Origin: Prevotella sp. E13-27 | Lineage (GTDB): Bacteria > Bacteroidota > Bacteroidia > Bacteroidales > Bacteroidaceae | Assembly (NCBI RefSeq): GCF_023217965.1 | Contig: NZ_JALPSC010000002.1 | Location: 992,001 to 1,056,000, forward strand | Reading direction: 5' to 3' | DNA length: 64,000 nucleotides | In this document: piece after piece, positions 1 to 64,000 of the stretch | Layout of the letters: every line of letters starts with the position of its first letter | Position numbering within the stretch: position 1 is the first letter of the stretch | Position numbers and translations under genes: made by a program | Notes under the pieces: model-generated | What the model saw: the letters and a program-made list of their open reading frames with translations, nothing else | Told to the model about the DNA's origin: nothing | Database searches by the model: none

Positions 1-80
1 CTGTTTGAATTGCAAAGCTGGCCCTGTCACCATTCGGAATGGAAGTCGTATAACAAATATGAGTTATTCAATATCTTTAT

Positions 81-98
81 TATATCGCAGACGATATA
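81..98. promoter_or_regulatory. palindromic operator-like site 1
   Basis: Inverted repeat TATATCG/CGATATA around a 4-base centre. It shares the ATCG-N4-CGAT core with two more sites at 128-139 and 242-253, all upstream of the peroxidase-OhrR pair. It is probably bound by the MarR-family regulator encoded at 831-1280; that link is inferred from position and symmetry. Confidence 0.5.
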
Positions 99-127
99 TT
101 ATTAAACTCTCTTAAAGTTTTTAATAA

Positions 128-139
128 ATCGCTTGCGAT
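128..139. promoter_or_regulatory. palindromic operator-like site 2
   Basis: ATCGCTTGCGAT is a perfect 12-base palindrome. It ends 15 bases before the -7 box at 155-162, where a bound repressor would overlap RNA polymerase. Confidence 0.55.
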
Positions 140-154
140 ATAAAATATTATTCT

Positions 155-162
155 TACCTTTG
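155..162 (+). promoter_or_regulatory. Bacteroidetes -7 box (TACCTTTG)
   Basis: TACCTTTG matches the Bacteroidetes TAnnTTTG -7 element and lies about 108 bases before the peroxidase start. The leader between them (about 180-240) is rich in CAAGCAAGCTTGG-type short inverted repeats and has no convincing gene. Confidence 0.6.
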
Positions 163-241
163 CAACTGTGTTGCGAAGATGGGCTGCACTCGGCATAGCT
201 CAAGCAAGCTTGGCTCTGCTCTCGTTTGCACCATCTTTATC

Positions 242-253
242 ATCGCAAACGAT
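242..253. promoter_or_regulatory. palindromic operator-like site 3
   Basis: ATCGCAAACGAT has ATCG/CGAT arms, the same core as the two upstream sites. It lies in the 5' leader only 17 bases before the peroxidase start codon. Confidence 0.5.
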
Positions 254-270
254 ACAAACAGAATAAAGAT

Positions 271-813
271 ATGGCAAAGATTTATGATTTCAAGGCTCAG
301 ACGAGCAGAGGTAAGGAGATTGATTTCTCACAGTTTCATGGTAAGGTATTGCTGGTGGTGAACACGGCAAGCAAGTGTGGATTCACGCCTCAGTTCGCCG
401 GACTGGAGGAGCTGAACCAGAAGTATAAGGACAAAGGACTGGTGATTATCGGTTTCCCCTGTAACCAATTCAAGGAGCAGGATCCTGCTGATGACAGCAA
501 AATTGAAGAGTTCTGTCAACTGAACTATGGTGTGACCTTCCAGATTATGAAGAAAGGTGATGTCAATGGTCCCAATGCCCAGCCAATCTTCGAGTATCTG
601 AAGGCTCAGGCTCCCACCGAGGAGTACAACGGTCTGAAGGCCAAAGCTGCCAAGACGCTCTTCAAGGCTATCAGCAAGAGTGTGGAGAAGGACAGTGACA
701 TCAAGTGGAATTTCACAAAGTTCCTGATTTCGAAGGACGGTGAGACCATCAAACGCTATGCGCCAACCACAGAACCTAAAGACTTCGAGAAGGACATTGA
801 GGCCATGTTATAG
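271..813 (+). CDS. glutathione peroxidase family protein
   Basis: A 180-residue thiol peroxidase that reduces hydrogen or organic peroxides, in bacteria usually at the expense of thioredoxin. The family residues are visible: Cys36 in NTASKCGFTP, Gln70 in the FPCNQFKEQDP block, and Trp146-Asn147 in WNFTKF. Cys replaces selenocysteine, as is usual in bacteria. The start at 271 (MAKIYDF) matches the family's N-terminus; an in-frame upstream start at 226 would read through the operator. The OhrR-type regulator begins 17 bases downstream, which suggests co-transcription and peroxide control. There is no signal peptide, so it is probably cytoplasmic. Confidence 0.95.
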   Translation: MAKIYDFKAQTSRGKEIDFSQFHGKVLLVVNTASKCGFTPQFAGLEELNQKYKDKGLVIIGFPCNQFKEQDPADDSKIEEFCQLNYGVTFQIMKKGDVNGPNAQPIFEYLKAQAPTEEYNGLKAKAAKTLFKAISKSVEKDSDIKWNFTKFLISKDGETIKRYAPTTEPKDFEKDIEAML

Positions 814-830
814 TAATAAGGTAAGGAACT

Positions 831-1280
831 ATGCACGAAGAATTGCGACTCGATAAGCAAATTTGCTTCCGTCTCTATACGGCAGCACGACTCATCACAC
901 AGGCCTACACGCCGATGCTGAATGAGTTGGGTATCACCTACCCTCAGTATCTCGTTCTAATGGTACTTTGGGAGCAGGATTCCCAGCCTGTGAACGACAT
1001 AGCCCATCGGTTGTTGCTCGAAACGAACACCGTTACGCCGCTGCTTCAGCGCATGGAGAAGCTTGGCATCGTGGTTCGTAAGCGTGGCAAGGAGGACAAG
1101 CGACAACAGATAGTATCGCTGACTGCAAAGGGCAAGGCGATGGAGGAACAGGCCTACGCCATCATCCCTACAGGCATGGGCAAAGAGCTTAAAGCTTGCC
1201 CCTTCCAACTGGACGACTATGCCAAGTTTGCCAGTGAACTCGACACGATTATCGAAACATTAAAGAATAAGGAGAAATAG
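831..1280 (+). CDS. MarR family regulator, OhrR-type peroxide sensor
   Basis: A 149-residue winged-helix repressor. Its N-terminus reads LDKQICFRLYTAAR, placing Cys12 where OhrR proteins carry their reactive peroxide-sensing cysteine. It is followed by the family's TYPQYLVLMVLWE segment, the recognition region (NTVTPLLQRMEKLG) and a wing with KRGKEDKRQ. Members of this subfamily bind palindromic DNA and release it when the cysteine is oxidised. The adjacent peroxidase and the palindromes at 81-253 suggest autoregulation of the operon. Specificity for organic hydroperoxides is inferred from the subfamily. Confidence 0.9.
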   Translation: MHEELRLDKQICFRLYTAARLITQAYTPMLNELGITYPQYLVLMVLWEQDSQPVNDIAHRLLLETNTVTPLLQRMEKLGIVVRKRGKEDKRQQIVSLTAKGKAMEEQAYAIIPTGMGKELKACPFQLDDYAKFASELDTIIETLKNKEK

Positions 1281-1284
1281 AATT

Positions 1285-1470
1285 ATGGCACAACCATGTG
1301 AGAATTGCAAATTAAGAGCACATTACGAGAAGAATCCCAAGTCACTGATGGGCCGCTTCTGGCGTTGGCACATCAATTTCTGCCCAGGTTGGAAGGCATA
1401 TTTCACTAGTCTGGACGAAGAAAAGAAGTCGGAGCTGAGGAAAAAGTACCAATTCACGAAGTATCAGTAA
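1285..1470 (+). CDS. small Cys-containing conserved protein
   Basis: A 61-residue soluble protein. It begins MAQPCENCKLRAHYEK with a CxxC pair at residues 5 and 8, has a further Cys in INFCPGW, and ends in a basic helix. I do not recognise a named function. It starts four bases after the regulator and nine bases before the 4Fe-4S membrane protein, so it is in the same operon. The CxxC pair may bind metal. A truncated paralogue with the same N-terminus (KYPCESCKLRAAYDK) lies at 28750-28851, which supports this reading frame as a real gene. Confidence 0.75.
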   Translation: MAQPCENCKLRAHYEKNPKSLMGRFWRWHINFCPGWKAYFTSLDEEKKSELRKKYQFTKYQ

Positions 1471-1479
1471 ACATTGAAT

Positions 1480-2178
1480 ATGGCACAGAAACGATTCCAT
1501 AGACATTTCGAGACTCCAGGGCTGCCGCTCTACTGGATCATCATCGCCTACATCATCCTCGGCTGGTTTTTCCCAGTGATTGGCCTGTTGGCCATCATCT
1601 GTATGATCGGCCCTGTGGTGACGAGCATCTTTAAAGGTCGCTGGTGGTGCGGACATGTGTGTCCTCGTGGCAATATGTACGACAGATTGCTCTCGAAGTA
1701 TTCACCCCATCGTCCGATTCCCAAGTTTGTGCGAACCTTCGGCTTTCGTCTGTTCATGGTGTTCTTCATCTTCACTATGTTTGGCATACAACTAAGCTTT
1801 GTGCCTTGGAGCGAGGGTGGACTTCCCATGTGGGCTGGTATAGGCAAGGTCTTCTGGACAATTATCGTCATGACTACCATCGTTGGTGTCACGCTTTCTT
1901 TCATCTATGCACCACGCACATGGTGTTCGTTCTGTCCAATGGGAACCATCTCCAACTGGGTAGCACCTAAGAAAGCTCCACTGCCAAAAGCATTCACGAA
2001 CATCCACGTGTCGAGTGCCTGTCAGATGAAATGCAAGCAGTGCGCCCGCGTCTGCCCGATGCAGCTCACGCCCTACGACTCTCGCGGCGAGGTAATCGGC
2101 TATCTGCATCCTGACTGCCTGAAGTGCGGTAAGTGCGTATTAGCTTGTCCCACGAAGATTATGACATTGAAACATTAA
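1480..2178 (+). CDS. membrane-bound 4Fe-4S ferredoxin-type protein
   Basis: A 232-residue polytopic protein of the NapH/NosR-like group. Hydrophobic segments occupy about residues 15-50, 80-105 and 115-145. Cys motifs occur after the first block (WWCGHVCPRG) and after the last (WCSFCPMGT). Two ferredoxin clusters follow: CQMKCKQCARVCP and CLKCGKCVLACP. It probably passes electrons across or along the inner membrane. The start is taken at ATG 1480; a TTG two codons upstream is less likely. The thioredoxin gene follows by four bases, suggesting a redox relay for the peroxidase operon, which is an inference. Confidence 0.88.
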   Translation: MAQKRFHRHFETPGLPLYWIIIAYIILGWFFPVIGLLAIICMIGPVVTSIFKGRWWCGHVCPRGNMYDRLLSKYSPHRPIPKFVRTFGFRLFMVFFIFTMFGIQLSFVPWSEGGLPMWAGIGKVFWTIIVMTTIVGVTLSFIYAPRTWCSFCPMGTISNWVAPKKAPLPKAFTNIHVSSACQMKCKQCARVCPMQLTPYDSRGEVIGYLHPDCLKCGKCVLACPTKIMTLKH

Positions 2179-2182
2179 GATT

Positions 2183-2503
2183 ATGGAGAATATCAAAGAT
2201 TATCAGCAATATCTCAGAGGCTACAACTATACAGGAGTTACGCCTGTCATTATTGATTTCTACGCCACATGGTGCGGCCCTTGTCAGGCTATGGCTCCCA
2301 TGCTTAAACGTTTGGCGCAAGAATATGAAGGCAGAATCAAGGTTTTGAAGGTCGATGTTGACAAGAACCAGGCACTTGCAGCAGCAGCCCGCATCCAGTC
2401 GATACCTACGCTGTTCTTCATTACGAAAGACGGTCAGATAGAGCGTCAGGTCGGCGGTCTGCCTTTTCAGGAACTGGTAAGGCTGGCTATGCGGATTATG
2501 TAA
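2183..2503 (+). CDS. thioredoxin
   Basis: A 106-residue single-domain thioredoxin with the active site WCGPC (Cys31 and Cys34), the cis-Pro region SIPTLFFI and the C-terminal GG turn. There is no signal peptide, so it should be cytoplasmic. It is the fifth gene in the peroxidase-OhrR operon and is a plausible electron donor to the peroxidase, because bacterial GPx homologues commonly use thioredoxin. A broken DUF4112 gene follows. Confidence 0.95.
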   Translation: MENIKDYQQYLRGYNYTGVTPVIIDFYATWCGPCQAMAPMLKRLAQEYEGRIKVLKVDVDKNQALAAAARIQSIPTLFFITKDGQIERQVGGLPFQELVRLAMRIM

Positions 2504-2537
2504 TTGTAAGATGCAAATGAACAAAGACGAGAAGCGT

Positions 2538-2572
2538 GCGCTCGGCTCTGCCGCTTTGCATCGCAAAGAACT
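2538..2572 (+). repeat. 35-base double-hairpin repeat, copy 1
   Basis: Two adjoining hairpins with 3-base loops: CGGC-TCT-GCCG followed by CTTTGC-ATC-GCAAAG. A reverse-strand copy of the same length lies at 21988-22022, with about 32 of 35 bases identical. All the differences fall in the loops. Confidence 0.7.
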
Positions 2573-2594
2573 GCGGTGCAAGCGGCTGATGGAG

Positions 2595-2637
2595 AAGGGA
2601 GGGTCCACGATGTTGATAACATCGGGGAGGGTACCAG
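2595..2637 (+). repeat. dispersed palindromic repeat, copy A
   Basis: AAGGGAGG, a short spacer, then the palindrome CGATGTTGATAACATCG (2608-2624) and GGGAGGGTACCAG. It lies inside the broken DUF4112 gene. Other copies are at 21808, 22046 (reverse), 27663 and 28795. The spacer is one base shorter here, which changes the reading frame through the repeat. Confidence 0.85.
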
Positions 2638-3174
2638 GCCTATCAGACGATGAACAGTTTGACGCGCTACATGGATAGATACTATCTCGATGCACTTATT
2701 GGCATCATTCCTGGTTGGGGTGATGCCATTGCCTCGCTCAGCGTTGTGCCGTTCGTCTATTTCTCGTCGAGAGTCATCAAGAGCATTCCTCTTACATTGG
2801 CCGTCCTGAATAATGCCCTCCGTGATGTGCTGATGGGTATGATTCCTTTTTTCGTTGGCGACGTTATCGATTTCTTCCATCGAGCCAACATCTAGAACAT
2901 GCAGATGATTCAGGGTTTCGTTGACGGTGACGAGGCCATCATCAAGCAGGTGAACCAAAGAGCGTGGCAGTCAGCCATCGTCCTCATCATCCTTCTGCTG
3001 CTCATAGCCATGATGATATGGGCACTCATCAGCTTCGGCAGCTACCTATATTCATTGGTAGCATCTATCTTCTGAACTGTCAATGTTAAACTGGATTTAA
3101 TAAATTGTCAGCGTTGTTTAATCAAGTTTAAATTTGATGCCATAATGACCTTTTCGGCGTGCCACTTTGTCATT

Positions 3175-3189
3175 CGGCACGTATATTGC
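3175..3189 (+). promoter_or_regulatory. sigma-54-like -24/-12 promoter of hsp20 copy 1
   Basis: CGGCAC-GTATA-TTGC has GG at 3176-3177 and GC at 3188-3189, exactly ten bases apart, as sigma-54 promoters require. It lies about 90 bases before the gene. The two paralogous leaders keep the -24 half (TGGCAC) but not the GC of the -12 half. Confidence 0.5.
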
Positions 3190-3276
3190 TTTTAGCATGG
3201 TGAGAGCCGGAGCTTAAAAGGCAAAGGAACTCAGAACATACGTTAAACTAAAAAGTATAATTAGGAGGTATTGATT

Positions 3277-3699
3277 ATGTTACCAGTAATGTTTCAGAAC
3301 AGTTGGATGCCAACAGTATTTGAGGATTTCTTGAACAATGATTGGATGCCTCGTGCCAACAGTACAGCACCCGCAGTCAATGTCAAGGAGACAGACAAGA
3401 GCTATGTAATGGAACTTGCAGCTCCAGGCATTAAGAAAGAATATTGCCGTGTGGCTATCAACGACGAGGGCAACCTCACCATCGCCATTGAGAACAAACA
3501 GGAGCACAAGCATGAGGACAGTCACCATCACTATCTGCGCCGTGAGTTCAGCTACTCAAACTACGAGCAGAACTACGTGCTGCCAGACGATGTAGTGAAA
3601 GATCAGATCTCTGCCAAGGTCGAGGACGGCATCTTGACAATCACCATGCCGAAGACCGAGCCGAAGGAGAAAGTCACCAAGGCCATTGAGGTCTCGTAA
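3277..3699 (+). CDS. Hsp20/alpha-crystallin small heat shock protein, copy 1
   Basis: A 140-residue ATP-independent holdase. The alpha-crystallin domain covers roughly residues 28-140 (APAVNVKETDKSYVMELAAPG ... VEDGILTITMPKTEP), including the conserved DGxLxI motif. The usual C-terminal IxI/V tail is reduced to KAIEVS. The start at ATG 3277 is set by AGGAGG at 3263-3268, an unusually good ribosome site for a Bacteroidetes gene. Near-identical paralogues occur at 17433 and 24098; the N-terminal ~10 residues differ here. It is followed by an intrinsic terminator. Confidence 0.95.
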   Translation: MLPVMFQNSWMPTVFEDFLNNDWMPRANSTAPAVNVKETDKSYVMELAAPGIKKEYCRVAINDEGNLTIAIENKQEHKHEDSHHHYLRREFSYSNYEQNYVLPDDVVKDQISAKVEDGILTITMPKTEPKEKVTKAIEVS

Positions 3700-3728
3700 C
3701 GGACATTGATTAACCGCATAAATAAAGG

Positions 3729-3762
3729 GAGCAGCATCACTATCGGTGTTGCTCTTTTTTTT
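3729..3762 (+). terminator. intrinsic terminator after hsp20 copy 1
   Basis: GAGCAGCATCAC pairs with GTGTTGCTC around a TATCG loop, followed by eight T residues. Confidence 0.8.
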
Positions 3763-3811
3763 ATGATAGAGTTCTTTTATTACAGATAATTTTAGTACCT
3801 TTGCAGCCAGA

Positions 3812-4219
3812 ATGAGACGGACTCTGATAACTGCAAAAATACTAACGGCTCTTTGCGCCGTTTGCTTGACGGTTTTGCTAAACTGGCAAAGCCATAATGA
3901 TGCGGCTGTCACAGAATCCTATCAGCATCGCCAATCGTCCGTCCTGGCTCCGCAACATCAGCATCAACAGGAAGCCACACTGACAGATGCCTCGCAAATA
4001 TACCGCATCTGCAGTTCCCGTCCTCAGCGTGTCCTTCCTACCCAAGGTTCCAAGACGGAAAGAACCGTCACGCCCTTTGGCAGTTTTGCCAACCGGCAGC
4101 ATCAAGTCACACCCATTTATTCCTACTACGACAGCAGATGCCGTCTGGAAACGGCTCCCTTCTGCCTGTCGGCCTCGTGCGACTATTACGTCATCGCACT
4201 GAGGCACATCATTCGTTGA
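3812..4219 (+). CDS. hypothetical protein with N-terminal membrane anchor
   Basis: A 135-residue protein with a basic start and one hydrophobic segment (ILTALCAVCLTVLLNW), then a His/Gln/Ser-rich hydrophilic region. No family is recognised. A good -7 box (TACCTTTG, 3796-3803) lies only nine bases before the ATG, which supports expression from a near-leaderless transcript. Its hydrophilic part is of low complexity and could be decayed. Confidence 0.5.
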   Translation: MRRTLITAKILTALCAVCLTVLLNWQSHNDAAVTESYQHRQSSVLAPQHQHQQEATLTDASQIYRICSSRPQRVLPTQGSKTERTVTPFGSFANRQHQVTPIYSYYDSRCRLETAPFCLSASCDYYVIALRHIIR

Positions 4220-4322
4220 CATAATTGTCTGTTATCACAGGGACACACGCATTTTTATTCACATTATTTATTTAAACAGATAACCATCCGGCCATAAAAA
4301 CCGGATAGATACCGTAACAACT

Positions 4323-4712
4323 ATGTCAAGTATTAAAAACTTGGAGATGGCTGCTGCCCTCTCCGCATATCAGCATATCGAGATCAAGAAATCACTGTTT
4401 TCCACCAAGGCCATCTATACGCCTACGCAGAGTCAGGCCAAGGCCATCATCCTGGAGTACACCCCCACGGAGGGTGAGCGTGTAGCGCGTCTTTTAGACA
4501 TGCCGCTCGACAAGATGGCTGCCGACATCCAGCAGAAGGGCAAGCCAGTGGCCGGTGTCAACGGCAACTTCCGGCTGGAGCTCTGCCTGAGTGACGACCG
4601 CCAGTTCTGTGCCGTGCAGTTGCTGCGTTTCGGAGACTTCCAGTATAAGCCAGTCTTCGATCCACGTTTCTATGAGGGCAAGGATGTAGAACCCTTCACC
4701 AAACTGCTCTAA
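4323..4712 (+). CDS. hypothetical protein upstream of the NhaD antiporter
   Basis: A 129-residue soluble protein (SSIKNLEMAAALSAYQHIEIKK...) with no recognised motif. It ends three bases before the NhaD-type antiporter start, so the two are probably translated from one mRNA. It has normal codon use and balanced composition for this genome. A regulatory or accessory role in ion transport is possible but only suggested by position. Confidence 0.65.
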   Translation: MSSIKNLEMAAALSAYQHIEIKKSLFSTKAIYTPTQSQAKAIILEYTPTEGERVARLLDMPLDKMAADIQQKGKPVAGVNGNFRLELCLSDDRQFCAVQLLRFGDFQYKPVFDPRFYEGKDVEPFTKLL

Positions 4713-4715
4713 GTC

Positions 4716-6059
4716 ATGAGTACACTGACGTTAGCGATTGTCATCGTATTCTGCATCGGCTATCTCTTCATAGCCATTGAGAGCGTCACCAAAATCAACA
4801 AGGCAGCTATTGCCTTGTTGATGCTGGTGGCAACTTGGACTCTGTTCATGATTTCGCCAGATAGCTATCTGCAGACGGCCATTGGCGAACAGTTGGCCGC
4901 TGTGGTCAGCGAGGCCATCGAGCGTCATCTGGGCTCTACCTCCACCACGCTGTTCTTCCTGATGGGTGCCATGACCATCGTGGAACTGGTAGACCAGAAC
5001 GGCGGCTTCAACTTTGTGCGCGACGTGATGCACACCCACAGCAAGCGCGGCCTGCTCTGGCGCATCGCCTTCATGACCTTCTTCCTCTCGGCCATCCTCG
5101 ACAACCTGACCACCTCTATCGTGATGATCATGATTCTGCGAAAGCTGGTCAGCGACCACAAGGACCGCATCATCTATGCCTCGCTGGTCATCATTGCTGC
5201 CAATTCTGGCGGGGCCTTCTCGCCTATTGGCGACGTTACCACCATCATGCTCTGGAACAAGGGTGTCATCACAGCATTGGGTGTCATCAGCGAACTGCTC
5301 ATCCCATCCATCGTCTCGATGGTCATACCTGCCTATGTGCTCTCGCTCACGCTGAAGGGCAGCCTGACCTTCACCGCCGAGCAGGCACAGACCGTGCAGG
5401 CCAGCGACCTCACGGCCACGCAGCGTAAGGTCATCTTCTTTCTGGGCGTTGGTGGACTCATCTTCGTGCCCATCTTCAAGAGCATCACCCATCTGCCGCC
5501 GTTTGTGGGCATCCTGCTCGTACTTGGCGTGCTCTGGACGGTGACGGAAGTGTTCTATGCCCACCTGAAGGAGCCTGAGGAGAAAGGAGCCATGCAGAAG
5601 CGTGTCTCTCAGATGCTGTCGCGCATCGACATGTCTACCATCCTTTTTTTCCTGGGTATTCTGATGGCTGTAGCCTGTCTGGAGACCATCGGTGTGCTGA
5701 CCATGCTGGGACAAGGACTGAACGAGACATTCGACGGCAATCACTATCTCATCACTGGCATCATCGGTGTGCTCTCGTCGATTGTAGACAATGTGCCTCT
5801 GGTGGCTGGATGCATAGGTATGTATCCCGTGGCTCCTACTGGTGATATGGCCGTCGACGGCATCTTCTGGCAGTTGCTGGCCTATTGCGCCGGTGTGGGC
5901 GGTTCGATGCTCATCATCGGCTCTGCTGCAGGTGTGGTGGTCATGGGGCTGGAGAAGATCACCTTCGGCTGGTACATGCATCACATCTCTTGGATTGCCT
6001 TCGTGGGCTATATAGCCGGCATCCTGTGCTATTGGGTAGAGAAGACATACATCTTTTAA
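4716..6059 (+). CDS. nhaD: NhaD-type Na+/H+ antiporter
   Basis: A 447-residue polytopic inner-membrane protein with the NhaD/ArsB-like fold. Family landmarks are the loop FFLMGAMTIVELVDQNGGF, the half-helix block FFLSAILDNLTTSIVM and NSGGAFSPIGDVTTIMLW, repeated in inverted topology near the C-terminus (SSIVDNVPLVA, GVGGSMLIIGSAAG). It exchanges external H+ for cytoplasmic Na+ or Li+. The K+/H+-antiporter-like gene follows 12 bases later, forming a cation-homeostasis operon. Confidence 0.92.
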   Translation: MSTLTLAIVIVFCIGYLFIAIESVTKINKAAIALLMLVATWTLFMISPDSYLQTAIGEQLAAVVSEAIERHLGSTSTTLFFLMGAMTIVELVDQNGGFNFVRDVMHTHSKRGLLWRIAFMTFFLSAILDNLTTSIVMIMILRKLVSDHKDRIIYASLVIIAANSGGAFSPIGDVTTIMLWNKGVITALGVISELLIPSIVSMVIPAYVLSLTLKGSLTFTAEQAQTVQASDLTATQRKVIFFLGVGGLIFVPIFKSITHLPPFVGILLVLGVLWTVTEVFYAHLKEPEEKGAMQKRVSQMLSRIDMSTILFFLGILMAVACLETIGVLTMLGQGLNETFDGNHYLITGIIGVLSSIVDNVPLVAGCIGMYPVAPTGDMAVDGIFWQLLAYCAGVGGSMLIIGSAAGVVVMGLEKITFGWYMHHISWIAFVGYIAGILCYWVEKTYIF

Positions 6060-6071
6060 ACAAATATCGTT

Positions 6072-7541
6072 ATGACATTCACAGCGGAAAACATTTTCTT
6101 CCTGGGAGCCGTGCTTATCTTCGCGAGCATCGTCATTAGCAAGTGGGGCTATCGCTTCGGCGTGCCCACCCTGCTGCTGTTCCTGTTTACGGGCATGCTG
6201 TTTGGCAGCGACGGCCTGGGTCTTGAGTTCAACAGCCATGAGGATGCCCAACTCATCGGCATGCTCTCGCTGTCGGTCATCCTCTTCTCTGGCGGTATGG
6301 ACACCAAACGGCGCGACATCGAGCCAGTGGCCTCGCAGGGACTGATGCTTTCCACCGTGGGTGTGCTCATCACCACAGTCGTCACTGGCCTGCTCATCTA
6401 TTATCTGTCTGAGTGGACACGGCTCGACATCGGACTTACACTACCCATGTCGATGCTGCTGGCTGCGACGGTGTCGTCGACGGACTCGGCCTCGGTGTTC
6501 AATCTGCTGCGCACGCAGCGCATCGGACTGAAGCACCGGCTGCGCCCGCTGCTCGAACTGGAGAGCGGTTCGAACGATCCGATGGCTTACGTGCTGACGG
6601 TAGCCTTGATGGATATGATTGTGACGGCAGGCGAGTTCTCGGGCATGGCCCTGGCCACGAAAATCATCGGGCAGTTGGCCGTGGGCGGACTGTTAGGCTA
6701 TATGGGAGGGCGTGCGCTGGTATGGATTGTCAACCGCATCAACCTGCCCAACCCATCGCTCTATCCCATCTTGGTGCTCTGCTCCATCCTCATCATTTTT
6801 ACTTTTACGGATATGTTTCAAGGCAACGGCTATCTTGCCGTCTATGTGGCAGGCCTCGTAGCGGGCAACAGCCGGCTGTCGTATCGCCGCGAGACCAACA
6901 CGTTTATGCAGGGCATCACGTGGCTGCTGCAAATCGTGATGTTCCTCACGCTGGGCCTGTTGGTGAATCCCAAGGAGATGCTCAAAGTGTGGCTTGTGGC
7001 AGTGGCCATCGGACTGTTCATGATGTTCGTCTCGCGTCCGCTGGCCGTATTCCTCTGTCTGTTGCCCTATCGCGACATCCCCCGCAAGGCCAAGCTTTTC
7101 CTGTCGTGGGTGGGACTGCGTGGTGCCGTGCCCATCATCTTCGCCACCTATCCCGTAATAGCGGGCATCGAGGATGCTGATTTCCTCTTCAACGTGGTCT
7201 TTGTCATCACCCTGCTGTCGCTGGCCATTCAAGGCACCACCATTACCGCTGCTGCCCACAAGCTCGACCTCGCCACCGAGGAACCCAAGACGGGCAATGA
7301 CTTCGGCATCGAACTGCCCGACGAGTTGGAGTCGCAACTATCGGAACTGACGCTGACCGAAGAGTCGCTCGCTGACGGCAACCGTCTGCAGGACATGCAC
7401 TTTCCCAAGGGCACACTGGTGATGATGGTGAAGCGCGGCAACAGCTTCATCGTGCCCAACGGACAACTGGAACTGCGCCCTGGCGATATCCTGTTGACTA
7501 TTGCACAGCAAAGCATGATGGGAACTCCGGCGAAGCAATGA
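6072..7541 (+). CDS. CPA1 potassium/proton antiporter, CvrA (NhaP2) type
   Basis: A 489-residue protein. About residues 5-395 are a CPA1 antiporter with the markers LFTGMLFGSDGLG, LAATVSSTDSASVF and ELESGSNDPMAY, the last carrying the transport acidic residues. A TrkA-C-like cytoplasmic domain (about 425-485) ends GNSFIVPNGQLELRPGDILL. The family expels K+ or Na+ to control volume and pH. It is in an operon with nhaD. The next gene is a truncated TerC. Confidence 0.9.
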   Translation: MTFTAENIFFLGAVLIFASIVISKWGYRFGVPTLLLFLFTGMLFGSDGLGLEFNSHEDAQLIGMLSLSVILFSGGMDTKRRDIEPVASQGLMLSTVGVLITTVVTGLLIYYLSEWTRLDIGLTLPMSMLLAATVSSTDSASVFNLLRTQRIGLKHRLRPLLELESGSNDPMAYVLTVALMDMIVTAGEFSGMALATKIIGQLAVGGLLGYMGGRALVWIVNRINLPNPSLYPILVLCSILIIFTFTDMFQGNGYLAVYVAGLVAGNSRLSYRRETNTFMQGITWLLQIVMFLTLGLLVNPKEMLKVWLVAVAIGLFMMFVSRPLAVFLCLLPYRDIPRKAKLFLSWVGLRGAVPIIFATYPVIAGIEDADFLFNVVFVITLLSLAIQGTTITAAAHKLDLATEEPKTGNDFGIELPDELESQLSELTLTEESLADGNRLQDMHFPKGTLVMMVKRGNSFIVPNGQLELRPGDILLTIAQQSMMGTPAKQ

Positions 7542-7614
7542 CTTCGTGTGGGGGAGAGAGAGAAATGTAACCATAACGTAATCATAGCATTCGTGCTATT
7601 TCCACTTCTTCATC

Positions 7615-8412
7615 ATGGAGAACGGCCGACGAATGGCCACACCGCTGTTCGTAGCCCTGCTGGTCATCGAGACCACCGATGTCGCCTTTGCCGTAGACAG
7701 CATCCCTGCCGTATTCGGCGTCAGTCGTGACCCGTTCATTGTGCTTACCTCCAACATCTTTGCCATCCTCGGGCTCCGAGCCCTGTACTTTGCGCTGGCA
7801 GCTGTGGCCAAATACTTCAAGTATCTGAAGTACGGACTTGGTATCATCCTTATTTTCGTCGGCATCAAGATGCTGCTGGCCATGAATGAGTATATCAACA
7901 GCTTGGGCACGCTCGTAGGCCTGGACCTGAACATTCCTCAGATAGAAGTACCGACCCCTGTTAGCTTGGCTGTTATCTTCGGTGTCCTCGTATTGCCCAT
8001 GCTTCTGCGCTTCGCCGTAAAATACGCCAAGGACGTTACCATCTGGAAAGAGCATAAGGACGAGATAAACCGTCGCATCAAGAAGTTCAAGAAGAGCCAG
8101 GACTACAAACTCATAGACAACAAGGAGCAGGAAATCGAGGACATCATTCAGACCGTCGTACAAGGCATCAGCGTTTACCCGCGCCGCCTGTTCACTCTAG
8201 AGCAGAAAGAGGAACTCGTCCGTCAGTATCTTGCAGACCCAGAGCGTCACAAAGATAACAAAATCCGCTGTGAGGACTGCAAGCATTTCTTCTTCGAGGA
8301 CGAACTGACCGTTGACCACATCGAGCCTTGGAGCAAAGGTGGACGCACTGAGCTTTCCAATGCGCAATTGCTTTGCCGTCCGTGCAATAGCAAGCAGGGA
8401 AATCGGAAGTAG
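7615..8412 (+). pseudogene. 5'-truncated TerC membrane protein fused to an HNH nuclease domain
   Basis: The 265-residue ORF starts in the middle of a TerC protein (MENGRRMATPLFVALLVIETTDVAFAVDSIPAVFG ... SNIFAILGLRALYF). The N-terminal helices are missing, and an in-frame stop lies just upstream. After about residue 145 it continues without a break into a charged linker and an HNH domain: CEDC, LTVDHIEPWSKGGRTELSNAQLLCRPCNSKQGNRK, with both zinc CxxC pairs. TerC proteins are not normally joined to HNH nucleases, so this is probably a deletion chimera. The HNH part looks intact. Confidence 0.7.
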
Positions 8413-8639
8413 ATAAAACCATACATTATATATTAGGCGAAAAGGAGGCCATTTCAAAGAGACTATAGGCTATAAGATATAAAATCTGCACTATGAACAC
8501 GCAGTCCGGCGGTGTCAAAGGGGATGCTGTCGGGCTGTTTTGCTTTTCGTTGGCTGCTCCCGTCGCTGGTCGCAGCCTTGCGGGACAAGCCTCACAAAGA
8601 GTCTCGCCCCGTTACAAGGTATCTCCGATGGTCGAAGAA
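8413..8639. other. intergenic segment without a supported gene
   Basis: A forward open frame (8493 onward) crosses this stretch, but it continues as the antisense of the minus-strand pseudogene at 8640-8876 and resembles no family I know. It may be debris from a lost gene. Confidence 0.4.
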
Positions 8640-8876
8640 TCAAAGATAAAACACGAACTTTGTTCCCTTCGAGCCTACACCGTCATAGTCTGCCTGAACT
8701 GGAAACTGATTGATAAGCGCATCGGCATCTTCCTCCTCCAGATACTTGGTCAACTCCAGTTCTATGGCCATCCGTCGCTCATTATAGCTCAGGTTCTAGA
8801 TACATTCTCCCAGAACAGCATTAACCACCATCCTTATTTCATCCTGAGTGCGCCAGATGGAATCAAAGTCAGTCAT
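8640..8876 (-). pseudogene. small protein gene with internal TAG
   Basis: The minus-strand frame reads MTDFDSIWRTQDEIRMVVNAV...GECI, an in-frame TAG (codon 27), then NLSYNERRMAIELELTKYLEEEDADALI ... KGTKFVFYL and TGA. The two halves share one frame and look like a single small acidic protein. It overlaps the end of the upstream 102-residue gene by eight bases, so it was the last gene of the umuDC-type operon. The stop makes it a likely pseudogene, though the second half could restart. Confidence 0.6.
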
Positions 8877-9177
8877 AATACTCAATCTTCAATTCCTCGC
8901 TGATGTCAATGTTGTCGTGGAAATTATCATCGTAGGTATAGACAAGCCGCAATCCACGATAGACTGACGGCACTTTCAACGTATCAAGCAGATGCCATTT
9001 CGGTCTGCCGAAGTCGTAGGATTCCCTGTCGAGCAGGATGCGGTTGGTGGTGTAATCGAAATGATAATAGCCGCCACCGATGCATTGATCTTCTGGCTTC
9101 AGCAGGTCTTTATGCTGATTGACCATACCAAGACGGAAATATCCATCCATTGTGATGATAAACTTAGGTAGTGCCAT
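8869..9177 (-). CDS. hypothetical protein of the umuDC operon
   Basis: A 102-residue soluble protein (MALPKFIITMDGYFRLGMVNQHKDLLKPED...), rich in aromatic residues, with no domain I recognise. It starts 13 bases after umuC on the same strand and overlaps the next small frame, so it is the third gene of an SOS-type operon. The tight spacing suggests a role linked to the UmuC polymerase; the function is not evident. Confidence 0.7.
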   Translation of the reverse strand: MALPKFIITMDGYFRLGMVNQHKDLLKPEDQCIGGGYYHFDYTTNRILLDRESYDFGRPKWHLLDTLKVPSVYRGLRLVYTYDDNFHDNIDISEELKIEYYD

Positions 9178-9190
9178 TGTCTAATACTGT

Positions 9191-10462
9191 TTATTTGAGT
9201 TTGATAACATCACTCCAACGGGTCGTTGGATTCTTACTCCTGAAATCGTGCTTGATAGCATTGGCAAAGACTTCTGCCTTTCCCTTGCCGTTTTTCTGAG
9301 TATATTGCTGGGCACCAATGACAATGGTCTCTGAGCCGTGCATGCGGTTGATGCGGTCTATCACTTCATCGAGACGGCGCATCTTCTGAATCTGTTCAGC
9401 ATTCAGGTCGAACAAGTCTTGCTGGATAGAGCTGTCTGGTGAGATACCCATCACGATGACACCTGCTTTCTTATACTGATAACCCTGAATAAAGATGCGG
9501 TCGAGCACATCGTGAGCAGCCTGAACAATGGGAATCGTTGAACTGGTTGGTGTGACAAGGCGCAGTTCCTGAAAGTTCCAGTATTGTGCAAGGTCTTCAC
9601 GGAAGGCATTGGTGTTGACGAATACGCCAACGGTGGTGGCTACTGTCTTCTGAGTTCTCAGCTTCTCGGCACAACGGGCTGCATAGTTGGCAATGTGAGT
9701 GCGCAGGGTGTCCTTGTCGCTGATCATACCGTTGAACGATCGGCTGGTGCAGATGCTCTTCTTCTTAGCCAGTTCTTCGTTAGGCACAGCATCTTCGCCG
9801 TTCAGTTCCTGCCACGTGCGCACGATGTTGATGTTATTGAACGTCTGTCGTACCCAATCCTTGTGATGCTTGGCAAAGTCGAGGGCTGTCTTGTAACCTA
9901 ATGACTGAAGTTTGGCAGCATAGCGTCTGCCGATGCCCCAGACATCCTCGATGGGACACCATTCCAGCGCCTTCTCCCGTTTGTAGTCCGTATCAATCAT
10001 GCAGCAATGCTTATAGGCTGCATATTTCTTCGCCAGTTTCGAGGCAATCTTCGCCAGTGTCTTGTTGGGAGCCAATCCGATGCTGATTGGAAGGCCCACC
10101 TCACGCTTCACTCGCTTGTGCAGGTTCTCGCCCCACGTCTGCAACCTATCCAACTCAATGCCGTCAAGATACATGAAGCATTCATCAATCGAGTAGCGGA
10201 AATAGGCAGGTGTTTCTTGTCGGATGATGCTTACCACACGGCCCGTCAACTCTCCGTAGAGTTCGTAGTTGGAAGAAAATACGGCAATCTTCTGTCCAGG
10301 GAATAACTCTGCCAACTGAAAATACGGTGTACCTTCCTTGATGCCCATCTTCTTAGCCTCATTGGAACGAGCCACTACGCAACCGTCGTTGTTGCTCAAT
10401 ACCACAATCGGTTTCCCCTCCAAATCAGGACGGAAAACCTTCTCGCATGAGCAGTAGCAGTT
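9191..10462 (-). pseudogene. umuC: DNA polymerase V catalytic subunit, 3' part (disrupted umuC)
   Basis: Y-family translesion polymerase. It begins at NCYCSCEKVFRPDLEGKPIVVLSNNDGC and contains the palm motif YSIDECFMYLD with two catalytic acidic residues, a helix-hairpin-helix region (VWGIGRRYAAKLQSLG) and the little-finger domain. The first ten codons, including the third catalytic Asp (GIADLDNC), are about 3.9 kb away at 14369-14398, beyond an inserted recombinase element. The remaining frame has no ATG at its head; the first candidate start is TTG 10423. As it stands the product should be inactive. Precise loss of the element would restore the frame. Confidence 0.88.
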
Positions 10463-10488
10463 GTTATTGATAATTAGTAATAATAACT

Positions 10489-10571
10489 GTTATTCCGAAT
10501 AATTCTTTATTCCGAATTGTCTGAAAAAGTAATTCTGCATTTACTCAGTTTACAAGATTAATTCGGAATAA
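10489..10571 (+). repeat. left terminus of the recombinase element
   Basis: TTATTCCGAAT occurs at 10490-10500 and again at 10507-10517 (17 bases apart), with an inverted copy ATTCGGAATAA at 10561-10571. The right terminus mirrors this layout, so these are probably recombinase binding sites. Confidence 0.85.
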
Positions 10572-10637
10572 CATAATAGTAAAATAGCCATCTTTTCAGT
10601 TTCTGGGATAGGGACCCCCTAATGGTAAACAGCCATC

Positions 10638-11672
10638 CTAAAGACCTAATAATCCTCTTAGTCCTCCTTGTATTTTATATTTCTTGGGCTGGTCAAGAGG
10701 CATATATTCCCTTTTTCTTAAGGCTGTTTCCAACTCTTCACGACTTATCCCAAGATATACACGGGTCGTTTCGAGACTGGCATGGCCAAGATATTCTGAA
10801 ATCATGGCGATGTTTATCCCGTCCATGAACCAATGCGTTGCTGCGGAATGGCGAATCTGATGACTATGCATCTTCAAGGGTATTTCCGGACAGGTCTTAT
10901 GTGCAGTGTAGGAAATGGCGTATAGTCTGGTGTTCACTGCATCAGCGGACATCTTTTCCGTTCGGCCCTTATGGCTTGAATGGAACAGATATGTCTTAGC
11001 ATCATACGGAATAGAGAAATATGCAATATATGCCTTGAGTGTGTTCACGGTTTTCTCAGAAAGTATGAGGCAACGGTCTTTATTACCTTTTCCTTTGACA
11101 ATGACATAGGGGGATCCGTGGTCCAGTATGAGGTCGCAAGTCTTAACGGACAGGACTTCACCGACTCTACAGCCTGTGTCATACATGAATGAGAAAAGTG
11201 CATAGTCGCGCTTTCCTGCTATAGTGTTGCAATCAATACTGGCAAAAAATGCTTTCATCGCCACTTTACTCAGAGGTGCGACGACTTTGCCTCTTCCGTG
11301 AGAAATCATCGGTATCTCGCAGGACTCTATGTACCTTTTCGCATATGCTATATCACGGGACTGAAGATATTTCAGGAGTGACCTTATCACTGTTAGCCTG
11401 TGATCCCTCGTACGGCGACTGCATGGTTTCCCTCCACGTCCATTTTGTAACCAGATCAGCCAGCTTTCCACAGTCTCACGGCTAAAACATATATCACTAA
11501 AACTGTCGACTGTGACAGATTTCTTTTCTTCCAAATATTCCACATAGAGGCGCATTACCTGCTTGTATGACATAACTGTTTGGACAGAATATCCACATGT
11601 CTTGGGAATATATACTTTCAGCCAAAGGTCTATATGACTGACAAGTTCTTTTGCTTGCTTAGATATTTTCAT
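10638..11672 (-). CDS. tyrosine recombinase (third recombinase of the element)
   Basis: A 344-residue XerC/D-like integrase. It has an N-terminal SAM-like core-binding domain (about 10-120) and a catalytic domain with Arg in TGCRVGEV, Lys in VKGKGNKDR, HSHQIRHSAATH, LGHAS and the nucleophile Tyr in TTRVYLG. All catalytic residues are present. Its start overlaps the end of the larger recombinase ORF by 14 bases, indicating translational coupling. It corresponds to the last gene of a RIT element. Confidence 0.92.
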   Translation of the reverse strand: MKISKQAKELVSHIDLWLKVYIPKTCGYSVQTVMSYKQVMRLYVEYLEEKKSVTVDSFSDICFSRETVESWLIWLQNGRGGKPCSRRTRDHRLTVIRSLLKYLQSRDIAYAKRYIESCEIPMISHGRGKVVAPLSKVAMKAFFASIDCNTIAGKRDYALFSFMYDTGCRVGEVLSVKTCDLILDHGSPYVIVKGKGNKDRCLILSEKTVNTLKAYIAYFSIPYDAKTYLFHSSHKGRTEKMSADAVNTRLYAISYTAHKTCPEIPLKMHSHQIRHSAATHWFMDGINIAMISEYLGHASLETTRVYLGISREELETALRKREYMPLDQPKKYKIQGGLRGLLGL

Positions 11673-14199
11673 CGCTGTAAAAGTTTGAACGGTCTAATAA
11701 TATGTCATTGAAAGTCTCAGCCTTGGCAGCCTTTATGTGCTCGGCCATCTTCGGGGTAAAATTGTAATAATACATCGTCATTTTGAAACTCGCATGCCCC
11801 ATGCTTCTTGACAAGTAGGCAATGTGCTTGTTGAACAGTGCAGAATCAGCAGGGAGGCCATTGATGTTCTCTGTGGCATATCGATGTCTGAAATCATAGG
11901 CCACGGCATGTTCTTTGTTAAATTCATACCAACATTTTTGGAAATTGTAATCAACCCATTTCACGCTATGGTGCTCGTCTGTGGAAGTCGGGAAAAAGCA
12001 CTTCCTTTTTGGTACGAGTCTCTCTATAGCTTTATCATATTCCATAAGCATTTTAAGCATTGAAGGATGGAGGGCCACCCGGTGCTCCACATACCCTTTC
12101 GTATGCCTGACATTGATGATGCCGTTTTTTAAATCCACGTCCTTTGTGTCAAGCAGACGTGCCTCAAATGTTCTCAGCCCGGAGGAGAGCAATAGCAAGA
12201 AATATATGGGCAGAGATAGTTTTGTGATTTCTGATTCAGGAGAGTCCTTAATTGTCAGGTGAGATAGCGAGAAAAAGAAATTGCACAGTTCGGATTCCGT
12301 AAATGCATGGGGCTTCTTCAGCAGAGTCTCTGTCTTCGGTCTTGTCGTAAGGACAGGACAACAAAACGTCCCATATCCCCTTCTATGGAGAAACTTGAGA
12401 AATGTACGTAACTCACTTACCCTCTTTGCTTTGGTACAGGCATTCTCCGAACTTTTCTGCATGCACCATCCGTCAATGATTTCCTGACAGAGATCTTTGC
12501 TGTCAGGAAAATTCACAAGACAGAATCTGTCGAAGTCATACAAATGATAGGATGCATAATAAGTGGGACTCCCCTTACATGTTTTCTTGTAATCCATGTA
12601 TTCAAGGATATAAGGAGCGGCACAGCTGACAGGTATGGCATTCAAGAATTGCTTCTTTTTTGTCGGGACCTCATTGTTTGGAACAGTTGGTACATCGCAT
12701 CCTCCCTCATGTAGGTATCGCAGGAAGCCTCTGATGCCTTGTATCCTGTGTTTGTAATAGTCTGCTGATTCTTTGGGAAAGGGTTGCATCCATAATCTAA
12801 GGATCTCAAACATACTGTTACCAATGCTCGTATCACATTCTTGGCAGAAGCTATCAAACGAGTGAAAAGCAATGTTCTTCAGATATGACCATTTGCAGGA
12901 ATTGAAAGATTCTTGCCGGTATTGCGTGAGTATCTCGGAGAATCTGCATTTGAATGGCTCCATTGTAGGTAATACTTTAATGTAAGAACTGATGTCTAAA
13001 GCACACCCCCTCAAATTCTCAATATCTGCATCTATATATGGATTCAGGGATTCCAAGCTCACATGCCCCATCAGTTCACGGACAGTGTTCCTTTCTACAT
13101 CATTCTCTATCAATGAAAGTGCAAAAGAATGTCTCATTGTATGTAGTCCTTGATTCCGCCCTGTTTCCTGTCTAATGCCAGTCTTTTTAAATATGTCACG
13201 AGCAATGTGTGAGATGCGTTTATGCTTTTGTCCACAGTAGGGCTTATTCGTTTCCACAAAGATGTTGTCTGTATTACATGTCGGACGTTCCGACAGTATA
13301 TAGTCCGCGATGGCATTGCCGATGACCGATAACAGTGGAATTCGTATTTCTGTTCCCGTCTTTTGTTGGACGAACCGAATCTCCTCCTTATCTACATCCA
13401 CGTCTTCGAATCTTAAATTGCTGATGTCACTCGCCCTCATTCCCATATAGAATGCCAGCATACCAATAGCCCTTTCCTTATAGGTCAGTGGCGTTTCTTC
13501 GCCGTTAAGACTTGCTGCTAAAATGTTGCACTCTTCCTTTGTAATGTAGTCAAACAGCTTTCTTTTGTGGGGGAATTCCGGAATCTTTGCCAAGAGCCTA
13601 TGACACTCACCATTCGGATACATTGCTTGACAAATTGTCAATACCCGCATAACATGTCGGCTCACATGATAGCTGTTATGTCTTCCATACCTATCTCCAA
13701 AAACGGTTCGCACCATATATTCCGAAATTTCGTCCAAATCCTTCGCTCCCAAACGCTGGATATCCAGCAACAGAGATGCCATGCAGCCAGCCATTGTTTG
13801 GATACTACCTTCTTTGATTCGTCCTTCCTCTCGCTCCTTCTTGACGTATCTGTCTATCAACAATTTGAATTCAGGAGAAAGTTTGTCATAAGCTTTGGGG
13901 GATAAAGTAAACATACAGAGTTTACCCGTGTCAGGAAAGAAAATACCCTCTTCTTCAAAAGCCTTGAAATGACCAATTAAACGACGGTAGTCACGAATAG
14001 AATCTTTCTTGTAAGGACGTCGGGCCATCAATGCAGAATAGGCCTTCTCATAGGTATTCAAACTCTTGTCATTTTCGACGATATCAAATAAACTCTTGGC
14101 TACATACTGATACTTCCCTATATAACCATCACCATAATTCCTTGCCCTTAGCTTTTCATAGAAAGTGGGAAGGAGAATTTTCAATTTTTCTATATCCAT
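11659..14199 (-). CDS. double tyrosine recombinase (two fused integrase units)
   Basis: An 846-residue ORF holding two complete recombinase units. Unit 1 (about 1-415) has Arg in MGMRASDI, HTMRHSFAL, MGHVSLES and Tyr in NPYIDAD. Unit 2 (about 416-846) has Arg in SGLRTFEARLL, Lys in RHTKGYVEHR, YDFRHRYAT, MGHASFK and Tyr in TMYYYNF. In known RIT elements these would be two separate genes; here they are joined at about VLPTMEPFKCR with no stop, and the Met there may be the former start of the second gene. It is followed by the overlapping third recombinase. Confidence 0.88.
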   Translation of the reverse strand: MDIEKLKILLPTFYEKLRARNYGDGYIGKYQYVAKSLFDIVENDKSLNTYEKAYSALMARRPYKKDSIRDYRRLIGHFKAFEEEGIFFPDTGKLCMFTLSPKAYDKLSPEFKLLIDRYVKKEREEGRIKEGSIQTMAGCMASLLLDIQRLGAKDLDEISEYMVRTVFGDRYGRHNSYHVSRHVMRVLTICQAMYPNGECHRLLAKIPEFPHKRKLFDYITKEECNILAASLNGEETPLTYKERAIGMLAFYMGMRASDISNLRFEDVDVDKEEIRFVQQKTGTEIRIPLLSVIGNAIADYILSERPTCNTDNIFVETNKPYCGQKHKRISHIARDIFKKTGIRQETGRNQGLHTMRHSFALSLIENDVERNTVRELMGHVSLESLNPYIDADIENLRGCALDISSYIKVLPTMEPFKCRFSEILTQYRQESFNSCKWSYLKNIAFHSFDSFCQECDTSIGNSMFEILRLWMQPFPKESADYYKHRIQGIRGFLRYLHEGGCDVPTVPNNEVPTKKKQFLNAIPVSCAAPYILEYMDYKKTCKGSPTYYASYHLYDFDRFCLVNFPDSKDLCQEIIDGWCMQKSSENACTKAKRVSELRTFLKFLHRRGYGTFCCPVLTTRPKTETLLKKPHAFTESELCNFFFSLSHLTIKDSPESEITKLSLPIYFLLLLSSGLRTFEARLLDTKDVDLKNGIINVRHTKGYVEHRVALHPSMLKMLMEYDKAIERLVPKRKCFFPTSTDEHHSVKWVDYNFQKCWYEFNKEHAVAYDFRHRYATENINGLPADSALFNKHIAYLSRSMGHASFKMTMYYYNFTPKMAEHIKAAKAETFNDILLDRSNFYSDENI

Positions 14200-14286
14200 A
14201 ATCTTCTAAAATAAAGTGGTTAATATATAAACGCTTAACTAACTTTATTAGCATAAGGATTAGAAGAATAATGAAATCAAGATTGT

Positions 14287-14369
14287 TTATTCCGAATAGA
14301 TTTCGTAGAAGTTTGCTATCTACAACACAGTAAATACTCAAATTCAGAATAACGAATTATTCGGAATAA
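14287..14369 (-). repeat. right terminus of the recombinase element
   Basis: Mirror image of the left end. ATTCGGAATAA is at 14359-14369, ATTCAGAATAA at 14342-14352 (again 17 bases apart), and the inverted copy TTATTCCGAAT at 14287-14297, the same 71-72 bases inward as on the left. Confidence 0.85.
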
Positions 14370-14398
14370 CAATTGTCCAAGTCGGCTATACCATACAT
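14369..14398 (-). pseudogene. umuC: first ten codons of umuC, cut off by the element
   Basis: The frame reads MYGIADLDNC, starting six bases after the umuD stop codon, and then runs into the element terminus. UmuC proteins begin MYGIADCDNCYCSCE-like, and the rest of the gene resumes with NCYCSCEKVF at 10462. This is direct evidence that an intact umuDC operon was split by the insertion. Confidence 0.85.
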
Positions 14399-14404
14399 CG
14401 TTTT

Positions 14405-14842
14405 CTATAGTTTTTCAAATGTACGAATCAGATGAATCACTGTTCCCCAAATCTGGAAGTTCTCAGGGTCTTTGACCTTGAAAACGGGATAATCAGGGTT
14501 GGCAGGACGCAGTTCGATGTAGCCATCCTTCCGATGTGTCAGGTCAAGGAACTTCATTGTGAAGCCACCATCCCACCATGCCACGACGATGGAGCCGTCA
14601 TGTGGTTCCATTGCCCTGTCGATAATCACGCGGTCACCATCCAACAGTCCTGCATCCTTCATCGAATCTCCCTCCACGTCACCATAGAACGAGGCTTCAG
14701 GATGACGGATATAGTCACGGTTAAAGTCCAGCGTCTCGTGCCTGTACTCGTCAGCCGGACTGGGAAAACCTGCCGCAACACCTGCATGTTCCAACTCCAG
14801 TTTGGTGTCAAATACACCTTTGATTATCTTAATGTTACCCAT
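14405..14842 (-). CDS. umuD: UmuD-type S24 peptidase (DNA polymerase V subunit)
   Basis: A 145-residue LexA-fold protein. It has the self-cleavage site Ala24-Gly25 in GVAAGFPSPADEY, the nucleophile Ser60 in VEGDSM and the general base Lys97 in FTMKFL; these positions equal those of E. coli UmuD. RecA-stimulated self-cleavage gives the UmuD' subunit of the translesion polymerase. It is transcribed from a -7 box at 14871-14878 (minus strand). Its partner umuC is split by the recombinase element immediately downstream. Confidence 0.95.
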   Translation of the reverse strand: MGNIKIIKGVFDTKLELEHAGVAAGFPSPADEYRHETLDFNRDYIRHPEASFYGDVEGDSMKDAGLLDGDRVIIDRAMEPHDGSIVVAWWDGGFTMKFLDLTHRKDGYIELRPANPDYPVFKVKDPENFQIWGTVIHLIRTFEKL

Positions 14843-14878
14843 AAATCCTAATAATTCTCAAAACATTCCGCAAAGTTA
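14843..14878 (-). promoter_or_regulatory. umuD promoter and leader
   Basis: On the minus strand, TAACTTTG (14871-14878) is followed by the leader GAGAATTATTAGGATTT immediately before the ATG. The same leader, at the same distance from a TACCTTTG box, precedes the TauE-like gene at 27486-27521. Confidence 0.65.
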
Positions 14879-14929
14879 GCGAAAATTCGGCATTTATTGG
14901 TAACTTTGTGCACATATTTAATTGAATTT

Positions 14930-15184
14930 ATGAGAAAAGCAAGTTTTATTTTGGCAGCAGCCATGTTGATGGTGTCAGCTGCGGTGATGGCTCAGCAGGC
15001 ATCAAAGGTGTATCTCACAAGGGAGATTTCACCAGAGTCGTTAGTAAAAATCTTCAAGGCACTGGGCGTGGAAGCCAAGGGCCGTGTGGCAGTGAAGATG
15101 TCAACAGGCGAAGGTATCGGCCTGGCTCTGATTATGGCAGGGGTGATAGTCATCAACCTATTTTCAAAAATGGAGGTACATTGA
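14930..15184 (+). pseudogene. chimera: DUF362 protein N-terminus joined to an SMR transporter C-terminus
   Basis: The 84-residue ORF begins with a signal peptide (MRKASFILAAAMLMVSAAVMA) and a DUF362-like segment (SKVYLTREISPESLVKIFKALGVEAKGRVAVKMSTGEG). It then switches at about residue 62 to GIGLALIMAGVIVINLFSKMEVH, which is the last helix of an SMR/EmrE multidrug transporter. Neither function can survive. It looks like the scar of a deletion that removed the rest of both genes. The promoter TAACTTTG at 14901-14908 belongs to the DUF362 gene. Confidence 0.65.
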
Positions 15185-15187
15185 GCG

Positions 15188-15604
15188 ATGTGGAAAACCT
15201 ACGCACTACTTTCGGCGTTCTTCGCCGCCCTGACAGCCATCTTCGCCAAGGTGGGAGTCAGGGATGTCAACTCCAATCTCGCCACGGCCATCAGGACTAC
15301 GGTCATTCTCGTGCTGACTTGGGGCATTGTGCTATTTGGCTCACACCTACGGGAGATTCGTGATGTCAGCCGCCATACATGGCTGTTCCTCGTTCTCTCA
15401 GGCGTGGCTACGGGACTGTCGTGGCTCTGCTATTTCAAGGCCATCCAGTTGGGCGATGTCGCAAGGGTAGCCCCGATAGACAAGCTGAGCGTGGTCATAA
15501 CCATCATCCTCGCCTTCGTGTTCCTGCAGGAGAAGGTCGATATGAAGGTTGTTGCCGGTGCCGTGCTAATAACCCTCGGTAGTGTACTGATGCTGATGAA
15601 GTGA
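15188..15604 (+). CDS. single-domain EamA-family transporter
   Basis: A 138-residue membrane protein with four to five hydrophobic segments and one EamA unit (WKTYALLSAFFAALTAIFAKVGV ... LSGVATGLSWLCYFKAIQLGDVARVAPIDKLSVVITIILAFVFLQEKV). Single-unit members are thought to work as dimers. It starts three bases after the truncated SMR tail, consistent with a former pair of small drug/metabolite transporter genes. The substrate is unknown. Confidence 0.85.
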   Translation: MWKTYALLSAFFAALTAIFAKVGVRDVNSNLATAIRTTVILVLTWGIVLFGSHLREIRDVSRHTWLFLVLSGVATGLSWLCYFKAIQLGDVARVAPIDKLSVVITIILAFVFLQEKVDMKVVAGAVLITLGSVLMLMK

Positions 15605-15677
15605 TAAGTGAAGTGTTTTTGGGGTTTAATAGCAGTGACATTGGGATATTTACAAATCAAGAAAATATAAATCGAAT

Positions 15678-16409
15678 ATGCGAAAAAACTACGTAACCAT
15701 GCTTTGTCTCGCCATGATGCTCGTGGCTTGCGGACAACAGACTAAACAAAAGGAAACGACAATGGAGTTTACAGATCAGGTTAAAGAAGCACTTGCCGAC
15801 GGCGGGCGCATAGCTTTGGACAGCCTTCAGTGGACACGCGAGCCAAAGGACTACGAGGTGAAGGGTGATACCATCCTTATCACCACTGCACCAAAGACCG
15901 ACCTTTGGCAGCGCACGTACTATCACTTCCAGAACGACAACGCCCCTGTTCTGCAGATGAAGACCCGCGAGAAGTTCTTCAGCTTCGTGGTGAAGACCGA
16001 TTTCACGGGCAGTCACCATCGTTTTGACCAGTGCGGCATCGTGATGTATCTTGGCAGCGAGAACTGGCTGAAAGGCTCGGTGGAATACGAGAACGAGGAG
16101 TTTCAGCATCTGGGCAGTGTAGTGACGAACAATGGCTACTCCGACTGGGCCACCACAGCCATCCCTGCCGAAGTGAAAACCATGTGGTATCGTTTTTCCC
16201 GCCGCGAGGATGACTACTGCATCGAGTGCTCTTCCGACGGACAGACGTTCAGCCAGATGCGTGTCTGCCACATGCCAGCAGCTGCCGATGAAATCAGCTT
16301 CGGCATTTATGCCTGCTCGCCCGAAGAGTCATCCTTTACAGCCATATTCTCCGATATGAGAATCACCGAATGTGCATGGAAGGCTCACGACGGCCAACAA
16401 CCAGATTAA
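15678..16409 (+). CDS. DUF1349 lipoprotein
   Basis: A 243-residue protein with a lipoprotein signal (LAMMLVACGQQ, Cys18). The DUF1349 beta-sandwich, concanavalin-like, covers about residues 30-235 (LQWTREPKDYEVKGDTILITTAPKTDLWQRTYY ... YACSPEESSFTAIFSD). DUF1349 proteins are often annotated as regulators of K+-conductance-like or carbohydrate-associated proteins, but the biochemical role is not established. It is probably anchored in the cell envelope. Confidence 0.8.
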   Translation: MRKNYVTMLCLAMMLVACGQQTKQKETTMEFTDQVKEALADGGRIALDSLQWTREPKDYEVKGDTILITTAPKTDLWQRTYYHFQNDNAPVLQMKTREKFFSFVVKTDFTGSHHRFDQCGIVMYLGSENWLKGSVEYENEEFQHLGSVVTNNGYSDWATTAIPAEVKTMWYRFSRREDDYCIECSSDGQTFSQMRVCHMPAAADEISFGIYACSPEESSFTAIFSDMRITECAWKAHDGQQPD

Positions 16410-16511
16410 ATACAGGGCATGAACTTTATCAGATAAGAACCCCACCCATTTCAGCCGTATCTTTAAACAGCAATACGGCATGTCACCATCGTCACTCGTA
16501 AATCATTGAAT

Positions 16512-17204
16512 ATGAAAAAGAAAATAGTTTTAGGTGTGTTGCTGGCTGTCATCATTTTAGCTGCCATAGGTACATATATGTATCGCCACCGTTTTGACAA
16601 GTATGAGCAAAGTCAGGAAGAGCAGACGGCAGGCATCAAGGCCATCGGCAAGGATTCCCGTTTCCTCGTGACTTATTTCTCCTGGCCGAGTCCCGATTAT
16701 CCTGATCTGGATGCAACGTCTGGAGCCAGCAATGTCGTGAAGGACGGCCATCTCTATGGTAACACGGAGTATGTAGCCGATATTCTGAGCAAGAAACTCA
16801 ATGCCGATTTGTTCAGGATAGAAACCGTGCGGAGCTATCCTACGCAACCCAAAGCCCTGCTTGACGAAACCAAGGTGGAGAATACCAGCCACATGAAACC
16901 AGAACTGAAATCGAGGGTGGACAACTTCTCCGACTATGATGTCATCTTCGTTGGCTATCCCCTGTGGTGGTACGACATGCCGATGGCCATCTATTCCTTT
17001 CTCGACGGATATGATTTCAGCGGCAAGACCATCGTCCTTTTCACCACTCATGGCGGCAATCGCTTCTGCAGGACTGTCCCGACTGTCCGTAAAATGTTCC
17101 CCAAGGCAAATGTTGTTCAGGGGCCAGCCATCTACGACAGAGAAATGGACAAGGCAGAGCAGACGATTGACAAATGGTTGAAGGATAATGAGTTCATAAA
17201 CTAG
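16512..17204 (+). CDS. flavodoxin family protein with N-terminal membrane anchor
   Basis: A 230-residue protein. A membrane-spanning anchor (VLGVLLAVIILAAIGTYMY) is followed by a Flavodoxin_4-type domain: LVTYFSWPS near the FMN-phosphate position, GNTEYVADIL, VIFVGYPLWWYDMPMAIYSFLDGYDFSGKTIVLFTTHGG. It probably binds FMN and faces the periplasm or is membrane-tethered. The start is taken at ATG 16512 rather than the TTG at 16506. Confidence 0.85.
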   Translation: MKKKIVLGVLLAVIILAAIGTYMYRHRFDKYEQSQEEQTAGIKAIGKDSRFLVTYFSWPSPDYPDLDATSGASNVVKDGHLYGNTEYVADILSKKLNADLFRIETVRSYPTQPKALLDETKVENTSHMKPELKSRVDNFSDYDVIFVGYPLWWYDMPMAIYSFLDGYDFSGKTIVLFTTHGGNRFCRTVPTVRKMFPKANVVQGPAIYDREMDKAEQTIDKWLKDNEFIN

Positions 17205-17279
17205 TATGCCTGGAAAATAATACTCCAATGTTTAACCGAGTATAATAAATTGTCAGCATAGTTTAAGCGAGTTTAAATT

Positions 17280-17319
17280 CCGTGCCAGTTTGACTTCAGC
17301 GATTGTCATTCTGGCACGG
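17280..17319. promoter_or_regulatory. inverted repeat in the leader of hsp20 copy 2
   Basis: CCGTGCCAG (17280-17288) pairs perfectly with CTGGCACGG (17311-17319). The right arm contains TGGCAC, the sigma-54 -24 element, but the expected GC of a -12 element is TT here. The same structure occurs before copy 3 (23945-23984). Confidence 0.55.
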
Positions 17320-17432
17320 ATTCTTTCCATAGGCATGTACTTTGCATTATCCTTAGTGAAAGTTGAAGCGAAAGCTGAAGCAATCAAGTAACAAATTGTC
17401 AAATTTAAAAATATAATTAGGAGGTATTGATT

Positions 17433-17858
17433 ATGTTGAACGGATTAATGAAAAGCAATGGTTGGTTCCCAACAATGTTTGATGATTTCTTTAACACTGA
17501 TTTCATGCCTCGTGCCAACAGTACAGCACCCGCAGTCAATGTCAAGGAGAGTGAGAAGGTCTACACGATGGAGCTTGCAGCCCCTGGCATCAAGAAAGAA
17601 TATTGCCGCGTAGGTATCAATGACGAGGGCAACCTTACCATCGCCATTGAGAACAAACAGGAACACAAGCAAGAGGACAAGCACCATCACTATCTGCGCC
17701 GCGAGTTCAGTTACTCGAACTACGAGCAGAGCTACACGCTACCGGATGATGTGGTGAAGGATCAGATCTCTGCCAAGGTCGAGGACGGCATCCTGACCGT
17801 CACGATGCCGAAGACCGAGCCGAAGCAGAAGGTCACCAAGGCCATCGAGGTTTCATAA
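17433..17858 (+). CDS. Hsp20/alpha-crystallin small heat shock protein, copy 2
   Basis: A 141-residue small heat shock protein almost identical to the 24098 copy. Both share the N-terminus MLNGLMKSNGWFPTMFDDFFNTDFMPRA; copy 1 differs at this end. The alpha-crystallin domain with VEDGILTVTMPKTEP is intact. AGGAGG at 17419-17424 sets the start at 17433. The leader (17227-17432), coding region and terminator all resemble those of copy 3, so the whole transcription unit was duplicated. Confidence 0.95.
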   Translation: MLNGLMKSNGWFPTMFDDFFNTDFMPRANSTAPAVNVKESEKVYTMELAAPGIKKEYCRVGINDEGNLTIAIENKQEHKQEDKHHHYLRREFSYSNYEQSYTLPDDVVKDQISAKVEDGILTVTMPKTEPKQKVTKAIEVS

Positions 17859-17880
17859 AGTGATTCCACTTCAAAACAAC

Positions 17881-17915
17881 AAGACCTCGACCTGCAGTAA
17901 TGCAAGCCGGGGCCT
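17881..17915 (+). terminator. terminator after hsp20 copy 2
   Basis: AAGACCTCG ... CGGGGCCTT with an inner TGCA/TGCA stem. It is a slightly degraded version of the perfect hairpin behind copy 3. Confidence 0.6.
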
Positions 17916-18055
17916 TATTCCGTTAGCTACCAGAATCTGATAACATAAGGAAGATACTGAAGGAAAGTATATAACAACGAATGAGATCCCAATAAAATAT
18001 AAATCCCAAGGCAAAATCAACCTGCTTTGGTTTTTATTTTGTATCTTTGCACCCG

Positions 18056-19285
18056 ATGGATATACAGAGTTTCTTCATATCACTTCTGAACGTGGTCTGC
18101 GAAATGGCTCCCTATCTGTTGTTGGGATTCTTCATCGCAGGAGTGTTGCACGTATTCGTGCCGCAGAAGTTCTATGCCAATTATCTTTCGCGGAATAACA
18201 AGTTATCGGTGCTATGGGCGGCGCTGTTGGGCATACCTTTGCCACTGTGTTCATGTGGAGTCATCCCTACGGCTATCGGTCTGAAGAACGAAAAGGCTTC
18301 GAAAGGAGCCATTGCTTCGTTTCTCATCGCCACGCCTCAGACAGGCATCGATTCCATTCTGGCTACGTTCTCGCTGATGGGACTGGGCTTTGCCATTATC
18401 CGTCCTACGGCAGCGCTTATCACGGGTGTTTGTGGAGGACTGCTGGTAAACCGTCTGGTTCGTGAGGATGACGTGAAGGAGGATGTGTCCGCTTCATGCC
18501 TAGTAGAAAGCGGAAACAGGATTTGGCGTGTACTGAAATATGCCTATTATGATATGCTTCGCGACATAGGCCTGCGACTGCTTATCGGACTTGTTGTGGC
18601 GGCATTGATTCAGGTGGCCGTACCTGATGAGTTCTTCCTCAGTTTCGGCAGTCAGCCGTTGCTGCAGATGCTGGTTATACTCATTATCGCCATACCGATG
18701 TATATCTGTTCGACAGGTAGCATCCCCGTGGCAGCAGCCCTGATGATGAAAGGACTCTCGCCAGGTGCGGCATTAGTGATGCTGATGGCCGGGCCTGCGG
18801 TAAATCTCGCCTCTATCCTCGTGGTTCATAAGTCGATGGGACGTCGCTTCACCACAATCTATCTGATGACCATCGTGGGCTTTGCAATCCTCTTTGGTCT
18901 GCTACTCAATGCTACGGGCTGGGACTTCACTATTGCCGCTCAGGATGCTTGCTGCATGAGCACATCCGCCCTACCCAGTCCGTTTAAAATTGTTTGCGCC
19001 ACAGTATTAACATTATTAATTATATTTGCTCTTATGATGAAGTTTTTCAGCAAGTTTACCGCCCAAAAGCCCTTAGACCCCGATGTGACCGTTTACCGTG
19101 TCGAGGACATGCATTGCAGCCATTGCGAGGCCGCCGTCGTCCGTGCCGTCGAGAATCTGCCTGGCGTAGAGAAAGCCAAGGCCAGTGCCTCTGCCAACAC
19201 CCTCACCATCAAAGGCCCTGCTACGGAAGAAACCATCCGGACAGCTGTCGAGGGTATCGGATATACGTTCAAGGGAAAGGCTTGA
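18056..19285 (+). CDS. SO_0444-type Cu/Zn efflux permease with C-terminal HMA domain
   Basis: A 409-residue protein. Residues about 1-320 are a DUF318/YraQ-like permease with paired repeats (LCSCGVIPTAIGLKNEKASKGAIASFLIATPQTGIDS and CSTGSIPVAAALMMKGLSPGAALVMLMAGPAVN). A final HMA domain carries the metal-binding MHCSHC motif. It is predicted to export soft metals, with the HMA domain as internal chaperone. The -7 box TATCTTTG (18042-18049) lies seven bases before the ATG. A metal-cofactor-like protein follows. Confidence 0.88.
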   Translation: MDIQSFFISLLNVVCEMAPYLLLGFFIAGVLHVFVPQKFYANYLSRNNKLSVLWAALLGIPLPLCSCGVIPTAIGLKNEKASKGAIASFLIATPQTGIDSILATFSLMGLGFAIIRPTAALITGVCGGLLVNRLVREDDVKEDVSASCLVESGNRIWRVLKYAYYDMLRDIGLRLLIGLVVAALIQVAVPDEFFLSFGSQPLLQMLVILIIAIPMYICSTGSIPVAAALMMKGLSPGAALVMLMAGPAVNLASILVVHKSMGRRFTTIYLMTIVGFAILFGLLLNATGWDFTIAAQDACCMSTSALPSPFKIVCATVLTLLIIFALMMKFFSKFTAQKPLDPDVTVYRVEDMHCSHCEAAVVRAVENLPGVEKAKASASANTLTIKGPATEETIRTAVEGIGYTFKGKA

Positions 19286-19336
19286 TATGATTAATCAAAG
19301 ACTCGACTGATTTATCGTTCCTTTGCACCAAATTTA

Positions 19337-19741
19337 ATGATGAAGAAAATAGCAATTCCAACACGTGAGGATATGGTTGATGACCACTTTGGCCACTGTG
19401 CCTATTATACAGTAGTTACGCTTGATGAGCAGAATCAGATTGTGAACCAGGAACGTCTGGATTCGCCAGAAGGATGCGGATGCAAGTCAAATATAGCATC
19501 TGTCATACAGGAGATGGGAATCACGCTGATGCTTGCTGGTAACATGGGCATGGGTGCCTATAACAAGCTGTTAGCCCACGGTATAACCGTCATCAGAGGT
19601 TGTCATGGTAAAGTGGATGATGTGCTCAGGTCTTATCAAAACGGAGAACTACAGGATTCTTTGGAATCATGCGACCATCACGACTGTACTCACCATGAAG
19701 AGAAACCTGTGTACGTAATTCCATCCTTTGGCAAAAAATAA
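19337..19741 (+). CDS. NifX/NifB-associated cofactor-binding-like protein
   Basis: A 134-residue protein of the dinitrogenase iron-molybdenum cofactor family: IAIPTREDMVDDHFGHCAYYTVV, a GCGCKSNIA cysteine cluster and MLAGNMGMGAYNKLLAHGITVIRGCHG. A His/Cys tail follows (CDHHDCTHHEE). No nitrogenase genes are near, so a general metal or Fe-S binding role is more likely. It lies 51 bases after the metal permease, with a possible own -7 box just upstream (TTCCTTTG, about 19317-19325). Confidence 0.85.
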   Translation: MMKKIAIPTREDMVDDHFGHCAYYTVVTLDEQNQIVNQERLDSPEGCGCKSNIASVIQEMGITLMLAGNMGMGAYNKLLAHGITVIRGCHGKVDDVLRSYQNGELQDSLESCDHHDCTHHEEKPVYVIPSFGKK

Positions 19742-19756
19742 TAACGATAATTTAAT

Positions 19757-20389
19757 ATGAGCACAATCACAACAGTATTGGCAATATTGGTAGCCTTGGA
19801 ACATCAGTACATCATGTTCCTCGAAACCATCGCGACGGGTTCTAAAAGCACATCAAGGGTGTTTGGCCTCAGCATTGACCAGCTGAAAAGCAAGACTATT
19901 GCAACGCTGCTGAAGAATCAGGGCGTATATAACGGCCTGATTGCCATTTTGCTGTTGGTTGCTGTCTGGCAGCAGGATTTGCTGTGGACACGGTTGTTGC
20001 TGGGCTATGTCATTTTGGTGGCACTTTACGGTAGTCTGACCAGTAAGCCAAGCATCATCCTGAAGCGAGGCGGTCATCTTGTGTCTCTTCGAGGACTGCC
20101 CAATGGTGAGTTTGCCAGCAGGATGCACATGCCCTTCTGGAAGCGTGTGCTTTTCAACTTGGCGGGCATGAAGTACGACCGTATGGCCACTCGTAACCAG
20201 CAGCACTATCATTTCATCTTTGTGCATGAAGACGGGGAAGGTCTTCAAAAAGTGTCACGCCTGTTTGCCGAGAAGCGCATCCCCGCATCCGTTGATGACG
20301 TGTTTGGTCTAGACAATGTTAATCAGGCTCTGAAGAAGGTGGCCTCTGGCGGTTCTAAAGGCAAGACTATATTGAAGATAAACAGTTAA
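19757..20389 (+). pseudogene. chimera: DUF1304 membrane protein joined to a zinc-type alcohol dehydrogenase C-terminus
   Basis: Residues about 1-105 are a DUF1304 membrane protein (LVALEHQYIMFLETIATGSKSTSRVFGL ... NQGVYNGLIAILLL). From about LKRGGHLVSLRGLPNGEFASRM onward the sequence is the C-terminal part of an MDR-family NAD(P)-dependent oxidoreductase (VDDVFGLDNVNQALKKVASGGSKGKTILKI). The join lies at a Gly-Gly-containing sequence that both families have at that point, suggesting deletion at short homology. The ORF is open over 210 codons, but the dehydrogenase lacks its catalytic domain. Confidence 0.75.
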
Positions 20390-20490
20390 ATCGGAATAAA
20401 CGCAAATCATTTTATCAGCAAAACTGATAGGGATATAGAGAATTGATTAGTATCTTTGCAAACGATTTATAAACATCTAAACAAAAAGGT

Positions 20491-21009
20491 ATGAAAACAA
20501 TTTATGAATGTTCGCAAAGTAAATCGGTGAAGTGGATTACCGCCATTTTCATCTTGGCTATGGTTCTCGGTGTATTAACCGAAATGTACTATGTCTCTAA
20601 GGGAATGGATGTTACAGGAGCTATTATTGTATCTGCAACCCTAATTGCTGTTTGTCTCTCGTGCTTCCTCATCTTTCCGATGTATATCATCGCTGATGAT
20701 GAGGGAATAGGTATTCGTACTCTACTTCGAACTATACGAATCCCTTACGAAAACATAGACCATATAGAGCGAGTGAGTGAGGATAAGCCACTATTAGGCG
20801 CCACCAATACAATCCGTCTGTTAGGTGTGGGAGGCGTATTTGGATATATTGGCTGGTTCCGTACAAAAGGAATTGGCACATATCGTTCTTATGTTACAAA
20901 TGCAAAGAAGTCATTCCTTATTTATCGCATTAAGGGTATGCCTATAGCAATCAGTGTAAACGAACCAGATGAGTTTATACCCTATTATCTGAAAGGAGGT
21001 GCAAAATGA
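20491..21009 (+). CDS. membrane protein with bacterial PH-like domain
   Basis: A 172-residue protein with two adjoining hydrophobic segments (about 15-65) and a PH-like beta-domain (MYIIADDEGIGIRTLLRTIRIPYENIDHIERV ... FLIYRIKGMPIAISVNEPDEF). The function is unknown. It has its own -7 box (TATCTTTG, 20451-20458). Its stop codon overlaps the start of a helix-turn-helix gene (ATGA), so the pair is translationally coupled. Confidence 0.75.
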   Translation: MKTIYECSQSKSVKWITAIFILAMVLGVLTEMYYVSKGMDVTGAIIVSATLIAVCLSCFLIFPMYIIADDEGIGIRTLLRTIRIPYENIDHIERVSEDKPLLGATNTIRLLGVGGVFGYIGWFRTKGIGTYRSYVTNAKKSFLIYRIKGMPIAISVNEPDEFIPYYLKGGAK

Positions 21010-21347
21010 ATATGCTGTATGATTTCTCTTCCGAACTTTTGCAAGCCCGGCAGCGAAAAGGTGTAACACAAGAACAGATTGCTTTTTCTCTGGACATATC
21101 GCAGGCTACATACAATGCTTGGGAATGCGGACACCGCCTTTGTCCTTACAAGCATATCGTTGCACTCATCAGTTATTTTGACGATGAACAGTTTACCCGC
21201 AGTATGCTTCGAATTCTCCTGTCTTTACAGCATAATATGGCAGGACTGAATAAGAAGACAACAGCAGAGTTGAAAACCTACTATATGAAACTTAAAGCTG
21301 TTCTTGCGGATGAATGTACCGAATGGTTAAAGACATTGGAGAAATAG
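21006..21347 (+). CDS. XRE-family helix-turn-helix regulator
   Basis: A 113-residue DNA-binding protein. The HTH lies at about residues 8-60 (ELLQARQRKGVTQEQIAFSLDISQATYNAWECGHRLCP), followed by a helical tail that may dimerise. It is coupled by an ATGA overlap to the PH-domain membrane protein, a layout that suggests regulation of that protein or of an envelope response. Its target is unknown. Confidence 0.8.
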   Translation: MNMLYDFSSELLQARQRKGVTQEQIAFSLDISQATYNAWECGHRLCPYKHIVALISYFDDEQFTRSMLRILLSLQHNMAGLNKKTTAELKTYYMKLKAVLADECTEWLKTLEK

Positions 21348-21382
21348 ATAGACAAATTCCAATTTATCAGTCTAAGAATCAT

Positions 21383-21769
21383 ATGCCCAAGGAACGGAAC
21401 AAGGCAGATGGCTATCGTGAGAAGGTACCGATTAAGCGAGAGAAAATTGATGCATGCATCGACTCTTCCGAGCGTGAGGTGTCTCGACCAAAGGTCAAGG
21501 CTTACGAGGGCGACACCAAGGCGATGAACAGAATGCTTGCCCCTATGGCTTACGCCGCTTCCCCGATTAACGGGGATGCTCAAAGGTATGAGCTGGCGGC
21601 CAACGGTGGCGATGCCCAGGCACAGTTCGCCACAGGCTGGTTTCTGATGACCGGCACAGGCGTACCCGTCGATGAGAAGAAGGGCCTGAAGTGGATTCAC
21701 AAGGCCACCTTCCAAGGCTATCAGCCTGCTATTGACTATTGCAAGGAGCATGGGTATAAATGGTATTGA
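21383..21769 (+). CDS. Sel1-like repeat protein fragment
   Basis: About 128 residues. The C-terminal half carries Sel1-type repeat sequence (AANGGDAQAQFATGWFLMTGTGVPVDEKKGLKWIHKATFQGYQPAIDYCKEH). The N-terminal half (MPKERNKADGYREKVPIKREK...) is basic and matches nothing I know; it may be an unrelated or decayed start. The frame is open from 21314, overlapping the HTH gene, so the true start is uncertain. Full Sel1 proteins usually have more repeats, and this one may be truncated. Confidence 0.5.
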   Translation: MPKERNKADGYREKVPIKREKIDACIDSSEREVSRPKVKAYEGDTKAMNRMLAPMAYAASPINGDAQRYELAANGGDAQAQFATGWFLMTGTGVPVDEKKGLKWIHKATFQGYQPAIDYCKEHGYKWY

Positions 21770-21771
21770 GA

Positions 21772-21918
21772 ATGGAAGCATTACTATACAATCATAAGAC
21801 GATGCACAAGGGAGGAACCTGCGATGTTGATAACATCGTAGGAGGGTACCAGTTCAAGTATGGCCTTCCGCTGATTCTCATTATCCAAATCATATTAATT
21901 GGTTATCTGTCAAAATGA
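21772..21918 (+). pseudogene. small ORF carrying palindromic repeat copy B
   Basis: The frame reads MEALLYNHKTM, then repeat-encoded residues (HKGGTCDVDNIVGGYQ), then a hydrophobic tail FKYGLPLILIIQIILIGYLSK. It ends by an ATGA overlap with the next gene. The repeat supplies about a third of the ORF. The host gene is not recognised; I read it as a small membrane protein altered by the insertion. Confidence 0.45.
21808..21852 (+). repeat. dispersed palindromic repeat, copy B
   Basis: AAGGGAGG, spacer AACCTG, palindrome CGATGTTGATAACATCG (21822-21838), then TAGGAGGGTACCAG. Confidence 0.85.
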
Positions 21919-21987
21919 ATATAGAGGACTATCGTGAGTACTGCCTGTCATTGGGTGCAGACGTGGAAGAGAAACTACCGTTCCAGA

Positions 21988-22022
21988 AGTTCTTTGCAAA
22001 GCAAAGCGGCAAAGCCGAGCGC
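21988..22022 (-). repeat. 35-base double-hairpin repeat, copy 2 (reverse)
   Basis: On the minus strand: CGGC-TTT-GCCG then CTTTGC-TTT-GCAAAG. The stems are identical to those at 2538-2572 and only loop bases differ. Confidence 0.7.
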
Positions 22023-22045
22023 AAAAGTGGCGAAGGAGTATTGGA

Positions 22046-22086
22046 GTACCCTCCACGAGATTATCAATCTCGCGGATTCCTCCCTT
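22046..22086 (-). repeat. dispersed palindromic repeat, copy C (reverse, compensated stem)
   Basis: Read on the minus strand: AAGGGAGG, spacer AATCCG, palindrome CGAGATTGATAATCTCG (22056-22072), TGGAGGGTAC. Two stem pairs differ from the other copies, T-A to G-C and G-C to A-T, and pairing is kept on both sides. Confidence 0.85.
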
Positions 22087-22344
22087 CTACGTCATGGGGC
22101 ACATGTTCTCATTCTTCGACTGCAACGACTTCTCTGTCATCTCGCTCAAATGCCAGCCAGAACGTATTGAAGACTTGAAAGTAGAGTATGATTGTATTGG
22201 CAATCCATATAACGAATCACCAAAGCACTGGATTGGCATCAACCCAAATTCTGCACCAGACGACTTACTGCAGGAACTGACACGGAACTCATACGAGATA
22301 GTCAAGGCGAAATATACGAGTAAGCGAGGGCAGAAGCAAACTCG

Positions 22345-22584
22345 TTTGGAAATGCCCGCTTCGATGAAGGATGTCTAAAGGCTGTGTTCAGGGTCTATCA
22401 GATGGACTATCCTGACTACCGCTTTTACGATACCCTCGCAGCAGCCCGCCGACAGTTCGGTCATTCGCTGCCCAATCATCAGCTCCACACTGTTGCAGCC
22501 GCCTGTGGTTACGACCTTCAGAATCATCATCATGCCCTGGCCGATGCCGAAGCCTGTGCCGCTATAGTTCTATACATATTATAG
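22345..22584 (+). pseudogene. DnaQ-like 3'-5' exonuclease, C-terminal remnant
   Basis: From about 22345 the frame reads GNARFDEGCLKAVFRVYQMDYPDYRFYDTLAAARRQFGHSLPNHQLHTVAAACGYDLQNHHHALADAEACAAIVLYIL. It contains the Exo II block (NARFD) and the terminal HHALADAEA block of DEDDh exonucleases. The Exo I motif and the start are missing. It joins the end of the MmcQ gene in another frame, so a deletion probably fused the two loci. Confidence 0.75.
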
Positions 22585-22628
22585 GGAGCAACTTAAAAGC
22601 CTCTCCCTAATTCTCTGTTCTATAACAA

Positions 22629-22940
22629 TTATCGCTTGTCGGGTACGCCGTAGTCCATCCAACGCTCCTGGGGGTAGTAGCCCTTTAACGTTTTCTTCTT
22701 CTCGGTGTAGGCCTTCTTAACACGATCCATTGCGACCTTCAGTTTGGCCACCGTTGGAGTGAGCTGCTCACGAATACTGTCCACCTCGGCGTTTACGGTC
22801 TCCAGTTCCTTGACGGCCTGTTCCATCGCGTTGATCTCATCGTTGGTGACGCCACGTTCACCCATTTCCTTGACATGACGGCGCAGACCCTCTACGAGGC
22901 CGCGACTTTTCTCAATCTGAATCTCTACTGTCTTTGACAT
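22629..22940 (-). CDS. hypothetical coiled-coil protein
   Basis: A 103-residue helical protein (MSKTVEIQIEKSRGLVEGLRRHVKEMGERGVTNDEINAMEQAVKELETVNAEVDSIREQL...) ending YYPQERWMDYGVPDKR. The heptad pattern from about 5 to 85 predicts a coiled coil. I chose ATG 22940; an in-frame ATG nine codons upstream is less likely. A minus-strand -7 box TAATTTTG lies at 22986-22993 with TTGAC about 20 bases before it. The function is unknown. Confidence 0.7.
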   Translation of the reverse strand: MSKTVEIQIEKSRGLVEGLRRHVKEMGERGVTNDEINAMEQAVKELETVNAEVDSIREQLTPTVAKLKVAMDRVKKAYTEKKKTLKGYYPQERWMDYGVPDKR

Positions 22941-23148
22941 AATTCTGTTGTTTTTAAAGTGATACATTAGGATTAAAACCTACCGCAAAATTAACAAAAA
23001 AAGTCAATTTTACGAACGCTATATAGCATCACTTTTTCGATTTTTTAAGATGAAAACGGCCTTTGTCTTAACTTTTATTTGTACCTTTGCACCCGATTTT
23101 TAGAAACGACTCTATAGATTGGTAGAGCTTACAACTCCACAGATTTTT

Positions 23149-23866
23149 ATGGAAAAAACAAACGTTACGAAAAGAGTGACGGCTACGGTCACGGGCTATT
23201 GCCACCACAGGTCTGTTGCTCTATGTGGTAGCAGGAGCTGGATGCTTCTTTGTCGACGAAATCTATGTGCTGCTGGTGATGCGTGCTTTGCTGGGCATCA
23301 GCGTGGGTTTCATCCCTCCGTCATCGGCATGCTGCTGTTAATGATGATTTTCTTCGTGTTCCCAACCAACTTCGCCATCATCGCCCACCAGCAGACGTCA
23401 CTTTCCAACGAGGCTATTACGATGATTATGGTGGGACTCGATGTGGTGGCCTTCTTCGTGGGACTTGTCTTTGGCCCTCTGATGCACTGGTTCCGTCAGC
23501 CCGTCAAATACTTCGGCCCCGCTATTCTTCCTGCTGGGCTACGCTGTCTATCTCGTTCCCAGCGTCACAATGATACTCCTCGGTTCTGCGTTTATCGGCA
23601 TTGCCAACGGCGTGGGCATACCTTATCTGAACACCATTGCCAGTATCAAAGGGGGCAAGGACTCTGCCATCACCGTCATGCCCCTGCTCTCCGCAGCCCT
23701 CTATCTGGGACAGTTCGTCTAGCCCCTTGTGGTCATGCCGCTGTCGCACAGTCTGTTTGGGGCCGACCTCACTGCTCCTTACAAGGTTGCCATTCTGCTC
23801 TGTTTCGTTTTCCTCATTCAGGTCTGGGCAACGCGGCAATTCCAAAGTCTGCCTCCAAAGCAATAA
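23149..23866 (+). pseudogene. MFS transporter pseudogene
   Basis: MFS-type sequence is spread over different frames: MEKTNVTKRVTATVT; then LLLYVVAGAGCFFVDEIYVLLVMRALLGISVGFI; then MLLLMMIFFVFPTNFAIIAHQQTSLSNEAITMIMVGLDVVAFFVGLVFGP; then YAVYLVPSVTMILLGSAFIGIANGVGIPYLNTIASIKGG, an in-frame TAG after LYLGQFV, and a C-terminal tail. There are thus at least two frameshifts, one internal deletion and one stop. Its promoter box (TACCTTTG, 23082-23089) is still intact. Confidence 0.85.
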
Positions 23867-23944
23867 CTATGTACTATTGGATAATACTGTCAATGTTTAA
23901 ACGAGTTTAAGAAATTGTCAGCATAGTTTAAGTGAGTTTAAATT

Positions 23945-23984
23945 CCGTGCCAATTTGACTTTTCCGATTGTCATTTTGGCACAG
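23945..23984. promoter_or_regulatory. inverted repeat in the leader of hsp20 copy 3
   Basis: CCGTGCCAA and TTGGCACAG flank about 22 bases, matching the copy 2 structure except for one mismatch. Confidence 0.5.
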
Positions 23985-24097
23985 ATTCTTTCTGTAGGCA
24001 TGTACTTTGCTTATCTATAAGTGAAAGCCGAAGCAAACAAGCCGAGGCAATCAAGAACAAATAAGTTAAACTAAAAGTATAATTGGAGGTAAAAGTT

Positions 24098-24523
24098 ATG
24101 TTGAACGGATTGATGAAAAGCAATGGTTGGTTCCCAACAATGTTTGATGATTTCTTTAACACTGATTTTATGCCTCGTGCCAACAGTACAGCACCCGCAG
24201 TCAATGTCAAGGAGAGTGAGAAAGCCTACACGATGGAACTTGCAGCTCCAGGCATCAAGAAAGAATATTGCCGCGTAGCCATCAACGACGAGGGCTACCT
24301 CACCATCGCCATTGAGAACAAACAGGAACACAAGCATGAGGACAGTCACCATCACTATCTGCGCCGCGAGTTCAGCTACTCGAACTACGAGCAGAGCTAC
24401 ACGCTGCCTGATGATGTGGTGAAGGATCAGATTTCTGCCAAGGTTGAGGACGGCATCCTGACCGTCACCATGCCGAAGACCGAGCCGAAGCAGAAGGTCA
24501 CCAAGGCCATCGAGGTATCATAA
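24098..24523 (+). CDS. Hsp20/alpha-crystallin small heat shock protein, copy 3
   Basis: A 141-residue protein with the same N-terminus as copy 2 and the HKHEDSHHHYLRREFSYSNYEQ segment of copy 1. The three copies therefore differ as if sequence has been exchanged between them. The ribosome site GGAGG sits at 24085-24089. It lies just after the MFS pseudogene and is closed by a perfect terminator. The role is the same as the other copies: binding unfolding proteins in the cytoplasm. Confidence 0.95.
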   Translation: MLNGLMKSNGWFPTMFDDFFNTDFMPRANSTAPAVNVKESEKAYTMELAAPGIKKEYCRVAINDEGYLTIAIENKQEHKHEDSHHHYLRREFSYSNYEQSYTLPDDVVKDQISAKVEDGILTVTMPKTEPKQKVTKAIEVS

Positions 24524-24546
24524 AGTGGTTCCACTTCAAAACAGCA

Positions 24547-24580
24547 AGACCCCGACCTGCAGAAATGCAAGCCGGGGTCT
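24547..24580 (+). terminator. terminator after hsp20 copy 3
   Basis: AGACCCCG pairs perfectly with CGGGGTCT, with an inner TGCAG/TGCA stem, followed by ATTTAAT. Confidence 0.75.
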
Positions 24581-24603
24581 ATTTAATCCTGATACAATAC
24601 TTT

Positions 24604-26568
24604 TTACTCCTTAGTCTTCAACTCCTTACCATTCACATACAGGCAGTGGCCATTGGACTTGATGTGCGAGGCATCGCCTGTAAATGATGTGATATAGGTG
24701 TCTGCTGTGAGATTCCAAGTGCAGCCTTCGTCCAGCGTAACATCCACCTTGCCCGTCTCAGTCGAAACGGTATTACCTGCGGCATTGGTAATATTACCAC
24801 CGATGCTGCCAGTAAAGGAGGAACCGTCGGTGAGCGTCAGTATCAGTTCAGAGTCGCTACCTACAAGGATATTGCCATCTAACTGCTGGCTGACGGCATT
24901 GAGCGTAGCCTTGTTTCCGGCTCCCTGCCACCCGTCGGCACATACGGAAAGAAGTACCATAGCGGGGTCTTCATTCACTAGCTTAACGCCGTTGAGGGTG
25001 ATGATGGCGTTGGTATTGGTGACATGAAAGAGGTGGCCCTGTTGATTCTTCAATGTACCGCCATTCATAGTGAAATGCGAGTTTCCTGTAGCAGCGTCGC
25101 CCGAGAACGACTGGAACAGCATGATGCCGTCGAGGAACTGGGCATGACTGTTACGTCGCGTGTTGCTGACGGTCATCTGGCAGTTGTTCAGCGTAATGCT
25201 GTTCTTGCCTTCGATGACTGCGCCCTCAGACATAGTAGATGTAAGCACGGCATTGCTCACGGTAATATCAGCCGTAGAATAGATGACGGGTGACCCCTGG
25301 CCACTGCTGGTATAGCTGCCGCCCTCGACGGTCACGATGCCACCACCGCGATCACTACGTATCGGAGCCGACGAGCGACCACTGGTATTCACCGTCAGGT
25401 TCTTGGCCTTCGTCACACCACCGCCAGTGGTCATGATGCCGCCAGAGCCGTTGCCAGTAGTGGTGATTTTAGTATCCTCGATGATGACCGTTGTTCCGTC
25501 ACCATCTGCACCGTTTCTGCCACCATTTCCACCGTATGAGAATACGCCATTGGCGCCTGTGGCGCTACTGGAGATTGTGCCACCCTTGATGGTCGTGGTA
25601 CTGCCACCTTTCACTAGCAAAGCTGCATTTATGCCGTAGAAACTACAGTTGTCGCCGCCATCTGAGTCCCCGGTCTTGCTGATGGTGGGTTGTGAAACGG
25701 TCACAGCCTCCTTTGTAGAAATCATCAATGCACTTTCGTCGGTCTTAGTGCTCTCGTAGGCTTTGCCAGTCTCTATCGTTGCAGCTGTTAAGCTCGTCGC
25801 TCCAGTGTATTTAATGTCATTTTGACGCGAGCCATGACCGCCAAAGCCACCAGGAGGCATCATATCACTGCTCATGCCATTGCCACCCATTAGGAACTCA
25901 CGAACCCTGCGCTGGGAGTAGAACTGAGGCTTCAATTTCAGATAGCCCTCATACTGTTCGTCAGAGAGCAATTTACGCATCTGGTTATCGTATTTCGTTT
26001 GCTGTTTGTCGTAGTCATAGCTGGCTTGCTGTGAATCGCTGCCACCAGGAGGCATTCCGCCACGAGGGCCGCCTTGCATGCCGCCACCACCGCGACCGCC
26101 CATGCCGCCGCCGAAACCACCAGTACCACCAGGTCCTCCAATACCACCACCTGGCATACCACCTCCGAATCCTCCGTTGGGTCTGCCACCTCCACGGTTT
26201 CCGTCAGGTCTGCCTTGTCCCATAGGAGGACGTTGCCCTTTCATATTTTCCTGTTGCTCTCCTTCGATAAGCGTCTTGAACTTCTTGTTCAGCTTCGTCA
26301 CCTTCTTGGCCTGCTTCTCGTCGAGTTTCAGCTCACTGATCATTTTCTCTGTCATCTGCTCTAGCGTCATTCTGACCCTCTTGGGTCTCATTACTTTAGA
26401 GTTCTGTCCGTTAAATTGGCTATCTTGACTTTGTCGAATTCCGTCACGACTCGGCCATTCAAGCGAGCTTGATGGCTCTCGCTGTTCCGTCATTTGTGCC
26501 ATTGCCGAACCAGATAACATCATCAAGCTCAGCATTAAAATCATCACTTTTTTCATCTTGCTATTCAA
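24604..26568 (-). CDS. secreted DUF4890 / glycine-rich / beta-helix protein
   Basis: A 654-residue exported protein. It has a signal peptide (KKVMILMLSLMMLSGSAMA), a DUF4890-like helical segment (about 65-105, MTLEQMTEKMISELKLDEKQAKKVTKLNKKFK) and a Gly/Pro-rich block (about 110-180). Another DUF4890-like half follows (DNQMRKLLSDEQYEGYLKLKPQF). The C-terminal ~400 residues are Ser/Thr/Gly/Asn-rich repeats typical of a right-handed beta-helix (TTIKGGTISSSATGANGVFSYGGN ...). It is probably surface exposed. The combination is unusual. A minus-strand -7-like box (TACCTTCG) is at 26579-26586. Confidence 0.75.
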   Translation of the reverse strand: MNSKMKKVMILMLSLMMLSGSAMAQMTEQREPSSSLEWPSRDGIRQSQDSQFNGQNSKVMRPKRVRMTLEQMTEKMISELKLDEKQAKKVTKLNKKFKTLIEGEQQENMKGQRPPMGQGRPDGNRGGGRPNGGFGGGMPGGGIGGPGGTGGFGGGMGGRGGGGMQGGPRGGMPPGGSDSQQASYDYDKQQTKYDNQMRKLLSDEQYEGYLKLKPQFYSQRRVREFLMGGNGMSSDMMPPGGFGGHGSRQNDIKYTGATSLTAATIETGKAYESTKTDESALMISTKEAVTVSQPTISKTGDSDGGDNCSFYGINAALLVKGGSTTTIKGGTISSSATGANGVFSYGGNGGRNGADGDGTTVIIEDTKITTTGNGSGGIMTTGGGVTKAKNLTVNTSGRSSAPIRSDRGGGIVTVEGGSYTSSGQGSPVIYSTADITVSNAVLTSTMSEGAVIEGKNSITLNNCQMTVSNTRRNSHAQFLDGIMLFQSFSGDAATGNSHFTMNGGTLKNQQGHLFHVTNTNAIITLNGVKLVNEDPAMVLLSVCADGWQGAGNKATLNAVSQQLDGNILVGSDSELILTLTDGSSFTGSIGGNITNAAGNTVSTETGKVDVTLDEGCTWNLTADTYITSFTGDASHIKSNGHCLYVNGKELKTKE

Positions 26569-26689
26569 AATTTTGCTGCGAAGGTAGTAATAATGTCGAC
26601 TTGGGCCAAAACTATTCTACGAAGCGGGAGATTCATTCAGCGAAATCTGATGAGTTCATCACGCCGATAGTCATCTGACTGGAATTTAT

Positions 26690-26712
26690 GAAAACTGGTG
26701 CTCACCGTTTTC
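26690..26712. repeat. GGTG-CT-CACC hairpin, copy 1
   Basis: GAAAAC, a bulged T, GGTG-CT-CACC and GTTTTC form a hairpin. The second copy at 27720-27742 has GAAAGC and GCTTTC, so the pair changes together. About 30 bases including the following TTCTTGTATG are shared. Copy 1 lies in the gap between two minus-strand genes. Confidence 0.65.
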
Positions 26713-26728
26713 TTGTATGTCATAGCTC

Positions 26729-27487
26729 TTAATTTGTTATGAGTATGATTACACCGCTGATGCAGATATAGGCATAGACGATGTAGCGGAAGATGCGGTT
26801 GGGAATGTGTTTGAAGACATAAGCACCCAGCATCGTGCCGATGATGACGCCACCGAGACCATAGAGATAATCAACGGCAACAGTGGTTGTAAAAAAGCCG
26901 TTGTAGGCTCTCACGCCTGTCATCATCAGGTTGCCAATCAGGAAATAGGTCTGAGCCATTGCCATATAATGTTCCTTCGTCGGCTCACACTGGATGAAAT
27001 AAAGCACGGCAGGAGGGCCTTGCATACCGAAGAAACCACCCATCAGTCCACTTAATGTTCCTGCGCCTACCTGAACTTTCTTCGTCGTTCTTGCTCTGGC
27101 AAGCGAACAAGTTCGAGCGGGCAGCTTTATGCGCTGGCTGAACAGCATGAAGTAAATGCTAATCAGGATAAGTGCTACGCCAAGGATGCGTCGCAGGATA
27201 TGGTCTTCGATGCGTGTCAGGGCGAATATGGCGATAGTTGAGACGATGATAAACGTCAGCAGTATCGGCCAAAGTCGCTGCCAAGTGACGTAACTCCGCA
27301 ATCGCCATACGATAGCTGCAGAGGTGGTGATAGCCAGCAGTCCTGAGAGTGTTGTAGCCTCGCCATAGCTTGGCATGAGGAACGGCAGCATCGTCATGAT
27401 GAAGATGCCGAAGCCGAAGCCCGTGGTGCGCTGGATGAAACTCGCACCGATGCTCAGCAGAAATATGGAAAGAACTATGCTACTCAA
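26729..27487 (-). CDS. TauE/SafE family permease
   Basis: A 252-residue protein with about eight hydrophobic segments. It has the family's paired features (LLSIGASFIQRTTGFGFGIF near the start and AGTLSGLMGGFFGMQGPPAVLYF in the middle). These permeases move small anions such as sulfite or sulfoacetate. The start is TTG 27487; no ATG fits, and the leader matches that of umuD, where the start codon sits at nearly the same place. Confidence 0.85.
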   Translation of the reverse strand: MSSIVLSIFLLSIGASFIQRTTGFGFGIFIMTMLPFLMPSYGEATTLSGLLAITTSAAIVWRLRSYVTWQRLWPILLTFIIVSTIAIFALTRIEDHILRRILGVALILISIYFMLFSQRIKLPARTCSLARARTTKKVQVGAGTLSGLMGGFFGMQGPPAVLYFIQCEPTKEHYMAMAQTYFLIGNLMMTGVRAYNGFFTTTVAVDYLYGLGGVIIGTMLGAYVFKHIPNRIFRYIVYAYICISGVIILITN

Positions 27488-27521
27488 ATCCTAATAATTC
27501 TCAAATCTTGGCACAAAGGTA
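27486..27521 (-). promoter_or_regulatory. promoter and leader shared with umuD
   Basis: Minus-strand TACCTTTG (27514-27521), eight bases, then TTTGAGAATTATTAGGATTT, which is identical to the umuD leader and at the same spacing. Confidence 0.6.
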
Positions 27522-27662
27522 GCAAATATTCTTCTTTTTTTTCGTACCTTTACACGCAGATTTAATATGTTTTGTGATATGATAGACCAGATTATCGACT
27601 TCAACAAGAACTTCGTAGCACAAAAAGGCTACGAGAAGTATCTGACCGACAAATATCCAGAC

Positions 27663-27707
27663 AAGGGAGAGACCCGCGATGTTGATAACATCGTGGGAGG
27701 GTACCAG
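27663..27707 (+). repeat. dispersed palindromic repeat, copy D
   Basis: AAGGGAGA, spacer, palindrome CGATGTTGATAACATCG (27677-27693), TGGGAGGGTACCAG. It is inserted in frame inside the carbonic anhydrase gene. Confidence 0.88.
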
Positions 27708-27719
27708 CTGGCGGTACTG

Positions 27720-27742
27720 GAAAGCTGGTGCTCACCGCTTTC
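27720..27742. repeat. GGTG-CT-CACC hairpin, copy 2
   Basis: GAAAGC, a bulged T, GGTG-CT-CACC and GCTTTC. It ends exactly where carbonic anhydrase sequence resumes (TTCTTGTATGGAC). Confidence 0.65.
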
Positions 27743-27857
27743 TTGTATGGACACCAGACTTACCGAACTGCTTCCTGCAGCCCTCGGCCTGAAGAACGGT
27801 GATGCCAAGATTATCAAGAACGCTGGAGGCTTGGTGATTTCTGCCTTTGACTCTGCC

Positions 27858-28262
27858 ATGCGTAGCCTGATCATCGCCTTTATATTCATATTTGTAGCCT
27901 TGTTTTTATGCTCATGCAATAATATCAAGGTGAATGATACACTGTCCTCTGATGTGCAGTCGGAAGATACGCTAAGAACCATTACGAAAGAAACGGCTTT
28001 TGAGGGTGTGAACAACTATTGCCATAGGGAATATGACTGGAGCGTAGCAAAGGACGATCCCGACATCATGTATGTGCAAATGGGCGAAGAGACGGACTCT
28101 GCGTATCTAGTGATATTCCGCAGTTACACAGGTGCCTTTGTGCATTTCTATGTCAATAAGACAAATGGCGCTACAAGAATGGTTGAGAGAGTTCCGAACC
28201 TTAATGTCGAAGAGGATGCTGGAACCATTAATTTATTTGATTATTTGAAGAAGCAAAAATGA
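27858..28262 (+). CDS. small lipoprotein fused behind the carbonic anhydrase remnant
   Basis: From the in-frame ATG 27858 the sequence is MRSLIIAFIFIFVALFLCSCNNIKVND, a good lipoprotein signal with Cys after FLC. A 110-residue soluble domain follows (HREYDWSVAKDDPDIMYVQMGEETDSAYLVIFRSYTGAFVHFYVNK). The family is not recognised. MRSL also belongs to the carbonic anhydrase, so the join may have occurred at shared sequence and left a usable start. The thioesterase gene overlaps its stop by four bases (ATGA). Confidence 0.6.
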   Translation: MRSLIIAFIFIFVALFLCSCNNIKVNDTLSSDVQSEDTLRTITKETAFEGVNNYCHREYDWSVAKDDPDIMYVQMGEETDSAYLVIFRSYTGAFVHFYVNKTNGATRMVERVPNLNVEEDAGTINLFDYLKKQK

Positions 28263-28753
28263 AAAAGATTATAAACCCTTGGCGCAACCATGAGGGATAT
28301 AACTGTTTCGGTTGCAGTCCTGACAATCCCATCGGGCTTCACTTGGAGTTCTATGAGGATGGTGACTATATCGTTAGTACCTGGCATCCTGAACATAACT
28401 ATCAGGGCTGGGTAGATACTATGCACGGTGGTATTTTGAGTACGCTGATAGATGAAGTGTGCGGATGGGTAGTCAGCAGGAAACTACAGACCAGCGGCTA
28501 TACCGTGCAGTTGAATGTGAAGTTCCGGAAGGCTGTCCCTACGACAGAGCCGGAATTGACCATACGGGCCAAAGTGACAAAACAGGTGAGAAACCTTGCC
28601 TATATCAGTGCGGAGATCACCAATTCGAAGGGTGAACTCTGCAACGAGGGCGAGGCCATCTACTTCCTGATGAACGAGGAAAAAGCCAAGGAAATGGGAT
28701 TCCTGCATTGTGAGGTGGAAGTCGATAACAACGATAAAACTATTGAATTATGA
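28259..28753 (+). CDS. PaaI-type hotdog thioesterase
   Basis: A 164-residue single hotdog-fold protein with NCFGCSPDNPIGLHLEF, the active-site loop GWVDTMHGGILSTLIDEV and the central strand GYTVQLNVKFRKAVP. It is predicted to hydrolyse acyl-CoA thioesters in the cytoplasm; the substrate cannot be read from sequence. It overlaps the upstream lipoprotein by four bases (28259-28262) and the truncated small Cys protein downstream by four bases. Confidence 0.88.
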   Translation: MKKIINPWRNHEGYNCFGCSPDNPIGLHLEFYEDGDYIVSTWHPEHNYQGWVDTMHGGILSTLIDEVCGWVVSRKLQTSGYTVQLNVKFRKAVPTTEPELTIRAKVTKQVRNLAYISAEITNSKGELCNEGEAIYFLMNEEKAKEMGFLHCEVEVDNNDKTIEL

Positions 28754-28851
28754 AGTACCCATGTGAGAGCTGCAAGCTACGTGCTGCGTATGACAAGGGA
28801 GGAGTCCGCGATGTTGATAACATCATGGAGGGCACCACCCGAAGTCTTTAA
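28750..28851 (+). pseudogene. truncated paralogue of the small Cys protein
   Basis: The frame reads MKYPCESCKLRAAYDK, closely like residues 1-16 of the protein at 1285-1470, and then enters palindromic repeat copy E (GGVRDVDNIMEGTTRSL) and stops. The remaining 45 residues of the family are absent. The repeat marks the truncation point. Confidence 0.75.
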
Positions 28852-29082
28852 TCGGACGGTGGTGCTCATCCTCTTGCTTCCTTTCAGTGAGCCATCTTCA
28901 TTCGGCAGACACGAGTAGTTCATCTGCAGCAGCTTCGATTTCAAGCCCTCATTTCCGCTGCGTATGGCAGCCACCAGATGCTTCTGTTCGCCGCCGTTTC
29001 TCAAACCAAGATATTCCTCTCTCGTCAGGACGGGGCGCACCATCTTCGCCCCATCCTTATAATAAATCATGTGTACGCTCAT
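28777..29082 (-). CDS. fragment of a BT4734-like/VirE N-terminal mobile-element protein
   Basis: The minus-strand ORF starts MSVHMIYYKDGAKMVRPVLTREEYLGLRN and has LLQMNYSCLPNEDGSLKGSKRMSTTV, recalling the N-terminal domain found before VirE/primase-like proteins of Bacteroidetes mobile elements. After STTV it reads through the reverse of repeat copy E (GALHDVINIADSSLV) and ends. It is therefore a truncated remnant of perhaps one fifth of the usual length. Confidence 0.55.
   Translation of the reverse strand: MSVHMIYYKDGAKMVRPVLTREEYLGLRNGGEQKHLVAAIRSGNEGLKSKLLQMNYSCLPNEDGSLKGSKRMSTTVRLKTSGGALHDVINIADSSLVIRST
28795..28836 (+). repeat. dispersed palindromic repeat, copy E
   Basis: AAGGGAGG, spacer AGTCCG, palindrome CGATGTTGATAACATCA (28809-28825, last pair lost), TGGAGGGCACC. 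An additional inverted pair GCACCACC/GGTGGTGC follows, containing TGGTGCTCATC like the second hairpin family. It joins the truncated Cys protein to the VirE-like fragment. Confidence 0.8.
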
Positions 29083-29141
29083 GTGTCTTTCAATTTTAGA
29101 ATTTACATAAAACCTTCCTTTTGTATGTGACCTAAAGGTCT

Positions 29142-29286
29142 GTTAGGAAAGAAATTGGAAGAAATTATAAGAAATTATCCAAGAATTATTTTTTTATCAA
29201 ACTCGATAACACATATTTTCTGGAATAATTTCTTCTAATTCTTCGCAAGCGAAGCGCGTAGCGAGTCTTTTAATTTCTTTCCTAAC
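29142..29286. repeat. long imperfect inverted repeat in gene-free DNA
   Basis: GTTAGGAAAGAAATT (29142-29156) has a perfect inverted copy AATTTCTTTCCTAAC (29272-29286). The inner flanks also pair in part (GAAGAAATTAT against ATAATTTCTTC). A small GC-rich hairpin, TTCGC-AA-GCGAA, is inside. This could be a small non-coding mobile sequence or the leader of the 28777-29082 fragment. The rest of 29083-29393 holds no gene that I can support. Confidence 0.6.
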
Positions 29287-29393
29287 CTCACGACAAGAGG
29301 TTGCACTATTATTTCCACCAGCCTTCCGGTGGGGTCGCTGTATCAGTAAGTCAAATATCGCTTGTCGTTGATTGACAATGCAAAGTTAGGCAC

Positions 29394-29425
29394 AAAAAAA
29401 GGTGCATGAAACGACTTCATGCACC
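29394..29425 (-). terminator. intrinsic terminator, minus strand
   Basis: GGTGCATGAA pairs perfectly with TTCATGCACC around a five-base loop, followed on the minus strand by seven T. On the gene side it is preceded by three near-copies of CTGTAGG spaced 12 bases. Confidence 0.85.
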
Positions 29426-29458
29426 TCTGTAGGTATTTCTGTAGGTTTTTCTGTAGGT

Positions 29459-29550
29459 TTATGTCTTCAATCGATTATCTACTGCATTCTTATAAGCTTC
29501 CACCAGTCGCAGCACACGCTGCTTGGCACCGTTCTGCGCCCACTTATCGA
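29459..29550 (-). pseudogene. C-terminal gene remnant
   Basis: The minus-strand frame DKWAQNGAKQRVLRLVEAYKNAVDNRLKT ends in TAA and has no start or upstream homologous body. It looks like the tail of a lost gene, possibly from the same mobile element as the VirE-like fragment. Family not identified. Confidence 0.35.
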
Positions 29551-29587
29551 CATTACACAAAAGTTAGAGTCCCTTTTGTGTACTTGT

Positions 29588-29749
29588 TTACCAAGCCTCC
29601 TCCTGGTTGCCACCCTCCTCTTCGTAGCCGTCATTATTCCAGCCGTCCAGATTGGTATCGGCATCCTGCAACGAATTGGACAGCATGTGGCACTTATGCT
29701 GCAGCTGTACCACGTTCAACGTAGGTTTTATATAATATTTCTTTTTCAT
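29588..29749 (-). CDS. small Prevotella-type conserved peptide
   Basis: A 53-residue peptide (MKKKYYIKPTLNVVQLQHKCHMLSNSL ... EEEGGNQEEAW) with a basic start and an acidic, Gly/Asn-rich tail. Short genes of this pattern (MKKKYxKPxxxVxxL...) recur behind surface-protein genes in Bacteroidales. AGGA eight bases before ATG 29749 fixes the start. It lies 18 bases after the FISUMP-like gene on the same strand. Function unknown. Confidence 0.65.
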   Translation of the reverse strand: MKKKYYIKPTLNVVQLQHKCHMLSNSLQDADTNLDGWNNDGYEEEGGNQEEAW

Positions 29750-29767
29750 AGCTGTTTCCTCCATTCT

Positions 29768-31342
29768 TTACTTAATAACGACTTTTTTACCGTTCTTGCC
29801 TTGCAAGCGTCCTTCGGCCGAGCGCTGGATATAGATGCCCTTAGCAGGGTTCTGTACTCGGCGACCGCTGAGGTCATACCAGGCTCCCTCGCCTTCGGAG
29901 AGGGTTGGGGTGAGGTTTATGATGTCTGTGGTCTGACCGTCGTCGCCGAAGCCCATCGAGAAGAAGCGGGCGTTGGCAATATCATTGTTCAGAATGTGGA
30001 AATAGGCGCGGAAGCCCTTCATGCTGCTGCCGCTGCTTGCCCACGTCAGTTTATTTCCGCCGCTTACGAAGAGGTAGCTCTTGTCGCTGAGCGTCAGTGC
30101 CGTAGGATTGATAGAGGGCACAAATTCCACCACGTCCGTAACGATTGTCGCCGTTGTGCTGCTCGAGATGGTCACGTTGCTGAACGTTGGATTAACCACG
30201 TTGGCTTCCACCTTCACCATATACGCATGTCCTGCCACGATGCTCGCAGCGTCGCTGAACTCCAATGACAGCGTATTTGTGCCAACGTTGTATGAAGCTG
30301 TGGAGAGTTCCTTCACCGTCCATCCACTCGGCGTGGCAATGCTGAACGGCACAGAGAATGTGTTCCATCCACCCGCCTTAAGCGTGCGTGTCAGTGTGAT
30401 GTCATACACCTGTCCGTCGTGTTCGCTAATCCACTCTGAGTTGTCTGTGCTCTCTGCCAGTGTATATGTGAGTACATCCTTCACCAGACGCACTGAGTAG
30501 CCATTGACGCGGTTATCACTGGATTGTGCTTGTAAATTGTCTGTACCGAACTTCAAGCAGTAAGCCTTAGTATTATCTTCTGACACTGACGAACTCGACC
30601 AATAGAAGCCTTTTGTACCTTTATCCAAGACTTTATCGGAAGAGCGGTAACCAGCTGCGGGCAGGAACACGGCACCGTGAGCCTCCAGGCTGCTGGTCCA
30701 GTCGGAGGAATTGATGGTATTGGCGCTAAAATTAACAGCAGCGATATTGGTCGATGCAAGAGTGTAGTAGCTGGTGCTCCAGTCATCGGGCAGCAGGATA
30801 ACACCTGCAACGCCGTTCACCGTAGCCTTGGCATAACGCACGTCAGAGGTTGTGCTACGGGTGTTGAAAACATAGTCCCACTCATCCTTAGACAGTGTGC
30901 GCCAGCCAGCGCCGAACATGTTGCCCCAGTCGGTCTTCAAACCTTCGCCAGCATTATCGTCTCCTTTATTGATACCATACGCAGCATCCCCCGTGAGGGA
31001 ACTCGACGCGCCCACCCAGTTGAAAAGGTCAACGGTGCCTGCAGCAGAGAGGGAGCCGTTGCCGTTAATGTAGTTGTTGCCGGTCATTGATGCAGAACCT
31101 CCGTCATAATATCCGCCGATACAATCCAACTGGTTCGCGGCAAAACGCCATGTAAAGGTTTCTGGGGTGCTGCTGTCACCGTCGGCAGAGCTACATTCGG
31201 CCTGAAGGTTGCCGTGTGCGAACAAGACTTGGCTGCCTTCGGCGTTGATGGTGAACCGTCCGTTAATGACAGAGGACTCTGCCCATGCGCTGCCTGCCGT
31301 TATGAGCAGCAGCGCGAGCACTGAAAGTAATCTTCTTTTCAT
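29768..31342 (-). CDS. secreted FISUMP-like protein with C-terminal sorting-type tail
   Basis: A 524-residue exported protein with a signal peptide (RRLLSVLALLLITAGSAWA). Residues about 25-290 resemble the Fibrobacter-type paralogous domain (GAGWRTLSKDEWDYVFNTR ... GYRSSDKVLDKG ... FYWSSSS ... VNGYSVRLVKD). A beta-sandwich region follows (KAGGWNTFSVPFSIATPSGW). The tail WYDLSGRRVQNPAKGIYIQ...NGKKVVIK is of the kind seen on surface proteins of Prevotella. It probably faces the outside; the ligand is unknown. Confidence 0.8.
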   Translation of the reverse strand: MKRRLLSVLALLLITAGSAWAESSVINGRFTINAEGSQVLFAHGNLQAECSSADGDSSTPETFTWRFAANQLDCIGGYYDGGSASMTGNNYINGNGSLSAAGTVDLFNWVGASSSLTGDAAYGINKGDDNAGEGLKTDWGNMFGAGWRTLSKDEWDYVFNTRSTTSDVRYAKATVNGVAGVILLPDDWSTSYYTLASTNIAAVNFSANTINSSDWTSSLEAHGAVFLPAAGYRSSDKVLDKGTKGFYWSSSSVSEDNTKAYCLKFGTDNLQAQSSDNRVNGYSVRLVKDVLTYTLAESTDNSEWISEHDGQVYDITLTRTLKAGGWNTFSVPFSIATPSGWTVKELSTASYNVGTNTLSLEFSDAASIVAGHAYMVKVEANVVNPTFSNVTISSSTTATIVTDVVEFVPSINPTALTLSDKSYLFVSGGNKLTWASSGSSMKGFRAYFHILNNDIANARFFSMGFGDDGQTTDIINLTPTLSEGEGAWYDLSGRRVQNPAKGIYIQRSAEGRLQGKNGKKVVIK

Positions 31343-31598
31343 AATTTATTTAGGTTTTATTTGTTTACGTTCGAATATGCAACTCAAGCCCTGCTAGCAT
31401 GCAAGCAAGACCCTTTTGTCAATTTCAGGCTGTAAATATAACAAATATTGCTTAAAAACAACACTTTTCCACTAAAAATAGTCAAGCGTCTCAAAAATCA
31501 AACAGCGCAGCTTCTATTTGTTTGCATTTAGTAAGAATGCGAGATGCGTTTAGTAAGAACACCACAAGTAATTAGAAAGAACGCTCACGAGATAAATT
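31343..31598. other. gene-free spacer
   Basis: No ORF that I can support. The spacer contains the upstream region of the FISUMP-like gene and a pair of direct repeats, GC(A/G)TTTAGTAAGAA, 21 bases apart at about 31526-31560. Confidence 0.5.
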
Positions 31599-31630
31599 AA
31601 AAGGGACGTTCCCTTTTGGAGCGTCCCCTT
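31599..31630 (-). terminator. terminator of the LruC gene
   Basis: GGGACGTTCC and GGAGCGTCCC form a stem around CTTTT, with T-rich DNA on the minus-strand 3' side. Confidence 0.75.
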
Positions 31631-31652
31631 GTTATTATTAGCGTGTCACGAC

Positions 31653-33800
31653 TTATTCTGTTGGCAGGTACCAATTGGTGTATTTCTTGCCCGACGACTT
31701 AGACCACTCTATGAAGTTGGGGAAGAAGACGTCGATGGCCTTGCTCTCGTTGTTACGATCAAGAATCGTTGACTTAAAGGCATCGATGCCCACACCTGAG
31801 AGACGGAAAGCAAATGGATAGTCGCCACTACGAACGTAGTACTTCTTGTTGTCAGGATCAGACTTGTCATTTTTCGTACCGAAGTATGACATGTCCATCT
31901 TGCTTGTTGGAGCCTCCATTGGGATGTGAACCTCCCAACGCTTGCCACCATCCTCGTTTCGATAGAGGAAAGGCTTAACCTTTGCAGCATTAGAAGTCTG
32001 AATGCCACCCTCGTAGGTCAGCTCCAAGATATAGGTTGTGTGGAGCTCGCCCTTGATATCTTCTGTCAACAGATAGACATTGCCGTCCTTTACGAAATTA
32101 GCTTCAACGGCTTCTGTCTTTCCAGGAAGAATCTTCTTCATCTCAATTGTGGGAGCATTGCTCTTGTTGTATTCTAATGTAAGAGCCAGTCCGCTTTTTA
32201 TCGTCACATAGTTCTGGTCGGTGGTAAGCTTGAAAATCTGCTTGGTCATGAATACATTGTTCTTATAGTTGAACATGGTCAGCACGCGGTCTTCCTCCAC
32301 TTCGACAAGAGCATCGTTCATATCGTAGTCGCCAGCTGAAGGCCAAAGGTCTTCAAAAGCATAGACATCACTGGTAGAAGTGGTTCTCGATGTAGGCACA
32401 GGCAACTGTTGGAACATGCCAACTGGCTTGAGAGCAAGGATGACGTCGCCGAAGTCCTCATCGTTGGCAGCATCCTCGAATGCTATGATGGAATATTGCT
32501 GGCCGTCCTTCTCATAGGCGAACTTAGCTGTGTGTGACTTGCCTTCGGGGTTGGGAAGCTTGACGCTACCATCATCCCACTTATTCTGCTCCTTGTTCTC
32601 AGGGCAATAAGAGAGGCCTTCAGTAGAAGCAGCCCAGCAGTTGTACTGGCGTGGAAGAGTACCAGGTGATGCGCCTCTGTAAGCATTGTGATACTTTATA
32701 CCGTCGTGAGGAATCTGCATGCCCCATCCGTTAGACTTCAGCAGGAAGCCAATCTTTGTTCCTGCAGGGAAGAAAGGTGTAGCACCTTCCTCACTACCCT
32801 CTGCTATATTGGGATAGTAGATGAGCTGTACGGCTTCACCACGGTTGAGGGCGATGTTGCCATTATAGTTGCGGCTATAACCAGAGTTAATCATCTGTGA
32901 GTTTCCATCCTGTGTGTTGGGGAACAGCATTACCACGTGAATGTCCTTAAGGTTTGTTGGAGCTTCACCTTGATAGAAATAATAGCCAAGAGTGTTGTTC
33001 CAGCAGGTGTTAGAACCAACCAAGGTCACTGACACAGCAGCCTGCTGCTTCAGGGTGAGGTCGGCACTCTGGCGGAATTCTTCAGGACATGTCTGCTTTC
33101 TTACTACAGCAGCAGCAATGCTCTGACGAATGCCGAGCATCTCTTCCTCAGTAAACGTAAGGGCGCTGTATCCTTCATCACTCTCTTTTACTATGTATTC
33201 AGGGCGGCCTGTTCTGGAATCCCACTTGCCAAGCCAGGTTTTCCAGTCGTTATAGATCTGCTTGCCCTCAATCTTGTTGCCAGTCTGATAATCGACCTCA
33301 TAAGAGAGCTGGTAGAGGCTGGTCAGGTTATTAGTGAGTTCTGAAGCACGGCGAGCTGCACTACGGCGGGCTGCATTAACCATGTTGCTGCTGGCAACGA
33401 CAGAAACCGAATTGTCAGACACCTGAGCATTCATCAGCTGTTCGTCAACAAAAAAGTTGCCAGTGTAAACATACAGGTCGGTGGCATAGCTGGGCAGTTC
33501 TATAGACTGCGAGAACTTACCATTGGCATCAGTGAAGTTAGAATAGATGGGCTTTACACCTGGCTTAAGAGTATCACCGTTGAGAGGATTCTGGCTATAG
33601 ACGCTGAAGAACACTGGCGTACCAGGTGCACAGGCTGAATAGTCAACTGAGAGATTTACATCGGCTGTAGTTGAGAAATCGAAACTGTTGGCGGCTTCCT
33701 CCTCAGGAGCAGAGTTCTTGGGACCCTTGTACTCAATGTCATCAGACACACAACCAGTCAAAAATAAGGCTAAAGTTGATAGGAATACTAATTTTTTCAT
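31653..33800 (-). CDS. LruC-domain lipoprotein
   Basis: A 715-residue protein with a lipoprotein signal (KKLVFLSTLALFLTGCVSDD). An N-terminal beta-sandwich (about 40-150) is followed by a middle region with a DUF4114-like VGFLLKSNGWGMQ segment. The C-terminal LruC domain (FEDLWPSAGDYDMNDALVEVEEDRV ... to the end) is typical of Bacteroidetes surface lipoproteins. The start is ATG 33800 (MKKLVF), since the upstream in-frame Met would spoil the signal. -7 box TACTTTTG at 33844-33851 (minus strand). Function unknown. Confidence 0.88.
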   Translation of the reverse strand: MKKLVFLSTLALFLTGCVSDDIEYKGPKNSAPEEEAANSFDFSTTADVNLSVDYSACAPGTPVFFSVYSQNPLNGDTLKPGVKPIYSNFTDANGKFSQSIELPSYATDLYVYTGNFFVDEQLMNAQVSDNSVSVVASSNMVNAARRSAARRASELTNNLTSLYQLSYEVDYQTGNKIEGKQIYNDWKTWLGKWDSRTGRPEYIVKESDEGYSALTFTEEEMLGIRQSIAAAVVRKQTCPEEFRQSADLTLKQQAAVSVTLVGSNTCWNNTLGYYFYQGEAPTNLKDIHVVMLFPNTQDGNSQMINSGYSRNYNGNIALNRGEAVQLIYYPNIAEGSEEGATPFFPAGTKIGFLLKSNGWGMQIPHDGIKYHNAYRGASPGTLPRQYNCWAASTEGLSYCPENKEQNKWDDGSVKLPNPEGKSHTAKFAYEKDGQQYSIIAFEDAANDEDFGDVILALKPVGMFQQLPVPTSRTTSTSDVYAFEDLWPSAGDYDMNDALVEVEEDRVLTMFNYKNNVFMTKQIFKLTTDQNYVTIKSGLALTLEYNKSNAPTIEMKKILPGKTEAVEANFVKDGNVYLLTEDIKGELHTTYILELTYEGGIQTSNAAKVKPFLYRNEDGGKRWEVHIPMEAPTSKMDMSYFGTKNDKSDPDNKKYYVRSGDYPFAFRLSGVGIDAFKSTILDRNNESKAIDVFFPNFIEWSKSSGKKYTNWYLPTE

Positions 33801-33843
33801 TAAAATAACGTTATTTAAAAACAATACTTTCATTTTCTGGCTG

Positions 33844-34139
33844 CAAAAGTAATACTTTTTTTTGAAACGAGCGTCATTTACACCTCATTATTTTTATAAA
33901 AAAGAAACAATGTTCGAAAAGGCGGTAATATAAAGAATCCTTAAAGGTGATGGCTACCCAATAAGAATAAGGGCTATTTTTGCCAAAACCTATTGATTTT
34001 AGTCAATAAAAGAGGTTGTTTGCGCACACAACACATCAAAAAGTATTGTCGGAATAAAAAAAACGTCTTATCTTTGCACCGTCAAAAGGAACAAAACCTC
34101 GCGACAAGGATAACACAACACAAAAAATTATTAAGGTAA
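33844..34139. promoter_or_regulatory. divergent promoter region
   Basis: The minus-strand -7 box (33844-33851) serves the LruC gene. The plus-strand TATCTTTG (34069-34076) starts a ~185-base leader for the gene at 34267. The AT-rich sequence between has no ORF. Confidence 0.6.
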
Positions 34140-34239
34140 GAGTCAAGCCTCAGAAATGTTCCTCGGAACAAAAATAAAAAGGATAACAAAAAGATTAAAA
34201 AAGGATAACACAAAAGGATAACACAACCGAGGCTGACTC
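34140..34239 (+). promoter_or_regulatory. structured 5' leader with AAGGATAAC repeats
   Basis: GAGTCAAGCCTC (34140-34151) pairs with GAGGCTGACTC (34229-34239) with one bulged base, closing a domain. Inside lie a small hairpin (GTTCC-TC-GGAAC) and three AAGGATAAC copies (34179, 34201, 34214); a fourth is just upstream at 34106. The domain lies between the promoter and the ORF at 34267. Confidence 0.55.
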
Positions 34240-34266
34240 CGAGTAAAGAAAAGAAAGGGTAAAAAG

Positions 34267-34629
34267 ATGAAAAAGATGATTTTAACAGTAGTTGCAGTGA
34301 TGAGTCTGAGTATGAGCGCTTTCGCTGAGAACGATAACGCAGAGAACACACTCAATGTAGAAAACTACGACATGAACATCAACATGCGCAAGCTCGCTGT
34401 TGCACTTGACATGACATTCGACCAGATGGAGAGCGTTGAGGATGTACACAACATGTTCTGCAAAGAGATGATGCTTGCAGCTCACGCTTCAAAGGATGAC
34501 CGCGAGAAGATGGTTGATATGGCAGTGAAGAAGGATCTGCGCTACATGCACTACATTCTCGATGAGAAGCAGTACCACAAGTACTTGTTGCTGCTGAACA
34601 CAACACTCCGCAACCGCGGTCTGAAGTAA
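34267..34629 (+). CDS. small exported helical protein
   Basis: A 120-residue protein with a signal peptide (KKMILTVVAVMSLSMSAFA) and a helical domain (NMRKLAVALDMTFDQMESVEDVHNMFCKEMMLAAHA ... LRYMHYILDEKQYHKYLLLLNTTLRNRGLK). DUF4890-like helix-turn phrasing (LDEKQYHKYLLLL) is also seen in periplasmic Bacteroidales proteins. Function unknown. The long structured leader and a very strong terminator suggest high expression. Confidence 0.8.
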   Translation: MKKMILTVVAVMSLSMSAFAENDNAENTLNVENYDMNINMRKLAVALDMTFDQMESVEDVHNMFCKEMMLAAHASKDDREKMVDMAVKKDLRYMHYILDEKQYHKYLLLLNTTLRNRGLK

Positions 34630-34675
34630 ACTCAGAAATGGTTTAAATGTGAAATATAGAATTATTGCCTTTAGT

Positions 34676-34705
34676 AGAGAGAGAGTTTTTCGAAACTCTC
34701 TCTCT
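34676..34705 (+). terminator. strong intrinsic terminator with TTCG loop
   Basis: A 13-bp perfect stem (AGAGAGAGAGTTT with AAACTCTCTCTCT) capped by TTCG and followed by ATTTTTTT. Confidence 0.92.
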
Positions 34706-34890
34706 ATTTTTTTAGAGGTGAGAGGTGAGATAAAAATTTGAGGGCTGCACATCGCAGCCCTCAACCAACACAAAAACTAAACTAGACTTAACTAAAGCTT
34801 ATCAGGATTTTTCGCAAAATCCTTAATAGACCACAAAGGTAGTTATTTTTTGCGAAACCCACAAGCAATTATCTAATCTTTTTTCAATAT

Positions 34891-35990
34891 TCATCCATTT
34901 TTCACAATTTTTACAGTTCTATTGAGTAAAAAATTGTCTAAAATGACCATTGCTGCCATTGCTTCAACTATGGGCACAGCACGCGGAAGAACACACGGAT
35001 CATGGCGCCCTTTGGCCTCAAACGATAGTGGCTGGCAGTTTATATCGACAGTCTGCTGTGTTCTCAACAACGTTGCTACAGGCTTGAATGCAACGCGGAA
35101 ATAGATGTCTTGTCCGTTGGAGATGCCGCCCTGGATACCCCCACTGTGATTGGTGAGCGTGGTGGGGTTAGATGTATCGCCATCAGGGGAAGGAACGAAC
35201 ACATCGTTTTGCTCAGACCCTCGCTGACACACGCCTGCAAAGCCCTCGCCATATTCGAAGCCCTTTGCCGCATTGATGCTCAGCATGGCTGCACCAAGCT
35301 GTGCGTGGAGCTTGTCGAACTCAGGTTCGCCCAAACCGGCAGGACAGCCTTTGACAACACAGGTGTGATGCCACCGATGGTGTCGCCACAGGCTTTCACC
35401 TCCTTGATGAGCTCTTCCATGCGCTGTGCTGTTGCTCCATCAGGACACCTCACGGCATTGCTGTCCACGAGACTGAAGTCGAGCTGACGGTAGTCCTTGT
35501 CAACAGCGATGTTACCCACCTGCGACGTGTATGCCTGAACGCTGATGCCCAGCTCTTTAAGAGCAAGCTTGGCCAGAGCGCCTGCCACACAGCGACTGAT
35601 GGTTATGCGGGCAGAGCTGCGCCCCCCTCCCCTATGATCGCGCGCACCATATTTATTATAATAGGTGTAGTCGGCATGCGACGGACGGAAGAGGTCTTTC
35701 ATGTTGTCATAGTCGGACGAGTGCTGATTGGAGTTTCTTACAAGAAATCCTATGGGTGCTCCAGTGCTCTTGCCTTCAAAAACGCCGCTGAGGAGCTCCA
35801 CCTCGTCTTGCTCGGCACGTGCCGTGGTCAAGGCGCTCTGTCCTGGACGACGACGGTTCAGCTCATGCTGAATGAAGTCTGTGTCAATGGTTATGCCGGC
35901 AGGCATTCCATCGACTACACCACCTACAGCAGCCCCGTGGCTCTCGCCAAACGTGGTGACAGTGAACAGCTTTCCAAACGTATTTCTCAT
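34891..35990 (-). pseudogene. aroC: chorismate synthase, frameshifted
   Basis: Two overlapping frames together make a full chorismate synthase. The first (from 35990) is [32 protein letters not shown] ... [24 protein letters not shown] ... [10 protein letters not shown]. The second continues [40 protein letters not shown] ... TIVKNG-like to the stop at 34891. A single-base loss at about 35361-35370 separates them. The enzyme makes chorismate from EPSP. All signature motifs are otherwise intact, so the change is very recent or a base-call error. It lies 15 bases behind slyD in one operon. Confidence 0.85.
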
Positions 35991-36005
35991 TGGGGGGAAA
36001 ATAGA

Positions 36006-36626
36006 TTAATGATGGCAATGAACACAGCCACAACCATCGTCGTGATGATGATGACCGCAATCGCCGTCGTGATGATGATGACCACCGCAGTCGCCGTCGC
36101 AGTCGTCGCAACCACAGCCGCAGCCCTCGCCGCTCATGTGGTTTATCATGTGCTGAATCTCCTCATTGGTTGCCTCACGGTTCTCAAGCACAGAGCCCTT
36201 GAAGAGAAGGGTGCTGCCTGCCAAGGGGTGGTTGGTGTCAACGGTAACGCCGTCTTCCTCAACCTTGATGACGCGAGCCATAAAGCGCTTACCTTCGCTG
36301 TCCATCAGGGTGATGACAGCGCCCTCGAAGATGTTCTCGTGGTCAAAATGTCCGTTTATAGAGAAGATGTCGCGGCTCACCTTGTGCTTGCCTTCCTCCT
36401 CATATTCGCCAAAAGCGTCGGCTGGCTGGAGTGTCAGCTCGAAGTCAGAACCTGCCTCAAGACCAACGATTGCCTCCTCGAACTTATCGATAGACATGCC
36501 GAAGCCACTGATTATCTGGAATGGATTGCCTTCCTTTGTTTCCTCTACCAACTGCTTAGAACCATCAGCCTCAAGTGTATAGAGCTGATAGTTTACTGAA
36601 ATGAATTTGTTTGTCTTATTATCCAT
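36006..36626 (-). CDS. slyD: SlyD-like FKBP peptidyl-prolyl isomerase
   Basis: A 206-residue protein. An FKBP domain interrupted by an IF chaperone insert covers about residues 1-160 (NPFQIISGFGMSIDKFEEAIVGLEAG ... HPLAGSTLLFKGSVLENREAT). The tail of about 40 residues is almost only His, Cys, Asp and Gly (CGCGCDDCDGDCGGHHHHDG...) and should bind Ni2+ or other metals. It folds proteins and may supply metal. -7 box TAACTTTG at 36658-36665 (minus strand). Confidence 0.93.
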   Translation of the reverse strand: MDNKTNKFISVNYQLYTLEADGSKQLVEETKEGNPFQIISGFGMSIDKFEEAIVGLEAGSDFELTLQPADAFGEYEEEGKHKVSRDIFSINGHFDHENIFEGAVITLMDSEGKRFMARVIKVEEDGVTVDTNHPLAGSTLLFKGSVLENREATNEEIQHMINHMSGEGCGCGCDDCDGDCGGHHHHDGDCGHHHHDDGCGCVHCHH

Positions 36627-36795
36627 GCTTTTTACTGTATGATTTCTATAATGGCTGCAAAGTTAGTGTTTTTTTTCGTTTTTCCTTTCATGTTGTGCCA
36701 AAATATCATAGTATTTTACTATTTTTGCAAACGGATTATGCTCGACGAGCATTACAAGAGGAACAATAACCACACATTATTATAAAAATAGGACG

Positions 36796-37653
36796 ATGGA
36801 ACAACGTCAATGGAAAGAGATACGCAAGTTCGAAGAGATTCGCTTCGAAGAGTTTGAAGGCATTGCCAAGATAACCATAGACAGGGCACGCTACAGAAAC
36901 GCGTTTACGCCGAAGACCACGCTGGAGCTGAGTCAGGCTTTCGCCATGTGTCGCGAGATGCAGCAGATAAGAGTGGTGCTGCTGACAGGCGCCATGAGCG
37001 AGGTGCCAGAAGGCAAGAGGCTGGAGGATGTGAAGCACGCCTTCTGCTCAGGAGGCGACATGCACGTGAAGGGACGTGGCGGATATGTGGATGACGAAGG
37101 TGTGCCACGACTGAGCGTACTTGACGTGCAGATGCAGATACGCCGTCTGCCAAAGCCCGTAATAGCAATGGTCAACGGATATGCCATAGGCGGAGGACAC
37201 GTGCTACACCTCGTGTGCGACCTCACCATAGCCTCGGAGAATGCCATCTTCGGACAAACGGGCCCAAAAGTGGGCTCGTTCGACGCAGGATTCGGATCAA
37301 GCTATCTGGCACGCATCGTGGGACAGAAGAAGGCGCGCGAAATATGGTTCATGTGCCGTCAATATACGGCTAAGGAAGCAGAAGAGATGGGAATGGTGAA
37401 CAAGGTGGTGCCATTGTCGCAGCTCGAGGACGAATGCGTAAGCTGGGCAAAGGAGATGATGGAACGCTCGCCGATAGCGCTGCGCATGATAAAGGCTGGC
37501 CTCAACGCTGAGCTAGACGGACAGGCAGGCATACAGCAGCTGGCTGGCGACTGCACCATGCTATACTATTTCCTGGACGAGGCACAGGAGGGAGGAAAGG
37601 CTTTTCTGGAGAAGAGAAAGCCAAACTTCGACCAGTATCCAAAGATTCCGTGA
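36796..37653 (+). CDS. menB: 1,4-dihydroxy-2-naphthoyl-CoA synthase
   Basis: A 285-residue crotonase-fold enzyme that closes the naphthoate ring of menaquinone. MenB markers are [81 protein letters not shown] and the end [12 protein letters not shown] -7 box (TATTTTTG, 36720-36727) precedes it. Other men genes are not in the window. Menaquinone is the sole respiratory quinone of this group. Confidence 0.95.
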
Positions 37654-37739
37654 TTTTTTAATATTAATCTCTGTTAATCTGAGGTCACAATCGCAAAATA
37701 TTATTATCTTTGCAAACAATACTAACAACTTACATCAAT

Positions 37740-38780
37740 ATGAAGCAAACAATCCTTGTTACTGGCGGTACCGGATTCATCGGTAGCCACACCACCGTAG
37801 AGCTGCAGGAAGCAGGCTACGAGGTAGTAATCATTGACAACCTTTCAAACTCTAACGCCAACGTCGTTGACGGCATCGAGAAGATAACAGGCATACGCCC
37901 GGCATTCGAAAAGGTAGACTGCTGCGACTTCGAGGCACTGGAGAACGTGTTCAAGAAGTATCCCAAGATTGAAGGCATCATCCACTTCGCTGCATCAAAG
38001 GCTGTGGGCGAGAGCGTGGAGAAACCCCTACTCTACTATCGCAACAACCTCACATCGCTCGTGAACCTGCTCGAGCTGATGCCAAAGTACAACGTGAAAG
38101 GCATCATCTTCTCAAGCAGCTGCACCGTCTATGGACAGCCATCGGAAGAGAACCTCCCCGTAACGGAGAACGCTCCAATACAGAAGGCAATGTCACCTTA
38201 TGGAAACACAAAGCAGATAAACGAGGAAATAATTCACGACTACATACACAGCGGAGCGCCAATAAAGAGCGTAATACTGCGCTACTTCAACCCCATCGGT
38301 GCACACCCATCAGCACTCATCGGAGAGCTGCCTAACGGAGTGCCCATGAACCTCATACCATTCGTGACACAGACCGCCATCGGCATTCGCCAGCAGCTGA
38401 AGATATTCGGCAATGACTACGGAACGCCTGACGGCACCTGCATACGCGACTATATCTATGTGGTAGATCTGGCCAAAGCTCACGTGAAGGCTATGGAGCG
38501 CGTGCTCGACAAGCCAGAGACCGACCCAGTGGAGATATTCAACATTGGCACAGGCAAGGGACTCTCAACACTCGAGGTGGTACAGGGCTTCGAAAAGGCT
38601 ACAGGAGTGAAGGTCAACTGGACCTACGCACCACGTCGCGAAGGCGATATAGAAAAGGTGTGGGGCAATGTTGACAAAGCCAATAAAGTGCTCGGATGGA
38701 AAGCAGAGACACCTACAGAGGAGGTGCTGAAATCTGCTTGGAAATGGCAGCAGAAACTGCGCGAAGACGGAATACAGTAA
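37740..38780 (+). CDS. galE: UDP-glucose 4-epimerase
   Basis: A 346-residue short-chain dehydrogenase/reductase of extended type. It has the NAD-binding GGTGFIGSHTTVELQ, the catalytic SSSCTVYG...SPYGNTK (Ser, YxxxK), RYFNPIGAH and the terminal GWKAETP. It interconverts UDP-glucose and UDP-galactose for surface polysaccharides and galactose use. The start is ATG 37740 (MKQTILVTG); TATCTTTG at 37705-37712 is its promoter. A strong terminator follows, so it is monocistronic. Confidence 0.95.
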   Translation: MKQTILVTGGTGFIGSHTTVELQEAGYEVVIIDNLSNSNANVVDGIEKITGIRPAFEKVDCCDFEALENVFKKYPKIEGIIHFAASKAVGESVEKPLLYYRNNLTSLVNLLELMPKYNVKGIIFSSSCTVYGQPSEENLPVTENAPIQKAMSPYGNTKQINEEIIHDYIHSGAPIKSVILRYFNPIGAHPSALIGELPNGVPMNLIPFVTQTAIGIRQQLKIFGNDYGTPDGTCIRDYIYVVDLAKAHVKAMERVLDKPETDPVEIFNIGTGKGLSTLEVVQGFEKATGVKVNWTYAPRREGDIEKVWGNVDKANKVLGWKAETPTEEVLKSAWKWQQKLREDGIQ

Positions 38781-38810
38781 ACCGCAGATTCTTAATATAC
38801 ATTATAAAAG

Positions 38811-38849
38811 CAAGCGTTTTCCTAAACTTTTTGGAAAACGCTTGTTTTT
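38811..38849 (+). terminator. terminator after galE
   Basis: CAAGCGTTTTCC pairs perfectly with GGAAAACGCTTG, followed by TTTTTG. Confidence 0.92.
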
Positions 38850-38904
38850 GTCAGAAAGAATGATTAACTTTGCAGTCGAAACGAGAACAACTCAAAGCAC
38901 GAAG

Positions 38905-39513
38905 ATGAAACTCATCATCATGACAAAAGCCACGTTCTTCGTGGAAGAAGACAAAATCATCACCTCACTTTTCGATGAGGGGATGGAAGCTCTGCATTTA
39001 TACAAGCCAGGCTCTGAGCCAATATACTCAGAACGACTGCTCACATTACTCCCTGACGAATACTACAGCAAGATAGTTGTGCACGACCATTTCTACCTCA
39101 AGGAAGAATATGGTCTGAAAGGCATACACCTGAACAATGTGAAAGACAGCCTGCCAATAGGATTCAAGGGACAGGTGTCAATGACATGCCACTCAATAGA
39201 AGAGCTGCACGATGCAAAGAAAGCATCGAAATATGTGTTCCTCAAGACTATCTTCGACAGTCAGAGTAATCCAGAAGACAAACAGACACTCGACTACACA
39301 CAGCTGAAAGAGGCCGCAAAGAAAGGACTCATAGACAAGCACGTCTATGCAATGGGCGGCATAAACATTGACAACATCAGACTGTGCAGGGAACTGGGCT
39401 TTGGAGGAGTGGTCATCTGCGGTGACCTGTGGAACAAGTTCAACATACACCACGAAGCCGACTACAAAGACTTAATCCAACATTTCCAGAGACTGCGGAA
39501 AGCAGTTTCCTAA
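38905..39513 (+). CDS. thiamine phosphate synthase-like (ThiE/TenI) protein
   Basis: A 202-residue TIM-barrel protein: LIIMTKATFFVEEDKIITSLFDEGMEALHLYKPG, YSKIVVHDHFYLKEEYGLKGIHLNN, VSMTCHSIEEL and VYAMGGINIDNIRLCRELGFGGVVICGDLW. It follows the ThiE/TenI layout, but the usual RxK(D/x) and pyrophosphate signatures are weak, so a TenI-like or divergent ThiE role is possible. The start at 38905 follows TAACTTTG (38865-38872). Confidence 0.8.
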   Translation: MKLIIMTKATFFVEEDKIITSLFDEGMEALHLYKPGSEPIYSERLLTLLPDEYYSKIVVHDHFYLKEEYGLKGIHLNNVKDSLPIGFKGQVSMTCHSIEELHDAKKASKYVFLKTIFDSQSNPEDKQTLDYTQLKEAAKKGLIDKHVYAMGGINIDNIRLCRELGFGGVVICGDLWNKFNIHHEADYKDLIQHFQRLRKAVS

Positions 39514-39534
39514 AAATATCAATCTAAAACAAAA

Positions 39535-40473
39535 ATGAGTACTGAAAACTCTTACATGGTCTTCTCGGGCACTGCTACGAGGTATCTGGCAGAGAAAATC
39601 TGCCAAAGTTTGGGATGCCCTCTCGGCAAAATCGTTACCACGAAATTCTCAGACGGAGAATTTGCCGTGAGCTACGAAGAATCTATTCGCGGACGCGATA
39701 TTTTCCTCGTACAGAGCACATTCCCAAATTCTGACAATCTGATGGAACTGCTGCTCATGATAGACGCAGCAAAGCGAGCTTCGGCACGCACCATCAACGC
39801 AGTAATACCTTATTTCGGATGGGCACGTCAGGACCGTAAGGACAAACCACGTGTATCAATAGGCGCAAAGCTCGTTGCCGACCTGCTCAGCGTAGCCGGA
39901 GTAAACCGAGTGATAACAATGGACCTGCACGCAGACCAGATACAGGGATTCTTCAACGTGCCTGTGGACCATCTCTACGCATCAGGAGTAATACTCCCCT
40001 ACCTGCAGAGCCTGAAGCTCGACGAACTAGTTATCGCATCGCCAGACGTAGGCGGTTCAAAGCGTGCCAACACCTATGCAAAATATCTGGGCTGCCCACT
40101 CGTGCTCTGCAACAAGACACGTGCTCGCGCAAACGTAGTGGCATCGATGCAGATCATTGGCGACGTGGTGGGAAAGAATGTTGTCATCATTGACGATATG
40201 GTTGACACAGCAGGAACAATAACCAAGGCTGCCGACCTGATGATGGAAGCAGGTGCAAAGAGTGTGCGTGCATGTGCATCACACTGTGTGATGAGCGGAC
40301 CTGCAAGCGACCGCGTACAGGAATCGGCTCTCGAAGAGATTGTCTTCACAGACTCTATACCCTACACTCAGCGCTGCGCAAAGGTGAAGCAGATTTCAGT
40401 GGCTGAAATGTTCGCAGAAACTATTCGCCGAGTAGTGGAGAACGAGAGTATCAGCGACCAGTACATCGTTTAA
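39535..40473 (+). CDS. prs: ribose-phosphate pyrophosphokinase
   Basis: A 312-residue enzyme making PRPP from ribose-5-phosphate and ATP. Motifs are FSDGEFAVSYEESIRGRDIFLVQS, PYFGWARQDRKDKPRVSIGAKLVADLL, the Mg site MDLHADQIQGFFN and the PRPP loop VVIIDDMVDTAGTITKAA. Cytoplasmic, feeding nucleotide, His and Trp synthesis. It lies 21 bases after the ThiE-like gene. Confidence 0.97.
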   Translation: MSTENSYMVFSGTATRYLAEKICQSLGCPLGKIVTTKFSDGEFAVSYEESIRGRDIFLVQSTFPNSDNLMELLLMIDAAKRASARTINAVIPYFGWARQDRKDKPRVSIGAKLVADLLSVAGVNRVITMDLHADQIQGFFNVPVDHLYASGVILPYLQSLKLDELVIASPDVGGSKRANTYAKYLGCPLVLCNKTRARANVVASMQIIGDVVGKNVVIIDDMVDTAGTITKAADLMMEAGAKSVRACASHCVMSGPASDRVQESALEEIVFTDSIPYTQRCAKVKQISVAEMFAETIRRVVENESISDQYIV

Positions 40474-40492
40474 CATCAATAAAGAAAAACGT

Positions 40493-41602
40493 ATGAAAAA
40501 GAGCAAGTTCTTTTTACTGTCTCTTGCTGCACTCGCTTTTACCGCTTGTCAGAAGAACAGCTACAAGATAGACGGAATTGTTGAAGGCCTAATCAATGGC
40601 GACACCATCTATCTGACAAAAGACATGTCGACAGGTATACCATCGGACACAATCATTGTGAAGGACGGCAAGTTCGAAATCAGTGGAGTGGCCGACTCAG
40701 TAGAAATAGGAATAGTATATGTGAAGAATGCACCAATGTGCAACGCATTCGTATTCCTCGAGCCAGGAACCATCAGTATGTCGCTTAACACAAACGACAT
40801 AATGAAGAATACCGTAGGAGGAACGAAGTGTAACGACGGACTTCAGGAGCTGAACTCGATGACGGTTGACCTGCAGAAACAGTTGGACGCACTGACAACA
40901 ACTGCCTATGACGCGACTGCTACTGAAGAGTCGAAAGCAAAGGCTTTGGCAGAGATAGACGCTCTGACAAACCAAGCAAGACAGAAACAATTCGAGATTG
41001 CGCTGAAAAACATTGACAATGAGCTGGGCTTCTTCCTCGCTCAGGGTATATGCTTCATGCCAGAGACTGACGTAGAAAAGAGCAAAGAACTTCTCGACGC
41101 AATGCCAAAGGCATTCAGCGAGCGTGAGGCCGCAAAGGAAATGAGGGAGCACGTAGAGCTACTCAGCGCTGTCAACACAGGCAAGAAGATTAAAGACTTC
41201 ACCTTCCCCACCCCAGACGGAACGGAAATGAACGTCATGAGCGAGGTGGAGAAAAACGAGCTGACCATCATTGACTTCTGGGCTTCATGGTGTGGACCAT
41301 GCCGTCAGGAGATGCCAACAATGGTGGTACTCTTCAACGAATACCAAGAGAAGGGTCTCGGCATAGTGGGTGTTTCGCTTGACGAAGACAAGGAAGCATG
41401 GACCAACGCCATCAAAGAGCTGGGTCTGAAGTGGCCCCAGATGAGCGACCTGAAAGGATGGAAGTCTGCTGCTGCAGAACAGTTCATGGTGAACAGCATT
41501 CCATTCATGCTCGTTGTTGACAAAAACGGAGTGATTCTCGCTAAGGGACTGAGAGGCGAAGAGCTGAAGTCATTTGTAAAGGAAAAGCTCAACAAAGAAT
41601 AA
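40493..41602 (+). CDS. TlpA-like disulfide reductase with DUF4369 domain
   Basis: A 369-residue lipoprotein (signal LLSLAALAFTACQKNSY). An N-terminal DUF4369 domain (about 25-120) and a helical linker precede a thioredoxin-like domain (about 235-369) with WCGPCRQEMP. It probably reduces periplasmic disulfides, or serves cytochrome maturation. It follows prs by 19 bases, but its envelope role is separate. Confidence 0.92.
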   Translation: MKKSKFFLLSLAALAFTACQKNSYKIDGIVEGLINGDTIYLTKDMSTGIPSDTIIVKDGKFEISGVADSVEIGIVYVKNAPMCNAFVFLEPGTISMSLNTNDIMKNTVGGTKCNDGLQELNSMTVDLQKQLDALTTTAYDATATEESKAKALAEIDALTNQARQKQFEIALKNIDNELGFFLAQGICFMPETDVEKSKELLDAMPKAFSEREAAKEMREHVELLSAVNTGKKIKDFTFPTPDGTEMNVMSEVEKNELTIIDFWASWCGPCRQEMPTMVVLFNEYQEKGLGIVGVSLDEDKEAWTNAIKELGLKWPQMSDLKGWKSAAAEQFMVNSIPFMLVVDKNGVILAKGLRGEELKSFVKEKLNKE

Positions 41603-41635
41603 CGCCACGCGTAAAAAAAACAACTCAAAACAAAA

Positions 41636-41677
41636 ACAAGATAAAACACTGATAATCAGGTTTTATCTTGTTTTTTA
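41636..41677. terminator. bidirectional terminator between tlpA-like gene and panD
   Basis: ACAAGATAAAAC and GTTTTATCTTGT form a perfect 12-bp stem with A-rich DNA on the left and T-rich on the right, so it can serve both convergent genes. Confidence 0.85.
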
Positions 41678-41692
41678 TATATCTGTTGCTAA

Positions 41693-42040
41693 TTACTTAA
41701 CAACTTTATTATCAAGTGGGAACACTACTGTAGGCTTAAACGTCTTAGCCTCTTCAAAATCCATCGTAGCATAGGAAATAATGATGACGGTGTCGCCAAC
41801 CTGTACCTTGCGTGCTGCAGCACCATTAAGACAAACGCAGCCAGAGCCACGCTCGCCCTTGATGATATAGGTCTCAAAACGCTCACCATTATTATTGTCA
41901 ACAATCTGTACCTTCTCGCCCGCAATCATGTTTGCAGCATCAAGCAAATCCTCGTCAATGGTTATGCTGCCCATATAGTTAAGATTGGCCTCAGTAACCG
42001 TGACGCAATGCAACTTTGATTTGAGAACTTCAATAAACAT
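41693..42040 (-). CDS. panD: aspartate 1-decarboxylase
   Basis: A 115-residue pyruvoyl enzyme making beta-alanine for pantothenate. The self-processing site Gly24-Ser25 in [10 protein letters not shown] is present, as are the conserved Lys9 and Tyr22 and the [20 protein letters not shown] core. It follows panC by 27 bases, forming a panC-panD operon on the minus strand. Confidence 0.97.
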
Positions 42041-42067
42041 AATTTCTAAACCTTCAACTACAATTGT

Positions 42068-42919
42068 TTAATCCTTATACTTGATATGGTCAATAAGACG
42101 AATAGGAGTCTTGCCGCAATAAACTGTGATACAGCCTACAATATAGGGAGAATCTTCCCACTCAGCAACATCCTGGAGAGTGTTACCGTCAACGATTGCA
42201 AAATATTCAACCTCAAGGCCATCGACAGCGTTGATTGAATCAACAACATACTTATGGGTATCTTTCAGCGAATGCTTCTTAGAATAGTCGATGCTGCTCT
42301 TCAGAACCTCATAGATACGAGGAGCAATAGCGCGCTCATCAGGAGCGAGAAGAGTGTTACGACTGGAACGTGCCAAGCCGTCGACATCACGAATGATGGG
42401 ACACTCAACAATCTCTACTGGCAGATGAAGATGCTTAACCATTGCCTTTATGACTGCTATCTGCTGCCAGTCCTTCTCGCCAAAATAGGCACGCTCAGGA
42501 CGAACAATATAGAACAGACGGCTTACCACCTGACAAACACCATTGAAATGGCCTGGACGATGAGCTCCTTCCATAACTGTTGACACAGGAGGATACTCAA
42601 ACTGACGAGTATCGGGAGTGGGATACATCTCCTCGACTGATGGTGCAAGGACATAGTCTGCGCCACACTCGTCAAGAAGCTTGCAGTCTGCTTCAAGGGT
42701 GCGTGGGTAGTTTTTCAAATCGTTCTTATCATTGAACTGAGTGGGATTGACAAATACAGACACAACAGTAATATCATTATCCTTAACACTCTTGCGTACC
42801 AAAGAGGCATGTCCCTCATGAAGAGCACCCATCGTGGGCACTAAACCAATCTTCTTACCTGACTTGCGATCTTCAAACAAAGCATTTTGGAGATCTACAA
42901 TTTTGTAAAAAACTTTCAT
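42068..42919 (-). CDS. panC: pantothenate synthetase
   Basis: A 283-residue ligase joining pantoate and beta-alanine with ATP. Motifs are [70 protein letters not shown] and the KMSKS-like loop [12 protein letters not shown]. The beta-alanine comes from PanD encoded next to it. The divergent GT5 gene lies about 190 bases upstream. Confidence 0.97.
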
Positions 42920-43104
42920 TATAAAATATCGTTACATTCAACCTTATATCGCTAAGGCGGTGCAAAATAACAACATTTTTAGCAAATATGGAAAAAAAAC
43001 GCTAAAAATAAGCCTATAAAATGTCACTTTTTCCTAAAATCACACATTTTATGATGATTTCAGAAGAATTTTTCGTACCTTTGCAGAGTACAAAAACCTA
43101 TAAG

Positions 43105-43917
43105 ATGGCTAAAAAGAAGATTCTTTTCATCAATCAAGAGATTGCTCCGTATGTACCAGACAGTGCAATGGCACACATGGGACAAGTACTACCACAGACC
43201 ATGCAGGAAAAAGGTCATGAGATTCGAACCTTTATGCCTAAGTGGGGTAACATCAACGAACGCAGAGGACAGCTACACGAAGTGCAGCGACTCTCAGGAA
43301 TGAACCTTATCATTGACGACACCGATCATCCATTGATTATCAAAGTTGCAAGCATTCCTTCAGCTCACATATCAATCTACTTCATTGACAACGATGACTA
43401 TTTCATCAAGGGTCAGATGAGCACAGAAGAAATGATTGAAGGATATGAGGAAAATGGAGAAAGAGCCATATTCTTTGCAAGAGGAGTGCTTGAGACAGTG
43501 AAGAAGCTGCGCTGGGCACCAGACATTATCCACTGTCAGGGATGGATGAGCGCCATCGTGCCAATATACATCAAAACGGCATATCACGACGAACCTTCGT
43601 TTGCAAACACAAAGGTGGTAACATCACTCTTCGCAAAGTCACTCAAAAAGAATCTAGAACAGACTTTCAAGAACAGCGTAGAGTTTCGCGATGCAACAGC
43701 AGAAATACTGAAAGGCTACAAGGATGATTTCGATTTCGAAGAACTGAACAAGCTTGCTATCGACTATAGCGACGGCATCATTGCTGCTGAAGAAGGAATA
43801 AGCAAAGATTTGCTCAAGTATGCTGCAGACAAGAACATTCCCATACTGGACTATGTGGAGGACTATGCCGATGCCTACGAAGCATTCTATGAAAAGATTT
43901 GCCCAAGCGAAGAGTAA
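43105..43917 (+). CDS. glycogen/starch synthase GT5 N-terminal domain protein
   Basis: A 270-residue protein with the GT5 acceptor-half fold: ILFINQEIAPYVPDSAMAHMGQVLPQTMQEKGHEIRTFMPKWG, ERAIFFARGVLETVKKLRWAPDIIHCQGWMSA, SDGIIAAEEGISKDLLKYA. The C-terminal nucleotide-sugar domain of full synthases (about 200 residues) is missing. Short versions next to DUF4270 genes occur in other Bacteroidales, so this is not a recent truncation. TACCTTTG at 43076-43083 is the promoter. Confidence 0.85.
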   Translation: MAKKKILFINQEIAPYVPDSAMAHMGQVLPQTMQEKGHEIRTFMPKWGNINERRGQLHEVQRLSGMNLIIDDTDHPLIIKVASIPSAHISIYFIDNDDYFIKGQMSTEEMIEGYEENGERAIFFARGVLETVKKLRWAPDIIHCQGWMSAIVPIYIKTAYHDEPSFANTKVVTSLFAKSLKKNLEQTFKNSVEFRDATAEILKGYKDDFDFEELNKLAIDYSDGIIAAEEGISKDLLKYAADKNIPILDYVEDYADAYEAFYEKICPSEE

Positions 43918-43918
43918 T

Positions 43919-45394
43919 ATGAAGAAACAAATAGTAACGATGGCTATAGCCGCAGCTGCGGCAATGGCCATCTCTTCATGTGATGAAGACACAAAGACAT
44001 TAGGAAACTCGCTTACCAACGATGGTGACAAGCTGAGTATGACGACAAGCGTTTATAATGCATCATCACAGACCATTCTGGCAGACTCAGTACTTACAAG
44101 TTCCATAGTATCCTATCTGGGATGTGTGGAAGACCCACAGACGAAAAGCATTGTGAAGAGCGGATTCACCACTCAATTCAACATTCTTGATAACATATAT
44201 ATATCTGACGATAAATATTTCGACCACAGGGACAAGGATGATAACGGTTTAGTGGCTGACTCTTGCGACATTATACTCTATTCAGACACTCCATTCAAGA
44301 ACTATGGAAAGCTTCTGGCAACGCAGTTAAGAATACGCGAGCTGAAAGAACCTGTTAGTCAGGACCGTTACTACTATTCGAACTACAGTCCAGAGAGTAT
44401 CATAAGAACTGACGAAGGTGCAATCAACGTGGATCATGTGTTCACTTTCACGAACATGACTGACGGAGACAGCAAACGCTCAGGAACCAACTATCTCAAC
44501 AACATACGTATTCCACTCAACCAACCCTACTCAAAGGACGGTGTAAAATACTACAGCAACTACGGCACATATATTCTTCGCGAACTGACACAGCGTCTGA
44601 AGAACAAGAGCACAAAAATGCTCAACTCATATGTATTTGCCAAGGAGGTTTGCCCAGGACTTAGCTTTGAGGTAACAGACGGACTCGGCTTCCACAGCGA
44701 GATAACAGATGTAGGTCTGCGCATATATTATCATCTGAACAGAGACTCATTATTCAATGCGACTCTGACACTTGCTGGAACGGAAGAGGTGATGCATACC
44801 ACGACAATCACTAACAACAAAGAACGTCTAGCACAGTTGGCTGCCGATGCCAACAACAGCGACTATTCATATCTGAAGACGCCAGCAGGACTGTTCACAG
44901 AAGTGACGCTGCCTGTTGAAGAGATTTGGGCTGGACATGAGAAAGACTCACTTCTGGCTGCAAAGATGACTTTCCAGCGTCTGAATAACGATACTGTTGA
45001 CAGTCGCTCACTTGGCACACCATCGACATTGCTAATGGTGATGAAGGACAGCCTATACACATTCTTTGAGAAGAAAAAGCTGCCAGACAGTCGCACATCA
45101 TATCTCGTGAGCTACAATTCGTCTTACAACACTTACACATTCACCAATCTGTCTAACCTCATCACAACAATTCACAACAAAAAGGTTAATGGAACAGACG
45201 GTGACGCGAACTGGACGGCAAAGAACCCGAACTGGAACAAGGTGGTGTTAGTGCCAGTATATGCTGTGGTACCTTCAAACAGCAGCACACCAACACGTGT
45301 TATCAACGACATGTCACTCACAAGTACACGTCTGCTTGGTGGTAAGAGCTACCCCATCGAGGTGAACGTGGTATATGCAAGGTTCAAGAAGTAA
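43919..45394 (+). CDS. DUF4270 lipoprotein
   Basis: A 491-residue surface lipoprotein with the signal MKKQIVTMAIAAAAAMAISSCDEDT (Cys20) and a long beta-rich DUF4270 domain. It starts two bases after the GT5 gene, so the two are one operon, and ends by overlapping the next 42-residue gene (TAATG). It probably sits on the outer membrane; its ligand is unknown. Confidence 0.9.
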   Translation: MKKQIVTMAIAAAAAMAISSCDEDTKTLGNSLTNDGDKLSMTTSVYNASSQTILADSVLTSSIVSYLGCVEDPQTKSIVKSGFTTQFNILDNIYISDDKYFDHRDKDDNGLVADSCDIILYSDTPFKNYGKLLATQLRIRELKEPVSQDRYYYSNYSPESIIRTDEGAINVDHVFTFTNMTDGDSKRSGTNYLNNIRIPLNQPYSKDGVKYYSNYGTYILRELTQRLKNKSTKMLNSYVFAKEVCPGLSFEVTDGLGFHSEITDVGLRIYYHLNRDSLFNATLTLAGTEEVMHTTTITNNKERLAQLAADANNSDYSYLKTPAGLFTEVTLPVEEIWAGHEKDSLLAAKMTFQRLNNDTVDSRSLGTPSTLLMVMKDSLYTFFEKKKLPDSRTSYLVSYNSSYNTYTFTNLSNLITTIHNKKVNGTDGDANWTAKNPNWNKVVLVPVYAVVPSNSSTPTRVINDMSLTSTRLLGGKSYPIEVNVVYARFKK

Positions 45395-45522
45395 TGGCAG
45401 ACGGATATTTGGAGAAACATCAGCAGGACTACGAAAAGCGCAAAGAGGACTATCTCAGAAGAAAGCGTCATCTGCCTGTCATAAAGAGAAAAATAGAACG
45501 CCCAGATGACGAGGCGTTCTAA
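45394..45522 (+). CDS. small basic conserved peptide
   Basis: A 42-residue peptide, MADGYLEKHQQDYEKRKEDY...IERPDDEAF. The start overlaps the DUF4270 stop (TAATG), which favours real translation. Charged and helical, with no membrane segment. The 3' end encodes a 9-bp perfect hairpin (TAGAACGCC, 45494-45502, with GGCGTTCTA, 45513-45521) that may end the transcript or protect it. Function unknown. Confidence 0.7.
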   Translation: MADGYLEKHQQDYEKRKEDYLRRKRHLPVIKRKIERPDDEAF

Positions 45523-45542
45523 CATCTAGCAAATCGCGGAAA

Positions 45543-46196
45543 TCACAAATCCAGAATATCAAGCGGAGCACTCACGAAAGTGGTTGCTCCGTTTGCTTTC
45601 AGAAACTCTCTATCACGGAATCCCCATAACACACTGATGCAAGGGAGTCCAGAATTACGGGCTGTGGCAATATCAACATCACTATCACCAACATAAACGG
45701 CATTCTCCTTTCCAACATTCAGATGTCGCAGGGCCTCTATCACAGTATCGGGTGCTGGCTTCTTGCGTATTCCCTCAGCCTCGTGCTCCCCTATCGCTAC
45801 CTCAATGGTGTCAGCAAAGAAATGAGCACACAGTTCCTTTGTTGCAAGATGGAACTTATTGCTTACTACTGCCAGACGACATCCTCGTGACTTCAGTTCA
45901 GAAAGCAATTGGGGAATGCCATCATAAGGACGTGTTTTGTCAAGCGAGTGTAAAAGATAATACTCTTGGAATGAACTGAAGGCTGCATCAAATAGTGGAT
46001 TACTTTCACCCTCTGGGACAGCACGAATCATCAGTTTGCGAATGCCGTTGCCAACAAATTGCCTAACCTCATCAGTTGTCCTTTCAGGCATATTATTAGT
46101 ACGCAAGGCATAGTTTACAGCTGAAGCCAAATCATCGATGGTATTGAGAAGTGTACCATCGAGATCAAAGATATATGTGGAATAACCAACTTTCAT
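45543..46196 (-). CDS. HAD-superfamily phosphatase, phosphoglycolate phosphatase-like
   Basis: A 217-residue haloacid-dehalogenase hydrolase. It has motif I IFDLDGTLLNT, a helical cap, motif II VVSNK, motif III Lys (RKKPAPDTV) and motif IV VGDSDVDIATARNSG. It resembles Gph, which detoxifies 2-phosphoglycolate, but the substrate cannot be fixed from sequence. The start is ATG 46196 (MKVGYSTYIFDLDG); the longer open frame adds residues unlike the family. Confidence 0.85.
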   Translation of the reverse strand: MKVGYSTYIFDLDGTLLNTIDDLASAVNYALRTNNMPERTTDEVRQFVGNGIRKLMIRAVPEGESNPLFDAAFSSFQEYYLLHSLDKTRPYDGIPQLLSELKSRGCRLAVVSNKFHLATKELCAHFFADTIEVAIGEHEAEGIRKKPAPDTVIEALRHLNVGKENAVYVGDSDVDIATARNSGLPCISVLWGFRDREFLKANGATTFVSAPLDILDL

Positions 46197-46263
46197 AATA
46201 ATCAATAGAACATCAAAGCAGGAGGCTGTAATATCAGATAATGTCAAGCAGAGAACTGTAATA

Positions 46264-48948
46264 TCAGGAGAATCGTTTGCTCCTTTCAACCATAGTTCTG
46301 ATTTTACTATTGAAGCGGTCTGATATTAGCAGATCCTCTATCTTTATGTGCATACGCCACTGCCAATGATTGTATGGATCACTTGGAATATTGATACGCT
46401 CTTCACGAGGATTCTTGTTCCACAGCTCACTATCCATTGCAAGCCAGTCCTGAAGACTGAGTATGCAAAGCATAGAAGGCGAATAGAGATGACGGGCAAT
46501 AATCTCTTCTGCCAGATGGGCTGGCAGATGTTCTGGAGCTCGACCCTGTTTCTGTAACATAGTGGTATAGAAACGCTGAGTACGTTCAGGACATTCCTCC
46601 CACCACAGACGAAGTGGTGACATGTCGTGGGTTGATATAGTAGCAACACTACGCACAGGGTTGCCATCGAGATGGCTAAACTCCACACCTGTCTGCTTCG
46701 GCATCTGCTGAATCTCGAGAGTAAGAATCCTAAGACTGTCAAGAACGGACTCAACACAATCAGGAAGCATACCCAGGTCTTCAGCACAGATTAGCATAGG
46801 CGAATCGCCAAAAATCTCTATCAGACGGTCATAGCCATTCTTTCCCCAGAACATTGAGTGACGCTGATAGAAGAAATTGTTGTAAAGGCGCATGTAAGAA
46901 TCGCGTTCCTCCATGCTAAGTGCCTCAAACACAGGCTCTTGGTATGCAAGAATTCGTGGGTGATACATGTCTGGCTGACGCGGATCTTCCAAGAACAGAA
47001 CATTTGCTACAAGACGATAGAGACCGTCGCGAATCCACATACTATTCTCATCGCCCTTGCCATCGAAATAGGTCCGTATTTTCCTCTGAGTGTCAACATC
47101 GGAATTAAGCCCATAGAGTCCATAAGCTTTCTTCACAAGGAAAGTGTCTCGCACATACTGGGCATGTATTCCAAACAGGCGGTCAATAATCTTGTCGTTG
47201 ATAAATGGCTTGGTAAGGAAATCCTTCCTGAACGACAAGCCATAATACTCTATCTCACCTGGCGTTATGGGCAAAGCTGGAGAGAAATGTCCAAGAGTAC
47301 CAAACAGCTGATTTTCAGGTATCTCCCATATACGGAAGAAGCCAAGCACATGGTCTATTCTCAAAGCATCGAAGTACTGAGCCTGATGCTTCAACCGTTT
47401 GTGGAACCACTCTGTTATGGTTTCTTTCTGCGTTTGGGCTAAATACTCCGAGTGTTCTTCCCAATTATATGTAGGGAAGCCCCAATTCTGTCCTTGCATA
47501 GTGAAGGCATCAGGGGGCGCACCAGTAAGCATGTCCATATTGAAGAACTCTGGATGCTCAAGCGTCTCAGCACTATTACGACTCACTCCAATTGGCAAGT
47601 CACCTTTCAGGAAAATGCCTTTCGAACGTGCATAGTCTGCAGCATCCTTTAGCTGAAGGTGCAGATGATACTGAATGAAATGGGAAAGCTGGCTGTCGTA
47701 ATCAGGTCGCTCATGAAAGTTGTCAAGTGCTGTTAACCACGAGATATTCTCCTCTTCCCATTGTTTGAATTCCTTTGAACAAAGTGTCTGGGAGCCACGC
47801 TCATCAAACAGTTCCTTAACATACCCCATCTTCACTCTGTCAACAGCGACATAGTCACTATAAGAAAGTGCGTTGAGTTCGCGCTGTTTACGACGGAAGG
47901 CCGTCATTTGCTTCTTGTCTTTTAGCTCACCCAATTGCTCCAAGTCAATATAATGTGGATGGAGGGCAAAAGCAGAAACAATATTATAAGGATAGCTGTC
48001 ACCCCACGACCCGTTTGTCGAAGTGTCATTGACAGGAAGGAGCTGAATGACTTTCAGTCCTGTTATTGAAGCCCAGTCAATGAATCGTTTCAGGTCGCCA
48101 AAGTCACCAACACCACAAGAGTGTTCACTTCTTAGCGAGAACACGGGTATTGAGACGCCTGCCACACGCCAGTTTCTTTCAGCAATGCGAAGTGGCTCAC
48201 CATATGTCACATAAACCTCGCCATCATCAAGCTCTTCAGAAACACAACGATTATCACCTTCTTCCCAAGCAGTAAGCTCGTGCTTCTCATCGTCAATGAC
48301 TACATATTTGTATTCCATTGGAAGTCCCATCCAGTCCACATTCAGAGTAAGCATCCAGTCACAATGGCCAGCATACTGCATGAGCTGATAACGTGTAGGA
48401 TTCCATGAGCCGAGAGCTGGGTGACTGCCAATAACTGCCAAATGCTTACCCTTGGTCAGTTGGGGAGCCGACACACGGAACATAACAGTCTTTCTGAAAA
48501 GGGGCAGACGAAGAACATCACTATCTAAAGAAGAAATGTCTTTATCGTTAGTATGGAAATCTTCGTGGTTCTCTTCTTTAATATAATTATGTGATGCCAC
48601 ATTATAGGCAGCAGTATAAAGATGACTGGGCAGAGGAGAATCGCGCCATCTGTCAGCAAAGATATAAGTCCTCGAAGAATCAAAGGCATAGTTTCGTGCT
48701 ACAAGATTCCATTCACGACGCTCTACTTTTTCATTTCCATCCTCTACAGTATATAAATAAGAGAAAGAGGTTACGGCATTCCTTCTGCTTTCTAATACTG
48801 ACGTTTCTGCAAACCAATGCTCGCCATCTTCTGTCTGCATGGGCAGACGTACAGAACGTACTGAGCCGTCATTATGGTGATATGAAATGACTATCACAAC
48901 AGTTTGTCCCCAAACGGTGCAATAGTTTATGGTGAATTTCAGTTTCAT
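46264..48948 (-). CDS. malQ: 4-alpha-glucanotransferase with N-terminal CBM20 domains
   Basis: An 894-residue GH77 enzyme of the DPE2/MalQ type. Two starch-binding CBM20 modules lie at about 1-110 and 150-260. The GH77 barrel has DALRIDHVLGFFRIWEIP (nucleophile Asp), CAEDLGMLPDCV (acid Glu) and STHDMSPLRLWWEE. It disproportionates maltodextrins inside the cell and pairs functionally with glycogen metabolism; the GT5 gene is 3 kb away. Confidence 0.95.
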   Translation of the reverse strand: MKLKFTINYCTVWGQTVVIVISYHHNDGSVRSVRLPMQTEDGEHWFAETSVLESRRNAVTSFSYLYTVEDGNEKVERREWNLVARNYAFDSSRTYIFADRWRDSPLPSHLYTAAYNVASHNYIKEENHEDFHTNDKDISSLDSDVLRLPLFRKTVMFRVSAPQLTKGKHLAVIGSHPALGSWNPTRYQLMQYAGHCDWMLTLNVDWMGLPMEYKYVVIDDEKHELTAWEEGDNRCVSEELDDGEVYVTYGEPLRIAERNWRVAGVSIPVFSLRSEHSCGVGDFGDLKRFIDWASITGLKVIQLLPVNDTSTNGSWGDSYPYNIVSAFALHPHYIDLEQLGELKDKKQMTAFRRKQRELNALSYSDYVAVDRVKMGYVKELFDERGSQTLCSKEFKQWEEENISWLTALDNFHERPDYDSQLSHFIQYHLHLQLKDAADYARSKGIFLKGDLPIGVSRNSAETLEHPEFFNMDMLTGAPPDAFTMQGQNWGFPTYNWEEHSEYLAQTQKETITEWFHKRLKHQAQYFDALRIDHVLGFFRIWEIPENQLFGTLGHFSPALPITPGEIEYYGLSFRKDFLTKPFINDKIIDRLFGIHAQYVRDTFLVKKAYGLYGLNSDVDTQRKIRTYFDGKGDENSMWIRDGLYRLVANVLFLEDPRQPDMYHPRILAYQEPVFEALSMEERDSYMRLYNNFFYQRHSMFWGKNGYDRLIEIFGDSPMLICAEDLGMLPDCVESVLDSLRILTLEIQQMPKQTGVEFSHLDGNPVRSVATISTHDMSPLRLWWEECPERTQRFYTTMLQKQGRAPEHLPAHLAEEIIARHLYSPSMLCILSLQDWLAMDSELWNKNPREERINIPSDPYNHWQWRMHIKIEDLLISDRFNSKIRTMVERSKRFS

Positions 48949-49025
48949 AGTTGATAGGTTATAAGGAGTCAGGTTATAAGGTGTAAACAGATAAACAAGT
49001 CATGAATATGAGATTATCCACAACA

Positions 49026-50213
49026 CTAATACAGGAAACCAAGAAGCCAAAGAGGAATCTGATTATCCTTACCTATCTCAGTATTATAACGCGCATAGAT
49101 AGTGTCAGGAGTATATCTCATCTTTGTATGAGCTGTTGCATCACAGATACGGAACTTTTGTTTTCCATCAACAATATAGAACTGGTCACGTCCTGACTGG
49201 TTGACAGTATGGTCTTTCCATAGCGTATTTACGAAGAAAGTCTCCATAGCAGCCTGTTTCTCCACATGTATGGGATAAATGGCATACAAAAGATTGCTGT
49301 TGTGAAGCATCACCTTTGATGGCTTTTTGGGGAACTCCTCTCCAACAGGATAAATCATATTCAACAGACGAGCATCAGCCAGATACTTGATGTAGTTCAT
49401 CACTGTTGCGCGACTGGTTTCTATGTCCTGTGCCAACTTTGAGACATTGGGTGCCTTAGGTCCGCCCTCAGCAAGCTGATAGAACAGCTTTTTAATCTTT
49501 GTCAGATATTTCAGCTCTATCTGCTTGATAAGCAATATATCAACCTCAGTCATCATATTCATGGTCTTCAGCAGGTTCTCGGAATAGTTACGGTCTTCCT
49601 GGAAGAAAGGATAGAATCCATGATGAATGTAGTCTTGGAAATATCTGCGTGGTGAAACCTTGGGCAATATTTGCTTAACTATGCGCTCATGGTCGGAAAG
49701 TATTTCTTCAAGAGTATAGGAGCGGAAATTGTTTCCTGTCATGAGATTCAGAAACTCGCGGAACGAGAATCCACGAAGGTTATACGACTTCACGATGCCA
49801 TTCAGTTCAGGGTTCTCATCTTTCAGTCGCATGACACTTGATCCAGTAAACACAATCTTCAATCCAGGATAGAGATCATAGCATTTACGAAGCTCCTTTG
49901 ACCAGTTGTCCTGTTTGAACACCTGGTCTATAAGCAACACTCTTCCACCATGATAGTAGAATTCGCCTGCGAAATCAGCTATTCCTCGACCTTGAAAATA
50001 GAAATTGTTCATGTTAATGTAGAGACATTGTTTGTCATCTACACTAAAATTATCTTTGGCATACTGCAACAAGAATGTGGTCTTCCCTACTCCACGTGTT
50101 CCCTTAATACCGATAAGTCTCTGACTCCAGTCTATTTCATCCATGAGCGAGCGTCTCACGGGAGCTTTTACATGTTCAACCAAGTAACGATGAGTTCTAA
50201 AGAAAGCTTCCAT
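49026..50213 (-). CDS. AAA-type ATPase with DUF4143 C-terminus
   Basis: A 395-residue ATPase of the BF2992-like/DUF4143 group. Walker A is KGTRGVGKTTFLLQYA, Walker B is GRVLLIDQVF and sensor 1 is KIVFTGSS. The C-terminal part has a winged-helix-like segment (NVSKLAQDIETSRATVMNYIKYLADARLL) and a restriction-like NLLYAIYP...ETFFVNTL block. Many Bacteroidales copies exist; their role is uncertain, and some are linked to mobile or defence loci. Confidence 0.82.
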   Translation of the reverse strand: MEAFFRTHRYLVEHVKAPVRRSLMDEIDWSQRLIGIKGTRGVGKTTFLLQYAKDNFSVDDKQCLYINMNNFYFQGRGIADFAGEFYYHGGRVLLIDQVFKQDNWSKELRKCYDLYPGLKIVFTGSSVMRLKDENPELNGIVKSYNLRGFSFREFLNLMTGNNFRSYTLEEILSDHERIVKQILPKVSPRRYFQDYIHHGFYPFFQEDRNYSENLLKTMNMMTEVDILLIKQIELKYLTKIKKLFYQLAEGGPKAPNVSKLAQDIETSRATVMNYIKYLADARLLNMIYPVGEEFPKKPSKVMLHNSNLLYAIYPIHVEKQAAMETFFVNTLWKDHTVNQSGRDQFYIVDGKQKFRICDATAHTKMRYTPDTIYARYNTEIGKDNQIPLWLLGFLY

Positions 50214-50303
50214 TCTGTTGTTTTAGTATATGCAATTCTTAATGATACTGCAAAGATACAAAACTTATATCTAAAAACCAAGCGTTTTTATAAGAAATAT
50301 GCT

Positions 50304-51479
50304 TTATTTGCAATAACGAGTTTGCAAAATGTATATTGAAACGCCTATTGTGAACACTTCAAGGAACAATATAAACAGGAAAGCATTGGAAAATCCCATT
50401 TGCGATTCAAGTAGTCCTGAGAGTGCGCAACCAATCATCATTGAAGCAGCCATTATCGATTTTGACACATCATTTTTCTTTAGCCGTTTAATGTATAATG
50501 ATATTCCAAAACCATATGCCGTCTGTTCCAAAAACACACAAAGGCATACTATCATCAGGCTGTCTGGCAGGAAACTGCTCAATAAAGAATAGACGAAAGC
50601 AGGCAAAACCATTAATATTGCCAAAGGCTTAAGCAGTCGCTCTGTGCCATAATGCTCGAAAAGCTTCATTCCACGAGTTATGCCTATGGTCACACCAAGG
50701 ACACCTATCGTTCCCATGACAAAGCCAAACTCCTGTGGCGATAGTCCAATGCCTCCAGCGCTCTGATTCTCAACAAGAAACAGCACCGACAGCTTACTCA
50801 CCATTGTTGGAACAAGTATATATCCAACAAGGAACACCGCATCAGAAACACTTATGGCACCGTTCTCTTCAACTTCATCATTATTTCTGTGCTGAGGAAG
50901 GTTCAGAAGATGCCAGAAGAATAGCAAGAGGAGCAGCGTTGATACGATATAAGCCATCACACGCCAAGAGTATAGCTGAGCAAAACGATATATGACCTGC
51001 AGGTTGCCAACAAACATTACCAACAGTCCAATACCAAACACATCTGCCGTCTTGCGTGCCAGTTCCCTTACTGTGAACAGTCCGTGGGCTTCGTCTTCTG
51101 TGTGTGTCTGTCTGAAGAACTCGTCTGCCGACACATTGTGTATAGCTGTGAAACATGCAATAACGAACAATAAAGCCAATGTCTGCGCTGTCTCAGTTAT
51201 GACGAAGGTGAGTACCCAAAAAGCAGGTACGAGCAACAACTCCATGAGCAGTATCCAATGGCGACAGTTCAGCACGTCCAGTACACGTGGTTTCCATAGC
51301 CATTTTGTTACCCAGGGCAAATAAAGAAGTGATATGCTTAATGTTGTTTCTGCAACACTCATGCCCGTCTGGCGCAGCATTATCAGCATAACGACAAACA
51401 GCAATACATGAAGAAGCCCCTTCACAAAAAAAAGCGAAGGAAGCCACTTCAGAACTTGCCATTTTCGTACTTCTTGCAT
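50304..51479 (-). CDS. MFS transporter near a peptidoglycan-related cluster
   Basis: A 391-residue 12-helix transporter (FVKGLLHVLLFVVMLIMLRQTGMSVAETTLSISLLYLPWVTKWLWKP...). The signature PWVTKWLWKP and the SADEFFRQTHTED loop resemble AmpG/PucC-like members. It follows the AmpG-like MFS by 12 bases in the same direction, suggesting two related uptake systems. Substrate unknown; muropeptide fragments are a reasonable guess from context. Confidence 0.75.
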   Translation of the reverse strand: MQEVRKWQVLKWLPSLFFVKGLLHVLLFVVMLIMLRQTGMSVAETTLSISLLYLPWVTKWLWKPRVLDVLNCRHWILLMELLLVPAFWVLTFVITETAQTLALLFVIACFTAIHNVSADEFFRQTHTEDEAHGLFTVRELARKTADVFGIGLLVMFVGNLQVIYRFAQLYSWRVMAYIVSTLLLLLFFWHLLNLPQHRNNDEVEENGAISVSDAVFLVGYILVPTMVSKLSVLFLVENQSAGGIGLSPQEFGFVMGTIGVLGVTIGITRGMKLFEHYGTERLLKPLAILMVLPAFVYSLLSSFLPDSLMIVCLCVFLEQTAYGFGISLYIKRLKKNDVSKSIMAASMMIGCALSGLLESQMGFSNAFLFILFLEVFTIGVSIYILQTRYCK

Positions 51480-51491
51480 TAAAATATTAAG

Positions 51492-52772
51492 TTATTGTTT
51501 TTTACCAAACGATGGGTCAACCTTAATAAGTGTTGTTACGGCAAATGTTACTGAGCATAGGAACATAACCATAACGAAGAAAGACTGATAGCCCATTGCA
51601 TCTTTCAGATAGCCAGACACTATTCCTGGCAACATTAATCCTATGTAGGATATTGCAGTACAGAAAGCATAGTGCGATGTCTGATAATTGCCTTTGCTGA
51701 AATAAAGCATATATAGCGTCAGAGCTGTAAAGCCAAGTCCATAGCCGAACTGTTCAACAAACAGGCAGGAGCTGATAACATACAGATTGTGTGGCATCGC
51801 ATAGCTCATATACACATAAACGATGTCTGGAAGAGTTATGGAAAACACCATTGGCCACAACCATTTCTTAAATCCATCACGTCCTGCAAGGATACCACCT
51901 ACTATGCCTCCAAGCGTAAGACCTATAACTCCAACAGTGCCACTCGCAATACCAAATTCCTCCATAGACAATCCCAATCCACCTTCTTCGTTAGAACGCA
52001 TAAGGAATGTTACGCTCATCTTAAGCATCAAAGCCTCAGGAAAACGGTAGAACAGAAGGAATAGCATTGGTGCTATCATCTCACGTGGAGGCAGTTTCTT
52101 GAAGAATGTTCCAAAGGCCTTTACTATACCCTTCCACACTTCTTTTGCACTTGTTCCCTGACGCGGCTTGTCTGCATCGGCTTTTGGCATTGCAAAAGTA
52201 TGGTAAAGCCATATACCAATGAACAATCCTGCTAAGGCAAAGAAAACGAGACTCCACGAATAAGCAATTCTATTATTCAACAGTTTCTGCAATATACCTG
52301 CCAAAGGTATAAGTGCTCCATTGCCAAAAATAACTGCTAAACGATAGAACGTATTACGTATGCCAACAAACCACACCTGATCATGGTCAGAAAGCTCCAG
52401 CATATAGTAACCATCAGCAGCAATATCATGAGTTGCACTGGCAAAAGCCATTAGGAAAAAGAATGCCATTGTACCCTGAAACCAGAACGGGGCATTCATC
52501 GTAAACGCTACACCTGCCAATGACGAGCCCAACAGCATCTGCATCGCAAGTACCCACCATCTTTTTGTTGCATAAAGGTCAACAAACGGACTCCATAATG
52601 GCTTGATCATCCAAGGTAGTCCAAGTAGTCCTGTATAGACAGCTATCTCTGTGTCACTCATGCCCATCTGCATATACATAACGACAGCAACTGTCATCAC
52701 CACAACATTGGGCAGGCCTTCAGATATATATAAGGTGGGAATCCACCACCATGGATTATGTTTACTCTTCAT
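51492..52772 (-). CDS. AmpG-like MFS permease
   Basis: A 426-residue MFS protein with WWIPTLYISEGLPNVVVMTVAVVMYMQMGMSDTEIAVYTGLLGLPWMIKPLWSPFVD, the AmpG-family N-terminal pattern, and ATHDIAADGYYMLEL. AmpG proteins import anhydro-muropeptides for cell-wall recycling. It follows the SpoIID fusion gene by 51 bases on the minus strand. The paired MFS gene is immediately downstream. Confidence 0.85.
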   Translation of the reverse strand: MKSKHNPWWWIPTLYISEGLPNVVVMTVAVVMYMQMGMSDTEIAVYTGLLGLPWMIKPLWSPFVDLYATKRWWVLAMQMLLGSSLAGVAFTMNAPFWFQGTMAFFFLMAFASATHDIAADGYYMLELSDHDQVWFVGIRNTFYRLAVIFGNGALIPLAGILQKLLNNRIAYSWSLVFFALAGLFIGIWLYHTFAMPKADADKPRQGTSAKEVWKGIVKAFGTFFKKLPPREMIAPMLFLLFYRFPEALMLKMSVTFLMRSNEEGGLGLSMEEFGIASGTVGVIGLTLGGIVGGILAGRDGFKKWLWPMVFSITLPDIVYVYMSYAMPHNLYVISSCLFVEQFGYGLGFTALTLYMLYFSKGNYQTSHYAFCTAISYIGLMLPGIVSGYLKDAMGYQSFFVMVMFLCSVTFAVTTLIKVDPSFGKKQ

Positions 52773-52823
52773 TTATTTATTAGAGAATAATTGTGTCATT
52801 GAATTATGCTTGGCAAACCAAAA

Positions 52824-55800
52824 CTATTTATACAGGCGCTTAATTTCTGCACCACGATAGTAGTAAAGGAGTATCTCGTCGTAGCTGTAGCCCAGTTCGC
52901 CCATAACAGCAGCACCTATCTGGCATAGTCCGACGCCGTGTCCCCACCCTTTACCATGTAATATGAAGCGATCGCCTTGTTTCTCCACGTCAAAGGCAGA
53001 ACTGTAGAGATGACTCTCGCTCAGTGCACGACGTATCTCAAGTTCCTTACCTATGGTGAAGCTACGCTCTGAGCCTACTATCTGAAGTTTCCAGATACGT
53101 CCGCTCTTTCCTCGCTCTAATGGCACAAGGTCGGTTATCTCGCCAAGATCCATCTTCAGCTTATTCTTAATGAGCTCAGTAAGTTCCTTGCTTGTATATT
53201 CCACTGTCCAACGATAGAAATCTGGTGTTTCCTGATCATAGTCATTGAGAACCTCGCGCAAGACCTTAGCGTCATTAGTGTTGCAGAACGGGTCGTTAAC
53301 TGACAAGAGATAAGGCTTCGGAGTATCCTCCCAACAATACTGGAACTCTTCTGTCTTTCCTCCGCAGCATTTTGAAAAACGAGCGTCGCATAGCTCTTCG
53401 CCATACATCAGCACTTGTCCTCTTGTTGCCTTTATTGCCTCAGCAACAGATGAGTTCGTTGCGCGAGTTATGCCTTGATAACGCTGACAATGGTCATCAG
53501 CGCAAACGTCGAAGAGTGTGTGGTCTTCGCGATCATACCATCTTATAAACTCATCGTCCTTGCGCACAAACGAGAAGAAGTTGTTTCCACGTTTGTCACC
53601 ATCACTCTTCCTGTTCTCTTTCTGAGAGAGCAACCATGAACGCGAAATGACGGCATGAGCCTTCAGCAGCTCTGGAGATGAAGTGGCACTCATCTCACTC
53701 GATATCACACTCTCCAGATACTGTTCAACAGGCAACTCGTTTATTGCAACTATTCGGTCTGCATCAACCACAAGTCGCAATGCACCTCTGAACACCTGTG
53801 TCTCCTGTCGTTCCCAATGGAAGTTCACACCAATTGTAACGTCATAGAGTGAGAAAGAAGCAATGTTACGCTTCTGGCCATAACTACTGTTTACCTCTTT
53901 CTTATTACCAGAATCGTTAGGCTGAGGTGTGAAAAGAAGTTCGCGGTATTGCTGACCGTGCCACATTATTCCACCTTCAGACAGTTCTACAATCTGTTCG
54001 CCAACGATGACCTCGCCCTTTGCCACATACGGTGTGTTAAGTGCGAATCGTATCTTCTGTCCGCTTACTATTCCCACGGTTACCGTAGGCTCTTTCTTAT
54101 CGTTAATGGTCTGACGGATGTCAAATGTGATATGCTTAACCTTTTCAGCAAGAGCCTTGAAGCCTTTGTCAGAGATGGCACACTCCCTGAGTATTCCAAC
54201 AGCTGTTGAAGCATCAATGCTTTCAAAATCATTCTGACGGGGAGTAATTATCAGTCCAGCCATATCCAGTGCACCTGGACTTATGAGCATCTGACTGCTG
54301 TCTTCTTTATAGTAGCAATCAGGACGATGCTTCTCTCTTGGGAAGACTACGGATATCCAGTCCTGTCGCAGATGTGAGTCGTTCACAGCGCCTTCACTCT
54401 GTCGCCAACTGATAATATTCATCATTGGTTCAGAATCGCCGTCAACAATATACATCTGTTCATAAAGAGCAGCAAAAAGTCTCTGTGATGCATGTTCCGA
54501 TCGGCTCTTTATGACAAGAGCATTACAGGGGTAGTCATCTATTGTTGCAATGATGGCATCATCACCAAGGCGCGACAGTACGGTAAGATTCCTGCTCAGT
54601 CTTTGCCATTCTTTCTGTAGTGGAAGCAAGCCTGTCTGTATTGCCTGAAGATGAGCATGATCAGGAGCCGATGCACCACATCTTGGACCATTATAGAAAA
54701 TGGTCATATCAGGATAGTTGGCCAGCATCTTTATCATATCGCCATACATAGGCATTATTGCCTGAGGCTGGTGCTGCAACATCGGTATAGTGAAGTGCAT
54801 GGGAAGAATGGGGAACGGATTGAGCAGTAGCTCATAACGTCCAAATATCACCTTCCTCATCTGTACTTCAGGACGTGCCTTCCTACAGAGGAAGCACTCA
54901 CGTTTTGCTATCGATTCCTTTGTTATTGATGCGCCTGTAGATACTATGCGTGATGGGTTGAACTGCACCATTAACGGCATCTCGTCAACACTCAGCTCAC
55001 GGGTCTTCGTTTGCGACAAATCCCTGTATCTGTTTCGTGCATCGTCCCACACTCGCAACTGTCTTGTAAAGAAGCGGCTCAGCATTCCCATTCCGTTGTG
55101 AATGTCCACTCGCTCCACATCTACATCATCATCGCTCAGTTGCGCACGTTTGGCATTCTGTCGTTGACGCGCTGTTATCTCAATCGTACGCAACTGGTCT
55201 TTATATGAGTTGTTAGCGTTTATGCGGTCTATGCTCAACGCAGCATCGCTATTACCACCCCAACGGCGACAGAGATAGAGCTCGTCATAGATGCGTCCTA
55301 TGCGATATCTGCGCGAGAAATAAAGCCCCATCGCATAGTCTTCACCATACGATGTGTTTGGCAACTGCACCTGCCTTAGCAAAGGAGTATAGAATGCTCT
55401 TGGTGCTCCTAACCCATTAATCCTCAATGCGTTGTTAGGTCCATTCTCTTCAGTCCACTCTTTATGAGCAATAAGTCCTGGTGGCAGAGTGTTCAGTTCA
55501 AAGTCACACATGCGATAAGAGCCTATCACCATTGCAGCCTGCTGTTTGTAGAAAGCATCAACGATGTGCTGTAATGTCCGCTCCGATGAGTACAAGTCGT
55601 CAGAGTCAAGCTGCACAGCAAATCGTCCGCAACGACTATCATTGACTGCCATGTTCCAACAGCCGCCTATTCCCAGGTCGCTACGTGTCGGACGTAATAC
55701 CACGAGATGCTCCACGCCATCAGCATTAGCTTTAGCCTGCACTTCATCAAGAAGAGCACCTGTCTTGTCTGTTGAGTGGTTGTCCACAACTATGACATTA

Positions 55801-56639
55801 TACTTGAACTGTGTCTTCTGAGACAGAGCGCTCTCAACAGCATCACAAATGGTTTTCTCGCGATTATATACTGGTATGATGACAGAAGCCTCTACATCAA
55901 ACTCCTGTTCGTCAAAATCCACATTCCTGTAAGAAGATGTGTCAACCATTGCGTTGATGGCTTTAAGATGTAACGTAGCCACATTTTCCATCTCTATCTG
56001 AACATCGCGGTTTGAGGGATTAACATAGTCAAACTGCTTCACACCACTCAGGCGTGTGTCGAGTTCCTCTTCAGTGTATAACATCTCCTTGAGATGCAGA
56101 AGTGTTCCCTCACGGCTGAGGAAAAGACGCAGGTCGTAGAGACCGGCATATTGCAATTGCAGCTCACGTGCATTTGTTGCCCACTTCTTCATTGCCGATG
56201 TCCTGATAAGCAGTAAAGAGCCGAAGTCAAAGTCATCACGAATACTACCCATCTGGTAGTCTATTGCAGGATGTTTCTCCACGACAGTCTTTCCATCAAT
56301 CACCTTTTGTTCATAGTGGTCTGCATATACCATCATAGCGTGAGTATCTGAAGCTGCTCTTACCATACGCTCCAGAGCACCCTCACCCAGAACCATCTGT
56401 GTAGGCTTTGTGAGCAGTAGCACATAGTCTGACTGAGCAGCACTGGCTATATTAACCATTGTAGCACTTGACAGCAAGCGCCCGTCAACAGCCACCTTCT
56501 GCCACTTTGTCGCCACATTCTCATCGTTGGTCAACAAAAAGACGCCACGCAGCTGAGTACTTGGCAGGAATTGCTCCACAACGCTTTGCGCTACATCAAT
56601 ATCTTCACAAGGAATAAAAATATCTACAGTTTTTGTCAT
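52824..56639 (-). CDS. GT2-GT2-DUF4922-SpoIID multidomain protein
   Basis: A 1271-residue fusion. Residues 1-230 are a GT2-like unit, and about 250-510 a second GT2 ([30 protein letters not shown]). About 590-880 are a DUF4922 HIT/GalT-like domain with [12 protein letters not shown]. About 920-1271 are a SpoIID/LytB domain ([77 protein letters not shown]). SpoIID strips or cuts peptidoglycan glycans. There is no signal peptide. The AmpG-like genes downstream suggest a wall-recycling operon. Confidence 0.85.
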
Positions 56640-56740
56640 TGTTCACAATTTTTCTGCAAATTTACAAAAAATAATTTAGATACGACAAACAACATGACAT
56701 TTTGTTGGCTATTTGAAAAAAAACGCTTAACTTTGCAAGC

Positions 56741-57790
56741 ATGAACAACAATAAACGCGTACTTATGGGTTTGTCGTCAGCTGAGCTGAAAGACATAGCC
56801 AAGTCTCTTGGCATGCCAGCTTTTACTGGCGGCCAGATTGCGAAATGGCTATACGATAAGCATGTGACAAGCATTAGCGAAATGACTAATTTGTCAAAAG
56901 CCAACCAGCAAAAGCTTTCAGAGCAATTCATTGTAGGAGCAGCGCAACCCATTGATTGTCAGAAGAGTATCGACGGAACCATTAAATACCTCTTTCCTGT
57001 TGGCCAACAATCAGAATCCAACAATAAGTTTGTAGAAACCGTATTCATCCCTGATGGAGAACGTGCCACACTTTGTGTATCGAGCCAGGTGGGATGCAAG
57101 ATGAACTGTCTGTTTTGTCAGACAGGCAAGCAGGGCTTTGAGGGCAACCTGTCTGTCTCCGATATATTGAATCAAATATACTCCCTTCCTGAACGCGATA
57201 GTCTTACAAACGTCGTTTTCATGGGTCAGGGAGAACCGATGGACAATCTTGACAATGTCCTTAAAGCCACCTCCATACTCACAGCCCCTGATGGCTATGC
57301 GTGGAGTCCCAAACGCATCACAGTAAGCTCTGTAGGAGTACCCAACAAGCTGCGCCGTTTCCTCGATGAAAGCCAGTGCCACATAGCAATATCCATGCAC
57401 TCGCCTATTCACGAACAGCGTGCCATGCTCATGCCAGCAGAACGAGGCATGGCAATCAGTGAGGTTGTGAATCTGCTTAAGAAGTATGACTTCACCCATC
57501 AACGCCGATGCTCATTCGAGTATATCTGCTTTGCCGGTCTCAATGACACTTTGGAGCACGGACGCAAGATTGTCGAACTACTCAGCGGACTGGAATGTCG
57601 TGTAAACCTCATACGTTTCCACCAGATACCAAGCGTTGACCTTCCTGGTTCCGACGAGAAGCGCATGGAAGCACTTCGCGACTATCTCACATCCCACGGT
57701 GTGTTTACTACCATACGCGCAAGTCGCGGACAGGACATATTCGCTGCATGCGGACTGCTCTCAACAGCAAAGAAGAACGGAGCGGCGTAA
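56741..57790 (+). CDS. rlmN: 23S rRNA / tRNA adenine-C2 methyltransferase
   Basis: A 349-residue radical SAM enzyme. The cluster motif CKMNCLFC (Cys119, 123, 126) and the conserved Cys in FAACGLL near the end, which carries the methyl intermediate, are both present. It methylates C2 of A2503 in 23S rRNA and A37 of some tRNAs. The promoter box TAACTTTG (56728-56735) is six bases before the ATG, giving an almost leaderless mRNA. Confidence 0.97.
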   Translation: MNNNKRVLMGLSSAELKDIAKSLGMPAFTGGQIAKWLYDKHVTSISEMTNLSKANQQKLSEQFIVGAAQPIDCQKSIDGTIKYLFPVGQQSESNNKFVETVFIPDGERATLCVSSQVGCKMNCLFCQTGKQGFEGNLSVSDILNQIYSLPERDSLTNVVFMGQGEPMDNLDNVLKATSILTAPDGYAWSPKRITVSSVGVPNKLRRFLDESQCHIAISMHSPIHEQRAMLMPAERGMAISEVVNLLKKYDFTHQRRCSFEYICFAGLNDTLEHGRKIVELLSGLECRVNLIRFHQIPSVDLPGSDEKRMEALRDYLTSHGVFTTIRASRGQDIFAACGLLSTAKKNGAA

Positions 57791-57846
57791 TCATGACAAA
57801 AGGGAAAAACATATTAGCTATATAACGAAAAACAATATTTAAAACT

Positions 57847-58938
57847 ATGATTGAAAATAGACTGAAAGTAGCCATAACCCACGGTGACACCAACGGTGTG
57901 GGCTATGAAATGATAATCAAGGCTTTCGAAGACCCCACAATGCTTGAAATATGCACACCTATTATATATGGTTCTTCACACATTGCTGAACAGCATCTTC
58001 GCGCCATACACTCTGAAGTAAAGTTCAATGTTATCAACGATGCACGTCTGGCACGCGAAGACCGCATAAACCTTGTAGAATGCTTCAACAATGAAGAGGT
58101 AGAGGTTTCTTTCGGCACACCTACAGAGGCATCGGCAAAAGCTGCCCTGCGCTCTTTTACTCGTGCTTTCGATGACTACAAGCAGAAGCTATACGACGTA
58201 TTAGTTACCTCGCCTGTAAATCGCAGCACCATAAATAGTTTTCAGGGACACTCCGACTATATCGAGCGTAGCCTCAATACCGATTCAAAGAGCATCAGCA
58301 TTCTCATAAACGAGAGTCTCCGCGTAGCTCTGGTAACAAACAACCTGGCAGTAAAGGACATTTCCGAGTCAATAACCAAACAGAAGATTGTTGAGAAAGG
58401 AAAGCTCTTCTTCGAGGCTCTTCGACGTGACCTTCGCGTATCGAGCCCACGCATCGCCGTGATGTCACTCAACCCACGCTGTGGTGAAGACGGTGCCCTG
58501 GGCGATGAAGAGAAAGAGATAATCAAGCCTGCTATTGATGAACTGGTGTCAATGGGTATCAATGCTTATGGTCCCTACGCCACCGACGTATTCTTTGGAC
58601 GTGGTGACTACTATCGTTTTGACGGCGTTATGGCAATGTACCACGATCAGGGCATGGCTCCATTTAAGACGCTCACCCCAGAAGACGGTGTCAGACTGAC
58701 AAGCGGACTGCCCATAGTAAGAACAGCGCCAGCAGTAGGCACCCAGTTCCAGGAAGCTGGTAAGGGAATCGTATCTCCCGACTCGCTGCGCCACGCCATC
58801 TATATGGCTATCGACGTTTTCAACAATCGGGCTAATTACGACGAGCCACTTGCCAATCCGCTGCCTAAACTCTATCACGAGAAACGTGACGATAGCGAGA
58901 AAGTAAGATTCCGTTCCTCAACCAATAATCAGCAGTAG
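57847..58938 (+). CDS. pdxA: 4-hydroxythreonine-4-phosphate dehydrogenase
   Basis: A 363-residue NAD-dependent enzyme of pyridoxal phosphate synthesis. It has KVAITHGDTNGVGYEMI, the metal-binding His in TSPVNRSTINSFQGHSDYIE, the MYHDQGMAPFKTL loop and GLPIVRTAPAVGTQFQEAGKG. It starts 56 bases after rlmN on the same strand. Other pdx genes are outside the window. Confidence 0.96.
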   Translation: MIENRLKVAITHGDTNGVGYEMIIKAFEDPTMLEICTPIIYGSSHIAEQHLRAIHSEVKFNVINDARLAREDRINLVECFNNEEVEVSFGTPTEASAKAALRSFTRAFDDYKQKLYDVLVTSPVNRSTINSFQGHSDYIERSLNTDSKSISILINESLRVALVTNNLAVKDISESITKQKIVEKGKLFFEALRRDLRVSSPRIAVMSLNPRCGEDGALGDEEKEIIKPAIDELVSMGINAYGPYATDVFFGRGDYYRFDGVMAMYHDQGMAPFKTLTPEDGVRLTSGLPIVRTAPAVGTQFQEAGKGIVSPDSLRHAIYMAIDVFNNRANYDEPLANPLPKLYHEKRDDSEKVRFRSSTNNQQ

Positions 58939-59002
58939 GAATCACTTTTTTACTGACATAAAAGCATATTATTCAAAAAAAATGCGTAATTTTGCCAGCT
59001 GA

Positions 59003-60241
59003 ATGAAGAATTCGGATTTACAAGCCACTAAACAGCGGTACAACATCGTGGGCAACTGCGATGCCTTGAACCATGTAATCGATGTTGCCTTACAAGTAGC
59101 GCCGACCGACCTTAGTGTGCTCATCATCGGCGAAAGCGGAGTAGGAAAAGAAATCATTCCACGTGTCATCCACGACAACTCTCCACGACGTCGCGAGAAG
59201 TACTTTGCCATCAACTGCGGTTCCATTCCAGAGGGCACTATCGACTCTGAGCTGTTCGGCCATGTGAAAGGCTCCTTCACAGGTGCCATAAACGACTCTC
59301 CTGGCTATTTCGGCGTAGCTAACAAGGGTACACTCTTCCTTGACGAGGTGGGTGAACTGCCACTCGCCACTCAGGCACGCCTGCTACGCGTACTTGAAAA
59401 TGGCGAGTATATTCCTGTAGGAGCTACAGAGGTTAGGAAGACCGATGTGCGCATAGTGGCAGCAACTAACGTAAACATACAGAAAGCCATAAGCGAGGGA
59501 CGTTTTCGCGAAGACCTCTACTTCCGTCTGAATGAAGTACCTGTTCAGATGCCCCCTCTTCGCGAGCGAGGCGAAGACATAGTGCTGCTCTTCCGTCTCT
59601 TTGCCATGCAGATGGCAGAGAAATACAAGATGGATCGCATACAGCTGACCGATGAGGCAAAGCAGATGCTTATGCGCTATAAGTGGCCAGGCAATGTACG
59701 TCAGCTGAAGAACATCACCCAGCAGATATCTGTGCTCAGTACTGAGCGCATTATAACGCCAGAGATCTTAGCAAAGTTTATACCCCAAGACCGTGAGAGC
59801 ACTCAGCTAACTGTGGTTAACAATGGTGGTGACCACTCGTTTGAGAACGAACGCGAGATACTCTACAAGATTCTCTTTGAACTTCGTGGCAATGTCAACG
59901 ACATGCGACGCGAGATGAGTCTTCTCAAGAAGCAGCTCGACGATGTCCAGCATAAGCCTCAGACCATCATCAGCTCTACTACCTCCCACCCTGTAGCAAC
60001 ATCAATGCCTGCACATCTGCAGACCATTCAGACTGTACAGCCCACTATGGAAGATGCCGAGGCAGAGGAATTCTTCGAATCTGCTCCAGAGCAGGAGAAC
60101 CTTAATCTGAACGAGCTGAGCCGACAGATGCTGGAGAAAGCCCTCGAGCGAAACAACGGTGTACGCAAGAAAGCTGCACAGGAACTTGGCATCAGCGACC
60201 GCACCCTCTACCGATGGCTTAAACAGTATGGGATAGTGTAA
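59003..60241 (+). CDS. sigma-54-dependent activator (AAA+ and Fis HTH, no receiver)
   Basis: A 412-residue activator with Walker A GESGVGKE, the sigma-54 contact loop GSFTGA (usually GAFTGA), Walker B GTLFLDEVGEL and an arginine-finger region RFREDLYFRLNEVPVQMPPLRERGED. A charged linker is followed by a C-terminal Fis HTH (NGVRKKAAQELGISDRTLYRWLKQYGIV). No receiver domain is present, so control is by another route. -7 box TAATTTTG at 58987-58994. It is a candidate activator of sigma-54-type promoters such as that of hsp20 copy 1. Confidence 0.93.
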   Translation: MKNSDLQATKQRYNIVGNCDALNHVIDVALQVAPTDLSVLIIGESGVGKEIIPRVIHDNSPRRREKYFAINCGSIPEGTIDSELFGHVKGSFTGAINDSPGYFGVANKGTLFLDEVGELPLATQARLLRVLENGEYIPVGATEVRKTDVRIVAATNVNIQKAISEGRFREDLYFRLNEVPVQMPPLRERGEDIVLLFRLFAMQMAEKYKMDRIQLTDEAKQMLMRYKWPGNVRQLKNITQQISVLSTERIITPEILAKFIPQDRESTQLTVVNNGGDHSFENEREILYKILFELRGNVNDMRREMSLLKKQLDDVQHKPQTIISSTTSHPVATSMPAHLQTIQTVQPTMEDAEAEEFFESAPEQENLNLNELSRQMLEKALERNNGVRKKAAQELGISDRTLYRWLKQYGIV

Positions 60242-60263
60242 AAGCTAAGCATTTATTATCACT

Positions 60264-60770
60264 ATGAAATTTAGGATCATCATAACACTTGCCCTTCTCC
60301 TATTGTTGAACGCCTGCTCAGTGAGCTATAAGTTCAACGGAGCGAGCATAGACTATACGAAGACGAAGACAATTCAGATCAACGACTTCCCCATTCGTTC
60401 AGCCTATGTGTGGGGCCCCATGGCAAACATCTTCAACAACCAGTTGAAAGACCAGTATGCCAACCACACCAAACTCATTCAAGTGAAGCGAAATGGTGAC
60501 CTTAAGATAGACGGCGAGATAACACGCTACGAACAGCGCAACAAGTCGGTATCATCCGAAGGCTACTCAGCACAGACAGAACTGTCTATGACAGTCAACG
60601 TGCGCTTCACAAACAATGTGAACCACAACGAAGACTTTGAACGACAGTTCACTGCCTCAGCATCCTACGAGACCACGATGTCACTCAACTCTGTTCAGGA
60701 AGAGCTCGTGACCCAGATGGTAAAAGAAATCTGCGACCAGATATTCAATGCCACCGTAGCAAACTGGTAA
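60264..60770 (+). CDS. LptE-like lipoprotein
   Basis: A 168-residue lipoprotein (signal IIITLALLLLLNACSVSYKF, Cys18) with the LptE/RlpB-like core (TIQINDFPIRSAYVWGPMANIFNNQLKDQY ... LSMTVNVRFTNNVNHNEDFERQFTASASYE). LptE plugs the LptD barrel that inserts LPS in the outer membrane. It is 22 bases behind the sigma-54 activator and upstream of the TPR-like gene and secG. Confidence 0.88.
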   Translation: MKFRIIITLALLLLLNACSVSYKFNGASIDYTKTKTIQINDFPIRSAYVWGPMANIFNNQLKDQYANHTKLIQVKRNGDLKIDGEITRYEQRNKSVSSEGYSAQTELSMTVNVRFTNNVNHNEDFERQFTASASYETTMSLNSVQEELVTQMVKEICDQIFNATVANW

Positions 60771-60815
60771 AAAGAAACGAAATTGATCATCAGCTAATAT
60801 TCTTGACATAAGAAA

Positions 60816-61607
60816 GTGGAACTGACAGAGCTAATTAAACATCCTGACTACATGGATCGCGACACGCTATACGAGTTGCGGTCATTGGTAGCGCTGTACC
60901 CCACTTTCCAGACGGCGCGTCTGCTGATGCTTCAAAACCTGTTCATCCTTCACGACCAGTCGTTTGACCAAGAGCTACGTCGCGCTGCCATATATATTAC
61001 CAATCGCGACGTCTTGTTTCAGATGATTGAGGCAAGCCACTACAAGCTTCGTCAGGAACAAAGCGACAATCGTCCCAAGCCAAAGAGCGATAACGAGACA
61101 AACAGCAGCCGCACCATATCACTTATCGACACATTCCTTGAATCCATACCAAAGGATGAAGAGGAGGAAGAGAAGAAGGCGAGCAAAACGAAGAAGCGTC
61201 GCCCCACCCCAGCCGATGCAGCTGTTGACTATGTCGCCTACCTGCTTGAGACTCAGGACGAATCAGAAGAAGACAAGAAAGAGAATACCCCTCAGCTGTT
61301 AGGTCACGACCTGATAGACAACTTCATCGACACAGAGAAAGGTCGCATCTCCCTTAGTGACACACCATCCATGCCACCTATCGAGGAAGATGAGCATGAC
61401 GATGCAGAAAAAGACTCAAATCAGTCAGAAGACAGCTTTTTCACTGAGACTTTAGCCCGAATTTACATAAAACAGGGCAGATATTCTAAGGCTTTAGAAA
61501 TTATTAGCCGATTAAGTTTGCAATATCCAAAAAAAAATGCTTACTTTGCAGACCAAATTCGATTCTTAGAAAAATTGATTATAAATAACAACAAAAAAAA
61601 GCAATAA
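60816..61607 (+). CDS. helical repeat protein between lptE and secG
   Basis: A 263-residue soluble protein from GTG 60816. The N-terminal helical part (ELTELIKHPDYMDRDTLYELRSLVALYPTFQTARLLMLQNLFILHD) is followed by a Lys/Glu-rich disordered middle (about 85-205) and a C-terminal TPR-like hairpin (TETLARIYIKQGRYSKALEIISRLSLQYPKKNAYFADQIRFLEKLI). The gene order lptE - this - secG is common in Bacteroidales. Function unknown. Confidence 0.8.
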   Translation: MELTELIKHPDYMDRDTLYELRSLVALYPTFQTARLLMLQNLFILHDQSFDQELRRAAIYITNRDVLFQMIEASHYKLRQEQSDNRPKPKSDNETNSSRTISLIDTFLESIPKDEEEEEKKASKTKKRRPTPADAAVDYVAYLLETQDESEEDKKENTPQLLGHDLIDNFIDTEKGRISLSDTPSMPPIEEDEHDDAEKDSNQSEDSFFTETLARIYIKQGRYSKALEIISRLSLQYPKKNAYFADQIRFLEKLIINNNKKKQ

Positions 61608-61613
61608 AAAGAC

Positions 61614-61973
61614 ATGTACACAATTTTAGTAGCTCTTATCGTTTTGGCATCAATCTGCATGATCATCATCGTGCTGATGCAAGAGTCTAAGGGTGGCGGT
61701 TTGGCATCAAACTACGCCTCTTACAATCAGATTGGCGGTGTTCGCAAGACCACTGAGTTCATTGAGAAGGCAACATTCTTCCTCGCTGCTTTCATGGTAG
61801 TCATCAGCGTTCTCTGCGCTTACGTTGCTCCTAAGGGTGCAAGCGAAGGTTCAGTCATCGAGGGAATTGAGCTTCCTGCAACCAACTCAAGCAACCTTCC
61901 TGGTTTCAATGCCAGTCAGACACAGCCCACTGAGGCTCCTGCTGCTCCAGCAACAGAGACTCCTGAAAACTAA
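61614..61973 (+). CDS. secG: preprotein translocase subunit SecG
   Basis: A 119-residue inner-membrane protein. Two hydrophobic helices flank the SecG loop (MYTILVALIVLASICMIIIVLMQESKGGGLASNYASYNQIGGVRKTTEFIEKATFFLAAFMVVISVL). A long Ala/Pro/Thr-rich tail is present, as in Bacteroidetes. It assists SecYE in protein export. It starts six bases after the upstream gene and is followed by a terminator. Confidence 0.95.
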   Translation: MYTILVALIVLASICMIIIVLMQESKGGGLASNYASYNQIGGVRKTTEFIEKATFFLAAFMVVISVLCAYVAPKGASEGSVIEGIELPATNSSNLPGFNASQTQPTEAPAAPATETPEN

Positions 61974-61999
61974 AGCTAACGAGAAAAGGTTTAATAAAC

Positions 62000-62038
62000 G
62001 AGGGTGCGTTCAAGAATTTGAGCGCACCCTCTCGTTTT
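62000..62038 (+). terminator. terminator after secG
   Basis: GAGGGTGCG and CGCACCCTC form a perfect 9-bp stem with a T-rich 3' side (CTCGTTTTCC). Confidence 0.82.
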
Positions 62039-62080
62039 CCCTCTTACCTCTCACTTCTCGCCATCCTACGTTAGGCGAGA

Positions 62081-62386
62081 CTAGTGCCTCGATTTAGATC
62101 GAGACACTGACCTGAATTTTATGTTAGGAGACTCCCCTGAGACGTGTTTTTTATTATCATCTTTATCACCAACGATTAATAGAATTATCCATGTCAGCAC
62201 AGGCGAAACAAATAATGAAAGTAGCACCCACCCCAATGGGTCACGATGCCTGTTTCTTGCCATATTCAAAGTTATACCAATGTATATCCAATAAGCTATA
62301 ACAATCACGCATGCTATAGCCATTATGCCCATTGGAATCTTCCACACTAAAGGACTAACCACAATTTCAGCTATAATCCTCATCAT
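62081..62386 (-). CDS. small membrane protein
   Basis: A 101-residue protein with two to three hydrophobic helices (VWKIPMGIMAIACVIVIAYWIYIGITL and PLGWVLLSLFVSPVLTWIILLIVG) and a basic C-terminus. No family recognised. It is three bases behind the 223-residue gene on the same strand and is probably co-transcribed. Confidence 0.65.
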   Translation of the reverse strand: MMRIIAEIVVSPLVWKIPMGIMAIACVIVIAYWIYIGITLNMARNRHRDPLGWVLLSLFVSPVLTWIILLIVGDKDDNKKHVSGESPNIKFRSVSRSKSRH

Positions 62387-62389
62387 TGA

Positions 62390-63061
62390 TTATTTTGTTT
62401 TATACGATTTTAGCTCAAACTCAACCTTATACTTACGGTCCGGACTACCAGGTACGATTCTACTTTTATAGTATGCATAATTATCATCATGCCCATATCC
62501 TTTTAATGAAAAACTCTTTACCATGCCAGACTCTATAATAACATTTTTCGTAAAATCTTGATAATCCAGCATATTACCACTCATATCGTAGTAAATCATA
62601 CGCCCAGTAACTTGAGTGATAACATAGTCTGTATTGTTTTTCAATGCCACCGTAGCATCAGATTGCACCCAATCATGGTTATAGTTTGCCAATGTCAGCG
62701 CATTTGAATCAAAATCTTTCGACGATTTGGAAGCATCAGGATGCGTTGTGGCTGTATTTGCCTTCGCAACAGTCTGCTTCTTATCAGCCACAGCCTCATT
62801 ACGTTTCGATTTCAGTTGTTCCAATTCCTGACGAAGCTGTCCTACCTCGTCTTTAAGAGCTTTCCATTCAGCAGCAGGCACCACTATATCACCATCTGCC
62901 CTATGTATCACTTCATCATCTAAGTCGACACGCTCTTTCGGTGAATCTTCCCATCGAATCAAGCCTGAAGCCCAAAGTAACACAATCACGAGTACCACGC
63001 CTATAAACACGATGAACGCCTTGGCATTCCTACTTTTACTTTCTTCCCAGTCGTATTTCAT
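62390..63061 (-). CDS. membrane-anchored coiled-coil protein
   Basis: A 223-residue protein with one N-terminal membrane helix (AFIVFIGVVLVIVLLWASGLI), a coiled coil (about 65-95, EWKALKDEVGQLRQELEQLKSKRNEAV), then a beta-rich domain (VQSDATVALKNNTDYVITQVTGRMIYYDMSG ... SFSLKGYGHDDNYAYYKSRIV). The pattern resembles envelope proteins with a FxLyD/DUF-like beta domain, but I cannot name it. It pairs with the small membrane protein downstream. Confidence 0.75.
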   Translation of the reverse strand: MKYDWEESKSRNAKAFIVFIGVVLVIVLLWASGLIRWEDSPKERVDLDDEVIHRADGDIVVPAAEWKALKDEVGQLRQELEQLKSKRNEAVADKKQTVAKANTATTHPDASKSSKDFDSNALTLANYNHDWVQSDATVALKNNTDYVITQVTGRMIYYDMSGNMLDYQDFTKNVIIESGMVKSFSLKGYGHDDNYAYYKSRIVPGSPDRKYKVEFELKSYKTK

Positions 63062-63398
63062 AATCGTTATATATTTTGAGGTGTCAATGGACCTGTTCCT
63101 GCGTCACCAGGACGGTTAATATTAGTGTAAAAGTTCTTTTCTTCATATTAGTTCTTGTTTTAGGTTTCAATACTGCAAAGATACAAAAAAATCCGCTTAG
63201 TACGACCAAACGGATAGTTTTTTTGAATACTTTTATTTCAAAAAAGGTATTTTGGCATCAATATCCTCATGCAATTGAAGTAGTCCAGTCTAATAGATTA
63301 GGCCTATACAACGAGGATTAGGGGATTGGACTCTGAATTAAAATCAGTACATTTACCTCTTACCTTTGCATCCGATTATAGAGATTGTTCCATTTTCA
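63062..63398. other. intergenic region with a plus-strand -7 box
   Basis: No ORF that I can support. It contains the upstream region of the minus-strand gene ending at 63061 and a plus-strand box TACCTTTG at about 63359-63366 for the remnant that follows. Confidence 0.5.
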
Positions 63399-63647
63399 TG
63401 AAATATTTCTTGCAGATGGATGCAATACGGTTTAAGTTTTGTAGCTTTGCTAGAGATTTATGCCGTTGAGGGTGAGAAGACACTCACCTAGATAAGTAGA
63501 GACTATATCGTGGGACAGGATAAGCTTCCACCCTCGTTTTCAGATCTTTGGAGCCAGGACAAAGTATCAGAGGACATCCTTTATGTATGGCAGAGGATGA
63601 TTCAGAGTATATACAAGAGGAAAGGCGGTGAGGATTTGAGGCTATAA
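63399..63647 (+). pseudogene. remnant of an unidentified gene
   Basis: An ATG at about 63399 opens MKYFLQMDAIRFK, which soon stops. A different frame then gives YAVEGEKTLT, another stop, and SRDYIVGQDKLPPSFSDLWSQDKVSEDILYVWQRMIQSIYKRKGGEDLRL before TAA. Promoter and C-terminus are still clear, so this is a decayed gene. The neighbouring IS may have contributed to the decay. Confidence 0.45.
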
Positions 63648-63672
63648 TCATCAACATTATTAACTCAAAACA

Positions 63673-64000
63673 CTACTGTCCGGTTAAATTTCACCAAAGC
63701 GAAAGTTGGCGGTCATCTTCCGGATTTTGATTAATAATTGGTTTGTCAAAAAGTTCATTCAGCGGAGTCCTCTCAAAGAGAACTTGGCCGATGACATTAG
63801 AGAATATGTAAAGATTTTGTTCGATATGATACATCTTCAGAGCAATAATAAGCAGCAGGTAGTCACAGATGGCAATCCATATCTGTGTGAAGACTGCGTT
63901 TTGGGACGTCCCATAGAACGTCTTGATGTGCAGGTGCTGCTTGATCCATTTGAAGAACGTTTCGATAGTCCAGCGCTCTCGGTACAGTTCCGCAATGGTA
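63673..64000 (-). mobile_element. IS4-family insertion sequence, partial
   Basis: The transposase 3' end lies inside the window and the rest continues beyond 64000. ACTGTCCGGTTAAATTTCACC just outside the stop is a likely terminal inverted repeat. Confidence 0.7.
63691..64000 (-). CDS. IS4-family transposase, C-terminal part
   Basis: About 103 residues visible, ending at TGA (63691-63693). The frame reads AELYRERWTIETFFKWIKQHLHIKTFYGTSQNAVFTQIWIAICDYLLLIIALKMYHIEQN. It contains the YREK-like signature with the catalytic Glu (YRERWTIE) and the typical C-terminal helix. The start lies outside the window. Confidence 0.88.
   Translation of the reverse strand, partial: TIAELYRERWTIETFFKWIKQHLHIKTFYGTSQNAVFTQIWIAICDYLLLIIALKMYHIEQNLYIFSNVIGQVLFERTPLNELFDKPIINQNPEDDRQLSLW

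Follow-up and report, generated by a model that had tools for sequence, protein, structure and literature searches.

A RIT-type recombinase element splits umuC at one codon in all three umuC genes of Prevotella sp. E13-27

One umuDC operon of Prevotella sp. E13-27 is split by a mobile unit that is very probably a Bacteroidota RIT element specific for a site in umuC, moving via a double-core circle and likely selfish. As judged from its sequence, the element combines three tyrosine-recombinase domains with 34-nt terminal repeats and lies at umuC codon 9/10 in eight readable copies. It is a variant of the known RIT class, and what is new are the umuC target and the fusion of RitA with RitB. All positions given here refer to the window, i.e., the whole 64,000-nt stretch of DNA that was analyzed.

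The interrupted operon reads on the minus strand. Its umuD gene (14405..14842), encoding the autoproteolytic Pol V subunit of the S24 peptidase family, is intact, as the first-pass annotation had proposed, and matches PF00717 (3.4e-25) and NF007621 (126.8 bits versus a cut-off of 110). Six bases past the umuD stop, an ATG at 14398 opens the umuC frame as MYGIADLDNC, which runs into an inverted terminus at 14375 and picks up again at 10462 as NCYCSCEKVF, bearing out the annotated split at codon 10. The 5′ stub MYGIADLDN(C) (14370..14398), read directly from the sequence, starts with the ATG, ends two bases into codon 10, and includes the first catalytic Asp at codon 6. The 3′ part (9191..10462) has an uninterrupted frame as far as the stop and is missing codons 1 to 8 and with them this Asp. 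It matches PF00817, PF11799, and PF13438 on 9191-10423 and is 98% identical to an unbroken ortholog. In alignments, the codon-6 residue pairs with Asp7 of Dpo4-type polymerases, which we take to be a metal ligand, as the first metal-binding carboxylate in sequence order; a catalytic Asp is thus indeed lost from the remaining frame, but it is the first and not the third as originally annotated. Because its codon is cut off from the rest of umuC, the Pol V operon would be inactive, and both the insertion into umuC and the loss of Pol V from the window operon are supported. Precise excision should rejoin the frame and restore umuC, as was originally suggested and as predicted from the junctions and the 98%-identical ortholog.

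The mobile unit comprises 3,912 bp (10464..14375) with a body of 3,880 bp (10490-14369), and the description of it as a recombinase-only element holds: two tyrosine-recombinase genes, both on the minus strand, are the sole frames of more than 112 aa between the termini, with none other found in the body. The first (11659..14199) encodes an 846-aa fusion of a RitA-like (1-410) and a RitB-like (411-846) recombinase with two PF00589 stretches, resolved by their order relative to the trios of L033 and pHG1. One protein cluster for this fusion represents 612 sequences. The second (10638..11672) overlaps it by 14 bp and encodes a 344-aa RitC-like recombinase (PF00589, 2.9e-28) with 29% identity to the third protein of a pHG1 trio (E 2e-32) and 35% to that of L033. 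The domain order A, B, C is that of the L033 trio, and the best matches are the pHG1 recombinases in first, second, and third position, whose Rit labels we assigned from gene order; NCBIfam models matched the recombinases below cut-off only. In alignments, the RitA-like and RitC-like domains retain catalytic-type motifs with Arg, HxxR, GH, and Tyr, while the RitB-like domain keeps Arg, GH, and Tyr but carries YxxR in place of HxxR (Tyr for the first His), which leaves its activity uncertain.

Both ends carry 34-nt terminal inverted repeats, IRL (10485..10518, plus strand) and IRR (14341..14374, minus strand), which pair at 31 of 34 positions, the outer 5 bases of IRR lying within the coupling sequence. 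Further inside are inverted copies of the end motif, one of 20 nt with 90% identity on the minus strand (10554..10573; 46 nt inside the IRL motif) and one of 12 nt with 100% identity on the plus strand (14287..14298; inside IRR). Comparison of the junctions defines 6-bp coupling sequences on the minus strand, CAATTG at the 5′ junction (14370..14375) and CAACTG at the 3′ junction (10458..10463), with a core consensus of YAAYTG at umuC codon 9/10. A further 6-bp coupling sequence (10484..10489) separates IRL from a 20-bp imperfectly palindromic spacer with TTATT...AATAA arms (10464..10483), so placed between two 6-bp cores (10458-10489) on the 3′ umuC side only. The same position is seen in the other three copies with a readable 3′ side (copies A and B of this genome and the one in G443).

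All three umuC genes found in this genome are cut at the same codon by the element, with both orientations represented. No second intact umuC of the kind that could have made the split irrelevant was found in the genome: each of the other two umuC genes carries the same element. The element body of copy A is identical to that of the window copy, and copy B differs by a private 1-bp deletion, has a frameshifted ritAB gene, and is inverted relative to the other two. The UmuC proteins at both of these copies share about 79% identity with that of the window, and the umuC bodies of this genome contain no stop or frameshift. We infer that the element spread recently to all three genes. A simple inversion between the ends was rejected as the origin of copy B: its spacer is turned too, which fits integration of a circle via the other core site. 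A fourth Y-family gene (C1:941328) is intact and encodes a 504-aa protein with 23% identity to UmuC; its best NCBIfam matches are to Pol IV-type models, all below cut-off, with a weaker match to the UmuC model, and we class it as a distant Y-family member.

Five further genomes, with RUG12354 and RUG14378 among their assemblies, contain the element or one decayed end, each time at umuC codon 9/10. Ten genomes gave any DNA match, of which four (G150, G516, G648, and G670) were set aside as short or weak matches with no element end. The readable junctions, belonging to eight copies in six genomes, in both orientations and including one decayed end, all fall at this codon (8/8), with both junctions readable for the three copies of Prevotella sp. 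E13-27 and one side for the other five. Given its recurrence in three umuC genes and five other genomes, the cut at this codon is no chance event. In G592 and G443, the umuC body neighboring the element has been lost or rearranged, and G651 retains a decayed element end only, with an unbroken umuC elsewhere in the genome. No umuC body was found in G526 and G603, genomes that are 80% to 82% complete and carry the element at a contig end. Decay rather than toggling thus looks more like the usual fate of element copies. Three scans of viral contigs gave no match to the element, and ten records of a phage collection contain distant recombinase matches of less than 60% identity.

Empty sites exist among relatives. 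The comparison covered the best 30 umuC loci of a longer list, the window's own included, and among these best-matching loci umuC is unbroken in 28 of the other 29, the remaining one being cut by its own contig end. The nearest unbroken locus (G653) aligns with the window right to the insertion point on either side, at 94% to 95% nucleotide identity. Across genomes of at least 90% completeness, a strong UmuC match was found in 74 of 131, which is why we regard umuC as dispensable. The 12-mer GAYAAYTGYTAY was rejected as the sole target, since it has 12 matches in the genome versus 20 for a reversed control pattern and all nine of those that lie outside element junctions carry no insertion. A literature search on umuC in Prevotella found nothing related.

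RIT elements are described as three tyrosine recombinases encoded in order and in one direction with short overlaps, present in several identical copies per genome (PMC2864759, PMC3414803, PMC10214605), and their inverted terminal repeats are put at 34 bp (PMC10214605). Members inactivate radC in Cupriavidus metallidurans CH34 and Bordetella petrii according to the same reports (PMC2864759, PMC3414803, PMC10214605). The umuC element shares with RITs like those of Cupriavidus pHG1 and CH34 (ritABC) the gene order, direction, and short overlap (14 bp), the 34-nt repeats (31 matched), and apparent signs of mobility, here three near-identical copies besides unbroken orthologs. It differs in that RITs in print encode three separate proteins, whereas its RitA and RitB are fused (846 aa). 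A 2023 table lists RITs as not tested for target specificity, empty site, and movement (PMC10214605), while for the umuC element the specificity (codon 9/10), the empty sites, and the structure of the ends are legible from the sequence. Strand-biased circularizing integrative elements (SEs) and Tn554 likewise have several tyrosine recombinases, target specificity, and a carried 6-bp coupling sequence as described (PMC10214605). However, the SE gene set intA, tfp, intB, and srap is not found, with no obvious tfp, srap, or tnpC among frames of more than 112 aa, and the SE joint is a single 6-bp sequence instead of two cores around a 20-bp spacer. Tn554 (TnpA, TnpB, and TnpC), going by its description, has two recombinase domains instead of three.

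Interruption of umuC-type genes by tyrosine-recombinase elements is also described in Proteobacteria for integron-like elements in rulB and for ICEPan umuDC islands (PMC4542609, PMC4458695). The rulB elements span 9.4 to 16.2 kb, carry cargo, and show a GAT repeat of 3 bp (PMC4542609), whereas the umuC element lies at codon 9/10 with a YAAYTG core and its site does not match that in rulB. ICEPan islands of Pantoea are about 11 to 14 kb long and sit at UmuC positions 88 and 37, with no codon-10 site among the insertions described (PMC4458695). Related Bacteroidota trios are inserted in other gene families, again at conserved motifs (helicase DE-S/C-H, ArdC-like EELIAE, and lysozyme LAYNVGP). 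The distant trios comprise 13 loci (L033-L040, L090, L098-L100, and L117), with flanks examined in 11 (all but L090 and L098); this target survey leaves out L118 and L119, and comparison with umuC and umuD took in 11 loci (all but L090 and L117). A target gene could be named at 8 of the 11 loci, the exceptions being L038, L039, and L040, of which the latter two carry the same trio (99.9% identical). The trios L033, L034, and L100 have the same 6-20-6 end structure as the umuC element.

The junctions fit a circular intermediate. We propose that the recombinase trio would cut the unit out as a circle of 3,912 bp, at whose joint two facing core sites AATAA-6 bp-TTATT would flank the 20-bp spacer. 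Either core site could then recombine with the umuC core RAYAAYTGYTAY, the DNA for a conserved Asp-Asn-Cys-Tyr motif, which the core sites of the element resemble. The choice of core site would set the orientation, and the spacer would end up on the 3′ umuC side. Judging from base differences in two copies, the exchange probably takes place somewhere from base 1 to base 4 of the 6-bp core. Insertion would detach the catalytic Asp codon and thereby silence the Pol V operon in a way that precise excision could reverse. The element most likely acts as a selfish occupant of a gene that is widespread and dispensable, and regulated switching is possible.

The element might instead inactivate umuC permanently, spreading by copy-out and copy-in with donor sites never emptied, similar to a suggestion in print for strand-biased circularizing elements. 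Three near-identical copies coexist and the coupling bases seem to travel from site to site, in line with descriptions of SEs and Tn554 (PMC10214605), but these data equally fit cut-out followed by repair or replication, and the predicted joint is a 20-bp spacer between two cores, not the single 6-bp joint of SEs. We consider this possible but rather doubtful.

It is unlikely that the element owes its retention to a regulated, precise excision that switches Pol V on at need, the mutagenesis switch of the first-pass annotation. The junctions would permit exact restoration of umuC, one active copy could serve all three genes in trans, and SpyCIM1 of Streptococcus pyogenes, site-specifically placed at the 5′ end of another mutation-rate gene, mutL, offers a precedent (PMC4689407). 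However, SpyCIM1 is a phage-like island for which growth-dependent excision is reported (PMC4689407), while the umuC element is known from its sequence. The umuC bodies of this genome are free of stops and frameshifts, yet such intact frames are uninformative on selection because the copies are so recent. The switch is unsupported, and against it stand the lost or rearranged umuC bodies of G592 and G443, the lone decayed end of G651, and the frameshifted ritAB of copy B; decayed copies and lost umuC bodies argue against stable switching. We regard as equally improbable the broader idea that RITs are gene-specific inactivators, each lineage addressing one conserved-motif family via a double-core joint, with the umuC trio acting in trans on every umuC as a genome-wide reversible on/off control of Pol V.

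Continued use of a modified UmuC is very improbable: the spacer of copy B supplies an in-frame TTG that opens a 431-aa frame without the catalytic Asp but with the remainder of the protein, matching the native length (431 aa in the unbroken UmuC of L060). In the window and copy A orientation, however, the earliest start listed is internal to the gene, and the polymerase is predicted to be inactive without this Asp. Misassembly of one true insertion into three umuC genes, to which identical long repeats are prone, can be dismissed almost entirely given a two-contig genome, distinct flanks and coupling bases at each copy, the opposite orientation and private deletion of copy B, and the same site in five other assemblies.

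A selfish, umuC-specific RIT thus remains the preferred reading, and it indicates that a poorly understood class of recombinase-only elements can be highly selective in where it lands. RIT mobility was hitherto inferred from copies; here, a single lineage reveals the exact ends, a candidate core site, insertion in both orientations, empty sites, and one codon hit eight times, and short DNA fragments would thus suffice for direct tests of integration and excision. Use of umuC-type genes as integration sites, described in Proteobacteria, now has a Bacteroidota case as well, and the presence of one mobile element in all three umuC genes found means that an error-prone polymerase has been lost naturally in several copies at once.

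In the window, an intact umuD gene (14405-14842, minus strand) is followed six bases past its stop by the start of umuC, whose frame meets an inverted terminus two bases into codon 10, picks up again 3.9 kb further on and stays open as far as the stop at 9191 (minus strand). Between the two umuC pieces and on the same strand lie genes for an 846-aa protein with two integrase-type domains (11659-14199) and a 344-aa protein with one (10638-11672), which share a 14-bp overlap. The ends of this element are 34-nt inverted repeats matched at 31 positions, with the end motif present twice at each end, the second copy inward. Codon 6 is absent from the 3′ part of umuC; the Asp it encodes corresponds in alignment to Asp7 of Dpo4-type polymerases and is presumably a ligand of the catalytic metal. 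With this codon missing, the operon should yield no active Pol V. The first-pass annotation had described an intact umuD and a umuC broken at codon 10 by a recombinase element; reading frames and ends bear this out, and the observation stands more firmly than it was put there. Elsewhere in the window, three similar frames within 22 kb (3271-3699, 17427-17858, and 24083-24523), which we take to resemble small heat-shock proteins, have the stretch PRANSTAPAVNVKE in common.

The genome (3.96 Mb in two contigs) was searched for Y-family polymerases and holds four such genes: the window umuC, two of umuC type in the second contig, and a more distant one. The last is unbroken, and its 504-aa product (23% identity to UmuC) scores best with Pol IV-type models, every one below cut-off. 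No second intact umuC was found elsewhere in this genome, and the element cuts both remaining umuC genes (copies A and B) at the identical codon. The window and copy A have the same element body (3,880 bp, zero differences); that of copy B, at 3,879 bp, lacks one base, which breaks the 846-aa frame, and its orientation is opposite to that of the other two. Since near-identical bodies sit in genes whose UmuC proteins (A and B) share only ~79% identity with the window protein, we infer that the element moved recently between distinct umuC genes. The umuC-body-start pattern occurs at three sites in the genome, all at element junctions (0 matches for the reversed control).

A strong UmuC match is present in 141 of 299 genomes of the genus. 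The 30 best-matching umuC loci were fetched from a longer list, the window's own and one cut by a contig end (G478) included, and the site was located by a pattern that combines an AAYTGYTAY core with the codons downstream of it. The comparison with related genomes proposed at first pass indeed turned up unbroken umuC genes, 28 of the 30 fetched loci reading G-I-x-D-x-D-N-C-Y across the site. The nearest of them, in genome G653, encodes a UmuC with 98% identity, and its DNA matches both window flanks, joining 9197-10462 to 14367-15114 with an 8-bp overlap. Unbroken umuC in relatives and this junction together show that the element is an insertion. The 95%-identical umuC of G478 (locus L066) ends with its contig a few codons beyond the site, a break that an element copy could have caused in the assembly.

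A DNA search of 398 genomes of the genus gave any match in 10, four of which were set aside, their matches being weak or short and lacking any element end. In the other six (the genome itself, G443, G592, G526, G603, and G651) element ends lie in umuC, though G651 retains only a decayed one, and all eight readable copies, including the genome's own three, sit at umuC codon 9/10. The end adjoining the umuC start is the right inverted repeat (IRR) in three (window, A, and G526) and the left (IRL) in four (B, G592, G603, and G651); in G443, IRR points towards the umuC 3′ part, like copy B. In a search of 399 genomes sampled from the family, nothing close to the 846-aa protein turned up outside this genome, and the element is therefore rare. 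It is 99% identical to the window's in G443 and, over the surviving half, in G592, whereas alignments to the window through the umuD flank show 70% in G526 (~130 bp of element included) and 77% in G603, a contrast indicative of horizontal spread. Both the umuC body and half of the element are missing from G592, and the decayed end in G651 has no adjoining umuC body, an unbroken umuC lying elsewhere in that genome. The umuC body was not found in G526 (82% complete) or G603 (80% complete), in both of which the element is at a contig end. In G443, 31 umuC codons are followed by different sequence. At this locus (L041, 1-1690) the frame passes without a shift into that of a helicase-like mobile-element protein, a joint that could be either a rearrangement or a chimeric contig.

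Read in the umuC sense, the three complete copies consist of the umuC start, GA and 6 bp, the body between its inverted repeats, 6 bp, a 20-bp spacer, 6 bp, and the umuC body. The 6-bp sequences adjoining umuC are CAATTG, CAACTG, TAACTG or TAATTG, the same four 6-mers that the 28 empty sites hold (11, 6, 5, and 6, respectively). Relative to IRL and IRR, the order of the spacer (TTATT...AATAA) is constant. Wherever the 3′ umuC side can be read (four copies), the spacer is on that side, which leaves it reversed relative to umuC in B and G443. Constant order and fixed side fit a circle of 3,912 bp in which IRL and IRR would be linked through 6, 20, and 6 bp, the joint holding two core sites AATAA-6-TTATT pointing opposite ways; integration via either site would give one of the two orientations. 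The 6-mers of the two junctions differ at the first base in copy A and the fourth in the window, which one exchange between bases 1 and 4 would explain if the same circle gave both; the junctions of copy B are uninformative on exchange position. Both core sites are similar to the target RAYAAYTGYTAY, which encodes Asp-Asn-Cys-Tyr. On its own, the 12-mer GAYAAYTGYTAY is ruled out as target, and it is not rare: of its 12 genome matches three are at element junctions and the remaining nine carry no insertion, and the reversed control has 20 matches. In copy B (locus L006, 2973-4268, minus strand) with its inverted orientation, the spacer supplies an in-frame TTG start; the umuC frame that this opens has the native length, 431 aa, but no catalytic Asp.

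Taken in order, the two halves of the 846-aa protein and then the 344-aa protein correspond to the three recombinases of L033, a trio from within the same family. Their best pHG1 matches are first-, second-, and third-position recombinases (E 1e-18, 4e-14, and 2e-32), with Rit labels assigned here from gene order and the second-position match belonging to a neighbouring gene pair outside the trio. A protein search that scored only the 7,986 candidates with most words in common gave seven matches: a 612-sequence cluster with the 846-aa protein, five relatives (35-42% identity, two partial), and one weak match. The 34-nt ends have the same length as the 34-bp terminal repeats of recombinase-in-trio elements (RITs) in an excerpt of one study, which classes RIT target specificity, empty site, and movement as untested (PMC10214605). 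Excerpts of others report RITs of ~3,500 bp that several genomes carry as identical copies, with an inverted repeat overlapping a palindrome, and an insertion in radC (PMC3414803), as well as radC inactivated in CH34 and B. petrii (PMC2864759). In the literature searched, the main RIT survey (Ricker 2013) not included, no RIT was found described within umuC.

Flanks were inspected at eleven of the thirteen distant trio loci retrieved; a target could be named for eight and none for three. In a partly different set of eleven loci (without L090 and L117), umuC and umuD had no significant match. A lysozyme-like gene is the target in five (L033-L036 and L117, a human faecal contig), at LAYNVGP or equivalent; in L034 one piece passes the Phage_lysozyme cut-off and another falls slightly short of it. 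Two trios (L037 and L099) cut a methylase-helicase gene directly past DE(S/C)H, the 3′ piece of L037 matching Helicase_C and the 5′ piece of L099 N6_Mtase; they have the same ends and come from two families of the order. An ArdC-like gene is cut ahead of EELIAE in L100, one piece matching a metallopeptidase profile as far as position 77 and the other from there on. This trio, at ~440-4300 of the locus, interrupts the antirestriction gene, and its 20-bp spacer resembles that of the umuC element. L033, L034, and L100 have the 20-bp spacer with its 6-bp neighbours in common. Inverted halves of the lysozyme-like gene flank the trio in L035 and L036 (two 3′ halves) and in L117 (two 5′ halves), which might reflect exchange between two copies. 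The elements of L033, L034, and L035 are at least 99% identical, so the trio sample is small; targeting of gene families may be general among these trios.

Excision should restore umuC exactly, judging from the junctions, and the first-pass annotation had raised a possible mutagenesis switch; this role is unproven. A mutL switch in S. pyogenes is described in part of one paper (PMC4689407), and excerpts of two others describe recombinase elements that, like the one here, insert into umuC-type genes, in their case of Proteobacteria (PMC4542609, PMC4458695). That the umuC body is lost, rearranged or not found beside the element in five other genomes favours a parasite in a dispensable gene over a switch.
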